DNA from: Erodium maritimum
Lineage: Eukaryota; Streptophyta; Magnoliopsida; Geraniales; Geraniaceae
Length of the DNA: 64,000 nucleotides
Assembly: GCA_963921825.1 (NCBI GenBank)
Contig: OY997594.1
Coordinates: forward strand, 9,987,001 to 10,051,000
Direction of reading: 5' to 3'
The notes beneath the pieces are model-generated. The model was given only the letters and a program-made list of their open reading frames with translations. It had not been told where the DNA came from and searched no databases. The stretch's first letter is position 1; the number at the start of each line of letters is the position of its first letter. A program made the translations under genes and the position numbers. Below, piece by piece: positions 1 through 64,000 of this stretch.

Positions 1-2190
1 GGGTGTATATCTTGGTGGGGTTGGGGTTCACTTATTTCATGATTTGGAGGTTCCAAATGAAAAATCTGGCCATCAACATGAACAAAAGGATCAACTAGTT
101 CTACACTACACTGTATCTTATCTATTTGCGTTTTGAAGTAGATTAACATTGAACATTTTTGTGATTAACACGTGAATGTTATATTAAGAATTTATGCGCT
201 GAAAATTAGTTACTCAATTTAACATCTCCATGATCTAAAGTACATGTGCCAATTTTCATCCCCATATCTTAAATGAATCATTACCATTTGGAGTAATTGC
301 CATTTGTAGGAAAGAAAGAGCAGAGCAGAACCGCCCCAATTTTCGTGAACACAGTGCTCAACCAACAGCACGCGTAGCGTTTATAATATTGTTTTGTTGT
401 GTAGAGGTGGTCTGTACACGGCACTATCGACTGAAAAATATCAGCCTGCACCGATCTCTCTATATTAACAAGATTATTTTAAACTTTTCTAAGACGTGTG
501 TCACGCCAATGTTGAAGATCTGGTGGAGAATATAATCATTCAGGTCATGTAGTCGGGTTTCGATTATATTTATTTTCGTAATTCTTATCTTATATAACAT
601 GCAATTTTGATATCATGAATGACATTGTCAAAGCAATTTATCGTCGACAGGAAATCATTATTTATCGTTGGGAATTCATTCTTGAAACAATGTTAACAGC
701 ATGACTTGTTTCGCACGAACTGTCACTGGTGCTTTCAAACGAAGACGTGACCGTATTTCTCTTCATAGTCTTTTTCCGTATCCTCTGTGAACTGGTCATC
801 GTATCTATCGGGTTGGTAGACGTGCATAAACGTTGACCAACAACCTTAAAACATCTTCACTTTTCGGTTAGTTGTACTCTAATGCTACTTGTATTTTTTC
901 GTCGACCGTTCTGATAAAATTGGTTGGACGGTCACTAGGGCAAGCTCGGCCTCCCAAAACCTACACAATTTTCGTTCAGACGCGTGTGATATTTAATGTA
1001 GCATTTGTATTGCATTTAGGCTTGAAAAATCGATCGGATGCTCAACTGGGGAGATATATATGGAGGGGATTGTAAGGAGGAGATTGGAGAGGTGTGAATA
1101 AAATGGTTGGAAGATGATGTATATATAATGAAATAGTTGTTAATTTCTAGATACTTTTAGTTTTTGAATTTACAAAAAATATACCTATGTGGTATTTGGC
1201 TAGTAGCATGGATGACTAGCAGTTAGTTGAATCGTCCAAGAAGAGACGATTTCTTGGGGTAAGTATATAGTTTTTCTACTCGTATTGTCCAAATCGCTTT
1301 TCTTTTACTGATTTTTCATGCTTTGCAGGTGCTCTTAATAGTTCTTTAATGTAATCTCCAACTATGAGGCTACAACTTTGTTGTTAAGAATCTCTATCAA
1401 ACTAATGGATTTTGCAATGGTATAAGTTAATTGTGACAAGACATATTTTCTTCAAATAGGAAATAACAATTACAATCCCAAGAATTTATTTATCTGTGAA
1501 TGAATCCGGATGACATTTCAAGATCAAGTGTTATTAAATAGCTTGAACATCCTGATTAACAATCGATAAAAATCAAGGACACCTTTTAAGTTGTAGATCC
1601 AAAATAGTTCTTCCTTATTCATCACATGCTAAATTAATAGATACTTAGAAGAGTACTAACTATCGTATAACAAATGTGCTCACACACAATCAGTTGTATG
1701 AAGATACGGAAGCCTGCATATACACAAAGAAAACAGTTTATCACAAGGTTTTCAACAACCCTAAAAAAACGAAGTTACAAGAAAATAAACACTACCACAC
1801 ACAAAGTACCTCAAGTGAGCACCTATACTATAACATTAACGATATCAAATTACATAGAATATGAACTACTTATGTATCATCCGGTCTAATTGTTTTTGGT
1901 GATCCGTCTTGCTAGTTCTTTCTGAACACAATACACCTCGTGTTGGTTGATTCTATTCTCTATATTAAGAATGATATTGTTCGATTTTGACATCACTGTT
2001 TAGTTGTCACCTATTCACGATTATAACTAAGAAAATATATAATATTAAGAATAACATGTAATTCCTAATTCTTTAGATGAAAGAGTGATTTGCCATGTAA
2101 ATGAACATATACACGATCACGATAATGTATGCTATTTGATTAATGATTAAGACCACATGTGCAGATTTTGAGCTAAAAAAGGAAGGAGAA
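1..2190. other. AT-rich intergenic DNA, no gene seen
   Basis: I find no coding exon, RNA gene or bounded repeat here. The few open frames of 60-70 codons are low-complexity and match nothing I recognise. The stretch holds the downstream flank of the small peptide gene that reads leftward from 2442, so that gene's 3' UTR should lie just below 2191. Confidence 0.5.
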
Positions 2191-2442
2191 TTATGGACAA
2201 ACAATATAATCATCCTGGTGGTGGTCATGATTGGTGAATCGATAATTAGGCCGGAGCCTGTTATGGCAAGGACTTGTACTAATTGGAGGCACTGATCCTT
2301 TCTGAAGCCGCCTTCCGACGCCTATTCGTTCCAAGTTCATAGCTCTGCACCTCCCCGTCGACGTCGACGCCATTGCAACAAGTAGGAGGAACACAATAAC
2401 CACCAACCTCCTTAAACCTACTATAGAACACTCCATGCCCAT
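2191..2442 (-). CDS. Small secreted peptide precursor, IDA-like (IDL6/7-type)
   Basis: Single-exon precursor of 83 aa (81 if the second ATG, at 2436, is used). After MGMECS comes a hydrophobic stretch (LRRLVVIVFLLLVAMAS) that looks like a secretion signal, then a basic spacer and a C-terminal box KGSVPPISTSPCHNRL. That box follows the IDA/IDL pattern KG-x-PPS-x-PS-xx-HN, the mature ligand of HAESA-type receptor kinases in abscission and stress signalling. The Cys before His-Asn recalls IDL6/7-type members as I remember them. I chose the ATG at 2442 because the frame can only be extended to a GTG at 2496, which lies too close to the TATA box at 2501-2510 to be in the transcript. A C-terminal tail of about 20 residues follows the box. 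The PPIST core departs from the usual PPSGPS or PPSAPS, so receptor activity is uncertain. The family call is inference from a short motif. Confidence 0.55.
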   Translation of the reverse strand: MGMECSIVGLRRLVVIVFLLLVAMASTSTGRCRAMNLERIGVGRRLQKGSVPPISTSPCHNRLRPNYRFTNHDHHQDDYIVCP

Positions 2443-2500
2443 ATATATCACCTCCGTATTGTTCTCGTCCTTGCCCCTTCTTTCTTGAGGAGCCACAACA

Positions 2501-2510
2501 TATATTTATA
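2501..2510 (-). promoter_or_regulatory. TATA box of the IDA-like peptide gene
   Basis: On the minus strand this reads TATAAATATA, a good plant TATA box. Initiation 25-35 bp downstream would fall near 2470-2480, about 30-40 bases before the ATG at 2442. This spacing decides the start codon of the peptide gene. Confidence 0.6.
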
Positions 2511-3389
2511 ATTCAAACTTCGCCGTCAACGCGCATATTCGTTGAATTTTTGACAAATAAATGGACTATTTATTATTGTGTTAGCTTTTATGTTGCACCC
2601 ATCCATCTCTCTCTATAATACAATTTAATCTACGTGTCCTTGAATAATTAGTGTTAATTATATGTTTTTAACAAAGGTTCAGGACAAATATGTTTTGGTA
2701 TAATTTACAAGTTCAAATTAATTTAAATAAAACATATTAAGGGTACTTTAATTCTGAATAATAGGTACTTATTAAACATCTTATTTAAGAAACTAAGACA
2801 TTCATTTCCAGATGGATGAATAAAGTACTATTATTAATTTAGTTGCATGCCTTGGAAGCTAATTAAAGGGTGGTAGAATATTTCAATTTTGTGACTGAAT
2901 GAATTGAAGTGAAAGTCAATAAGTGGAACAAATTTCAACAGCAGCCGATTGGGAAAATGAAAGATATTCTTTGAAATTCTGGGCTCGTTTCAGCTTTTGT
3001 TCATTTTAAAAATAAATTAAGAAGAGATTGATCAAAGCATAATTGTGTTTTTTGACTAAACGTGATGTAGCAAAATGATGGCAAGATTTGCGTTAGTGGA
3101 TGAACATGTGTATCTGGATATTAAAGAGAGGTGTAGTGTAGGTATGGGCTTCAAGTTTCAAAGTCCCCACCAACCAAGCCCATGCACGTCTAAGTTTATG
3201 CGGGAGAGGTTTAGGTATGTATGGGCTTGATATTAAAGAGAGTGAATGAGCTTCACATGCAAAAGCCCTGTAATTTGAGACATCAATCAACTCCGCGACA
3301 GTACGATTTATCTGTTTGGGTTTATCCGTTAATGAAACCGACCTCCAAAACCATCACATGTCGATTTTAAGTTTTTTGAACCATGACTT
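2511..3389. other. Intergenic: upstream region of the peptide gene
   Basis: AT-rich DNA with no coding potential. It holds the upstream regulatory region of the minus-strand peptide gene and ends at the target-site duplication of the LINE-like insertion that begins near 3404. Confidence 0.45.
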
Positions 3390-5744
3390 AACTAGTTAAT
3401 CACACAAATAGTTTTCAAGTTTCAAGCTCTCGGAGAACCCACTAGGGTTGCAACAAGAACCCTCTTAGGGTGGCTATTTTCACCATTTCCAGCCGCTCTC
3501 CCCTCACTCCGGCCTATTTTCATGGATTCCGACCACCTTCTTCCCTCCCAGTCGATACAAGAGACGCCGACCGCCCCAGGATTTCTACACGGCGTTTCCT
3601 TCCCGTTGCCTGCTAAGGTCCGGCCTGCCGCCCCGCAGTCCGAGGTACAAGACTCCGGCCGCAACGCACAACCTCTGCTCCTTTCGTCGGCGCCAGCCAC
3701 CCCGGGGAACCGACCGCCTTCGCCACACACGGGTGCGGTCGTCCTCTACGATCCCCGACCCATGGAAAAGGCAATAGCACAGGCGTGGATGGCTCCCCGG
3801 CGTCCACACGCAGAGCTTGGCAGAAACCTGCCCCACCGCCGTGACCCACTCGAGCCCCTGCAGAACCACGTCGCTCCTCCGCCGGTCACTCAACTGAAAT
3901 ATCTTCCGGCGCACATGCAGTAAATCTGGTGGACCAGCCATCGCCTCACCTCATATCTGATACTCGAAAGAATAGGAACCAACCGGAGCGACTCACACCA
4001 GTTTCAGATTGGGAGGACGAAGATAAGGTCCTGGATGTACTGGTCGAGGCCATCCCAGCGGCTACAAACGGCAAATACCTCTTCTTGCTGGCAGGTCGAG
4101 TCGCTGGGGGAAAAAGTCACAACCAGAACGTTGTTTGCGGATTGATGCTGCAACAGTGGAAGGTGGACGGCCTCTAGGTCAAATATCTATCGCCAGACAT
4201 CATCGGGTTTCACTTCCCGTCCTAGGCGATTATGGAGAATATCCTCCACCGTGGGCCGTGGGGGTTTAGAGGTTACCCAGTACTACTGACACCACTCCGA
4301 CCCTACATACAGCCCAACGACATCATCTTCAGCCACATGGAGATAGGGGTTAAGGCTATGAATGTCCCGAGAGACGCCCAGAACCCTAGGGTCCGCGACC
4401 TGATAGCATCCTTTATGAGCACTTAAGTAACCTCGGCCCCTATACCTTTTGTCAGGCGATAGGATGATGAGAGTCAGGTTGGATGTGAACCAGTCGCTAA
4501 GGAGACATATTTGTCTTCGCTTCCCTGGTAACGTCCAACCGCTAAGGAGACATACTCGTCTTCGTTTCCCTGGTAACGTCCAGCCCTCTTTGATTGAGCT
4601 GCAATATTAAAGGTTACCGGAATTTTGCCGTCGATGTGGTAGGCTGACACATCGTTTACCTGACTGCACAACTCACATGCCTGGAATTGGTCGGGAGGAG
4701 GCCCGTTATGATGACTATATAAGGGTCCCAAGACACCTAGATATGGGTCGCCTACTAAAGATGGTCTGGCAGCCCCCGAGACATAGCGGGGAGGTGGAAG
4801 TAGATGATCTCCTGACATGCCTTTCCCTTTCCCTGAATCCGACCAGCAGGCCCAGAGAAGAACTCCTGGGGGTAGTGGCTCCTTCTCAGCAATACCAGTC
4901 ACGAGACCCCAGGAGGTTTCCAAAAGGGAGGACTATCACCCGAAGTCTGACAACATGGCTAAAGTGGTCCCGGAAGGGACAATCATCACAATGAAAGAAG
5001 AATCCCCGAGAGCATTTGGGGGACCGCCGAGGTTTACAAAGCCTGACAACCTGACTAATTTCCACTATGATGGGGATGCTTTTTGCCCGGAAGGATATGC
5101 AGGTGACATGGGGCCTCCAACGGGGAAGGAGAGAGATCCCCACGACCCGTCCGAAAGTACAGGTCCCATCAGATCCAAGTTGATGAAGACCAAGATGAAG
5201 ACCAGGAGCAGACAACTGTACGCTAAAGCTACCTATACCAAGAAAGGTTTGGCGCCGACTAGCATCATCCCCCAGGAGCACAAGCCGGGCAAGGACGAGG
5301 AGGAGCAAACTACACAAGTGGAGGCAATGAGGCCTCCTCTGCAAGAATTAGAAGACCCGGCGGGGGTAGGTTTGGCCGTTTCTAGCCTATATCCACAGAC
5401 CCGGGACTGCCAGTACTTGGAGGTCTCGAGAAAACCGCAATCACAACTCTCTATATTTGGCCGCTTTATATTTATTTTGTTGTTTCTTGGAACTATCTGG
5501 TTTATTTTCTATGCTGAACAATTTGGTTTATGTCTCGTTGTTTTGAGATGTTGGTGAGGGGATGTCGTTAGTTAGTGTCCACGATGAAAAGTAGGCTATT
5601 TCTACGGGTCCATGAGCGCTGAGCTTGTTACGGTCGGCCTAAACACATATCTGGAACCTAGAGCGGTTACGTTCTACATTGTATGTTTTTTTTTGCAGTA
5701 ATGCACTTCCCCGGTTACCCGTTTAAAAAAAACTAGGTAATCAC
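3390..5744 (+). mobile_element. ORF1-only LINE-like retroelement with TSD
   Basis: The insert spans about 3404-5730 plus a short A tail (5724-5732). It is flanked by AACTAGTTAATCAC (3390-3403) and AACTAGGTAATCAC (5731-5744), a 14-bp target-site duplication with one mismatch. Inside, in several broken frames, is a gag-like LINE ORF1: a Pro-rich N-terminus from MDSD at 3522; a segment at 3929-4177; a DUF4283-like segment at 4232-4426 (ILHRGPWGFRGYPVLL, then a degraded NVP); and a CX2CX4HX4C zinc knuckle near 4620-4675 (CRRCGRLTHRLPDC). A Lys/Glu-rich tail follows to about 5557. No endonuclease or reverse transcriptase is present. ORF1 runs straight into the 3' end, which is shared with the copies at 10.5-11.3 kb and 54-55 kb. 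It would therefore be mobilised in trans by a full LINE. Frameshifts and stops show it is not functional. Confidence 0.8.
4489..4585 (+). repeat. Two tandem copies of about 49 bp inside the LINE ORF1
   Basis: CGCTAAGGAGACATA...CCTGGTAACGTCCA occurs twice in a row with a few substitutions. It corresponds to the ORF1 segment that ends RLRFPGNVRPV in intact relatives, so it is a local duplication inside the dead ORF. Confidence 0.7.
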
Positions 5745-5791
5745 GATTTTAACCACATAATCTCTAGTTGAACCGATTCATTCGAAAATTT

Positions 5792-8536
5792 TTGAGTGTA
5801 AGACCCGCCCCCGGTCGATCCCGGTAGAACCGGTGAACCCTAACTAAGTTTGACTTTCGACCGGAAAAGTCAACCGATGACTCGGAAAGTCACTCGGGAC
5901 CTTTCCGGGGCCCAAAAAGCCTAGCCAACTTCACGGTTAGCTTAGTTGGGTTGTTTCCTTCAGGTTGACTGTAATATTGTTAAAGTCAACCGTCAGTCAA
6001 ACTTGGGCTTTATATCGGTTGTTTTCCGATAAAATCTTGGAAAGCTGGAAAGTAATTGAGTGGGAGTGACCACACATGACACTTGTCATGCTTGGCTTGG
6101 AGGATGAAAATGGGACTTCAAATGACCCTCATACCCTCCTAACTTACCTTTAAAGGGATAAGACCTTAAGGGCTTTTGAGTAAATTGACATTTTAGGTCA
6201 TTTAAAGGAAAGGGAGCAACAATTCAGCTCATTTCTTGTTGGTGCAGCCGAAATTCACTAGGAGAGAGGAGGATGAGAGCTCATTTCTTGAGGAAGAAGA
6301 TAGAGAAGAAAGCTTGGATTTTGGAGCTTGTTCTTGGTCCTTTTGGCTCCATTTTCACTTCATCTTCTTCATCTCATCTCCCTAGAGGTAAGGATACTCT
6401 TAACCCTCCATTTCATACACTTCCAATCTATGGGTTTTGTGGGTTTTGGCTTAAAAGTTGAAGAACTTGCTTGTGGGTATTGCTTGGAGAAGAAGTAGTG
6501 AAGTAGGATGTTTGGATTGTATTTTGGTTGAAGTTTTGATGAACCCATTGAGGGTGTTGATGTTGGGTAACTTTGGATGAACATTTTGGAGTTGAGAAGA
6601 CTTGGAAATGGGGTTTTTATGGTGATGTTCGTGAAACTCGAGTTAGGGAAGAAAGGGGAAGAAACTGGTCAGGTTTGATACGGAACGTGGTATGGAGAGT
6701 GCCACATTCCGGCCCTCTGAGCGGCACGGAACGTGCCACATTCTGGCCCTCCGAGCGGCACGGAACGTGCCACAATCCGGCCCTCCGAGCGGCACGGAAC
6801 GTGCCACATTCCGGCCCTCCGAGCGGCACGGAACGTGCCACATTCCGGCCCTCCGAGCGGCACGGAACGTGCCACATTCCGGCCCTCTGAGTGACATGGA
6901 ATGGGTCACATTCCGTATCAGACCCCCAGAGCCCAAAACCCTTCCTTTTAGCTCAATTTGATTCCCACATCACCTCTTCAAACCTTTGGTCCATTTATGA
7001 GTATTGTTGGGTATTGTGGGGAGAAGAGCACTTCGTTGGAGAAACTAATTTGTGGTCTTTTGTGGTCCAAGACTGTGGAACCGAGCTAGGAAAGAAGGAA
7101 GAACGTGGGTGCGAGTTGAAGAACGAAGACCTTGAAGACCGTAGACCTTGCCGGTACCTGTGTGAAGAACGGTGTGGTGACTATCGTTTGTGACATCAGA
7201 GTGTTGAGAGGAAGACCGTGAGGTAGGGAAAGTCTTAACTTCTCGTTTAAATGCTTAGTATGCATGTTAGGCTAATAAAATCGGAAAGGTCCTACAAATG
7301 CCTATAGGATGCGAATAACTACATTAATTGTCCTTTAATTACTAATAACCGGAAGTGTCTAGTGGTCAATGATTAGGATGCCAATCACTAGTGTAACTCG
7401 CTTTCAATACTTGGGAATTGTTTTACTGGTAGAGTGGCCTTGGCAAAGCCCTCGGATTAGTCGTGTGTTAGGATCACATGCTTGGTTGTTTGGTTGCTTA
7501 GTGGATAGGCTAAAGAGTCTAATGGAACTAGTTGAAGTGCATATTTGAATGCTCGATTGAAGGTTTCCATGATTGGTTGATTGAACTCGTGCTTGACTGT
7601 TGGTTGTATTTGAATGATTGCTTGATTTCCTTAAATGGTTGTTTGGAGCATCGAGTATGACTGGTTGTACCGAGCGGTGCAATCAGGTGATCGATGCCCC
7701 GATGGGTCGTAACTGGTAAGTGAACGGTAAGTTGTGATTGTGTTATTCGTGTGTTGTGATCATGTGATTCGTGTGCTGTGTGTTGTGATGAAACGATGAT
7801 GCGTGAGCTATGTGTGATAGTGAAGCGGTGTTTGTTGGGAATGGATTGCTTCGTGTTTCGGTTTGAGTGTGTTACTCAATTATCATTTGATTATTATTGA
7901 ATTGCCCAAGTGTATGCTTCCTATGCGAGTAATACCTTGGTTCCCGAGGACATAAAATCCCTTGGAGACGTTTATGAGAATCCCGATGATAAGCGCCCTC
8001 AGGGGGTTGTTTCCGGTAGCCTCAATGATATGCGTCTCCTCTGGATTTGAGGGAAAATCTGAGAGGACACATCATATGTGGATCGGAGGGTGGTGACTTC
8101 ATGTGCCACAGCATTGATTGGATTACCTGTTGCCCGTAATTGTTAAGAGTTATCTTGTTGACTTTGCTGATGAAATTATTGAGTTTAAAGTCCACTTTGT
8201 TATGTATTTTCCCTACTGAGCGCAAGCTCACCCCTATGAGTTTATTGTTGTGATTACAGGCTTGATTGAGGAGTAGAGGCTCGGGAGCTTCTTGGTGTGG
8301 GTGTCTTATTAGAGACTTCGTTTATGTTTTTACTTCAGTTTTTGAACAAACCTTGTTGGAGGATTATTAATACACCCCTGGAGGGTTTTATTTGTGTTTT
8401 AAATTGAGTTATGTGGATTTGAGTTTTATATTGGAGATTTTCAGGAAGTTAGTGTTGAGTTATTGCCTTTTTAATCGTTTTATCTTAGTCATGCCTCGAG
8501 TCCGGGCAAGAACCGGATTTGGGGCGTGACATTGAG
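5792..8536 (+). mobile_element. Solo LTR (family A/B), 2.7 kb, TSD TTGAG
   Basis: The element is 5797-8531 (2735 bp). It begins TGTAAGACCCGCCCC and ends GATTTGGGGCGTGACA, so it has the TG...CA ends of an LTR, with an imperfect inverted terminal repeat (TGT-A-G-CCCC / GGGG-C-T-ACA). TTGAG flanks it on both sides (5792-5796 and 8532-8536), a perfect 5-bp duplication of the integrase type. I see no internal gag or pol and no second LTR, so this looks like a solo LTR left by recombination. It shares extended homology with 22707-25385, for example the blocks near 7220-7440 and CTACTGAGCG-AAGCTCACCCC near 8213. The superfamily is probably Ty3/gypsy; that part is inference. Confidence 0.8.
6701..6904 (+). 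repeat. Tandem array, six 34-bp units, in the solo LTR
   Basis: Six 34-bp units in direct tandem (204 bp). The consensus is GCCACATTCCGGCCCTCCGA followed by GCGGCACGGAACGT, and the sixth unit is diverged. Where units meet they create GGCACG-GAA-CGTGCC, a perfect 6-bp inverted repeat around GAA. The other solo LTR of the family (22707-25385) lacks the array at the equivalent place, so it arose after the copies diverged. Confidence 0.9.
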
Positions 8537-8639
8537 CACTTCTCTGTTTAGAACAGGCCCGGTCCGTCCACTTGACGTACCAAAGCAATAATTAACTAAG
8601 GTCATCGTAAAAAATAGACCTGAAATTAATTAAACCTAA

Positions 8640-9060
8640 TTTTTTTTGTCATGTCAGACTAATGCAGAACCATTCATCACTGACTAAACTATTCGACCGA
8701 TATTGAATACAGTATCGTCGGTGATGATCATTATCAACGTTTGAGTTCGTCAAACAAGATTCTTGGGTAATGAATCATTTTTTACTTCATTATCGACAAA
8801 GTTTCAAGACATCAAGAATTGGTCGTGATGAATTTCATCACTGACTAAGAGTAATGGTCGGTAATGAATGTTCAACACCGACCAACATATTCATTCGGTA
8901 AAACAATTTATCACCGACGAACCTAATTGGTTTGTTGTGAAATACATCACTGACCAGAATAATTGGTTGGTGATGAATGACTTCCGATTTATTACCGACC
9001 GAACCATAACGCAAGTGATGAAATTTCATTATCGGCGTTGTTTAACATTTCGTCGGCTAA
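8640..9060. repeat. Diverged dispersed GATGAA / ACCGACNAA motif cluster
   Basis: Many short variants of ATCACCGAC(G/C)AA and its complement (for example near 8690, 8865, 8910, 8950 and 8990) occur on both strands over about 400 bp, just before a TA microsatellite. Dense two-orientation 10-12 bp motifs of this sort are typical of the subterminal regions of CACTA (En/Spm) DNA transposons. No CACTA terminus or transposase is visible, so this is a suggestion only. Confidence 0.35.
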
Positions 9061-9085
9061 TATATATATATATATATATATATAG
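9058..9085. repeat. (TA)n microsatellite
   Basis: About 13 consecutive TA dinucleotides, following the motif cluster and preceding the foldback element. Confidence 0.85.
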
Positions 9086-9157
9086 AAATCCTGCACCCAA
9101 ACATATATTACGTGCAAGTTTATGGTAGAGTCTTTTTTAAGGTTATTTGGAGAAAGT

Positions 9158-9513
9158 TTTTTTTGGTTATTTTCATCTCACTACCTTAGCTATGTGTTTT
9201 ATTTCATCTCACTACCCTAACTATTTTTTTGTGGCACCTCAATACCCTAAAATGCATTTTTGTGACATTAAAATCTGTTTTTTTTTTAAAAAAAATTTGA
9301 AAACCAATGGCATGCTTTTGAAAATTTAATTGTTAGTGAGGGGTATTATGTACTTTTTAAGTGTTTCATCAAAAAATGGATGGTAAATTGACGACGAGTA
9401 TCAAAAGGGAAAAAATGCATTATAGGGTAATGAAATGCCACAAAAAAAATTAGGGTAGTGAGATGAAAAAATCACATGATTAAAATAGTGAGATGAAAAT
9501 AACCCAAATTTCT
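9158..9513. mobile_element. Foldback / MITE-like element with about 100-bp inverted arms
   Basis: The left arm starts TTGGTTATTTTCATCTCAC. The right arm ends with the complement, GTGAGATGAAAATAACCCAA. Within the arms, blocks such as CATCTCACTACCCTAA, GTGGCA and CCCTAAAATGCATTTTT reappear in inverted order as AAAAAATGCATTATAGGGTA, TGCCAC and TTAGGGTAGTGAGATG. The loop is about 150 bp. There are no coding frames. The ends lie in T/A-rich DNA, so the target-site duplication cannot be called. Confidence 0.6.
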
Positions 9514-9519
9514 TAATAA

Positions 9520-10289
9520 TCCTTTTTTTCTTCTCTATTTAGATGAGAAATATTAATAAAATCATCATTTATAAAAAGAAATGTAATTCGATGTTATTGA
9601 AATCCATAGATAAAGATAGACAACTAATTTGTCACGGTCTTATATATGCACATCGATCATGTCAAGCTGAATGGCAGTGTCCCTTATAGGGGGCGGTTTT
9701 AGGTTGTTTGTGCGTAAATCTCGATAACTAATAATAGGGCTTATACAGCGTTGATTTGATTACACTTTGTCCAACTTTTGATATGTTTCACAACATTAAA
9801 CATCTAAAGCAACGCAACCAAAGGTAGGTTTTGAGAAAAAGGGCAGTAATGTCAAGTGTCGAATGGCACCGTCCTATCTAATTGAAAGCCCTTTCCCCAA
9901 CTGATGTGGTGGTCGCTTTCTACTTCCTTAATTATCATCTTCTTCGCTTTTATTCTATAATTTCAAATGAATAATTATTGTTTACAAAAATAAGATGAAT
10001 ATGATGATATGTCTTCTCCGGGGAAGGTTCATCTAATGTATGCATGTGGTGAATGAAATATATATGGGCTCTAGCTTTGGTTTGAAGACGTCAGGCGTGC
10101 ATGGCGATGAGTCACGGTGCTCATCATAAAGGCCATGACTTGCTTTGCTTGGTCGGCTAGCTAATCTTTCCACCAACTCAGTATGCATACAATTTCAACA
10201 TATGTAATCATGTATATACATTTGTTAACTTAGCTATAATAATTTTGTTATTATTTTATGAATCCCAAATAACATAAACTTTCAATAGG
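9520..10289. other. Intergenic, no gene seen
   Basis: Non-coding DNA with no recognisable exon or bounded repeat. A GAGTCACG-type element near 10110 could be a cis-motif, but no gene is adjacent to use it. Confidence 0.4.
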
Positions 10290-10470
10290 ATCGCGATCGG
10301 CTGTTCTTATCGGAGGATCAATAAGAAAGATCGATCTAATCGTTGGTTGTCTAGACGTTGTGTCGTTTTGTTCGAGAGTTATCATCTCGCTGATTGTTCT
10401 TTGGATTCTCGAGAACGGCCAATAAATGCAATGCTTATGTTTAATGAATATTTAGTTATTTAAAAAGAAA
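10290..10470 (+). repeat. 5'-truncated retroelement 3' end, same family as 62880-63076
   Basis: The block GCGTTGTGTCG / ACGTTGTGTCG, the palindromic GAGAGCTATTATCTC / GAGAGTTATCATCTC, then GT(C)GTTCTT-GGATT and a final TTAATGAAT are shared in order with the 3' end of the retroelement at 61.85-63.08 kb. The copy here ends in an AT-rich tail. It is a short, old fragment. Confidence 0.55.
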
Positions 10471-10530
10471 TCGATGTGGGAAATAAAATTTACGAGATCA
10501 AAGTTAAGTAGTTGATGAAGTATTAATAGT

Positions 10531-11329
10531 AAGTTGGAAGGGGGCAGAGAGACCTACAAAAAAGCTCTCTTCTACCTACAGGTGAGGTCCTCTCTACCCG
10601 TTAAGGTTTACTGTCGCCGCCGCCGCTCCTCACGCCCGTCAACCACGCCGTCGTCCTCCTTAGCCGCGGTATCTTCCCCACCGGTTCTCTCCTTCTCAGT
10701 CTTCATCCAAATCTCTCCACCAGAGATGGTTCTCCCAGGTTCCCGCCGTCAATACGCCGGAGCACGGCCTAGGTCACCATGGATGCCGGAGAATCCTCCC
10801 CGGCCTCGCCCCTTCATGATCGCCCCGACCTTGCCAGCGGCCCCGGAGGAACCAGATGAGATCCCGAAGCCGCCAGACACTATGGGACAGGAACAGGAAA
10901 GGGTTCTGAGCCCGGGGGGCTATAATCCCCCGGGGAATGAATGATTCCCCAAGGCGGGAGTGGGGAGGTCCGTCGGGGGCTTATACCCACAGACCTGGGA
11001 CAACTACAGCCGGGAGGTCTCGGGGAATCCGCAGTAATGGCTTAGTTACATTCTATTTCCTTTGCATTAGGTCGAATAATACTTTGGCTAGTTAGATTTA
11101 GTTTTGTGATCTATATTTCGTTTGAAACGTTGGATCGAGGAATCCTTGAGTTCGGATCTGCGAAACAAAGCAGACTATATGTATGGAATCATGTGCGCCT
11201 GACGGGCTACGGCCGGTTGGGACAGAAAGCTGGTATTCGGGACAGTTATGTCCTTCCTTGCAAGCATGACATGAAATCGTAATACAACAACTTCTTTCCC
11301 GTTTCAAAAAAAAAAAGTTAGAAGGGGGC
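10531..11329 (+). mobile_element. Short ORF1-only LINE derivative with 15-bp TSD
   Basis: The insert is 10546-11314 with an A tail at 11306-11316. The target-site duplication is AAGTTGGAAGGGGGC (10531-10545) and AAGTTAGAAGGGGGC (11315-11329), 15 bp with one mismatch. The interior has a CT/CG-rich 5' part, a Pro-rich frame (10534-10944) and the 3' end shared with 3.4-5.7 kb and 54-55 kb, marked by TATACCCACAGACCTGGGA and GGAGGTCTCGG-GAATCCGCA. There is no endonuclease, reverse transcriptase or recognisable DUF4283. At about 770 bp this is a minimal derivative that kept the two ends and lost the middle. Confidence 0.8.
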
Positions 11330-13237
11330 GAGAACATAAATAATGTGTGTGTGATAGAAAAGGATAAGACATAATGTGTGTGAATGAGGGGAAAGAGAGC
11401 TTAGCACCACAAAACCGATCTTGCCGATGTTGTCTTCTCGCCATAATCATCGCCAACAACAATGCCACCAAACTTTCCTTTACCATTCATCGTCACCTTT
11501 ATTATGTCTCTGTACATACATGGCATGTGCAGTGACACGCACAAGCCCTGTTTTATTATTAACAACCAAGTCACAAAATTAAGATAAGTATACACATTAA
11601 TTATGTACTTCTTTTTTTCTTCTCAATCAGCCCTTTTACCCGTGGATGTGAAGATTAATGTTGGACACATATTTATTAATTTAATCATTGCATTCTTCCA
11701 AAATTAAATGGGTAAATACTAAATGAGTTTATCCCTTCATATTTATTCTGAAGTCATTAAAATGAACTGATGGAGTCGGAAGAGAAGAAGAGAGCCGAGA
11801 GAGGGGCAAGTTTGGAGATAAAAGATAAAATAAATATAAAATAAAGTAGTAAGCCATTATTGGGCTGACCCAGCCCAGCCCCACAACCACGTCATCGGGT
11901 CCACATACGAGATTTGTCAACGGAGCGTGTAATCGACGCACACAGACACAGAGTACGAGAGAGAGGAATTATTAGTACGGGTTTATTCGGTAATATGCTA
12001 ATTTTATTTAGAGAAAAAAATTATTAATAACTAACAGTAATTTACCACAGTCCTTGAAATTGACTCTACTTTCATTGTAACGCCTCAGTCCTCAACAATG
12101 CTAGATATTTTACGGACAAAAAATGTGATTCGCCACAAAAATGAAAACATCGTTAATTTTAGAGTTATCCATTTCCTTCATCGGTCTGGATTTGACAGCC
12201 TGTTTATTACCACAAAATATAATTGGAAATTACAGCACATGACTCTGGAACGAGGAGTGGATTCGGTAGTGTGGTGGTGTACGTACACAACACAGTAGTA
12301 GCACTTTGCTGCTGACTTCGCTTTTATGAAAGATTCACCGATGATGACACATGAACACAACCCCACTTTGATATTAATATATATTTGAAATACAGTTTGA
12401 AGCTCCAATGAATCAATTCCCCAAATTGAAAAGTGCAGTATCATAAACCCTAAATCGTATTCAGAGAAGAGAGAGTGAATGGAGTAATGAAATAGAAAAG
12501 CAAAGGGTTTGAGTTGAGATATTATTGAATAATAATGGAGAGGAGAAGAGGAGGAAGAAGAAAATGGAGGCGAGAAAGATGGGAGAGAAGGTGAGGTTCG
12601 AGATGCGAGCCCGTAGCGGCAGTGAAGGAACCTTCTCCGTACTCATCATCTTCCTCCTCAGCTTGCCTCGCATTTAATTTTGTCTTTTGATTCTTCCATA
12701 CGCCAATCACACATTTGGGTCATCTTTAAGCTACTTACTTTTCTTTTCAAGTGCACTGGATCTTACTCGTTTCATGAATGTGTTCTTCATGACTCTGCCC
12801 TCGCTTTTTTGGATTACTTGGGATTTTCCGTTCTTGATTTGGTTCGTCGATTAAGGAAACTTACATTTCTCTGTATATATATTGTCTTCCTCCGTTGACA
12901 TATTTTCTGATTCTGGGAGGATTTTTTTCCTTTTTTTTGTTCTTTCTCTGTAACTATGTTGGGAAAGAAAAAAAAATCCTACAAAAAAAGTTAGGATATC
13001 TTGAATTCTTAGCTCATAGGAAACATACCCTTTAATCTGTGCCCACTTTTTTTTTTTTTTTATTATTGTGGGTTTCATTCATATTACCAAAGATTCCTAT
13101 AGCCCTTCATCAATTGTGTATTGCTGCTATTGGTTTTCTTTTGTCCCTTTTCAAAGTATTGATACATAGATTTTAGAGGAAGAACAATCAGAAGAGGAAG
13201 GATAGGTTCTTGTTCATGTTTGAGTTTTCTTCGTTCC
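11330..13237. other. Intergenic and probable 5' leader of the FAB1-like gene
   Basis: No coding exon is visible. The last 500-800 bp probably hold the promoter and 5' UTR, perhaps with a leader intron, of the FAB1-like kinase gene that starts at 13238. The frames around 12461-12710 on the minus strand are low-complexity. Confidence 0.4.
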
Positions 13238-16200
13238 ATGGGAGTGCCGGATGACTCTTTACAAGATCTATTAGTCAAGGTTAGGTCTTGGTTTTCCAGG
13301 GGAGGTAGTGATCTGACTTGTTTGCCTGATGGCCAATTTGAGAAGACTTGCTCCCAATGTGATTTGACTTTTACCCAGTTCCGCCATAGATATCATTGCC
13401 AAAGTTGTTGTCTTGTGTTCTGTGGAAAGTGTATTGGGGGTTTCAACTTGGTTGCTCCTAGGAGCTACACTGAATCTGGGAACACTGTTGAGTCTTGTAA
13501 GTTTTGTTCAGAGGTGGGTATGATGCCTGAAGGTGGGATGAACTGCAGTGAAACAATTCATCCTTCTATATCTCCACGGGATAGCCCTGAGCCACCTCCC
13601 CCTCATCACAATGGTGAAAAACTAAGTTCTTCTGTCAGTGATGAGCCTCATCAGATTGATCACCTTGCCCTTTATCTTGAGCCAGGGGATCATGGGGATT
13701 CTCCACATGCAGGGACTAGCAGTAGTATGACATCGTTTAGTACTCACACATCTCCAGTATCTGTTTGCCACTCTCCTAGCAGGTAGTATTTATTTTTTTC
13801 GTTCTCGGTTATATGATTGGACTTGACCGCTTTAATGCTTTATCTAGGTTTTATTAAGATCGATCTTGCAATGCTAATCTGGATATGTTTCCATATTCTA
13901 TCTTTATTGTTTTGGTAATTATGATTATGATTATGCTATGTGTGACCTGCCAATTTCATACAGCCCCATTCTGGCACGTGATCATATGATTACTTCTATT
14001 TAAATGGAAAAAATGAGCCCGTTGTTTTTATAAAGTAAAATTTACCCTTAATATGGATTTACATTGGTAGGAGTGGCGAAGAAGATGCTGAGGATTCTGG
14101 GAAGCATTTTTTCAGCCAACCAAGTGAATACTCAAACAACAATTCTGATATAGATTCAATTAGTGTTAGTGCTAGGGCTGAGTTTTACAGTATCAAGTCA
14201 TTGGGATCATCTGAATGCCCCTCCAGGATTAGTATTAATTCTGATGGAGTTGGGCATTCTGTACAGCTGGGGCAAGAGGGAATCCCAAATTCTGGGAATA
14301 GCAGTCCTTTAAATCACATGACTGTTATAAGGTCTGATAGAGGGACTGAAGATCCAGAGAATAAAGATGATTGCTCCGATGACTTGACGATTTATCATGA
14401 CCAATCTGACAAGTCTCGGGAGCCATTGGATTTTGAAAACAATGATCTTATCTGGTTCCCCCCGCCGCCAGATGATGAAGATGATGACGCGGATAGTAAC
14501 TTCTTTGATTATGATGATGAAGATGATGATATTGGAGACTCAGGTGCAATGTTCTCATCAACTAGTAGTCTTTCAAATACTTTTTCTGCAAAGGATAGAC
14601 AGAATGAAGGTAATAAGGAACCCTTGGAATCTGTGATACATGGGCACTTTAGGGCTCTTGTGTCACAGCTGGTACAGAGTGAGGGAATCGGGATAAGCAA
14701 GGAGAACAATATTGGAGACTGGCTCGACGTAGTTACATCTGTAGCATGGCAAGCAGCCAACTTTGTGAAACCAGATACCAGCAGAGGAGGCAGTATGGAC
14801 CCTGTTGACTACGTGAAGGTTAAATGTGTAGCATCAGGAAGTCCCCATGAGAGGTATATAGATTTTGCTCAATGTTCAAGATTATTTTCTTCAGCAGCAC
14901 ATCGGTAATCCTAAATATCTGAACTTTTCTTCGTGCAGCACTCTTATAAAGGGAGTTGTTTGCACAAAAAATATAAAGCATAAGCGGATGAGCTCGCATT
15001 ATAAAAACCCCAGGTTGCTTATTTTAGCAGGAGCTCTTGAATATCAGAAAGTTCCAAACCAGCTGGCATCTTTAGACACATTACTGAATCAGGTGATTTC
15101 TTTCTTTCTTTCTTTATATTTGTTTATTCCTTCAAATAAGATTTTATTACATTTATTCTAAATTTAGTTTTTTGCACAGGAAAATGATCATCTGAAGAGG
15201 ATTATTTCAAAGATAGAGGCCCTCCGCCCAAATGTACTGCTGGTAGAAAAAAGTGTATCTTCTTTTGCTCAAGATTATCTGTTGGAAAAAGAAATTTCAC
15301 TAGTTCTCAATGTTAAAAGGCCATTACTGGAGCGTATAGCTCGGTGCACTGGTGCTCATATTACTCCATCAGTTGATAATATTTCAACAACACAGTTGGG
15401 CCATTGTGAGCTCTTCAGGTTAGAAAGAGTGTCTGAAGAACATGAGGATGCCAATCAATTCAATAAGAAACCATCGAAAACTTTGATGTTTTTTGAAGGT
15501 TGTCCAAGGCGTTTGGGTTGTACGGTAATTGCCATTTTCTATGGTTCATTGATTGCTCATTTTTACCAAATTTTATCTACTGATTGTGTGGAACTCTGAA
15601 ATTTGAGTATTTGTTTTTTTGTTGTATATAGGTTCTACTAAGAGGTGGAAGTCGCGACGAGCTGCAGAAGGTTAAACACGTTATTCAATATGCAGTGTTT
15701 GCTGCCCATCATCTATCTCTAGAGACTTCCTTTCTTGCTGATGAGGTTGCTTCTCTGCCTACTACATCACTAAAACCTTCACTTGCCATATCAGAAAGCA
15801 GAACAGCCAGTAAAGCTATTTCACTTTTTCAAAGTTCTTCTCCAAGAGCTTCTGAAGTAGTGGTTGATGCATCTGTTCAAGATGAAGTATCTGATTGTCT
15901 CAATCCAGATTTCGGACAACTGCAGTCATCATTCGAGCAGCATGGGCCAGTTCATATTTCTCCTTCGTCTTCTGGTGACAATGCTGATCTCACATCAAAT
16001 TTGAGCCTTGAATCATGTTTTAATCAATGCCAGGATCTGAAGGGGCACAAATTGCTTCCTTCCAATACAAGCAACCTTCCCCTGTCTGAATTTTATGAAC
16101 TTGGGGAACATAATTTGACTAAATCTGAGAGGAGCGATGAAATAGATGTGACCAGCGAATATCTATCAGCAACTGACTCCCACCAAAGCATTTTGGTATC

Positions 16201-19200
16201 TTTCTCAAGCCATTGTGTACTGAAAGGAACTGTTTGTGAACGCTCTCGACTCCTCCGTATAAAGTTCTACGGATGCTTTGACAAGCCACTTGGAAGATAT
16301 CTTCATGATGATCTGTTTGATCAGGTAACTAACTCGTCTTAAGTCCCTGTCCTTTCTTCTTGATTGTTGGGTATGTAGTGAAATTTGCATGCTAACAACA
16401 ATGTAATCACCAGAAATCTTGCTGTCAATATTGTAAAGAGCCAACTGAAGCCCATGTCCAGTGCTATACCCACCAGCAAGGCAACCTCACTATTAGTGTT
16501 AAAAGCCTTTCCTCTTTGAAGCTTCCCGGAGAAAGAGATGGAAAAATATGGATGTGGCACCGATGCTTGAGGTGTGCTCATGTTGATGGAGTCCCACCAG
16601 CAACTCCTAGGGTGGCTATGTCAGATGCTGCCTGGGGACTTTCTTTTGGAAAATTCCTTGAACTTAGCTTCTCAAACCATGCAACTGCAAATCGAGTTGC
16701 ATCTTGTGGGCACTCATTGCAGAGGGACTGCCTGCGGTACTATGGGTATGAGCTTTTGAATTCAAAATCCAGTAGCTAATTCTTGATTCTTCAGTTGCTT
16801 CTTGTGATGGTAATGGAGTTTCATTCAGCAGGTTTGGGTGCATGGTTGCGTTCTTCCGCTATTCCCCTATTGATATTCTTTCTGTCCAGCTGCCCCCTTC
16901 TGTGCTCGAATTCAATGGCCTTGTTCAACAGGAGTGGACAAGAAAAGAATCAGTTGAGGTGCTATTAGGAATCTAATCATCTAACATATTTAGATTCTGA
17001 ACACATGTGATTAATTAGTTTTGCGCGTTTTTGGCTCACTCTTTGACCTTTCCTTTCTGCTCAGCTCATGACAAAGATGGAAACCTTGTATATGGAGATA
17101 TCTGATGTACTAAATAGGATTGAGCAGATAAGTAAAAGTTTTGAACATGGTGTTTTGGATCCTAATGAGTTGCGGAACCACATTGTGGAGTTGAAAGATC
17201 TACTCGTAAAGGAAAGAAATGATTATCATGTGAGTACAAACTAGGAACTAATTCAGATATTCTATTTATCGTTCTTATCATAGATTTCCTGGTCCCCACA
17301 AACTCAATGTGTTGCTTCTATAGTAAATATGATTTTCAATATGTGATATGTAAACAGGTATTGCTTCAACCAGTGAATATGGAGACTTCAGGACCTTGTC
17401 AGGTTGCTGTGGATATCCTTGAACTTAATAGATTGAGGCGATCCCTTCAAATTGGTGCACATGTTTGGGATCGTAGGCTTTATTCACTTGATTCTCTTCT
17501 TCGAACTGATTCTATATCCAAGGTTACACATGCACAAGCCTCTTATGCCCTTAAAGAGTTGAGAAATGATGTATTCTCCATGGATGCTCACATTGAATGT
17601 GGTCAAGACAGGATAGTTTCCACATCTCCAAGATTACTGGAGTCTCCCCGGAGTGAGTCACATTCCGAGCAGGAACAAGAGCTCAAATTAGACTCCTTGG
17701 ATACTTATGTGCCTAAAAACTCATCGGATATCCATGAAATACATTCTGATAGGGAGATTAATGTTGAAAGTATCCCTTCTCTAGCATCCAATCTTTCTGA
17801 GAGGATAGATTCTGCATGGATAGGTACTGATCAACCTCTGGTGAAAGAGGCAGATGGACTAAAGCTTAATCAAGGTGATGATCCGGCCTTTAGAAGGCTG
17901 GGGTCACCGGCGAGAGTCTATTCATTTGACTCTGCAATAAAATTTCAAGGAAGAACTCGTAAAGGGTTGCCCCTCTCTTCATTGCACATATCAACTCTTA
18001 GATCCTTCCATGCTTCGGGAGATTATGGGAAGAGTACTGCGAGAAGTCCTGTTTCTACAGTAACAAGGACTTGCTCTCAAATATTACCATCAGAGGCCCT
18101 CAAAATGAATTCAATATTGGGCTCTACACCTTTCATCTCCACTTTGTCTCATGTGGCTGATGGGGCTCGGCTGCTACTTCCACAAGCAGGCCAAAGTAAC
18201 TTGGTTATTGCTGTTTATGATGATGAACCGACCAGCATAATATCATATGCTCTAAGTTCCAATGAATATGAGGACTCTGTTGGTGATAACCATGGAGGCT
18301 GGAGTGTGAGTGAGTGCAGGAAAGAAGATTCTGCAGCGCCAACATTATCAGCATGGCAATCTTTTGGCTCACTGGACTTGGATTACATCCATTATGGAGG
18401 TTATGGGACTGAAGATGCTTCATTATCAATGAGCGGGCTGTTTACGGATTCTAGTAAATCTCCGCACTTAAGAATCGCCTTTGAGGATGAATCTTCTAAT
18501 TCCGGGGGCAAAGTGAAATTTTCAGTCACTTGTTATCATGCAAAGGAATTTGACTCTCTTCGGGAGAAATGTTGTCCTAGCAAAGTTGATTTCATACGCT
18601 CCTTGAGTCGGTGCCGTAGATGGAGCGCTCAAGGAGGAAAAAGCAATGTCTATTTTGCAAAGTCTTTGGACGAGAGATTCATCATAAAACAAGTAACAAA
18701 AACAGAACTTGAAGCCTTTGAGAAGTTTGCACCTGAATACTTCAAATACTTGACAGAGTCTCTTAGTTCAGGAAGCCCAACATGTCTTGCCAAAATTCTT
18801 GGAATTTATCAGGTTAGTTAGGTACTATTTGCTTTTGATCACATGTGTTTTGAGATGTAATTTTACTCCACTCAATCTTGTATTTTCAATGTAGGTCACC
18901 GTCAAGAACCTCAAAGGTGGTAGGGAAACGAAAATGGATTTAATGGTGATGGAAAATCTGTTTTTTAAACGAAACATCTCAAGGGTCTATGACCTTAAAG
19001 GTTCTGCAAGATCTCGTTACAATGCAGATACAACGGGGGAAAACAAGGTACTGCTAGATATGAATTTACTTGAATCTCTGCGAACAAAGCCCATATTTCT
19101 TGGAAGCAGGGCAAAGAGAAGCCTAGAGAGAGCTGTTTGGAATGACACATCCTTTTTGGCGGTAAGGTGCAAATTCATACAAGCACACCAAAGCTGTAAC

Positions 19201-19490
19201 GATTTGCTTGTCTCACGGTCATTGTTGTTGTTTAGTCTGTAGATGTGATGGACTATTCATTGCTGGTTGGAGTGGATGAAGAGAGCAAAGAGCTGGTTTT
19301 AGGAATAATTGATTTCATGAGACAGTATACATGGGACAAGCACTTGGAGACATGGATTAAGGCTTCTGGAATTCTGGGCGGCCCCAAGAACACTTCACCC
19401 ACAATTATCTCTCCCATGCAGTACAAGAAAAGGTTCAGGAAAGCAATGACTACCTATTTTCTTACTGTACCTGATCAGTGGTCCTTGTGA
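13238..19490 (+). CDS. FAB1C: FAB1C/D-like phosphatidylinositol-3-phosphate 5-kinase
   Basis: This kinase makes PtdIns(3,5)P2 from PtdIns3P on endosome and vacuole membranes. By eye the coding exons are 13238-13782, 14071-14853, 14939-15092, 15180-15524, 15632-16324, 16414-16745, 16832-16958, 17065-17229, 17358-18812, 18895-19161 and 19236-19490. Every junction is GT-AG and in frame, giving 1706 aa, near the usual plant size. Residues 32-90 form a variant FYVE finger; 430-700 are the CPN60/TCP1-like domain; 820-990 the Cys-rich region ([30 protein letters not shown]); 1420-1706 the PIPK catalytic domain with GGKSNVYF, the lysine of [18 protein letters not shown] and [13 protein letters not shown]. 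An acidic run ([20 protein letters not shown]) lies in exon 2. The start [17 protein letters not shown] resembles Arabidopsis FAB1C. A TTG upstream at 13220 is not a start. The last exon must use the acceptor at 19234-19235, not the TAG at 19241-19242, to keep [10 protein letters not shown] in frame. Confidence 0.93.
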
Positions 19491-20572
19491 GCAATGGCTT
19501 TCTTTTTTTAAAATCTTGTATTGATGTAAAAATGGAGTGGGGAAAGGAGATCAATGTAATCTTGTTGTTTATATATCTTTTGTATGACTAATTAACAAGG
19601 CTAGGGAGGGAGGGAAATTATTTTTTGTAGACAGTATGTGCATTGTTTATCATAGCATGTGCAGAAAAGTTAGCATTGAAGGTTCAGTAACATGACTTTG
19701 CTTGTAAACCTTTCTCTTTGGAATATGTGTGGGAACACATGGTTTGATGCTTATTGGATTATGATGATTGGAGTAACCTTTCATTTTTCTATTTCTAATC
19801 CTGATTATTTGATACAATGAATCTATTCCTTTTGAGGTTTTTCAATGCCTGAACTGATATTTTTGTGTTTTAGCCACCAAACGTAGTTTTAATAGTTGAT
19901 GCGAATTGATAGGTTTTTTTTAGTTTATCATTTTAATGTGTAACAAATTGAATTGTAAAGGGACACATTTAATTTCAGTGTATGAGAAATTTTTTCCTTA
20001 AGCTCCTACATTGTAGTTGTAGGTGTGCACCATATTTGAAAGCCATGTTGGTACAAAACATCATTACATTTACATGAATGGAGATGCAGTGTATATATGT
20101 GCCTTGTCCATCTTTTGTTGACCGTGACCACTATAACTAGGTTACAAGCTGAAGCACTTAGTCTAGTGCTGACTTGTCTCTTACAAAACCGCAGCTACCT
20201 CCTTCGTTGCTTGCCAGGAAGCTCACTCGTTTCTGTTGCAATTTCAACCAAGAATTTAGTTCAACAAACACAATCAGGAATTACAAAGAAAGATTTAGTC
20301 GAGCTTCTTTTTACTATTATTCATTCCTATTTATCTTTACAAGACTAAAGTTCGTTAGCTATGGTTCGGTTGGTATGAATCAGTCTTTTGTCCCTCATCA
20401 AATTGGTGCAACGTGTATTAACATGATACCCTTGTAAATATAAGTTACACCTAACAAAAAACAAATTTAGCTGATGAGTCCGTGGTTGTAGTGTGTTTCT
20501 AAGATAATTTTATAGCCATGTGGTTCAGTATTAATGCCGAAAAAGTACTTAATCTAATATATATATAAAAGG
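19491..20572. other. 3' flank of the FAB1-like gene and convergent spacer
   Basis: This contains the 3' UTR of the kinase gene (AT-rich, from 19491) and the end of the convergently transcribed PADRE gene. I saw no other coding exon. If the PADRE gene is spliced, its last exon would have to lie here, but I could not identify one. Confidence 0.4.
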
Positions 20573-21214
20573 TTAAATTATGAGTGATTTGGTGTTCCTA
20601 GTCAAGTATTCACACTTGACACTCCAAATGAGAAACCTAGAACATGGCACGAAAAGAGGAAGCGTGTCTCCCGGAGAACATACCTCACGCGCCACCGCGG
20701 CAGGGGAATTCGCATCCGCATTGGCCTTGTGTAGGTCCATGATCTTCTCCACCGCCTCAGCCTCGTCCCTGCTCTCTCTCATGAGCCTCTCCACCTCAGC
20801 CTTGGGGAGCTTCAGACGCACCCGCCTAGCGCCCCCTAACTCCTCCTCCGCCGCCGCATTGGACGTGGGCCTCACCGCCGAGAGGTCCGACACTGACCTC
20901 CGCGTCAGCCTGAGGCTCTCCAGCCTGTCCTTGGCGCTCATGTTGATCCCGGACCGCACCCTCCTCGGGGCCGTCGCCGGAGCCTTCTTGGGCAGCTCCA
21001 CGAGGAAGTAGAGCCGCTTGGGCTCCAAGTTGTGGCGCGGGTCCAGTGGGTTAGCTCGGACACCGTGTTGGTGCACGGCTCGCGAGTCCAAGAGGACGAG
21101 TCCGGGGTGGCTCTTGAGTACCTCGCCGGCTTGAACTGGTGTCCTTAACTTGAAGGTCTCGCCGTCTATTTTCATAATTTTGGCTGTCTTTTTGCCTCCT
21201 AAAGTGTTACCCAT
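20573..21214 (-). CDS. PADRE / DUF4228 domain protein
   Basis: The frame encodes 213 aa from an ATG at 21212-21214. It starts MGNTLGGKK, a typical N-myristoylation context. The DUF4228/PADRE core follows: KIMKIDGETFKLRTPV, a central VLLDSRAVHQHGVRANPLDP, then LEPKRLYFLVELPK (residues 1-76). The rest is basic and Arg/Ser-rich with a Lys/Glu helix-like segment (KLPKAEVERLMRESRDEAEAVEKIMDLHK). The family is plant-specific, often induced by pathogens or abiotic stress, and its molecular function is not established. A consensus splice donor, GAG|GTATGTTC, lies at codon AREV near 20684. The real protein may therefore end differently, and the tail from CSPGDTLP onward may be read-through into an intron. 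The exon is markedly GC-rich compared with its surroundings, as is common in this family. Confidence 0.8.
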   Translation of the reverse strand: MGNTLGGKKTAKIMKIDGETFKLRTPVQAGEVLKSHPGLVLLDSRAVHQHGVRANPLDPRHNLEPKRLYFLVELPKKAPATAPRRVRSGINMSAKDRLESLRLTRRSVSDLSAVRPTSNAAAEEELGGARRVRLKLPKAEVERLMRESRDEAEAVEKIMDLHKANADANSPAAVAREVCSPGDTLPLFVPCSRFLIWSVKCEYLTRNTKSLII

Positions 21215-21870
21215 GTTTGATTTATAATTTGTGTTGGAGACAATGATGAATATTGTAGCTTTACGTGGTAGTTATTAAGGGTTTCAATATGGTCAAAAAT
21301 GGGGTGGATGACAATCTTGAAAATTCGGTAAGAATGTTTGACAAAGCAATACAATACGTACAACATCGCTTTCGAGCACAAGATTATACTACCACTATAT
21401 ATATACTAGTTGCCATATATGCATGGTTCTTTCTGATTTTTCGTGTAATGTGCGTACATTTAATTAAAAATACCTTTCACTTGGAGTTTCGGACTGTGAC
21501 ATGTGCCCTAGATTCTCCGTGATATCAGGGATCAGATGATTACTAAACTATGTGGGAGTAACTATAGTCTAATTAGGGATGACAAAACGTCTGGATCCGA
21601 TAGAAACTCGATGTTCTCAACCTGTCGGGACGGATTGAGGAGGGGGATTTAACCATTCGGGGTGGAGAACGAGGATGGGACGGGGCTGGTATTCCCGCCC
21701 GACCCACCTCGGTATTATTAAAAAAAATATATAAGTATACATATATTTATACACAGATACACTCAATCCCCAACACACCTCATATTTTCGGATTTCTATA
21801 CGGACTAATATGACCTATCTATGTTTTAGGAAGTGTTTTCATCTAGGCATATTTAGATTTATGTATTTGT
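21215..21870. other. Intergenic, contains a G-rich repeat fragment
   Basis: Upstream region of the PADRE gene. Around 21555-21720 is a G-rich block (GGGATGACAAAACG, GGGACGG, GGATGGGACGGGGCTGG, CCCGCCCGACCC) of the kind common in plant short interspersed repeats. No boundaries could be set. Confidence 0.4.
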
Positions 21871-21872
21871 CA

Positions 21873-24800
21873 TCATGTATATTTTTTATCAGCACAGACA
21901 TATTATAAAACTCAATCTTTGAAGAGAAGATTGAGGGTGGAAATGATACAAACTAAAGAGCATTGCCTATCGAAACTTCTATCAACAGACCTCTACCACC
22001 ATAGGTAACAACCAAGACAACTAGACACCCAACAAGAGGATAAGAAAAACAACACCAGAATTACTAAGAGGAAGAGAAGCACAACAAACAAATGAGAAAA
22101 CAGCAAGGGTCTACAACCCAAACTTATGAAAAAAAAAAGTATTTATAACCTGAATTTCACAAATTTGAAGCACATAAAAAAGGTAGCGTCCAAAACCAAG
22201 GGCACCTGAACTCTTACCTGAGCCGGAATTACAACAACTCCCAGCTCATGCCGGCGGCCAGCACCGCTTGCAGCAGAAACATTCTGGCAAAAATATACCG
22301 GAACCCACTAATCTTATGAACTTGGACGAAAGACTTTTAAGGGGTTGGGAAGCCCAAAGAACCCGCTGGCGGCCAACACCTGATACCGGCGGGTTCGGGC
22401 CGCACAAGGTGGTCGGGAACTCTTAGAAGTCGAATCGAGAAAGTAAAAAGGTAGGGATGGGAGAAGACACCGAACAGATGAAGGGAAAAGGTGTAAAAGC
22501 ATACCTCGGACCTTCTCCGGGGAAAGGCCCAAAATAAACTCCCTAGGAGCCGAAGAACTGCCAAGGTAGAAGAACAGGCGGAACCACCGAGATGAAAGCA
22601 CCAAACTCCAACGACGAGAACGTACCGAAACCACGTCGATCCTGATCCAAGAAGCGCGTCCCACGCCTGATGCCAGTAGAAATCGTCGGGATCTGGAGAG
22701 CGGAAGTGTAAAGACCTCCCCGTTTTTAAAGATTGAGCATTTAAAATTGTTCGCTTGGAACGTCGAGGTTGAAAAACGGGTTGAAATTTGGAACAATTGC
22801 AAAAGAAAAAGAGAAAAAGAAGAAGAAGGAAGTTGACTTGGGCCGGCCAGGCTCAGGCCCAGTTAGAAGGACCGAGCCCAAGCCCATCACCGCGCGCCAG
22901 CCCAGCCCAACTAGTTAACCCTAACTGTTCCCATTTCTTCTTCGTTTCGTGCACGCGTACTGAGGCACCTCTCTCCCCTCTCACGCAGCTCCTCTTCCTC
23001 TCCTTGTCTCTCTCACCCGAACACCGCCCTCGCCTCGCCTTCTCCGTGCTCCGTTTCACCGTGCGTCGCCTCAGCCCTCACACATCGATTCCACGCCGGC
23101 AACGAGGCCTGGACGCCGCCGTTCTTCTCTCACGGGTTCGATTCGCATCGCGCCGGAGACGGAGGAACAATCGCACGGGTTCGTGCCTCCGTCGTCCCTA
23201 TCAGCTTCCCCGACGACTCCACCGGACACCCATCTCTCTGGCAACGCCGTTGACGAGCTCGGACTGGACGTCGCCGACCAGAAACTCCCACGCCGGCGAC
23301 CCCTCGCTCTCTCGCCAGATCTGAGACGGAGGAGCTGTTGGGGTGCGCTCCAGCCACCACCGTCCCTGCCGTGGTCACGCCGGAGCCCTGACGCACCTCT
23401 CGGCCACCTCTGCACGTCCCTCCGAGCTCCCCGTCGTCGCTGTCGTCGTCGCCGGTGGTCTGAAACAAACCCTCGCCTCCCCTCTTCGTCTCCAACTCGG
23501 GCTTTGGGCCAGACATGACCAAGCTGGGCCTAGGCCAGGTTGGGCCTCGGGCAGCTGGGCCTCGTGCTTGACCAAGCTTTGGGCCAAACCGGATCCCGGT
23601 TGGGCCTTAGGCCAGGCCAGGCCTCGGGTCAGGCCCAGTTCCAACAGGTCGGGTTCGGACAAGGATCGGGGCCGGATCTGGATCGGGCCTGGGGCCGGGT
23701 CCGGGTCGGTTCTGGGTCAGGCCGGGTCTGGATTCTGGACCGGATCGGATTCGGGTCCGATTTTCGGATCCGGGTCGGAACCGGGTCGGGATGAATAAGT
23801 TAATTATTTAATAATTTTAAATAAATTAAAATGGAGATTTAAAGGACTAATTTGATAATTAGAGGACTGATTCGGATTGTACCGGGACTGATTATGACGT
23901 TTACCTGTTAAAATCAGACTTTGACTTCGCCCAAGAAGACCGGAGGTAGGCTCGGACGTCAACAGCTAGGAGACGTAGCTGTTGGTTCTTCTTGAGGTAG
24001 GGAAAGTAGCGAATATCGGTTTAATTATGGAAAGTTACTAGTATGCATGATTAGGTAATAATAATAACCGCTTTAAGTTATTAAATAATCGGACGAGTCA
24101 TAGATCGCATATAGGATGTGATTTACTAGTTTAGCCGCTTTCAATATTCTGGGAAACTATCGTGCTGGTAGAATGGCCACGTCGAGCCTTAGGTTGTGTG
24201 CTGATTGAAATGCCTGATTTTGTTTGAGATGCATGTTGTGTGACTTAGTGTCGATAAGATTAAGAGTCAAGACATATTATATTCGGTGTAACATGTTGTT
24301 GCTATGTGTGGGCAAGTGTGTCGTGATTGATATGATGTGAACCATTGGTTGTGATATGGTCGGGTGAGTGATAGACCGACGTGTCGTGTAATTGTGGTAA
24401 GATTGTTGGGCTTGGTGAGCCGTGTTTGATATGTGGCATTGCGATGCATGATATTATCTTGATGTGTGTTCCAAGAGGAGTGGTATTCCGGTATGGTACC
24501 TACACCGAGGGGGTGTGCCGGTGTGGGGTAGTACCTAGGCTGACGATGTGGTCCCACGTATGCGCGGTCCCCCGGTGTGTTATTCTGGTACGATGCCTAC
24601 ACTGAGGGGGTATGCCGGTGTAGGACGCCTAGGCCGACGGTTGTGATTGGGCATACGGGTCGTGTTGGGCCTACGGGTCGTATTGGGCCTACGGGTCGTG
24701 TTGGCACTAGGCGTCGTGTTCCTACCCCGATGATCTGTGGTACTTTGGGAACATTTCCGAGAGCTCCGATGATATGTGTCCCCCTTAGGGATGTTTCCGG

Positions 24801-26243
24801 TAGCCTCGACGACATGTGTCTCCTCTGGACCGAGGGGCAATCTGAGACGATACAATGACTTTCTGGTATGATATGATGGAGTTCGGGGACTGCGGTACGG
24901 GACGTGTGCTAGTTGCTTTTGTGTGTGATACGTTTGCTGTTTGGTTAATGCTTTATTGAGTGTAAGTGTTCGTTTGAGTGCGTTGTAAGTTTGGTTATGA
25001 GACCGGTTTGGCAGTTAGTTGTGTTGTACTAGTATGCCCTAATTGGACGGTTACTCGTGGTGGTGAACCGATGTTCATTACCTTAACTACTTTTCCTACT
25101 GAGCGAAAGCTCACCCCCTTACTTGTTGTCTTTCAGGTGTTGAGCGGGATTTGTACTAGCAGGACACAGTTGAGCTTGGGAGCTGGCAAGGGTCTTGTCT
25201 AGAAGGTCTAGAGACGTACAATTATTTTTGAACTAAACCTTATGTACTGGTTTTGTGAGTTGTTGACTCTTCCGTTTTGGTTTATTATTTTTATGTTGAG
25301 ATTTACCTATGTAAATTTGTCCTTTTATTTATTTATTGTAAGTTCGCGTCTCGAGTCCGGTCAAAACCGGATTTGGGGCGTGACAGGAAGCTTGAACCAC
25401 AACTAAGTCGAAGGACCACCACCACGGTAACGAGAGCGGCTCAGATCTGCGAATATACTCGCCAAGGGAGTTGAGGAAGATCGTCCCATGACCAGATCTG
25501 ATCTGACCTGCCCCCGTCACACACCGTCGGAGAGGCCAAAACAGTCAGCCCAACCATACCCGACCTGAGCAGGCCCAACAGACCAGCCCAAACCCATAAA
25601 CCAGGCCCAACCAAAATGCCCCGGTCCAACAGTACCAGGCCCAACCCGACCTGTAGGTTTTAACCCTGCCCGGTTAAAACCAAGCCAACTCAGCCTCCAA
25701 AACGAGACGTACACGACAAAGCAACGCTCGAACGCTCGAGAAAGACGGGGAGCTCGAGTCCCAAGGCAGCAACGATCCACGCTGGAAGGAGAGGAAACGC
25801 TTCCCACGAACTACTCAGAGACAAGAACACCCGCCAAAGTCTTGAACGCCACACGAAGTCTCCGCTCCCTGGTCGGAGACAACGGAAAAGAGAAAATGGG
25901 GAGAAGGAGAAATGAAAACAGAGCTCGGTGAACACGGCAAGCTTCAAGCCTGCAGGTACGGGACGAACGCGCCCCAAATGGGTTAAGAACACCTCCCACT
26001 TACCGGATCTGGAGGAGCCGATCGAGACAACGAAACTCTGGTGAAAGTAAAAGATCTGGGAGAAAAAAGGGTAGGAAGAAGAGGAAGGGAAGATCGGGAA
26101 GAGAGGAGCGGCCGACAACAACCGCGACCATAGTCGTGGCCGTCACCGGCGGGGGAAGGTGTGGGTGCGGCGCTGAAGGGGGCTAGGGTTTCAAAGCTTT
26201 AGAGAGAGGATACTTTCTCTTTCCACTCTTTCCTTTCATGTAT
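21873..26243 (-). mobile_element. LINE-like element, minus strand, split by a solo LTR
   Basis: The 3' end is a T run at 21882-21887 (plus strand) followed by the CAGCA/CAAAG-type LINE terminus. The 5' end lies near 26235. TCATGTAT occurs at 21873-21880 and 26236-26243 and is a candidate 8-bp target-site duplication. The insert reads 26235-25391, then continues at 22701 downward after removal of the nested LTR and one TSD copy, about 1.67 kb. The 5' part is CT-rich with the frames 25690-26121 and 22314-22802. I see no reverse transcriptase, so it is either 5'-UTR/ORF1-only or strongly deleted. Confidence 0.6.
22702..25390 (+). mobile_element. Solo LTR (family A/B), nested in the LINE, TSD GGAAG
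   Basis: The element is 22707-25385 (2679 bp), starting TGTAAAGACCTCCCCG and ending GGATTTGGGGCGTGACA. GGAAG flanks it at 22702-22706 and 25386-25390, a perfect 5-bp duplication. Homology to 5797-8531 is clear at both ends and at several interior blocks (GAGGTAGGGAAAGT, GCTTTCAATA-T-GGGAA, CTACTGAGCGAAAGCTCACC). The interior holds a G/C-rich stretch (22840-23800) with long but low-complexity frames and no gag or pol. It is a second solo LTR of the same family. Confidence 0.82.
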
Positions 26244-28596
26244 TACTAATTTCTTTTCAACGAATAAATGTTTCCACCACTTATCGTGACAGTGAAGAAT
26301 TTCTTGTTTCATATACAATTACCGTACAATTACCCTATTGCACATTGAAGAAGAATCGTAAAATACGGGACACGACAAGTGTATCAAACGTCAGGTAGTA
26401 ATTGGAAGTAAATTCCAGGATATCGAGCTTAAGAGAGCAAAAGTCAAATACTCGCTATTTAAATTTTGTAACTAAGTTGTTTCGTAAAAAATCTATTTTT
26501 TAGTTTTGAAAATGAGAAAACAAAAAAATAAAATCAAATATAGAATTTAAAATAGAGTTTTCTTATCTTGAATAAAGTGATGAAAAATCAAGCACACAGG
26601 TTCATAAAGTTCATTCTATAATATTGAACACTTTCGATTGTTATGATGTCGACTAAAATGTCTTGGTCATTCTTTGAACCGAATACTTAAGTTTGATGGC
26701 TTCGACCTCTACACTTGTTCTTGAACCCAATCTCTGCCTCTTCTTCTGTGTCTAAGTGTATGGCTTGCACAAAACCATTTAAATCTCTGGTTAATTTCCC
26801 ATGAGCTATCCTAATATAGGATACAAAGTCAAACATAATACTTTACTATTCATACTTTTTTCGTAGAAACAAATTTTTGTTTGCAGATGAGACCTCCTTT
26901 GTATTGTAACATGTGCACCTATTGAATGGTATCCTCTTGAACTTATAATAGTCAATGGTCCAAGTATTACTAATCATTTCCTCCTTGTTACAGCAAGTTA
27001 ATCATATGTATTAATGTATCTCAAGATCTCAATATTGTATTAAAGCAAAAATAACAAAAACAAATGCTCTGAAGTTTAAAACTCAGCATATCAATCCTTT
27101 TAATATTTCAAGTGCAATAAAAAATTGTCTTCAATATTTATTGATTTTGTGAAATTAGACCCTTTCCAGGTTATGTAAGTGTAACCATTTGGTCACCCTG
27201 AACATTACGTACTTAAGGTACCAACCAACACCTTTTTATTACTTCACCACAATCATATAACAAAGCATGAACATGCCTCCAGCTTTCTTGCAAGCTTCGA
27301 GTGTACTTTCATCTCATTTATTTATTTTGATACATAGATGGATATTTTTATAGTCAATAATAACGGAATCTTATGGTAAATTAGAGGATAATTGAAAAGT
27401 GGATTTGGAAAAAGCTTACACATTTGAATGGTTGAATCAATATCTGGTTTCATACATAATTAAAAACATTAGAACAAATAATTATTCTGCAGTCAATCAG
27501 TCCACTTTGATGGCCTCGCTCATCAACTTTGAAGCTGGACGTTGCATTATTGATTTGGTATTATCTATCAGAAGATTCAGAACCAAGAAAACAAATATGT
27601 AAATACATAAATGGTCTAGAATTTCCAGTGCAGCAGCTCTGATGACTAATAATTCCATGTTGTGTTCCCATTATCATATTTTAACCCTCCTATATGAGAA
27701 TATAACTTGATATTACAAATATATATAAAATAAAATAAAAAGAGGCTATGATTCCAATACAAAAACAATCCAAATGCAACAACTATGCAAGTAGAGACAA
27801 CTTAACCGATGTACTTGATTAGTTAATTAGCTGACAGAACATAATTAAAAGAGGGATGAGAAATGGTGTACACTTCTCCCTCAATAATTCTTATTCTTGC
27901 CTGCATTGATTACTTCTATTAATAAGGTATCATGCATGTGCCTTTTTCTCAAATCACTTTAGCTAAGCAAAGGAAAGCTTTTTTTTTTCTTCTGACATAG
28001 GTTGAGTTTCAAGATTGAATGAGTTTGTTTGGCAATGAGTGGTTTTAGTTATGACTTGAAGGAAAAGCTGGCTTCACACTTACTTTCATGTAGACCTTTG
28101 CCAGCCTAAAAGGAGCTGGATCTGGACATGGTAATGCCCATTCCAGCACATAATGTTAGATAAAAATCATGATCATATCCAGCTCCTCACATTGCCAATT
28201 GTTCATCTCATAAGTTAACCATATCTATACTTAATCATGTATCTAAACATTTACATGGGTATATTAAGGATATGCAGAAAATGTAGTGCATGTCTTATTG
28301 ATTTGTCTCAGCTGAACACAAGTTACACAACAGACCCAAACCAGAAAGGAATTGCTGGGTTAAAGAATTTCATATCACATCAGATCAGATCAAATGAGTT
28401 CTTTACAAAGAAAAATTGAAATAAATACAGATAAAGCTTTGAGAATGGCCTTGTTATCTCATTCTCATGCCCTCCATTTTCACACCCAACAAATAAAAAG
28501 GGATTGTGTAACATTCACTGTCAAATAATGGGAATGATTAGGGTAAAAAGGGATTAAAAACGAATTAGAAGCTCTTTGTTACAAGCATAATACCTG
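26244..28596. other. Intergenic, 3' flank of the U-box gene
   Basis: About 2.3 kb of AT-rich DNA without a recognisable exon, RNA gene or bounded repeat. The 3' UTR of the minus-strand U-box gene should extend from 28596 downward. Confidence 0.45.
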
Positions 28597-31595
28597 TTAC
28601 AGCTGCTGTAACTTCCGTAGATGCTCTAACAATGTAGTAGCCTTGCGCTTGGCCCTCTCTGTGCCACACTTAGCGAGCTCGGTCAAGGGTTGGACAGCTC
28701 CAAGCCTACACATATCGGCAAGATTCTCAGCATCTCTCTTGCATAAAGAAAGCAAAATGGCAGTGGCGTTCTCCTTGCTGCGGGGCGGGCCTGTCCTCAA
28801 GAGATCAATCAAAATGGGTAAGGTGTTAGCCTTTACTATAGCAGTCTTAGCCTCTTGGTTGCAAGCAAGAACTGACAGTATGGTTAGAGCTTCATCAACC
28901 ATGCCATTACTAGCATCTGTAAGCATCTTCAGTAATGCAGTAATTATCCCTGCCCTTACAGCCCTGCCTTTGTTCCCCTGATAAATGCACAAATTGAACA
29001 GAGCAGTCGCAGCATCTTTCTTTCCTCTAGTGCTTCCACTCTGGAGCAGTTCAACCAATGCAGGTATGGCCCCAGATGCACCGATTATTATTTTGTTCTC
29101 TTCTGCAAGTGACAGGCTGAAAAGGGTTGCTGCAGCATTCTCTCTTGCTTCCATGCTGCCAGCTCTCAGGATTTGAACAATAGAAGGAACTGCACCAGCA
29201 AGCATTATGAGTCCCTTGTTGTTTTCATATATAGAGAGGTTAAGAATGGAAGTAACAGCATTTTCTTGTGTCATCAAGTCCTCTTCTGTCAAAAGGTTAA
29301 CTAGAGCAGGAATAGCTCCTGCTTCAGCTATTAGTATCCTGTTATCTGTACTTCTTTTGGATAATGATCGGATTTCGGTCACAGCACCTCTTCGCTCCTC
29401 TACTGAACTACTTGAGAGCTTCTGGACTAGCGTTTCAATGGCTGCTATGTCCTCACTTACATCACGGAAAGATCCATCACTCCTCTTGATCCGCCCATTA
29501 GCTAATGCCATTGGCTGCTCAATATTGTGATTAGTGCACCACTGAGTGATTAGACTTCTCAAAACATAATTTGGTGTTAGTGTCAGATGTCGTAGCTTCT
29601 GCTGAGTTTTCGGACAAGTTGCATTCCCACTGTCTATCCATCTCTGTATGTAAGCCCTCTCATATGTCTGTACAATCATGAGAAAGGTAACTCAGAAGGG
29701 AGGAAAAAAAACTATAGTAGCTTAGTATTGAGATCCGCCATGTAAAATAGAGCAAGATCGAGAACCATACCTGTCCTGTGGCAACAATAACAGGATCCCT
29801 CATAAGTTCAAGGGATATAGGGCACAGAAAATCATCAGGAATCATAACAGAGCCCAGCTTTTTAGTCTCACTTTTGCTGGCCATGTTGTCTTCAGCACCA
29901 GTGACTTCACTTAATTGACAGACCTCAGAAAGTGCGGGGTCATTCCTTGGCCTTTCAGTTTCGTTAGTCAGTTGATCAGCACTATGGCTTCTTAAGAAAT
30001 TACTTTTTGGAATGCTGATGCTCTTTGCTTCAGTTTGACCATCAACAAAACCAATAATCCCAATATGCAAGCTTCCACTTAATCTGTTGTTCAATGGTAG
30101 CAGATCCAATTCTTTCTCCAGTGGCTGCGACAATGTACGAGGTAACAGTCTTGGATTGGAGGGTCCGTACCTCATAGTTGCTCGTTTGAACTGAGCTCTC
30201 ACCAGTTCAACCTGAGAATGAGAGAGGGGACATTAATATCGACCGCTTCAAGATAATAAAAAAAGACCTCATGTATCCAACTCATACCTGTTCTCGAACT
30301 TCGGCCGAGATGTCAAAATCATCATATGGTAGATTTCCCAATGCTTTCTCCAGTTTCCACGTCACACATTGGAATTGATAAGAAATTCTCTTCGCAGCAT
30401 CATCCTTTAATGAAGATACAATAAATTTCAGACAGGTACCTAGACATTATTTAAGTGATGCACATGATATGACCACAGATGAAATACATCAGGTTTCCAA
30501 GTCCAATTACTGGGATGAAAATAGAACAATCTCATGTACTAAGTATAGCCATTTACAAGTATAAGTACCAGACACACCAAATTCTTCCTATAACTAATAT
30601 AGGACTCTTCGGAGATCCATGAAAGGAACTGTATAATTTGTGTTAATGGCCCATTGAAAGACATTGTGCCCCTTAAAAGATGTTGGAAGGAGTCCCTTAC
30701 ATGTCAGAAATGCTGTCCATGATGAAGCCATGTTTCTATTAGAAAGAAACAATCAATACCATTCCCATTGACCTTCAGAACTCCTTTGGAAACTTTGAGG
30801 AGTTAGTTACAATCCATGCTCTTAAATTGATGTTAGCAAGCCTTGTCAGTAGCAATGAATAGCAATGAATGATCTGAAAGCAGATTGAAACTGCTCAGCA
30901 GCTAGGATCATCATGTTTTTGGTTAAAGGAAGTTAGATTAGCCTCACATTTATACAAATTTAGTACAATGCATGTGCATATAGGAAATTCTAATGGGTAA
31001 GTTCCCAATTAAATTGATCTCCCAAATAAAATACATGCCCCCAATTAGTTAAAAAAGATTCCAAGACACACCCAAAAAACATTGAAACTAAGGCACAGAT
31101 CTAAATTTATAGACAAAATGACTCAATATTCACAAATTGCTCTTTTTACTTCTACGGAAATGCGAATAAATAGACAAAAACAGATTTAACGTTCGGTACT
31201 TAATTATATTCTGAAGAATGATCTGATAGCAAGCAGAAGAGAAGAGGAATATGCAATTAACTTACAGAGAAAGCGTCTGAACCGAAGCTTGCAGCGGCGT
31301 AGAGGAGGCGCTGGGCCGCCTGGAGCGAGGCCACCAGATCGGACCACCACGGGCACGAACTAACAGTCCCGCTACTAGAAGAAGTGGCATCCGAGTCCAC
31401 AGGACCGCTGAAATCGGAGATCTCCTCGAATAAATGCGTCAAGAGAGCGAGCCTGCGTGCCAGATCCGTGCAATCCTTCTTGAACATCCCGGAGGCGGGG
31501 GCTACAGTGCGGGAAATTTCCTGAACGAGTGAGAGAAGGGAAGAAGAAACAGCACGATCGCCGGGAAATGCAGAGGCGGTGGCTCCGGCGGCCAT
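28597..31595 (-). CDS. U-box / ARM-repeat E3 ubiquitin ligase (PUB12/13/14, SPL11 class)
   Basis: This is a cytosolic or nuclear E3 ligase that recruits E2 through the U-box and binds targets through ARM repeats. Relatives control cell death, flowering time and turnover of immune receptors. Exons (minus strand) are 31595-31266, 30404-30288, 30211-29771 and 29667-28597, all GT-AG and in phase, giving 652 aa; class members are 630-690 aa. An N-terminal helical UND-like region covers residues 1-155 and includes LPYDDFDISAEVREQVELV. The U-box at about 268-342 reads IPDDFLCPISLELMRDPVIVATGQ across the exon 3/4 junction, then TYERAYIQRWI and CPKTQQ, ending LTPNYVLRSLITQWC. Armadillo repeats follow from about 385 to the end. 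The start is the ATG at 31595 (MAAGATAS); the frame extends upstream only to a GTG. The exon 1/exon 2 join has the same length as in relatives, so no exon seems missing from the 860-bp first intron. Confidence 0.92.
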
Positions 31596-31879
31596 TGTGA
31601 GAAGCCAACAAGAGAAGCTGAATGGGGAGATGAGGTTTGGAGTGTGGTGTTTCACTTTTAAGTAGTTATAGCAATTATTTGGAGCGGTGAAACGGTAATA
31701 CTTGAAAACAAAATGTTTAGCGTTGGAAGAAATTGAAACAATCTATAAATATTAGATATTCTCTCTTTTAAAAATATATGACTTATTTTATATGTCACCT
31801 TGATTAGATTTATTATAATATTTAAGTTTATACATAAAAATAAAAATAAAACATTTATTTAAGATGGGTTAAACCACGA

Positions 31880-33990
31880 ATCTATAACTTCTTCTTTTTT
31901 TTTGGCCTTTAGGGGTTTTTTTTTCATTTTCTTCACTCTTGTTTATCCCGTTTATTTTCGATCTCTCATCTGCTATCTCTCTAATCACGACCCACCCATC
32001 ATCTATGACTCCTACTACCTCCCTTAATTTCATTGCTACCGATAGTTCGGTTCCGACCCATATGCTCCCTCACACAACCTCGATCTTTGTGACCCCTCCG
32101 TGCATTCCCCTGGCCCATACCACTGATTTTATCAAGCCATCACGCCTAAGGAAGAAAGCTCATCGAGCCTCTCCTCTTCCTCTCCGATCATTTCTCGTCG
32201 CTTGTCGAGTGTACCGCACGAATCTCTCCCAAGTTGACCTTTATCACTGAAGGATCTACCTCCATCGTCCAACCAAATCCTACAGAGTGTTGTAAGTCCT
32301 CTACCGATCTATCCTGCCAACGATCCGGTGATATAAAGCACGACTGAACATTTATCGGATCAATGAGATCCATCCTTTTTACCATCTCCATCTCCCTGGC
32401 TCACGAACCTTAAGAGCCGACGGAAACCGCTGAATCCACTCCTACCAATATCGGACCGGAGGAAACCCTCGTAGAGGAACCTCTCCCTCCGATGGAGACA
32501 TTTCTGGTCCTTCATGAGGGATTTAACGCCCACAATATGGAAGAAGAAAAAGACTGGGTAATCTGTATCCGAGGAACCCAACAATGACTCACAACCGTGG
32601 ACATACGACCTTTGGTTTGGCATGACGCCTCTTCAGGACACAAAACTACGATCAAGGCTCCATGGAAGGGTAATCTGTTCCAGGGAGTACCAGACCAATC
32701 GTGTCTCGCATAGGGAGGCACCCTTCGTAGAACGACGAATATCCTTGTTGAAATACATAAAAAACCGGTCTGGGTCCGACTGCAATATGCGCATCCATTA
32801 TAGAGTTGGTGGTGTGATGCGAAAATGATATAGATGTGGAGCTCTTGGTATTTAGGGTTTCATGGACTTGACTTCCATAAAGAGAGAACGTATTGAGAAG
32901 TAGAACATGACATATCCTGAGCGAACACGATTGGGTCGGTACTCCCTGGAACCCGCCCACCTCGACCATGCGTGCTCATGGATCTCGATAAGCTTGCTTT
33001 GTAGACCGCGTCTGATAGGTGATAATTTCATAGATCTTTAGATCGAAGTGGGAAAGTGCCATGAGATCTAGCATGTCGTCATATGACATATTTCTGAACT
33101 CTCACGCCCTTAGTCAGTTTTCCTGGCTATCTGATATGCACTTCCATTATTTCTTCCTCTTTTCCTCGAAAAAATCCATCATATTAGTCCTCATTTACAA
33201 TTGACTGGTAAGAGGTTTACATGTGGGATGTCTTCTTTCTACACGACGATAGAAAGAACCTATAGGAAAGCAAAAAATCCTTGGACGGATCATTTTTTAC
33301 TACCTCGCCTCGATTTACCCCAACCAAAAGGTTTTATATAAGTATTTATGAGACCATTTGTAATATGGGATATTGGCCTTTATGTAGTTTCCAAGCTCGG
33401 GTTGTGAACGAGAATGATATTAGATGTTGGGACCTAAGATTGGCCAACTAATTTATGGTTGCACATGGAATTTGTGACTATATGTGAGAGCAGTGGATCC
33501 CAATCATTCCATGCCGTAGGATCTAGAGTTTGAGGCGAGACAAACTGAGGATACATGGTACAGGTCAGAGACTTTCCTAGTCTTGTTTGGGTCCTCTACG
33601 TGAGGTCCATCATCCCGACCAGTCTTGAGGAAACTACTCGGCTTCTAAGTTGGCCCAATTCTGAGTTCTTTATTGAATCTGTGTTCCTTCGACCCAATTC
33701 CCTCTAAGGTTGTGGGACAATCCTAGAGAAGGTGTCCTAGGCATTCGTACCGAAACAATAATCTAGGGTCCTTTCGTATGTCTGATCCACCACGACTCTC
33801 GTCATTGAGTCACCAAAGGTGAATTTCATACGTTAGTGCAGGGGACGAGATATGTCCAACTTGACCTAACATATATATCAACTCTAACATCATCGAATTA
33901 TCGTAATCTACCTAGACGTACTCCCCCAAATAGTTGCCGAGCAGATCCTCTACTTGGCTCTAAATTACTCATGTGTGTTTGAACCTTTTC
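31880..33990. repeat. Degenerate retroelement-derived sequence
   Basis: The stretch starts with two T runs. A short frame follows (MTPTTSLNFIATDSS..., from 32005) that resembles the Pro/Thr-rich start of plant LINE ORF1 proteins, and then DNA with many stops in all frames but protein-like composition. It includes a foldback at 32677-32952. I could not find a reverse transcriptase, LTRs or a target-site duplication, so the class is unproven. Confidence 0.35.
32677..32952. repeat. Inverted repeat, about 30-bp arms, 215-bp loop
   Basis: The left arm 32677-32706 (GTTCCAGGGAGTACC, then AATCGTGT) is matched by the reverse complement at 32922-32952 (ACACGATT, then GGTACTCCCTGGAAC), with about four mismatches. 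No coding frame or transposon end coincides with it. Confidence 0.65.
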
Positions 33991-35270
33991 ACTATTTTTA
34001 ATCCATTTTACTATATTGGTGCATCATTAATCGTCCAACAGAAAAATGTATTCCTTGTATATCATAAAATTCTAAAATCATGTAATCAATTTCTACGTAA
34101 ATCATCAATATTTTTCATTTCTCCACATCTTTTTTTTCGTTGACAAGCTTTTTCAAAACAAAAGAGAATTCATGTTCTTCTACATTTGTCCATAAACTTT
34201 TTCATGAACTTAGATTTCAAACCAATTTGAGATCTTGATTTAAATCATGTAATGGTGAACAAATTAAATTAAACACATTTAATACTCATGTAAAATATAT
34301 CAAGTTTTAAATTTAAAATTATGTTAATATATAAAATAAATATTATAAAGTTTCAGGTATAGAATACTAAATTTCTCTGTATAGAATAGGATATGGTATT
34401 TTAAGAAATAAACAAAGTGAAGAATAAGAAAAGGAGAAAACAAAGAAATACAGCTGGAATTGGAATATAGTGATTTGTGAGCCACCAATTCGAATCCCCA
34501 CCACACCACTCATTGCAATTTCTGCCAACTTTATCTTATTATTTATTTGTGTCAAAATTCAATTCTCACTCAGTTTGTTTGTCCTGTGGTTTATTTGATT
34601 ATACAAAAGAATAAAAACTAGTGTTTTGGCAATTGTATCGTAACTCCAATGACAACTGTTGAAGCAGCTGAAGCCAGTTCACAATCCCAAGGTTGAAAGT
34701 CTGGTACCAACTTTATTTCTCTTCTAAAAAGTAATGTATAACGTATAATAATTTGGTGTATATTATATTCGTATGCTATATGAATAACAATGGGATAGGC
34801 CCAACAACCTTTGTTGTTTTCATCAAATAATCTTTGTAGCTGTAATGCATAGAATCGTGATTTATGCCTGATTTCTCGTTCCACAAAAGGTCAATAACCA
34901 CACATATTCTTCTCCCATACATCTTCTTATTGCTTCTCCCAATTTTCTTCCAATTGGTTACCTTTTAAAAACAAATTGAAACGGATATACTTTATTAATA
35001 ACAAATCAAACTGACTACAAAGATATGAGGACGTATCCTTGAGGTTTAGAATATAGTCTGAGACTTCTATCAAAGATAATTATACCAACGTTTTAAGTTA
35101 GATACCCAACTGGGTGGTTGTTTTAAGCTACTAGGACAATCTGGATTGCCCTATTCTATGGAAAAAGATTAGTGAGACTCGATCCATGCTGGTATGGGGA
35201 GGACTTCCCGTCCCCACCCGACACCCAATCCAGTGGATCATATCCGTTCATGATTTTGAATCCTTTATAT
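33991..35270. other. Intergenic, no gene seen
   Basis: AT-rich DNA with no recognisable exon. The frames at 34324-34884 on the minus strand are compositionally AT-driven. Confidence 0.4.
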
Positions 35271-35525
35271 GTTTTTTTTTATCAGCAAAGCATATTTAAA
35301 TTAAACATCTCTCAAGGAAGAAGAGGAGTACAAGAAGAGAGTCTAGCTACAGACTCTTCAACAAAAAAAGGACCACATGAACGACTACCACCCTGGTAGT
35401 TATGAATGGGTACACAAACCTTGAAAATGAAAGGGTACGCAGACCCTGAAGAATCCTTTACATGTTGGAACATAAAGTTTGTATAAGCGTGGTTTGTCCA
35501 CATAAATAAAATAGAGAGCAAATAT
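35271..35525 (-). repeat. LINE 3'-end fragment, minus strand
   Basis: A T run at 35271-35279 followed by ATCAGCAAAGC matches the tail layout of the LINE ends at 21882 (TTTTTTATCAGCACAG) and 35864. About 250 bp of stop-rich sequence follows. It is a 5'-truncated copy with no clear duplication. Confidence 0.45.
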
Positions 35526-35863
35526 TGTGTATATATGAAAACATATTTCTATTCTTATTACTTTTTTTTTGAGGCAATCTACTCTTATTACTTACAGTAT
35601 GGGATTAAGAGTAGTGTCATGTGTGGAAATATTATTGGCTCTCGCATTATTATTATTAATCAAGACTATGACACTTGGAAACTTGGGGTACGTGGGCGTG
35701 TGAGTCTGATTCATTTCATTTTTGGATCATTTCGAAACAGTTTTTAACAGTTACAAAGTGAAGAGACATGCATGCATGAAGAGCCATGAATTCCTTCTAT
35801 ATATTGCATACATTTTGTTCAGAAATATACTACTTATCTTGTAAATCCATATCAAGTTAATAT

Positions 35864-36720
35864 TTTTTTTTTATCAATAGATTTTTCTTTTTATAAAAAT
35901 CAATCAGCTACAAAGTGTAGCTGAAGGTCAAGGGCAAGACCTCCAAACAACCTTACAAACAAAAAGACCGGCCAACATGGCTCAGCCTCAAACAGATACC
36001 CAACACTGGGCTAACAAACAGATGGTCTCAGTACCTAACTTTACAGACTTTAAGCAAACTAGTGAACAAACCCAACTAAACCAACAAGACACGACAACAA
36101 AGCCTGATCGGAAACAGATACAAACAGAACCAAAAACAACAGTCTAAAAACTCGATTATACAAATAGCAGCAGTATTGTATCCCAAAGGATATGCCTAAT
36201 ATAGCAGGGGCATAAAATCTTTACGGAAAGTATACTCCAATGCCTTACTACAACTTTGTTCGTTTTCGTGATCTAACATTATATCATACTGGAACCAGAG
36301 AGTACGGTTTGGGTCTCCATAGGTATCTGTGATTCGTAGGTCCGATTACCTGTGTGAAGTGATCTGAGCATCTATGTGCTTTGGCAAGGCAGCCCCTTTG
36401 TAGACCGTGATCTCATCCAACCACAACAGAGTCATGCCGCCCAAATGTCGTGTGACTACCATACCCGTATCCCTGTGGATCCATAGATCACAACATAGGA
36501 TTGAGAGCTTTGTGTCCGAGAGGTACGTTTTAGTGAGAAACACAACATACAGATAAAATCGCTAGACAAAGGTCCTCGATGGTTACTTAATGGTAGCCCT
36601 GAGAGTTCCAAACAAACATTTTCATGAGGGAGAATGGAGGAGGAGAAAAGAGATGGAAGTAGAAAAATCCGGAGGCTAAGGGACACATAAGTGCGACGAG
36701 AATGAGAATGCCCCTTGACC
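35864..36720 (-). repeat. LINE-derived fragment, minus strand
   Basis: It starts (3' end) with a T run at 35864-35874 and ATCAATAG, then ACAAAGTG and CAAGACCTCCAA. The remainder to about 36720 has moderate GC and stop-rich frames on the minus strand. I infer a truncated non-LTR element; the 5' boundary is approximate. Confidence 0.4.
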
Positions 36721-37399
36721 TTTCTTAGCAATAAGCTAATTTTATTATTTATATTTATTTTGATGATCGATAAATAAACCAAATCAGTGTTCATAAACTT
36801 TTAATCAACTAATGTCATCTCTTAGTCTTGCATTATTATTTAATCATCATGAACCTACCAAACTAATGTTGGGCAAATTTTTATACAACCTTAACTAGTG
36901 TATAAAGTAATTGGCTACAAAATCCTGAACTGAGCCGATCAAAATTAATCTTTGATGCGACAAGATTTTTTTGTCAACTTGTGGAGTAAGATAGCTTCCA
37001 TTTGGACCTGGGCCTAAGGAAAAGGAAACTAAAACCCAGCCCATTTATAAAATCATTGTTGTCCGAGCCACTGGATCATGCGGAGCCTGTCATTTGTATG
37101 AACAGAATGGCAATTATTACACACCTTCACTCACTATTCACTACGGTTTGGACCACCATGAATCTGCCCCAACAACAGAGCCAACACTTAGAAAAAATAA
37201 TGGAGATCAAACTCAAATGAACATAAAAACTTGTAATGGGATTGCATTTTGGCCATAATAATCTATTTTGATCTGGGCATGAAAATCAAGGTGCAATTGT
37301 ACCTTATCATTTTGGGTATGGCTACTTGATTCCACAGGCACCAATCTGAGTACTAAAGTGGTTGTATTGGGAATGAGACCTTCAAAGAGAAGAGAAGAT
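36721..37399. other. 3' flank of the CC-NBS-LRR gene
   Basis: No recognisable gene. A splice donor near 37458 in the resistance gene means a small terminal exon or 3'-UTR exon of that gene could lie here. Confidence 0.4.
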
Positions 37400-40135
37400 T
37401 TAGATTGAATTTAAGTTGAAAAAAGAAAGAAAGATGAGAATAAATAGCAAAGGCAATACCTGTTGAAATTTGGGAGCAAAAGCATCCTTGGTAGCTTGGC
37501 TCTCCCACTGCAACTTATCCCACCACCAACTGCATCCTTTGATCTTCAGTTCTACATTACTCGTCTTCACCGTATTGCAATCCAATGGAAGTTTACTCAG
37601 ACTGTCACAATCTATTACTTCCATCTCTTTCAGGGAAGGAAATGCTAAAGCACTCTTCCCACATATGCTCCTCAGCTTTGGTAGGTTCCATAAAGTTAGA
37701 GACACCAAAGTGGAGAACAATAATTTCTGCAAATTATCATCACCTGCTTCTTCACTCACCAATTCCTCCAAGGACTCACATGAATCCACATGAATACCAC
37801 AAATGTTGGGTAGATAGATGAGTGAGCTCAGGTTTCTTATATTCTTACACTCAACGATGAATAGGCGCCGGAGGTTATTGCCATAGTGAGTAGAGAACTG
37901 AGGTTCACCGGTGATTCGGGATCCTAATTTTACTTCTGACATGTCGCAACGTTCCATTTTAAGCCATTCCAGATGTTTCATCAGCCTTCCTGAAGATAAA
38001 TCAAGTAAGTCTGGTAGAGGATCAACCCATTCCAATGTTAACATTCTAGTACAACCTTGTATTTTCTGAGAGTCCAAGAAAAACTGGATAGATGCAGCCC
38101 AGCTTAACACCAGACAGAGATCCATTATGTGTGGCAACCCCTCTAACTGTTCTAGCATCTCCTTTTCCGTTACCCTGTCTTCATCATCATCGTCGCAAGC
38201 AAGACTCAAACGCAATCCTTCATGTTGATCAAATGTTTGCAACGCCAAAAGATTTGATAGAACTTTCCCTGGAATTATTGTTCTGTAATTTAGCAGCAAG
38301 AACTTCAGTTTCTTCAAATTCTCAACCTCCACTGGCAATCTTGTCACACTTGTAAACCTGGCATTAAGGTATTCCAAATTAACCAACCCTCCAATATCCA
38401 CTGGTAATTCAATCAACTCACCGTTGTATGACAAGTCCAAAACTTTTAAGGATTTCATAGTTTCAAAAACTTCACCGCCCAATATCTTCAGCTTTGTGTT
38501 TCTAATTATCAAAGTGCTTAGATTGGAACAAGATGACAACCCTGCCAGAGACTTGAATGCTACACCATCTCCCCAGAGCGATACCTTTTCTGCATTTCTC
38601 CATTTTGTCATTACATTATGTGCAGCTGAAGTACCATCATCGTGAACACTCACAACATCTATCACAAACTTGTTCTTCTCCTCCCCACGTCCACAAGCAA
38701 GCCATAAGGCCATGTCCCGGATGACATCATGCATTTGAACATATCCTTCCCATTCACCAACCTCCAACAAACATGCTTGTATCAGTCTTTCAATGATTTG
38801 TCTTCCTTGGATAAGCGCATCATACACGCTATCATATTCATCTAGTAATCCCTCAGCAATCCATATTTTAATGAGTTCATCTTCTTCAATACTCTGATCT
38901 TCTCGGAATATAGAACAATATTTAAAACATTTCTGAAGTATCCGAGTGGGCAAGCTGTCATAACTGAATACCAGTTTAGAAAATACTTGACCCTCCATAC
39001 CAGGAAAAGTTGATGGGTACTTCCTCAACACCCTTTTCGCATCCTTCCATTGCCGAGCATTTGTTTTATCTTTCATGGACCGCCCTATAGTAATAAGAGC
39101 TAGTGGTAGACCTTGGCACTCGCTAGCGACATCCTTGATAAGCTCCCATAACTCAGGATGAGATTTTACGACATCTTCCCCAACCTTAGAGCAAAACAAG
39201 TTTAAGGCTTGATCTGGGGGCAAACAACCCACTTTTATGAGCTTCTGAGCCTCCATGCATTGACAAGTTTCTTGAGAGCGAGTCGTAAACACAACCTTTG
39301 ACATTTTCTCCGTGCAAGGTTGGGGAATACCCACTTCTGAGAGTTCAATTCTCTCCCATAAGTCATCTAGGAGCACAACAAACTTCTTCTCTTTAAGTTT
39401 GTTGAATATGAGAGCAACTCTTTCATCCGCACTCTTATTCTCCCACAAGTGATCTGGGATATTTAATTTGCTCCTAATGGTATCACGAATCCTTCCCAAA
39501 TTTGCTTGTGTGGAGACCACAATCCATATGACTGTATCAAACTCATGGCTTGTCTTAAGGAACTCATTGTTAAGTTGCTTCAAGAGGGTAGTTTTGCCTG
39601 CGCCCCCAATTCCAACTAATCCGATAATTGAGGAATCTTTATCTTGAAGAGATTGCCAGACCTCTTGAAACTTTGATTCAAATCCCACCATAGAGTTCTC
39701 CATAGGCAGCTCATCCACGAGAGGTCGTGGCAACTTATCAGCAACATAGTCAAACTGTCCTTTTTCTGTTAGTCTTATGACTTGAGGAAGCATCTTCATC
39801 ACCTGCTTGCCGAGCTTGTAGCTAGACCAACAGTTCTTAGGACAGCAACATTTTTTTTCAATTTCTTGAGAACTCTTGAGCAGAATTGGGTTCACTTTCT
39901 TTTCCAGGGATTCAACACTGCACAGCCAGCCGTGGACTTTGTTTGTTTGCCTCATTTGTTGTTCTTCTGCGTCTCTCACTCTGTTCCTCACATCTTGTCT
40001 TTGGTTGTTGAGTTCATCCATTGCAGTCCTCAAAGAGATTAGGTTGCCTTCAAAATCACTAATATAAGCTGCATGCTTGGCCGAGCATGCCCACAAGCAA
40101 GGCACAATGCTACACATCTGGCTCAAACAGTCCAT
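37400..40135 (-). CDS. CC-NBS-LRR (CNL) disease-resistance-type protein, RPS2/RPS5-like
   Basis: Intracellular immune receptor of 911 aa, uninterrupted. The N-terminal coiled-coil region covers residues 1-140 and contains the W-x-x-x-VE motif (VHGWLCSVESLE) of RPS2/RPS5-type proteins and no EDVID. The NB-ARC has a P-loop GIGGAGKTT (about 175-183), kinase-2 FVVLLDDLW (252-260), RNBS-B KVVFTTRS, GLPLAL (342-347), RNBS-D CFKYCSIF and the MHD motif VQMHDVIRDMALWL (about 468). Leucine-rich repeats run from about 540 to 890. The start is the ATG at 40133-40135 (MDCLSQMC); the frame extends upstream only to a TTG. The C-terminus SQATKDAFAPKFQQ is the usual family ending, and a donor CAG|GTATTG follows at 37458. 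The last 19 residues may therefore be intron read-through, with a small exon downstream. No second NBS gene is in the window. All nucleotide-binding motifs look intact, so it may be functional. Confidence 0.93.
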   Translation of the reverse strand: MDCLSQMCSIVPCLWACSAKHAAYISDFEGNLISLRTAMDELNNQRQDVRNRVRDAEEQQMRQTNKVHGWLCSVESLEKKVNPILLKSSQEIEKKCCCPKNCWSSYKLGKQVMKMLPQVIRLTEKGQFDYVADKLPRPLVDELPMENSMVGFESKFQEVWQSLQDKDSSIIGLVGIGGAGKTTLLKQLNNEFLKTSHEFDTVIWIVVSTQANLGRIRDTIRSKLNIPDHLWENKSADERVALIFNKLKEKKFVVLLDDLWERIELSEVGIPQPCTEKMSKVVFTTRSQETCQCMEAQKLIKVGCLPPDQALNLFCSKVGEDVVKSHPELWELIKDVASECQGLPLALITIGRSMKDKTNARQWKDAKRVLRKYPSTFPGMEGQVFSKLVFSYDSLPTRILQKCFKYCSIFREDQSIEEDELIKIWIAEGLLDEYDSVYDALIQGRQIIERLIQACLLEVGEWEGYVQMHDVIRDMALWLACGRGEEKNKFVIDVVSVHDDGTSAAHNVMTKWRNAEKVSLWGDGVAFKSLAGLSSCSNLSTLIIRNTKLKILGGEVFETMKSLKVLDLSYNGELIELPVDIGGLVNLEYLNARFTSVTRLPVEVENLKKLKFLLLNYRTIIPGKVLSNLLALQTFDQHEGLRLSLACDDDDEDRVTEKEMLEQLEGLPHIMDLCLVLSWAASIQFFLDSQKIQGCTRMLTLEWVDPLPDLLDLSSGRLMKHLEWLKMERCDMSEVKLGSRITGEPQFSTHYGNNLRRLFIVECKNIRNLSSLIYLPNICGIHVDSCESLEELVSEEAGDDNLQKLLFSTLVSLTLWNLPKLRSICGKSALAFPSLKEMEVIDCDSLSKLPLDCNTVKTSNVELKIKGCSWWWDKLQWESQATKDAFAPKFQQVLPLLFILIFLSFFNLNSI

Positions 40136-42022
40136 CGAGCTAACTTGCCTACAACCGAGCAATAGCCTAATTACAGAAACAAGAATAATCAAGCAATCTA
40201 ATCATTTTTAGTTGGCCACTACAAAACCACATACAAGGAAAGGGCTAATTTTTAGAGTAATAACATGAACGACCCTACAGCATATATTGTATGAACTAAA
40301 TATTGATGGTATAAAACTGTGTTAGTACTGTGATCTAGAAACCACAACTGTAATTTTAGTAACTCAGTAATCTAATTAACTGTATACAACTTTAGCTAAT
40401 GGCTATGCATAATCACGCATAGAGATCTTAGAATTTGAAGACAAGCTAATCCATCGATGTTTATATTATTATAAATACATTCTTACCAACCTGATAATCA
40501 AACAATGTCTGGGAAGCTATTCATCCAAGATTCCATTAGCAATGTCAGAAACTCTGGGCAAATAGAAATGTAGCATTCAACAAGATAAGAACCTTCAGAA
40601 AAAAGTAAATGTAATGAAATGACTTTGGTCAGAAAAAGAACGGTGCAGAAGGTCAAATACTGGGTACCGAAGGGTACACGAGAGTATAAACGGAAAAAGA
40701 CTGAACTGCAGTAATCAATGTGTAGTGGTAATTTAATGGTATTCGAAAATATTGATCCATTTGAACAAATAGTCAAAGTTTATCTACCCAAGGGATGGAT
40801 CTCCACCTATGAAATTGTCACACTCATACATGTTTTTCTTAATTCACCTTTGCACACAATCTGGCGTCCCAAAAATACCATTGAATTAAGACATAGGCAG
40901 TCTCCAAAATACCATTGAATTAAAATATAAACTTTCCCATGTTTTTTAAATGATGATGCAATTATAACGTACCATATTAATTCCTCACTATTAACATCAA
41001 AACAAGTCCTATATGCCTACTTTATCTATCTTGTGCGAAAAATAAAAATCATATGACTGCATAAAAGTTTTAACCACCACAATTGTTAACGTTCCATGAC
41101 AACATTCATATCAATAATAGTTCATTTGTACATCTAAAATTAGCAGGTAAGTTACTAGTTTCAGTTTACAGTTTGGGCTAGTAACATCCATATTGCCAAT
41201 TTGTGGTTTTCAATCTCTTGCTCGATGACAAGTCATTTCCGGAATCCCAAGTTCAATTCTTAGAAACTGGTTTTTCCAACATTGAAAAGCAATTTAGTAA
41301 CGACAATAATATCCTATATTGGAAACAGACATTTGACATTTTCATTCCCAGTCTGATCTCATTCATCATAAATAACAAACATTATTTAGAGGCTAACTAG
41401 GCTTCAATTTAGTATTCAGCATGTAGCAAACAGTAGCATCTGAATTTACAACCGATTATAAACAGTAGCACCTTAATACACATCTGAATTAAGCAGGGAA
41501 TGTTCTGGAGATGGAACATGCAATCAGCTAGAAGCTAGCAAAAAAAAAAAGTATCATTTCAGAACCAAAATATATCAAGCGCAACAGAGAGATTTTAATC
41601 ATTTACGTGATGCAGAAATTAAAAGAAGCAAAGCTAGATCCAGAATTATAACTTACATGGCAGGAGAGGAAGAAACAATCGTGGAAGAAAGGTCACAATG
41701 AAATGAATTTGACTGATAGATGGACAAAGAGTAGGAAAGGGGAGATTTTGTCTTTTTCAATTCATTATCTACAAAATTCTATCGTCTCAATTATATATTC
41801 AACGCAATTAATCATATTTGTTTGGATTATAGTTATTAAATATGCAACCATTTTCACTACTGTTCACCAAACAAAAGGTTGTGCTCTGCTCCATTTCATT
41901 AAGGTTACTCCTCAATGACTAAATAGATTTTTGTTCATCAGTAGCTTAGCTGTAACTGCTAAATAAACTAATTTAGATCTGCAAACAGAAAATGGAAACA
42001 AAACATTGATTAAGACCCGATA
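40136..42022. other. Intergenic between the CNL and LPR-like genes
   Basis: This contains the CNL promoter side (from 40136 rightward) and the 3' side of the ferroxidase gene. I saw no further exon, RNA gene or bounded repeat. Confidence 0.45.
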
Positions 42023-44210
42023 TCAGTTGGTCAGCTTCAAAGGCCTCATCATGACATTGTCTTCGTGATCCAGTATCTGCCAAAATTCAAAATTCAAAAT
42101 CAAATTAATTAAATGAATTTAAGGCTCATTTGAAATATGGGATAGAGAGCAACACTTACGTGGCAATGGTACACGTAGCCCGGTTCTGCTGTCGCATCGA
42201 ACGGGTACGATGCATTTGTGTGTATGTATGCGAACTTCACCACTATCCTCGTCACATACCCGGGACTCATCTTGTACACGTTCTTCCACCCCTTCTCGTG
42301 AGCCTTCACCTCTATCTTCTTCCCACGTGCGTACTTGTTCACGTGGCACTTGATCGCGTCGTTCATCTCATTCATGCAGCTCTTGAACTCATCCACATCC
42401 ACAATCTCCGTCTGATCCAGCACCACGAACATCCCCAGATGAATGTGCAGCGGATGGTTATCGTCCGTCAGGTTGATCACTTCCCACACTTCGCTGCTCC
42501 CCACTTTCGGCGTCTCCGTCGCCGGTGCGTCCGACGGTTTACCGTTGATCAACAGATGCGTCGGCTCATCCATGGCGCTCGTGTACTCGTACATCACGAT
42601 GTACCGTGTCCGCGTCACACTGGATAAATCCGGACGTGGATACTTTACCAACTCTGCCGGTACTTGTGACGTGTCTTGCTCTCGATCCCTTTTGATGAAA
42701 AACTTCATTACCACCCCGTTGGATGGGTTCACCGGATCGCCGGACGGGTAAGGATAGGGCGCGTCGTTGGCTAGCACGGCGGAGTCAGACTTTGACAAGG
42801 AAAAGTCAACGACAACGTCAATGATCTCGGATGGGGCCACGAGGGTCTCATTGGCCGTGACGGGGCGTTCGAGGTAAGCAGAATCGGCGGCCACGTGGGT
42901 GAATTGAAGGCCGTTGGTGAAGAAGAATCTGAAGAATCGAGCGTTGCTGGCGTTGATTATGCGGAAACGGTACTTACGACGTCGTACGGTCAGACGAGGC
43001 CACGCCTTGCCGTTGACGATGATGGCGTCACCAAAATATTCAGGCTGCCAGTGGGGGTGTATAGAGGGGTTGTCTCCGGTAGAATTCATGTATATGGAAC
43101 CATCGGTACGAAAGGCGCGGTCGAAGACGACGAGGACGCAGTCGAATTCACGACCGTTGGGGAGGCCGAGTGGGTCCTCCACGTCAGGCTGACGGATGAT
43201 GTAGGCCCCAAGCAAGCCAGCTAAGATGTTGACTCGAGTCAACCCCATGGCGTGGTCATGGTACCATAGATTGCCGGGATGCTGAGCGTTGTGGTAATGG
43301 TACTTCCTCTTGGTCCAAGTGGGCCCCGTCTCTCCGAATCTGGCGGTGAACCAGGAGCGTGCGTTGCCGTCGCTCTCGGGTTCGTCGATACCGCCGTGCA
43401 GGTGCACCACGGTGGGGATCCCAGTATTGGTCTCGGGCCTGGCTGTCGGTATGGTTGGGTCCCACGGCAAAATGTGCTTCGGAGGGAGGTGATTTTGCCA
43501 CGTCACGTAGGTGTCGACGCCGTGGATGGCCTCGATGGTCGGACCAGGCACTGTTGCGGTGTACTTATTGGTACCGTAGGCAAACACCGGGGTTGGGGGC
43601 AGGTCTCTGTGAAATTTCTGCAATGCAACTACACCTATTAGAACAAGGCCTCTTCAGCTTCAAAAACATTTAATAAATAATTTTTCGAGGACAGAATTTT
43701 GATTCCATCTTCAAAATCTAATATGTGATAATAAAACGAGACATCAAGTTCATAACGAAGAAGATAAAATAATAAAAAGGTTTGGTCATGCCAAGGAAGA
43801 AGAGAAGCGTCAGCTTTGATTAAGACAAACTTTTGATGATAACTAGGCACATATGTGATTTCCAAAGGTAGTTTCTAAACAGGAGCGAAGTTTAGAAACA
43901 GTGATTATAGCTCTAAAACCTGTGTTTAACTGTATAATTTATCCGCGGCCTATTTGTGAGGAACTGAAGCAGAAACGAAAGTCATAGAGAAGCATACCCA
44001 TTTCTTGCGGAACATGCCGATGTGGAGAGACTTGGGCTTGGGAACATAATTGACGAGGTCATAGCCCCTGAGTGTGGGCATATCTGGGAGCTCATCCACG
44101 AACATCTTGAGTTTGGCCGGATTCAAAAGATGCTCCTCCACTGCGTATGCAGAGCCGACGAGAAGGACCAGGAACAGAACATAGACAGGAAGCGACAACA
44201 TTGTTTCCAT
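42023..44210 (-). CDS. LPR1: LPR1/LPR2-like multicopper ferroxidase
   Basis: Secreted or cell-wall multicopper oxidase. In Arabidopsis LPR1/LPR2 oxidise Fe(II) in the root apoplast and with PDR2 set the root growth response to low phosphate. Exons (minus strand) are 44210-43998, 43617-42160 and 42076-42023, GT-AG and in phase, giving 574 aa (AtLPR1 is 581). A signal peptide lies at 1-23 (LPVYVLFLVLLVGSAYA). The phrase KLKMFVDELPDMP at the N-terminus and KFHRDLPPTPVFAYG after the first junction are LPR hallmarks. All four copper clusters are present: HLHGG (143-147), WYHDHAMG (His 191, 193), HPLHIH (459-464) and HCHILDHEDN (555-564). The last of these is split by the second intron, so the short third exon (ILDHEDNVMMRPLKLTN) is essential for a complete copper site. 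Reading through intron 2 gives the false C-terminus VSVALYPIFQ. Everything expected for activity is present. Confidence 0.93.
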
Positions 44211-44711
44211 GGTTGTCTGAAGTCGGCAGGAGAGGGGAGCCTAAGCATTTATATTTGAGGATATGTGTATTATAGAAATTAATTAGCTGGGGCCCCTACT
44301 TGATTATGTACAGCTCGAAGAGATGAATGGGGAAGTTACGAATCCGATGAATATTTGTCTCGATTGACAAATCCCCAAGATTTGTTTCCTTATTCCACAG
44401 TGGGGAAAAAATTGATTAGGTCTAATCTCAATCTGATTGGACAAAAAATAAAAATAAAAAGATGGTTCTGATTTATAGGGAAAAGTGGGCCGTAAATATA
44501 TTTGACTTATTTGGGCCACATGGCGCTTCTGTATAAGAGAATTGTGTCTTAGATCCGAACAGACGGTCGATAAATCCATCGACTATGGAGATGGTCTAAT
44601 CGACATAATCGTAAGTTTTAAGTTTTTTTCTCAAAATATGTCGAATGGATACTCCTATTAGACATACAAAAACCTTCATGGCAAAAATTTTAAGATATGA
44701 GAATTATATAC
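44211..44711. other. Upstream region of the LPR-like gene
   Basis: Promoter region of the ferroxidase gene, ending at the target-site duplication of the copia-like element at 44712. The insertion lies about 500 bp upstream of the start codon. No other gene is seen. Confidence 0.5.
44248..44254 (-). promoter_or_regulatory. Candidate TATA box of the LPR-like gene
   Basis: On the minus strand it reads TATAAAT in the context CAAATATAAATG, about 38 bp upstream of the ATG at 44210. It would give a very short leader of some 10-15 bases, so the true start site may differ. Confidence 0.4.
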
Positions 44712-44716
44712 ATATG

Positions 44717-45032
44717 AAATGACATGTGTGGCCACCACAATCAACATGGCACCACTACTTGCATATGTAGTATATGTGGCATTTGCTCATGTGCTCTTAG
44801 TTCCTATAAATAGAGGTGTCAACATGATCATCCAACACACCACAACACACATCCAATACTCTCATTTTGTAGAAAAGTTCTCAAGAAATTAATGAAAATT
44901 CTCTCTACTCTCTAATTCTCAAGTGTTCTTTCTTGTCTTGCTTGGTAACCAACCTGTAGACACCAACCTTCTTATTATTCTTGGGTCATTGGTGTCTTGG
45001 TGTTGGTTCCAATCAAACTTGATTTTACAACA
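44717..45032 (+). repeat. 5' LTR of the copia-like element
   Basis: 316 bp, starting AAATGACATG and ending TTTTACAACA. Compared with the 3' LTR it lacks the first eight bases (TGTTGTGG) and an internal block of about 12 bases near 44829. A TATAAATA box is at 44815-44822. The sequence after the LTR (CGTTATCGACACG) is in the primer-binding position but does not match the common initiator-Met type TGGTATCAGAGC. Confidence 0.85.
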
Positions 45033-46002
45033 CGTTATCGACACGATCTTGTTCAAGTGGCTCAACTTTCAGCTCGTGTATCTCTAAAACGAACCGTCAA
45101 AATACAATTTCCACCGTTCATGTTTAAGACCCATATGTGGAGAACATTCACTCCAAAAATAAGCTCCATCGGACATTGGATGAACCTCCGATTGGGCACT
45201 TGAAAGTGGCTGGTCGGACCAAAACTGTGCAGAAAATTCAGCACCTTCTTCTTGTCCCAAATTGGTTCAAGAACACAAAGGAAATGAAGAACACCAAGGG
45301 AGGATGTATGACTTGAGTCTCCAAGACGCCTACGTATTTGGTATCAAAGTTTCATATTCTCATGAATTTATTTATATTTGAGTCATGCTTATTTATGCAT
45401 GTTCAATTTATGACTTCCTTATAAGTATGCTCTGTGATCGCCAATTTTTATTGGATCTTTCACATCAGAAATTTGATGCTTATTATTTGTGTTCTTATCA
45501 TCAAAGACTTGTATTTAAGGCTTTTTGAAACCGAAGCACTTGGGCCTGAAGTTTCAAGATGCAGAAACTACTTGCATGTAACATGCAGCTTGGCTTAGAG
45601 CCTAAAACTTGCAAACTTTTTATGCGGGTTATATGAGTAATTTGGATACTCCATGAGTTCACTCCTCGCATGATCATTTTATGAATGAATTTGTGAGTTC
45701 GCATAACGGTAACGTGAAGTTTACAAATATGATGGTATATTGGACCAGAAGTTCCAAATACATGATACCAGCGACATGACGTACTTTGGGCCGGAAGTTC
45801 CAAATAATCCATACCAACGACTTGAGGTCGTGTATGATGAATGCCAATATGTTCATATTGAAATACCTTGATATATAAAAGTTTCAATCCATGTTAAGGA
45901 TGAAAAACTCTTGTAGTATGGACTACTTCATAAGTGAAACGGTCTTCTATCGAAACTAAATCATTTGAGACCAGAAGCTCCAAATGAAAATTCACATGGT
46001 CG

Positions 46003-46190
46003 AAGCCTGATATTTGATATTACGACCAAATGATAAATCACTGGCCTGAAGCCTGATGCTTGCCTATACGACCAAATGATAAATCACAAGCCTGAAGGTT
46101 GATACTTGCCTTTTTACGGTCAAACGATAAAGCACAAGCCTGAAGCTTGATACTTGTATTTATGACCGACTGATAAGCCACGGGCCCGAA
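46003..46190 (+). repeat. Tandem degenerate repeat of about 50-60 bp, each with a hairpin core
   Basis: Four units of the type ACGACCAAATGATAAATCAC, then AAGCCTGAAG-TTGATACTTG, follow one another. Each carries one CCNGAAG hairpin core. They lie in the untranslated part of the copia-like element. Confidence 0.7.
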
Positions 46191-46351
46191 GCTCGTAAGA
46201 TGGCATTAAAAGAAGAATACAGACCACATGCCTGAAGCCTGTAACTTGTAGTAAAAGTCACAAGACAAAACCACAGGCCCGAAGCCTGTAACTTGTGTCT
46301 GAGGCCTGAAGCCTAAAATTTATATGCAATTACTTATATTTATTCTATCTA

Positions 46352-46505
46352 CCCGCGAGCTTGCTCGTTATGCGGTTATACATATATTTAATTTTGGCAT
46401 TTTGATTACCCCGCGAGTTCGCTCGATGTGTGGTTATACTTATATTTATATCTTGTTGTTACTTACTCTTATCATGTTCACCCCATGAGTTTGCTCATTA
46501 TGCGG
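46352..46505 (+). repeat. Three tandem hairpins with a covarying stem
   Basis: Three related units (starts about 46353, 46411 and 46482) contain CGAGC-TT-GCTCG, CGAG-TTCG-CTCG and ATGAG-TTTG-CTCAT, each followed by TGCGG or TGTGG and TTATA. The C-G pair in the first two is T-A in the third, so both sides of the stem changed together. Confidence 0.75.
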
Positions 46506-46654
46506 TTATATATCTAATTATGATGATTCAAATGTTGTATATTTGTAACCCGAAGTTTAAAAATATTGAGAAATTCTGGACCTGAAGTTCCAAAATTGTT
46601 AACGATATGTTCGTTGGGACAATCGTTCAAATGGAATAGATATGTGCACCATTG

Positions 46655-46925
46655 CTATATGTCGTATGGCCAGAAGCTCATACATATTTAACATTTCACA
46701 TAATTTGTGATAAGTTCATTGCATCATTCGTTCAAGTGGAAATTTATATGTGCATAGTTGCTAAAATGTCGTATGGCCAGAAGCTCATATAGACTTAACA
46801 TTTCATTGAATTTTAGATAGATGTACTGAACGTTTCGTTTCATGAGAACTTAATATGTGCAGTGTTGTTAAATGTCGTATGGCCAGAAGTTCATACCGAC
46901 TTAAACTTTCACAGAACTTGAGGTT
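46655..46925 (+). repeat. Three tandem units of about 105 bp
   Basis: TATGTGCA followed by GTCGTATGGCCAGAAG and CTCATA or TTCATA recurs near 46661, 46769 and 46874, with similar spacer DNA (ACTTAACATTTCA, CATTCGTTC). Each unit carries one GTATG...CATAC hairpin on the CCAGAAG core. Confidence 0.75.
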
Positions 46926-49689
46926 ATAAATTGGTCATCTATAAATATATGGTTATGGTCCCCAATGGAGTACATGACATTCCTCTTTCTTCTCACCCCC
47001 ATTTGAGAGTTAGAATTTATGGAGCAAGTATAATCCATTGGAAGATCCCTAACCACCTTGTTCTTCTTCAAGAGATATCCCATGACTTCAAGTAAGTAAC
47101 ATTTAATTAATTCCGCTGCTTTGATTTTGTGTTCCTATTTGTTGTTTTATTATTTTGTTGTTATTATGGATTAAAGTCTGATTAGTGACCTAGATCGGAA
47201 GATCTAATTGGATTTAATGTCTCAGACGACTCTATATAACGATGTAGCCGATATGATCATGGTCCATTTCGCCAATTATACATGAATCCCTGAAGCGATC
47301 CATTCATGTGCGAAAATGAAGAGCTCCAGAAGAGCTACCATGTCATTGAGATTTACGATGAAGTTAAGCATTAATGCTCTATATGAGAGTAGATCCAGAA
47401 GCATCTACTCAATATTAAAGTAGACCCGGAAGCATCTACTCAGTGTTGAAAATGTTTTATATGAAAGTAGATCCAGAAGCATCTACCCAGTATTAACGAC
47501 ATACATGTCATGTTGAGACCCCAAATGAGACTGAGTTTTCCTGTATCACCAGAAGTGATAAATATGGTGAAAAACATCTACTTGAAAAATCACTAGCTTT
47601 ATCATCAGGTTTGTATTATACGACCATAAGAGCAATTGAAACCTACGCGACTATGAACCCGAAGTTCATTAGTCCAGATATTTAACGATGATGCGTAGGA
47701 TTGTTGAGAACTCATATGTACATTCATTAAAGGGTCGGAAGATCCTAATGTCCAATGAGATATCATGTACAACTTGTTCACAAGATAAACTAAAGGTCAA
47801 CCATCTAAAGACAATTTTAGTATGGAATTTCAATTACTCATGCAGAGAATTCATGAGGATATATATGACCATACTTATAAAAGACACATCCAGAAGATGG
47901 TCTTATGGTATCTTGATACTTTATACGAGACACATCCAGAAGATGGTCTTATGATATCTTGAGTCCCCTAAGGACAAGAGATTTATAGCATGATCTATTA
48001 GTTTCATCTTGATGAGACGATATCATTCACCTTGAAGTGAAGAGAAAAGTCCTTCCTGAAATAAGGCATGAAATGTTCTTGGAAATTATTTTTGTCTCAT
48101 CATATATACCTGAAGTACATAAGCTCGCACATTTGAAAAATGTTGCAGACCAAATGCTAGACGCATATAGAAAAACAATCAGATCATGTCAAGATACATG
48201 CAAAGATTTAAAAGCTTTGCGAAAGCGGGGAATGACTCATCTTACACGCCAGAAGCGTGAGAGGATAATATTGATTCCATTAGGAAAATCATGAACATGA
48301 TAAAATAAGTGTTAGTTCCAGAAGAACTACTAGAAGTGGTTCCAGAAGAACCACCTGGGAAGGTTCCAGAAGAATCAGTCGCCTAGAAAATGTCATAAAT
48401 CTCTAATACTCCTGAAGAGTTGCAAGAGAAAATAAATCATGGAATTGAAAATCGACATCCATTGATAAAGGCATTCTATTACCATAATTTAAATGGTAGA
48501 TGATTTTGACATTGAACCACATGGTGTTGACTAATGTTATTTAAAGACATGTTTGGCTAATACGAGAAAATATCATTCTAGAAGAATTGACTTATTGGCA
48601 TAATGTCCAATGTTCAAAATCATGATCAAAACATTGAAGGATGTTTTTCCAGCTGGGTATAGATGAATGAGAAACAAAGATGTTGAATATGAAGCACACC
48701 TTATAAAGGTATTTCTCTCAAATGACTTGAAGCCAACTTTTGATAAAGTTGTGTTGTGTGATCACCATGGTATATTTGATATACGTACCCACTGCTAATG
48801 GTACTTTGAGTGCCAACATTTATAAAAGTCCCCGAAGGACTTGCATTGCCTGAAGCAAATCTCATGCATTGCCTGAAACATTGTAATTTGCCTGAAGCAA
48901 ATCCCATGAAAATTTAAATTGCCAGAAGCAATGTCATTCCCCAAAGGATTTATGATTATCTAGAGAAATGACTCTCTAAAGGGTTTAATTTGCATGAGTC
49001 AATGAGACATGGTATGAGAAACCATGTACTCAGTAAGCAGTGTGGTTCGATAATATATGGACTCCTGAAGAGGTCCTTGAAACTGTAGTATGTTTAAAGA
49101 AAAACTTTCAAATGAAAGCTTTGATGATGAAGTATTGTCTCGTCTTGAAGATCGAGCATACTTCAAATGGATCCATAAATATGCATATGTTAAGAAACGT
49201 CTGCAGCGTGTTCAACTTGATATTCAAACGATCGATCGATATTTAGATCCTAAAGAGGATCTCATTTATCTCAAAGAAATGAAAAGAAATTTGATCCTGA
49301 AGTACCATATCTAAATTTGAGACATTATGATAAACAAGGCCTGGCAGAAAATTCGCAGTAAATGTGCTAGCCAACTTGAGCTCATAAACTACTTACCGGT
49401 TTTGAGAAGGAAGCAAATCTGCAAAGTATGTCCCGGGACAGTAGTTTGAGAAGAAAGTTTTTCAGTGTTTTGGTTGCAACCATTATCATGAACTCCAGAA
49501 GAGTCGTGAGATTGACGTCAATCAGAATCACGTAGTGAAAATCCTGCAAGTTTGATTCACTGAAATTTGGGCAACATCAGTTTGTTTTTGGGAAAGTCAG
49601 TGTACAAGATAATATGAGTCGACTTCGCAAGAAACCGAGATTACTCACTCGATCTTCAGGGGGAGCGATAGTCAGGGGGGGTATGTTTC

Positions 49690-50105
49690 TGTGCGCTGCA
49701 CTCTTTTTCCCTTATTCAGGTTTTGTCCCACGAGGTTTTCCTGAAAAGGTTTTTAACGAGGCAGCTGTTATGCACGTCCAACTCACCAGAAGGGAGTAAA
49801 TGGAAGAAAAACTCTACTCGGTATGGCTTTCCTGACATCCACTTGTTGAGAAGTTAATGTTCAAGATCAAGATCTGTCGACTCAACCGAACAACCAAAGT
49901 AACCTGCCTGAAGTCAGGGGGAGACAAGTTTTGTGCGCTGCATTCTTTTACCCTTATCCAAGTTTTGTCCCACATGGTTTTCTTGGAAAAGTTTTTAACG
50001 AGACAACATCAAGCACAGTTTCAAGCACATCTTGTGCGTTGCACTCTTTTCCTTACAGGTTTTGTCCCACCGGGTTTTCCTGAGGAGGTTTTTAACGAGG
50101 CAACT
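49690..50105 (+). repeat. Triplicated 3' untranslated module before the polypurine tract
   Basis: The module TGTGCGCTGCACTCTTT, then GTTTTGTCCCAC, GGTTTTCCTG and GGTTTTTAACGAGGCA occurs three times (starts about 49690, 49936 and 50034). One copy of such a sequence is common near the 3' end of plant copia elements. Here it is amplified and each copy has diverged. Confidence 0.8.
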
Positions 50106-50130
50106 TCAACTTGAAGCACATTGTGGTGTC

Positions 50131-50140
50131 CAAGGGGGAG
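50131..50140 (+). promoter_or_regulatory. Polypurine tract of the copia-like element
   Basis: AAGGGGGAG lies directly before the TG of the 3' LTR, the standard primer site for second-strand synthesis. It supports plus orientation for the element. Confidence 0.75.
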
Positions 50141-50476
50141 TGTTGTGGAAATGACATGTGTGGCTACCACAATCAACATGGCGCCACTACTTGCATGTGT
50201 AGTATATGTGGCATTTGCTCATGTGCTCTTGGTTCCTATAAATAGAGGTGCTAACCCCTTGTATTAGATGATCATCCAACATACCACAACACACATCCAA
50301 CACTCTCATATTGTAGAAAAGTTCTCAAGAAGTTAATGAAAATTCTCTCTACTCTCTAATTCTCAAGTGTTCTTTCTTGTCTTGCTTGGTAACCAACCCG
50401 TAGACACCAACCTTCTTATTATTCTTGGGTCATTGGTGTCTTGGTGTTGGTTCCGATCAAACTTGATTTTACAACA
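50141..50476 (+). repeat. 3' LTR of the copia-like element
   Basis: 336 bp, TGTTGTGG...TTTTACAACA, with a TATAAATA box at 50237-50244. It is complete and carries the two blocks missing from the 5' LTR. Confidence 0.88.
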
Positions 50477-50539
50477 ATATGCACATTATTTCATTGGTTA
50501 AGTTCAATGAGGAGGACCGAGCTTTGTGGTGTTCATGGT

Positions 50540-51960
50540 AATACTTCGTCATAATGATTGAAGATTGAATTACTTTGATCGTTAACAAGAATTACCAAAT
50601 AAACGTTTACTAAATCTATAACCTTAACACCATGAGAATTAACTCACAAAAAGATGCGGCAAGCGTACCGGTCGTGAAGTAGTATTTCAATTTTAAGTCC
50701 GGTTATCGTACCCAAGGGAACAATAAAATAGTCACTTGATTTAAAATCCGTTATTAATCTGATCTGAAAAGAGTTTTGTTTTGGTTTGAAAATTTAAATA
50801 ACACTTTGCAAAGAAAATTAGAGTAAATGACGATAAGATAAGAGACCAAATTTCAAAGATGAAGTGAATTTCAGAGGAAAAAAGCGATATATGACTTTTA
50901 ACGGACTCACAATATGACAATTAATTCGCATGGATTTGTGTTTACATGTGCAAATAAGGTAAGTTTAAAAGCAACGTAAGTTTTCTCAACTAATCCTAAA
51001 CATCTCTCGATCGAATTAAGACCCTATTATAATCTAACTGCCCAGTTATCTCTAATCTAGCTGTATAGAGACATAAAGCCTTAAGATTCATGAACTACTC
51101 TAACTTTCGGGGTTGTACGCCTATAGTTGTTGCACTTGTGTTAACCTAACTTTACTGGAGAATAGATTTAAACCCGAGTTGCATAATCTTTAGTCCTTTT
51201 AGTCATTCTCATCTCTCGATAGTTGAATGCTAAAGCCTAATCAACTATCAAGTGATTAATTTGATGTAGCATTAAATTCAAATTATGCAAACAATAATAT
51301 AAACACAAATCATACAAACTAAACACAAATCCATTGAATCAAATCATCATATTGTTTTCCCTACCCCTAGATCAATAGAAATTTAACTCATGATGGAGAA
51401 GAAGAACAAGCAAAGAGATGAAAAAGAACTATAGATAAACATAGTTTCAATGAGTTTGATACACAATACCCAAATGACAAAATGAAAATTTAAGGTTACT
51501 TCAATCCTTGCTCTAAAACAACTCTCTTCCTTCAAGTTACAAGCTCTACCTCTTCCAAGTCTTCTGTTTGCTCTCAAAACTCGTATCCCCCTAATAAAAA
51601 TCACTAATTTCCCTTAAATAGGGCTTCAAAACGCAGACTTGGAACATGGTCTGACGCGAGCGGCCCGTAGCGTGGCACGGAACGAGCCAAAGACCGGCCC
51701 GTTAAGCCGCACGGAATGGGCCAGAAACCGTCCCGTTAGGTCGCACGGAACAGGCCTTGGAACGGGTCAACACAGCGAGTTCGGAACGGGCATGTATGGC
51801 CGCCCGGAATGGGCCTGATTCTGGCCTGTTTTCCTTCATGGCCTGGGCTTTTGTCTTGCGGCTGCCTTGGATCTTTAATTTTGATTATTCAGCGCTAAAT
51901 GCCCTTGTTTTGCTATGAATGTTTGAAAACTTTTGTGTTGATCCTGTTAGGCCTAATTCA
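50540..51960 (-). repeat. Probable gypsy-type LTR fragment, minus strand
   Basis: Read on the minus strand, the segment has the layout of a plant gypsy-type LTR and leader. A repeat-rich start (51650-51810) carries several copies of CCCGTTCCGTGCG. A CCTATTTAAGGG TATA-like box lies near 51610-51625. Near 50650-50720 are GGTACGATAACCGG and ACGACCGGTACGCTTGCCGC, phrases I associate with that class. I could not locate TG/CA ends or a duplication, so the limits are approximate and it could be part of a longer dead element. Confidence 0.4.
51650..51810. repeat. Degenerate GCACGGAA-GGGCC repeat array
   Basis: Five or six irregular copies of GCACGGAACGRGCC or CGCACGGAATGGGCC, spaced about 33-45 bp. 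The motif resembles the unit of the perfect 34-bp array at 6701-6904, though the surrounding LTRs are otherwise unlike. Confidence 0.6.
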
Positions 51961-52990
51961 ACTCATTTGGATCGAAATCAGTTGAAATGTAAGGAATCTG
52001 TTAACCTTGATTTGATACAACAATTGGAGCTCTCTATTGTGTTTGTTTCCATTAACGACTCATCGGTATTGGATTTAGCTTCAAGTCTTCTCGCTGCTCA
52101 TCTTGTGGGTCTGGATCTACTTGACTTGGGTTCAAGGACTTTTCTTATCTATTGTAGAGACAAGTCTATTTGGGACTCCTTGTCGTCTGATGATTGGGCT
52201 AGTCTACGACCACGGTACAACTTTCAACATAACGGTTGGATCCCCGTGGTGGTCTCCCCGGCTAGAGGCTCATTTCAACGCGGTTGGAAAATTCATCCAC
52301 TCCCTATGCATGCAGTCAAGACTCCCAATCATATCGGGGAACCCTCGTTGTACCTTGAATCGAGTAATCGGGTCAAGTCCTTTGTTGTTGGTTTACGCTC
52401 GTATTCTTCCATGAAAACCTCAACAACGGCCTTACAAAACCGTTTTACATATTCAAGCATGGTACTTACCCCAATACGTAAGGATTCGTCCAATGATTTG
52501 GCTGAGCACCCATACGCTAGCATTCGTAACGCGGCGGTGCATTTCTAGTGTATTGATAACCCATACGTCATGCACCGTCCGGCTTCTAAACGAAGTAATC
52601 GTCATGCTCCACTACTTTTTCCATCACCCGTTTAAAGAGTGGTCGAGACATACGGAATCGACGCCAAACATATTTGGCCTATATGTTGGGTTCTCGAAGA
52701 AATAACCCTACATCAGTCAGTTGTGGGCTTCTACACAACCTCTGTCAGTCTGTCGTCGGGAAGGTTCACCAGATTCGCGCCTTTGCCTCAGTGCGTTGAT
52801 CTTTGGCATTGCTCTCTTTATCATTATGTGAGTCCTTCACCGGATTTGTTACTCAATTGCATGAAGGTTGGCTTCCAACTCCTCCCTTGTTTGAGCATCT
52901 TCGTCGGACATTTTTTTATCGACATATGTGTGAGAAATATGTGATTCTGAGAGGGAAAATGGAGAGAAATATTGGTGGTTTAATGATTGA
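51960..52990 (-). pseudogene. PIF/Harbinger-type transposase relic
   Basis: The minus strand carries, in order but across several frames and stops, fragments that fit the plant PIF/Harbinger transposase (DDE superfamily, nuclease-related). There is an RFRMS-PLF-type segment and VEHDDYF near 52640-52580. KCTAALRMLAYGCSAKSLDESLRIG follows, then YVKRFCKAVVEVFMEEYERKPTTKDLTRLL (52523-52329). Next come IGSLDCMHRE, NFPTA and DPTVMLKVV (about 52320-52200). The later catalytic region is not recognisable. It is dead, and its terminal repeats were not identified. Confidence 0.65.
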
Positions 52991-53029
52991 GGTAAGAGGT
53001 ATTTATAGGAGGGGAAAATGTTTTTTTTA

Positions 53030-53469
53030 GTTTATTTTAATTAAAAAAGAGCCGTTATCAGACCATTAGGGTAACGATCCGATTTTTTTACCTTCTCATG
53101 ACACACGTCGGCGCCTAGTTGGTCCGTCCACGACTTGTGCTTTGCGAACTAAGGACTCATAGATATGAGTCGCAATTCGGCCCACGAATCGCGAACCACG
53201 AAACTATTAGCGTCGACGAATGGTGCTGACGAACTGTCACTCACTCACAGGCCATTCCTTGGGGTTGCATTGGTTTTATCCACCTTTTACTATTTATTAT
53301 TTATGGCCGCTTTCAATGCAATTCCCCAAAAAGACTTTGGAAGGGATGAGGTAAAAAGTAAAATTAAATGGATCACCATTCACCACAGACCTTGGGTCCC
53401 GTAGATTTTGATCACATATCTTGTGGACCCCATTTGATTTACACTCCCCCGTGCCAGCGCCTAATCTAT
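53030..53469. other. Intergenic, no gene seen
   Basis: Non-coding DNA between the transposase relic and the MITE. It may contain the remaining 5' flank of the dead PIF element. Confidence 0.4.
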
Positions 53470-53760
53470 TTAGAGCATTTACATCAATGGGGGGCAAAGG
53501 GGTGGGAGCATTTACATCAGCAACGAGTTGTAATGAAATTCTAAGTTTCATTATCCATTTTAGTTATTTGATTGTATATATTAATTAGTTTTTAATTTTT
53601 TAATTTTTGTTTTTATTAATTATTTTTATATATTTTATTTATTATTTTGTTAATTTAATATGCATTTAACAAATTCAGCAAAATCATTATTAATTATCCA
53701 ATCAACATTTTAGAGGGGCATGAGCCCTTTTATCTGCCCCCTTGATGTGGAACACTCTTA
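53470..53760. mobile_element. Tourist-like MITE with TTA TSD
   Basis: 285 bp (53473-53757). The left end GAGCATTTACATCAATGGG and right end CCCTTGATGTGGAACACTC are imperfect terminal inverted repeats. TTA flanks both sides (53470-53472 and 53758-53760), the target preference of PIF/Harbinger elements. The core is very AT-rich with no coding frame. A PIF-type transposase relic lies only 0.5 kb away, though nothing shows that the two belong together. Confidence 0.65.
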
Positions 53761-53956
53761 ATTTCAGAGGGACATGCAAATCCCTTTCTCTTCTTTCTTT
53801 TTCCATTTCCTTCCCCGGGCAATAGTAAATGTTGAACTCACTTCATTCCACCTATAAAAAATACTTAATTACAAAGTTTATTCAATTCGTAGGATAAAAA
53901 AATCAACAAATATGAAAAACCTGTTTACAACCACAACAACAACCATACTGAAAATG

Positions 53957-55150
53957 TTTTTTTTAAACGAGTAATTGGAAAAGTACATTAATGTAAAATA
54001 TAAACCATACAAAATAAGGCGTAAAAGTCTTGGGTTTCAGATATATGTCTTGGTTGTCCATAGCCAACCCGACGTTCATGCATTTGTTGGAAAATACTAC
54101 TTTGGATCGCATATACTAACTCAGGACATCCCCTTACCAGCATTTCAAAGGTGCGAAACAGAAAAGAAATAGTCCAACAATCGAAAGAAACTAACCAACC
54201 CAACGTAAAATAAGAAAAAACATAAAGCAAGCCTAAAAAGTACTCCGATTGCGGATTTTCCGAGACTTCCCAGCACCGGCAGTACCGAGTCTGTGGGTAT
54301 AGGCCCTGTTGGATCCTTCCCACCCCCGTCGGGTCCTCTCATTGCTCTGAAGGAGGCTGTGACACCTCCACATGTGGCTGCTGAACTTCCTCCTCGTCCC
54401 TTATCAAGTGCATGGTGGAGTAGATTTCCGACTTTCCTCGGAGACGTGACGTCGCCCGATCCACTTCAATGGGAGGTAGACGTAGAAGTCCCTTACCCGG
54501 CTTTGACCGAATATGACCCATTCCTCCAGCTTTCCCCCGAGGTTCCTTCTGCGTCCCTTGCATTTGGACCTGTTCACCTGCAAATAAAACAGGAAAGGCT
54601 TTTCCCTCATGCAGATCCCGATCCCGGACGTTACTCCCGGTGGTGTTCCCTGGTCTCCTCCCCCCCGTTCAAGGGTGAGGACGAGTTTCAATCGACGGGG
54701 TATGTCGCAATAAACCCCGACGATAACCCATCATATGCTCTTGCCTGTACCGACCTCCCAATCCCCCGATGAATGTTGGACGGTATTCCTTTTACCTACG
54801 ATCCGAGTGACCGAGACGATCTGTCTCCACCAAGACCCCATCTACATCCGACGATAGAGATCATGAACTACATCGAGGGGGTTCGTGCATGTCCGCGGGG
54901 TCGGTACCGGTCACCACGGTGTGATCGTTCTGACATACGATCACCAAAGCGGGATTCGAGTAGTTCGATTCTGAGAGATGAGTGACTATGAGGAGGATCA
55001 TAGCGGTTAGGGGATCAGTTGGAGCCTGGACTGTGAGTATGGTGTTTGGCCTCACCGGCTTGTGTTGATCGGAGTCCATGGAGGTGGTCCAATAAAGATG
55101 CCACAGAGAAGAAGATGATACGACGTATATCAAAAACCCTAAGGTTACGA
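53957..55150 (-). mobile_element. ORF1-only LINE-like element, minus strand
   Basis: A T run at 53957-53964 (plus) marks the 3' end. Reading leftward from about 55150 there is a 5' leader, a start MDSDQ near 55075, and stop-broken ORF1-like sequence. Then comes the shared terminal block (about 54330-54000), LYPQTRYCRCWEVSENPQS...FEMLVRGC. It matches LYPQTRDCQYLEVSRKPQS and its 3' sequence in the element at 3.4-5.7 kb. As there, ORF1 runs directly into the 3' end and no endonuclease or reverse transcriptase is present. No clear target-site duplication was found. Confidence 0.65.
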
Positions 55151-56660
55151 GAGAGGGGTTTTCCCTTTTTTACAGGACTGGTTTACACTGGTTGAATCAA
55201 TTGTTTTAATCATTCGTCATAGAATTATACTTTTTTATTTAAAATATTCATAACAACAGCAGCTAGATATTTCTGATTAAGAGTAAGTCGTCCCTCACTT
55301 ATAAGCAAGGCCCAGTTCGAGCGGCCCAATCTCAGATAATGGGCCTATGAATTATCTTTCAGTTGGACAGGTTTTAGTTTTGGTTTTTTCATCATTAAGT
55401 GGAAAAATAAGACGTTCTGGTTCTGGATGTTCAACTTGAATTCATCGCACAAACCATATTTGCCAGAAATTATTGCAACTTCGTGTGGCTGAGAGACATA
55501 AACATTTGAAGGGTATTTAAAATAGCAATTATTAATAGACGACAATAGGTCAATCGATAATCTTTACGTGAACCCTATCTTCTTTATTAATTAATTCTTC
55601 ACAGAAACGGCCTATACATACATTTTGCGGTGGATGATAAAAAGGGTCCATCTCCATCCTATTGAACAACACACGTGACCGACTCCATAATCATATACAT
55701 ACATGTACCTTCCATTTCAATCACTTCTCAATTATTTGATCCAAAGTATTCATTACATTAGCTTATAATATACAAGACTGATCAACTCCATATTTCTAAT
55801 AATATTTACTGTTTTTTTATATTAAAAAAACGTTTGAGTTGCATCTGAATCCTCAATTTGCATATATATCCATTCCCAAAATGCTAACGTGTATATAGAC
55901 AGAGAGATTAATCAAACCGTGGCAGTCATTTTCCAAAAAAATGGTAAATTTCAACCTTATCAAAATGTAGAAAGTTGCACAAACATCATTGTCCATCTTA
56001 ATTTATTTTTATAATGTTAATGCAAGGATTAGGATTATCGTCGGATCAACCTAGGTTGATTGGTTTGGATATTTAATTATGTAAAAAATCACATGAATCA
56101 ACAAAGGTAAGTTCTTTCGAAGAAGCTTCTCTCTAAACATCTTAGCACTCCTATAAGCTCAATTATTCTCCAACTTTTATCACCATGAAGGAATATATGG
56201 ATCACACTACGTTTTTTTTATGCTTCATTACTGAAGCAGACAGTGAAATATGCTTGATTAGTTTCATGTTAGCCGGAATAAATGACTAATTGTTCACTAC
56301 TTTTAAACAATAATCCCTAATTTACTGGAAAGTGAGATACGATCGATCCCATCATATTTTTGTAAAATAGAACTTTACATTTTCTTTTTAAAAAGAAAGA
56401 TTATGTTAGTGTCGTGGGTTCTTTGTATTCACGTTTGATTAAAAGTAACTTTGCAGCAGTTTTTGGTAACACATCTTCAGAAGCTATATATTATCCAAAG
56501 AGTGCCTACTATAATAATGTGGCAAATGTCGGTGCAACATTGTTGATTTATGTATAATCGTTTACAAATATGTAGTGAGTAACACCACTCGGGAGTTTGT
56601 GTCTGAATCAAGGGGTTATCCACATATAAAGGTATGTTTGGAAACACAGGGGTATAAACG
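55151..56660. other. Intergenic, no gene seen
   Basis: About 1.5 kb of AT-rich DNA without a recognisable exon, RNA gene or repeat, ending at the 13-bp duplication that borders the next LINE. Confidence 0.45.
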
Positions 56661-57372
56661 TAATAAGAAGCTTAAAATGTATCGTAACATGTAAAATAAT
56701 TAAACCGATCACATATTCAATATTCTCTCAACAAATCCCTTTGTAATCCTAGCCACCCCTATCGATCTCCCCTCTTCCATCGGCGATGTCATGACTTCTG
56801 GCTATAGGCGTCGCCAGTAGTGATCTTGTTGCTCTTTCCTCTCTTCTTCTCCCTTCACCTTCGGTGTTTTTGCGGATCTCGTGTTGCCCGTCGCTACAGC
56901 TCATCGTCTCCTCTTGGATGTTTGGATCTTGGCTTACCGGACCATGGGCTTCTGGTTTTGATCTGCTGCTCTGGTTCTTCCCGACCGGTTTGGGTTCTCC
57001 GCCATATTTTGTTTTGGGGTTGTTTCGTCCTCGTGTGGAGCTCGTTTGAGGTTGTTCTGGTCGTGTGGGCTCAGCTCTCGTTGGAGTTTCTGCAAGCCGG
57101 AGCTCCCTCGATGGAACTTCGACCGACATCAGATTTTGGACCAGGGTTGCTCAATTTGGGTTGGATCTAATTATGGGTCGAGCCTGGGTTTGGAATGCTC
57201 GGGTTCTGGGTTGGATCTGGGTCGGGTCAGACCCATGGTTAGCTCCGGCTGCTGGTTCCTGCGTTTCCTCGCCCCGTGAATGCCTTGTCGGTTTTCTCCG
57301 AAGTGACTACGTCTATCGTCTTTGATGACTCGTTCTTGATCTGTAGTGGGATGCGCTTCTTCTCCTTTCAGG

Positions 57373-59370
57373 TTGTTTTTTTTATAAGCGAATTTTTTTA
57401 TTAAGCAATCGTTCTACAAGAAAGTAAAACAATGTCAGAAAACGATCCTAAAAAAGACCACTTCCCATACCATAACAGCTACAAAACACCCAAGAAGAAA
57501 AGTAAAAATTACTTCCTACTCGAGTTCAAACAAAGGAACCGATTTGATACCGGAATCACAGCTTCTCCTGTAGTCGGTTCAAGGTGTACCTCGTCCTCAA
57601 TAGCCTCGACGTTCTCATCCTGCTGGACTCCACACTCGCGGGCCAAAGAAGCAAGATCTACTACCTTCTTACCAACTTTCTTGCTAAAACTTTAAGCACC
57701 CGAGCTATCTTTTTTAGCAACATTAACAGTGAAACGTTCCGAATTCTCTCCTTTATCAGCCAAGTCTTGGCTCGTGTCCGATAAATAACGGTTGGATATA
57801 CAATTCTCTTTGATTGTCCCTACTTTGGACGACCACGTCCCTTCTTTGATGTTGTATTTTCGGGTTCGGGGGCTTTGACAAAGCATCCTTCCAGGGACTC
57901 CCTTGAAACTCGATACCCGGAGCAACCCGAAGTCCATCTCCCACTAACGGCAACCCGAGGCCATGCTCCTGAGCCTCCTAGGGGCCCAATACCTGGTCTG
58001 AACCCACATCAATGGCATGCAAGGACAACCCACGCACTTGGGCCACTTTATCAACATCTTCTTGGGCCTGTGCAGCAGATTTCTCATCCCAACGCACAGA
58101 CTCATCCACATCAACCGAATCAAACGTCCCTGTGATATGCGTGATTTACGCCATCTCGCACGATTGAGGGACTTTCCGAAATCAAACCATCCGAAGATAA
58201 CAGAGAAGAACCACTGCCGGAGCACGACGGAGCAACTCTGTTCCCAGTTCTCCCATCCAACTGTATCACGCCACGAGGATCTGATCGCTGGAAACGAGCT
58301 TCGAAAGGTCTGATTTCACGGTTTTGAGTCCCGGGACGAGCCATAGCTACGAGAAGAATGTGACCATTCAATTTCAGTTAATTTAAGCATGAAACGACCT
58401 GAGAAGCTTCAGCAATCGTCGAGAAGGATATGAAACCAAAAAACCTCCCTCCCTTATTTGATCGCTTCAGAACAGAGCATCGTGTAACAGTCCCAAATGC
58501 ACTAAAAATATTGCTTACCCATTCCTCCTTGGATCCAAATGGAAGATTGCAAATAAAAACATCGGTAGAACTCCCCTGAGGAACTGTTCCGACATTCTCC
58601 GGTGCCTCTTCAAAGGTCGATTGAGTCTGCTTCTCATTAGAAAGCATCTGAGAATTCAAGACCTTGTTCGATCGCTTCTCTAAACCACGAGATGCTTGTG
58701 ATTTCAGATTGATTGTTGGGTCACAGGCAGCACCTAAAGCCTCCTGATCAGAGCTTAAACATGTCTCCGTCGGTTTTGACTCATGATCCAAACCACAAAC
58801 TCTACGATTCCGATTCCGTTTTGTCGGAGAAGGAGCAGATTTTTGCCTCGTCACAGCCCTCTTCTTCCTTTTTTCTGTAGGGCCTGCAACTATGTTGCAG
58901 TAGCGACCGTACATAGAGATCAACGTTAAGAAAAAGGAGGAGAAAGAGATAGCTTTCATCGTTGCAGGAAGAGCACAAACTTGTCCCTCTTGATGAATCG
59001 CGTCTCCAAAGTATAACGAAAATCACGCCACCAAACTGAAGCAATCCAGACGACGACCAGGGGCGAAGCTTGACCGGAACTGGTAGAGTCGATCACCAAC
59101 AACAAATCAAGACGAAACCGAATCTCGACCCAAACAACTGCTTCACAACAGCCAAAATCAAAAAAGCGATATGCGAGAAGGTTACAGATCTATGTCGCCA
59201 TCCACACCCCCTGACGAGATCGGAGACGAGGCGCAGCGACCAGCCCCCACAGCGGAGAAGCACTGGAGCGGGTCCCTCGTTGTCACCAACGACTCGTCTC
59301 AGATCCAAAGTGGACGCTTTCTTGACCCCCTGGTCGTAGATTGTCGTGGTTCTGTTCGCTTCTGTGGTGC
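57373..59370 (-). mobile_element. RRM-type LINE (ORF1 part), minus strand, nested
   Basis: The 3' end is a T run at 57373-57380 (plus), with ATAAGCG next. The 5' limit is somewhere between 59045 and 59380; I could not find the target-site duplication. It carries an ORF1 with an RNA-recognition motif (58959-58120) followed by stop-rich sequence. No endonuclease or reverse transcriptase is present. It sits inside the plus-strand LINE of 56674-60029, so it is the younger of the two. Confidence 0.6.
58120..58959 (-). pseudogene. LINE ORF1 protein with RRM, one nonsense break
   Basis: From the ATG at 58959 a frame of 193 aa starts with a short hydrophobic stretch, then a basic segment (EKRKKRAVTRQKSAPSPTKRNRNRR). 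The RRM runs from about residue 132: RNP2-like DVFICNLPF and RNP1-like GGRFFGFISF. A TAA at 58378-58380 interrupts it after SCLN. The same frame then goes on with LKLNGHILLVAMARPG, the expected last strand of the RRM, and a further 70 residues. So one point nonsense breaks an otherwise continuous ORF1. RRM-bearing ORF1 proteins are known from plant LINEs and bind element RNA. A host RRM gene is possible, but the T-run terminus and flanking LINE sequence argue against it. Confidence 0.6.
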
Positions 59371-60042
59371 TTAGGATCCGCTTGGTAAGGACCTCTTTAC
59401 ATTTCCTTCGTTTATTTATGGACTCCCTTCTCTTTCCTTAGCTTTAGATTCGTTTCGATTTCCTGTGTTCCCCGTCTTTCATTAGTAGGGGTCCGTTGAT
59501 CTTCTAGGTGTTGGACTTCGACGGGTGGTTTGGGCTGTTGGGCCTTTGTTGGAATCGAGATGTTTCTATTTCTTTGGATTTTGAGTTTCGGTGGTTTAGG
59601 CCATCGATCAATCTCTACCTTTCAGCGGTGTTGACCGCAGGCATGTCGGTGCCCTTTATCTTTTGGGTAGGTGGTTCCGATGAGATTCAATGTTTCCATA
59701 AGTTGTGATCAGTTAGAGGGTGTTTTGAGTGGAGATTGGATATCTTTTTGGCCTTCTAGGTTGATAAATTCAGGTTTTAGACCTTTTTTTTTGTTTCGTG
59801 GGTTTAATGGTGGAAAAACCAGTGTATTATACCTGTTTTTATTGTTGTATTGCTCTTATCTGTATGGGTTTGATCCTCTTAGGATCTGGTTTGAGGATGA
59901 GTGTTGTTCAGTCCTCTGGTTTCTTCTGTTTGGGCTGAAAATAGTTCAGTCCTCATATTTGTAATTGGTCCGCCATTCCTATCTCTGGAATTGGTGAGTT
60001 TTATAATATTGATTGTTGATAAAAAAACATAATAAGAAGCTT

Positions 60043-61190
60043 TCTTGATAATAGAAATTTATAGAAAGACAAGTCTGAGACTCTTAACTTCTCTCTTTTG
60101 TAGGCAAGACGTGAAGATGGTTAATTCCAAGGTCCTATGTATAATATGAGTGCACGACCATTCTAAACTTATTTATAACCCTTAATATTACAACTAATAT
60201 TTATTGTTCATTTGTGACTCATATTATTCATGGATGACACTTATTATAGCAGTCATGACCCTAGTCGCCTTTACTATTATAGATACGGCATAGTGACCTT
60301 TACTATTCTCGACTTCACACCGAGAATCTCATCTCTAATGAGACAAGACCATGATAACTATTCAATCATACCGTGTTAGTGGACCTCAATGGCCTTATGG
60401 TGTACACATGCCATAGATGGCATACCTCCACACTACTAGATGTCGGGACATTATTACATGGTAACACGTGGCTCATCCTAGCCATTATTCCCCCTTCTCC
60501 ATATGAAGGGGATGTTACCTCAGGTCGTTGGTGTCTTCTCGGATATTGGTTTCTCAGTCGTCAGACGCGACCCAGTTGACTACAATCCAAAATACTTCAA
60601 CACAGTAGTATTTTCCAATACAACTCCATATTGTGAACTTCTTCATGACCTTTTTCCAGAACATTCATGGTTGCTAGTAATTAGTTGAGTTCGTTGTACT
60701 TATATGGGTACTGCTCAGAACTTATGTAGCTTGTCCTGATGTGGGCCTCGAACTCTTTGTGGACTAGGCTTCCTCCTTCATCATAGATTATGCAGCGATT
60801 TTTTTTAACGTGACAAAGATGGCATGTCCTTTCTGAGCTCTCATGTTCTCTATCCACCAATACACATTGTGGAAGGGCGTCATCCATTTGTACAAAATAT
60901 ATGACCGATATCGTACTTGGGTTCCTATGTAGCTTGCCAAGTATTGTCACATGACATCTTTGTATACCAAGATCCTATAGTGTACTGGTCACTCAAATAC
61001 CATAGGAGTAGATACGCCTCTTCTGAAAAACGACCATAATGGTTATAGTTTAGCTCGAACGTTATGAGGAATGGGTACTTTAGGTTGTAAGGAAGGAACT
61101 TGAGAGGCTCATACCCCGCACCATATTTATCGAGATATACATTCAGGAAATTTAGTCGTGCATGAGAACTCCTATCAACCAATACATCTT
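60043..61190. other. Unassigned sequence, mildly protein-like on the minus strand
   Basis: Stop-broken minus-strand frames at 60681-61182 (for example HARLNFLNVYLDKYGAGYEPLKFLPYNL) look like decayed coding sequence, but I recognise no family. There is no start, splice pattern or terminus to define a gene. Confidence 0.35.
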
Positions 61191-61194
61191 CAAT

Positions 61195-61486
61195 GATTGT
61201 TTCTTGGAGGTCATGTGGCAGATTTTAGACCATATGCTCTGTCTTATTAGTGTTTGTATTCTCTCGAAGTGGAGAGACGAGCGACCACCAACACGCTGGC
61301 GAATAACACTGCTTAACGACAAAGATAAATCTGATTCATTTTCAGTGATTGTTTCTTGGAGGTCATGTGGCAGATTCTAGACCATATCTCTGTCTTATTA
61401 GTGTTTGTATTCTCTCGAAGTGGAGAGACGAGCGACCACCAACACGCTGGCGAATAACACCGCTTAACGACAAAGATAAATCCGAT
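61195..61486. repeat. Direct duplication, two 140-bp copies
   Basis: 61195-61335 and 61347-61486 are near-identical over 140 bp (GATTGTTTCTTGGAGGTCAT ... AAAGATAAATC-GAT), with about four substitutions and a small indel, separated by 11 bp. It is a recent local duplication inside unassigned repeat-like DNA. Confidence 0.85.
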
Positions 61487-61849
61487 GGCCATAACACCAT
61501 CGGAAAAACCCTAATCCCTAAAACACCAAAACTCTTAGTGTTCCAACACAAACCTACATGCCCGAACAATCAAAGTGGTCAGGAAGCTAAGAAGGATCGA
61601 AATAAGGAGAAAGATGCCACCACAAGAACAAGATGGAAGAGAGGCCAACAAAAGTGTCATCACCTCACTTCGAAGAGCGTTGGCACCGGGTAACAGGTAA
61701 CGCTAACAACACCTAACGTGAAAACCAGCCGCCAGAACGAGATACCATAGTAACCATCAAATATGAACGACCAAACCCGTACAAGCCACCAGAGAAACAC
61801 CAAAACCGATTCCATGGAGCACTACTAGCATGGTCTTATACTATTAATG

Positions 61850-63076
61850 AGAAGTATCATCTTGGAGCCACGCGCGACAACTTTTCTCTCTCACCCAAAA
61901 GAAGGTCAAACCCTACTTTCTGTGTGCCGCCGCCGGCGACCATGGCTTCGGCCATGGAAGCCGTCACCATCATTCCTTGCCCCTTTTCCCTTCAAGTTCT
62001 CGGCACCTTTGTTATCAGCTTCGTCATGTGCTTGCCGTTCGTGCTTTGCCGCCCTTCTGCTGTCCGTCCCGTCGCCGTCCTCAGCCGTCGCTGCAGCTGC
62101 CCCTCCGCCGATCGGCTTCTGCTCCGGCCAGCCTCGCCATCATCTCTTTCCGCTGCCCTTTTCCCTCATCCAGCAAAACCCAACCACACTCGTCAGCAAC
62201 GACCTCACCCCCCACTCCCACGACCCGACCCTCCATCCTCCGGCCTGCTCCAGCGCTCGCAGTGGCCGGATCCGCTGCCCCGGCGACCGGATCTGCCGGC
62301 CATCGTCCGCTCCTTCCTCCCTATCCCTCCACTGCCCAGATCCGGTAAAAACCCACCTCCTCCACCCTTTTCCGGCAAATCCCCGACCGGATCTGCCTCC
62401 CCTCGGTCCTCCCTTCCCCGGCCTTCCCCTCCGACGACGATGGGCGGTTGTGCTCTCACTCCCCGGATTTTTGTCCCGACATCGACGATCTGAACTACCT
62501 CGAGGTTGTCTCCCCGTCACGCTCCTCATCCGGTTTGATGATCAGATCTGTTCTCATTTGTTGCCGGAGCTCCGCAGTCGATGTTGTCCTACTTTATCGA
62601 GCTCACCCGGCCTGCCCCATGCCCTTGCCCCAAGCAGATCAGATTTGCATCGTCGGTGCCATCCATCTCCCCCTTCGCTCCGACCTCAGCCACGACCATC
62701 GGAGAGTGGCCTTGAGAATTTCAATTTCGTTGTTGTTGGCTTGTTGTTTAGTTTTTTAGCTTTGTATTCCTTTAAGTCCCCTTTTTGGATTTTCGCAGTC
62801 AAAGACCCGTCTTTGACCGGTGAATCTCCGGGAAGTGTGGTTACCACCTTTGGTGGCGTTGCCGGTTGGGTCTCTATATCGGCGAACCTATTCGGATCGT
62901 CGAGAATAAAGAACAACCTGGTACTTGGTTATCTAGGCGTTGTGTCGCCCTTAGTGAGAGCTATTATCTCATTGGTCGTTCTTCGGATTTCCGATAACGA
63001 TCGATGGATACAACGCTTGCATGATCCTTTATGTAAGGTTTATTAACTATTAATGAATCTTTCTTTCAAAAAAAAA
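61850..63076 (+). mobile_element. CT-rich non-LTR retroelement with A tail
   Basis: It ends TTCTTTCAAAAAAAAA (63061-63076). A C/T-rich 5' part (61930-62650) passes directly into a 3' end that is shared with the fragment at 10290-10470. A 399-codon open frame (61847-63046) spans it but is low-complexity (Pro/Ser/Arg) and looks like no family, so I do not call it a gene. There is no reverse transcriptase. The layout, a GC-rich leader joined to a 3' tail, resembles the short LINE derivative at 10.5-11.3 kb, though the 3' ends differ. Confidence 0.5.
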
Positions 63077-63615
63077 TGTCATTTTCAACTTGGTTGACAT
63101 GGTCCCCCTCGTTTGATTTCATCGTCTTGGTATGCAGCACTATATATGTTAGGTCTTACTTTCTTTTGTTAAGTGTTCAATAAATGAACATAATATTGCT
63201 CGAGGGACTTGTTCTTTGTCTGCCTGCAACTTTAGCACTGATCCAAACCCTCGTTGACACATAGTTAAGTGGCAGTGGAAAAGTAAAAAAAAAAATCAAA
63301 TTAATATTTTCAAATGCCCCAACAAAACCTTTATTTTAAGTTAAGTGGGGACATTGTTTACGAATGGAAAATGTCACTCCCAGTACAAAATATAATTTTT
63401 TGTATATTATAAATAAAGAGAACCAGATTCATATGGTTGTAAAAATGCCCAGATTACTAAGTATATTTGCATGCATATAAATATTCTGAATTTATTCTAT
63501 ACACTTAGAGAATGAACTAAACTCAAAAATGGAAAAGCCAAGCAAAGAATAAGACCTGGGAGCACCAATGTCGACATATATGTGAGCTTGGACATATAAT
63601 TTCAGAAACCGTCAA
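63077..63615. other. Intergenic, no gene seen
   Basis: AT-rich DNA between the retroelement tail and the foldback element at the window edge. No coding potential was found. Confidence 0.4.
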
Positions 63616-63629
63616 ACTTTATAAGGATA

Positions 63630-64000
63630 ATTCCAATTCAGTACTCTAAATCTTTCATATTTCATTTAGAGTACCCTAAATCTTTTTTGTGCCATGTCAG
63701 TATCTTAAATCTGATATATTTTATTTAGAGTACCCTAATTCTTTATTGTGTCACTTCAGTATCTTAAACTTTTATTAATTCCATTTTAGTACCCTAAACT
63801 TTCATTAATTTCATTTTAGTACCCACCGTTAACTTTACCATAATTTTGGTTGTTGGTGAGGGGTAGTATGGTCATTTTACCTGTTTTGGATGGAAAATCA
63901 TATGTAAAGTTAACGGTGGGTAGTAAAATGGAATTAATGAAAGTTTAGGATACCGAGGTGACACAAAAAAGATTTAATGTACTCTAAATGAATTAATGAA
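63630..64000. mobile_element. Foldback / MITE-like element, runs off the window
   Basis: Left-half blocks (AAACTTTCATTAATT, CATTTTAGTACCCACCGTTAAC) recur inverted on the right (GTTAACGGTGGGTAGTAAAATG, AATTAATGAAAGTTTAG). The left side also repeats the phrase TTTAGAGTACCCTAAATCTTT several times. Loop and arms have the same design as the element at 9158-9513 (both have GTTGGTGAGGGG/GTTAGTGAGGGG-TA-TATG in the loop), so they are related. The right end lies beyond 64000. Confidence 0.6.

Follow-up and report, generated by a model that had tools for sequence, protein, structure and literature searches.

Large non-autonomous LTR elements (LARDs) contain LTRs, a primer-binding site (PBS), a polypurine tract (PPT) and a long non-coding interior. 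To our knowledge, the choice of plant LTR retrotransposon RNA for packaging and the mobility of ORF-less elements have been little tested. BARE2 reportedly practises parasitism on a BARE1 type element; we know of no dozens of constant-loop hairpins in BARE. Hitch-hiking of the BARE2/BARE1 type (see also PMC3735527) involves a non-autonomous LTR element with cis signals common to a coding copia. The RNA of Ty1, also of the copia superfamily, is packaged through a structured cis-acting region that forms kissing loops and is bound by Gag (PMC5454406 and PMC8396678). Single-stranded RNA viruses and hepatitis B virus have dispersed packaging signals, many genome-spread stem-loops that share a short loop motif such as RGAG (PMC7612645, PMC6281560, PMC5431903 and PMC7793301, as far as their accessible text goes). 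Among the matches listed, which were titles and starts of abstracts with subscription papers and preprints outside their scope, there was no description of CCNGAAG hairpins in retrotransposons.

Here a plant retroelement is described whose interior carries such hairpins. They occurred beyond chance expectation, were specific to a single core in sense orientation, covaried, and were kept in coding and ORF-less elements.

Architecture of the window element

The window, the whole 64,000-nucleotide stretch of Erodium maritimum DNA that was analysed, contained an ORF-less LTR retroelement at 44717-50476; the host plant genome is 763 Mb. The structural features of the element were as follows.

44712..44716, no strand: target-site duplication (TSD) ATATG, left copy, by direct reading; identical to 50477-50481
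44717..45032, + strand: 5' LTR, without the first 8 nt of the 3' LTR, by blastn against the 3' LTR
45033..45048, + strand: PBS-like stretch CGTTATCGACACGATC, directly adjoining the 5' LTR
49717..50105, + strand: three tail repeats, GTTTTGTCCCAC..GGTTTTC with variable flanking arms
50132..50140, + strand: polypurine tract AAGGGGGAG; the same or a similar motif precedes the 3' LTR in related copies
50141..50476, + strand: 3' LTR TGTTGT...ACAACA, by LTR alignment and direct reading
50477..50481, no strand: TSD ATATG, right copy, by direct reading

The two LTRs were identical in 305/329 blastn alignment columns (93%). At the PBS position most related copies had CGTTATCAGCACGA, from which the window element differed at a few bases. 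Its longest sense frame was 93 codons. A decayed gag in 48043-49500 was considered and rejected, as the best Pfam match in three frames of this interval was far below the cut-off. A search of 44700-50500 against Rfam at gathering scores gave zero matches.

A coding copia relative, which carried gag, rve and RVT_2 domains, shared its LTR ends, PBS and PPT. With two LTRs flanked by a TSD, a shared PBS and PPT, and no intact gag or pol, the window element has the make-up of a non-autonomous Ty1/copia element; its shared ends suggest that it was mobilised in trans by a coding relative. The Ale elements in the accessible part of PMC5659011 have LTR ends unlike those of this lineage, and that source does not settle the lineage name.

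Hairpin sites, core specificity and relatives

A first-pass annotation of this DNA had reported about 40 CCNGAAG sites with complementary flanks. The pattern was real: exactly 40 sites lay on the + strand between 45535 and 49920, compared to one on the - strand, and all five hairpins that had been quoted were found at their positions. The sites were distributed as follows.

45535..46920, + strand: leader hairpin block with 16 CCNGAAG sites, of which several lie in tandem units of 46 nt and 107 nt
47280..47960, + strand: second block with 9 CCNGAAG sites, of which some belong to duplicated units
47653..47669, + strand: hairpin ATGAAC[CCGAA]GTTCAT, with a homologous hairpin in the pol ORF of the coding relatives
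48100..48420, + strand: third block, 6 CCNGAAG sites
48313..48329, + strand: hairpin TAGTTC[CAGAA]GAACTA
48336..48354, + strand: hairpin GTGGTTC[CAGAA]GAACCAC, the longest perfect stem (7 bp), with -12.1 kcal/mol for a 31-nt window
48820..49075, + strand: fourth block, 5 CCNGAAG sites
48826, + strand: hairpin AAGTCC[CCGAA]GGACTT, in the fourth block
48886, + strand: hairpin ATTTGC[CTGAA]GCAAAT, in the fourth block
49290..49920, + strand: last 4 CCNGAAG sites (49296, 49495, 49786 and 49907), three of which had a pairing score below 9

When translated, the third block resembled by eye the Pro-Glu-rich pol linker of coding relatives.

Over both strands of the whole window there were 62 CCNGAAG sites, compared to 26.3 ± 5.1 (largest value 40) in 100 dinucleotide shuffles. 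Perfect stems, with the closing C-G pair counted, reached at least 4 bp in 17/40 sites, where "at least 18" with stems of 4-7 bp had been claimed, and at least 5 bp in 11/40; the longest had 7 bp. Stems of at least 3 bp beyond the core were present at 17 sites and of at least 4 bp at 11, compared to 1.2 (maximum 6) and 0.5 (maximum 4), respectively, in 5000 flank swaps. A pairing score that permitted bulges and G-U pairs was at least 9 in 27/40 sites and fell below this threshold in the 13 weaker sites; when flanks were swapped 10,000 times, 3.2 sites on average and never more than 12 reached it. Local RNA folds gave a C-G-closed 5-nt loop in 20/40 windows, compared to 4.8 (maximum 9) in 20 flank swaps. 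Under a strict hairpin test, which required at least 4 contiguous pairs with at most one small bulge, 22/39 distinct contexts failed.

An unbiased hairpin-core scan of four lineage elements ranked CCNGAAG first in three of them (the window element, L022 and L037); in the fourth, the coding relative L011, it shared the top rank with overlapping forms of itself. By subtraction, other cores of these elements formed hairpins at about 2-3% of positions. In seventeen elements, hairpins were formed by 111/293 distinct CCNGAAG contexts (38%) and by 0/11 contexts of the antisense core. Cores with G-C, A-T or T-A as the closing pair instead of C-G formed 0/5, 0/11 and 0/33 hairpins, respectively, and all C.....G cores pooled gave 166/2665, the 111 CCNGAAG cases included. 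Some one-base variants had rates similar to that of the core (CCNGTAG 5/10, CCNGGAG 3/8 and TCNGAAG 6/19) and may be decayed sites; the specificity of the loop therefore rests on abundance as well as rate. A single unpaired base beside the core was found on the 3' side in 32, 16 and 7 distinct cases (1.8, 1.1 and 0.5 with swapped flanks) and on the 5' side in 0 (0.5, 0.1 and none). The first-pass annotation contained neither this optional 3' base nor the hairpin-bearing coding relatives.

The Smaug/Vts1 recognition hairpin has a CNGG loop. It was rejected as a match, since the loop here is CNGAA, without G at the fourth loop position, and CCNGGAG occurred in just 8 contexts compared to 293 for CCNGAAG.

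Twenty loci (L009-L028), all from contig C1, were chosen by a hairpin-containing 13-mer, so that each has at least one site by choice. Tests were carried out on chosen subsets of four, six, thirteen, sixteen or seventeen elements, and sites too near the end of a locus were excluded. Internal bounds were set by hand from the window alignment for L018 (site counts, core rates and retention) and L027 (retention test), since no usable LTR pair was listed for either. In the sixteen-element comparison, five coding copia relatives had 26-31 sites each, and five ORF-less copies had 37-51; coding relatives carried the hairpin inside gag and pol. Two other ORF-less copies (L014 and L024) had just 17 and 23 sites, and the older coding relatives L015, L017 and L019 just 13, 10 and 15. 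Between ORF-less copies the core was retained in 75% of cases compared to a background of 43% (thirteen elements).

Eight copias of other lineages in the same host had 1-6 sites each, 20 in total, of which one was strong and none folded with the loop. A pattern search of genome contigs matched 41 stretches, one of them a relative, and scans of viral contigs found no relatives. The relative from a second plant was a copia scaffold contaminating a bacterial assembly; its gag was 53% identical, and it had 21 sense and 2 antisense CCNGAAG sites, with strong pairing in 14/21 compared to 2.0 by swap.

Stem positions that had changed on both sides restored a Watson-Crick pair in 20/29, 110/173 and 52/88 cases (59-69%, compared to 14-37% in slid controls), counts that come from related, not independent, copies. 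In the sister-copy comparison that had been proposed as a check, double changes mostly preserved complementarity; its version with ten disjoint sister pairs was a weak test, in which 5/10 double changes were paired compared to 1-3 of 6-10 in slid controls. The cross-species comparison was likewise a weak test (18/31 paired; slid controls 7/21, 9/28, 5/24 and 12/23). The ratio of G-U to A-C mismatches was 29:35 in the ten sister pairs, 168:199, 294:327, 112:144 and, in the closest band, 15:8 across four bands, 6:6 among recurrent states and 23:24 in a further count. If pairing had been selected in RNA, an excess of G-U would be expected; that it was mostly no commoner than A-C counts against an RNA reading, but such an excess may be masked by the decay of dead copies.

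Proposed mechanism and alternatives

We are highly confident that selection maintains the hairpin as a structural element. The occurrence of the same hairpins in coding relatives and in two plants suggests that they serve as a docking or packaging tag used many times over. The genomic RNA of this copia lineage would be studded with many copies of one recognition hairpin, each made up of a stem, the constant C-C-N-G-A-A-G, an optional single unpaired base and the complementary stem. These hairpins would be bound by a lineage-encoded protein, most probably Gag by way of its RG-rich and CCHC-knuckle tail, and the many sites on each RNA would jointly promote its capture and its packaging into virus-like particles. 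Having lost gag and pol and kept or multiplied the tag, ORF-less elements could ride in the particles of their coding relatives. For this mechanism as a whole, with Gag as the putative reader, packaging and ORF-less hitchhiking included, we estimate a probability of about 0.5. The broader proposal, that a flowering-plant copia lineage tags its own RNA with tens of hairpins for recognition by its Gag and that ORF-less elements have been reduced to hardly more than LTRs with many tags, competing for particles by tag number, is held a little more tentatively. Of the three ideas in the first-pass annotation, a recognition element for a non-autonomous retroelement was the best supported, with the amendment that coding copias carry the hairpin too. 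Small-RNA precursors are improbable with stems of only about 4-10 bp.

A selected RNA element read by a partner other than Gag, either a host RNA-binding protein or the reverse transcriptase/integrase, could serve export, stability, translation control, localisation or strand transfer. The evidence for selection says nothing about the ligand, and the sites in L011 span gag and pol, beyond the leader. This explanation is nevertheless rather unlikely, since the retention of hairpins in ORF-less elements favours a cis signal for mobilisation by another copy, and the eight copias of other lineages share the host's proteins yet lack the motif. We consider it more doubtful still that the structure acts or arises at the DNA level, through hairpins in single-stranded cDNA or template-switch quasi-palindrome correction at a fixed pause motif, the latter also suggested previously. 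The near-equal G-U and A-C counts in most sets would fit such an origin, and correction would likewise yield double changes that restore pairing. However, the loop-independent, symmetric palindromes expected of correction were not found: other cores formed hairpins at only a few per cent of positions, closing pair and orientation were sequence-specific, and the one-base offset was exclusively 3'. In addition, the core itself was over-abundant and conserved, and the eight other copias lacked the pattern.

A by-product of protein coding, in which CCN GAA represents Pro-Glu codons of the pol linker multiplied by tandem duplication, is very improbable. Tandem units are present, and in L011 pol 14/24 sites were in the Pro-Glu frame, nine of these in the linker; the other 10 sites, however, occupied the two remaining frames, so that all three were used. 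Once linker sites had been removed, 12/22 L011 sites still showed strong pairing (1.5, maximum 7, in 5000 swaps). Furthermore, cores were conserved in ORF-less elements, and stems differed among units with pairing intact. Chance or a compositional artefact would agree with the lack of excess of stems of at least 7 bp with five-base loops (1 compared to 0.7), but its probability is negligible given the excess of 4-6 bp stems, the core scan and the RNA folds. The shuffles, the control put forward by the first-pass annotation, did not reach the observed number of sites, nor did the flank swaps reach the observed numbers of stems of at least 3 and 4 bp beyond the core or of pairing scores of at least 9.

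Comparison with known systems

As a short, countable tag with tens of copies per RNA, the hairpin opens the questions of packaging and ORF-less mobility to a simple binding assay and offers a criterion by which hitchhikers can be found and annotated. It may, in addition, be a case of a coding region moulded by RNA structure. In L011 the HQK of the gag linker was encoded by one hairpin, and HQK was present in 98/120 gag homologues examined; the Pro-Glu runs of the pol linker could be another such trace.

Like the dispersed packaging signals of viruses, the present hairpins are many, share a loop and are conserved across relatives with stem covariation. In contrast to those signals, the putative tag belongs to a plant LTR retrotransposon, has a CCNGAAG core with an optional 3' unpaired base, and is present in more copies in several ORF-less putative hitchhikers than in their coding relatives. 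Whereas the Ty1 signals, as presented in the accessible text of the sources cited above, are at the 5' end, the 40 sites of the window element extend across the whole internal region. Compared to BARE2, gag and pol are both gone and the hairpins remain; compared to LARD-type elements, the long non-coding interior holds selected hairpins.

Hairpins of the window element

The hairpins were carried by an LTR element in which no sense frame exceeded 93 codons. Its 5' LTR was without its first 8 nt, yet the TSD was intact (window 44711-44717), which looks like end trimming at insertion.

Features of the window
44717-50476: LTR element; LTR pair 93% identical, TSD ATATG, PBS-like and PPT sequences
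37400-40192: long ORF, by eye like an NBS-LRR resistance protein
28597-29679: long ORF, by eye like an armadillo-repeat protein

The first-pass annotation had described about 40 CCNGAAG sites with complementary flanks; within 45535-49920 the count was 40 in sense orientation and one in antisense. Every example hairpin that it listed was present, and the perfect stems of 4-7 bp were real, at 17 sites rather than at least 18. The pairing also withstood a flank swap, in which sites exchanged flanks randomly while the core and base composition stayed unchanged: own flanks scored at least 9 at 27 of 40 sites, compared with a mean of 3.2 (maximum 12) in 10,000 swaps.

An unbiased scan of all seven-base cores with Watson-Crick ends was carried out on four elements. 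CCNGAAG formed hairpins at 20/40 sites in the window element (3.4% overall), 19/39 in the related locus L022 (4.0%), 9/31 in the coding locus L011 (3.4%) and 11/21 in L037, a copia scaffold from a bacterial assembly (2.4%). The remaining top entries were overlapping forms of CCNGAAG, which in L011 tied with it. Among perfect stems of at least 5 bp, five-base loops alone exceeded all 60 shuffles (18 versus 7.2, maximum 16); other loop lengths rose mildly (9 to 13 versus about 7), and stems of at least 7 bp showed no excess over shuffles.

Across 17 elements, 111 of 293 distinct CCNGAAG contexts were hairpins. The 18 single-base core variants were rarer (4 to 60 contexts and 0 to 12 hairpins each); a few had similar hairpin rates (CCNGTAG 5/10, CCNGGAG 3/8, TCNGAAG 6/19) and are perhaps decayed sites. 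In the same elements no hairpins were found for the reverse-complement core (0/11) or for G-C (0/5), A-T (0/11) and T-A (0/33) closing pairs.

The stem began at the closing C-G itself or past one unpaired 3'-side base. Distinct examples of the latter arrangement numbered 32 across eight non-coding elements, 16 across six coding elements and 7 in L037, compared with 1.8, 1.1 and 0.5, respectively, for swapped flanks; a single unpaired base 5' of the core was never seen in these elements. The extra base was T or C in 31/32 non-coding cases, and A in 6/16 coding and 3/7 L037 cases. RNA folding drew this class as an eight-base loop (window 45732-45764 and the centroid of L037 5370-5405), and six folded hairpins gave z-scores of -0.83 to -4.11.

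Other repeated motifs were observed. A second leader hairpin type, GAG-YTYG-CTC, recurred at window 46350-46510 with varying outer pairs (C-G, T-A), and was also present in nine other fetched loci. Three tail repeats at 49717-50105 shared an invariant middle, GTTTTGTCCCAC..GGTTTTC, with arms CAGG/CCTG in two copies and CCAA/TTGG in one; other copies showed both types.

Relatives in the same genome and in a probable second plant

In the 763 Mb genome (40 contigs), GTTCCAGAAGAAC occurred 771 times and its reversed control 40 times. Twenty loci of 9.9 kb each were fetched, with 5 to 54 sense and 0 to 3 antisense CCNGAAG sites per locus. Some contained long gag and pol frames; those of L011 matched Retrotran_gag_2, gag_pre-integrs, rve, SH3_retrovirus and RVT_2, with a CCHC knuckle match slightly below cut-off. 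The gag and pol relatives were plant proteins in every case where a eukaryote was named, which identifies the genome as that of a plant. Five coding loci (L010-L013, L021; LTR identity 97-99.6%) had 26-31 sites, fewer than the 37-51 of five ORF-less copies; ORF-less L014 (17) and L024 (23) were not above the coding range. L016 had 21 sites, counted per locus, and the older relatives L015, L017 and L019 had 13, 10 and 15.

The 24 L011 pol sites were spread over the reading frames (14, 5, 5), and with the Pro-Glu linker removed 12 of 22 L011 sites still scored at least 9, compared with 1.5 (maximum 7) after swapping. Eight copias of other lineages had 1 to 6 sense sites each, 20 in total, of which one scored at least 9 and none folded with the loop. 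In L011 a CCAGAAG hairpin (reverse strand, oriented position 2702) encodes HQK of the gag linker; of the 120 gag homologues compared, 98 contained HQK at some position (alignment A1).

A gag alignment search of the genome collection returned a single locus, L037 (NZ_QPKJ02000023.1), a 5.6 kb scaffold of 37% G+C in a Solirubrobacter assembly, bearing copia gag and pol. Because its pol matches plant proteins, it is most simply read as plant contamination. Over the scaffold, from which the leader is absent, there were 21 sense and 2 antisense sites, 14 of the 21 with strong stems (swap 2.0, maximum 8). Its 15 pol sites used all three frames (7, 2, 6), and a 3' array had a unit of about 65 nt. At 69% amino-acid identity, CCNGAAG stood at the aligned L037 place for 11 of the 15 scored L011 pol sites shown, 3 of these 11 falling in the poorly aligned linker. 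At one site (MNQKFI versus MSQKLS) the core-adjacent pair changed from A-T to G-C, altering one amino acid per side; its outer stem pairs were not conserved. A Corynebacterium sp. MC-13 record (P0203) seems to contain another plant copia retrotransposon.

Covariation and core retention

Double changes in stems restored a Watson-Crick pair in 20/29, 110/173 and 52/88 cases in three divergence bands, compared with 14-37% when partners were slid by 1 or 2, these being related and so not independent copies; the closest band had no double changes. Support was thinner in ten disjoint sister pairs, where 10 double changes were observed (3.3 expected) and 5 were restored, against 1 to 3 of 6 to 10 when slid. 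Across species 18/31 were paired (slid 7/21, 9/28, 5/24, 12/23).

The core was retained between ORF-less copies at 1384/1846 sites (75%) versus 43% in G+C-matched windows, and is therefore conserved where there is no reading frame to protect. Retention from coding to ORF-less copies was 276/441 (63%, background 25%), and between coding copies 88% (background 80%).

The structure may act at the DNA level. In favour of this reading, G-U mismatches were about as common as A-C in most sets, a near-equality that small numbers and the decay of dead copies may explain; G-U was ahead (15:8) in the closest band only.

A possible reader of the hairpin

The hairpin is a selected, sense-specific, multi-copy element of one copia lineage, and ORF-less members keep it while sharing LTR ends, PBS and PPT with coding members. 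A trans-acting protein of the lineage would read it. Gag would be the best candidate, since Gag must select RNA, the lineage Gag has an RG-rich, CCHC tail, and proteins related to it occur widely among flowering plants (best 120 of 1491 homologues). The nearest known kind is that of viruses with dispersed packaging hairpins.
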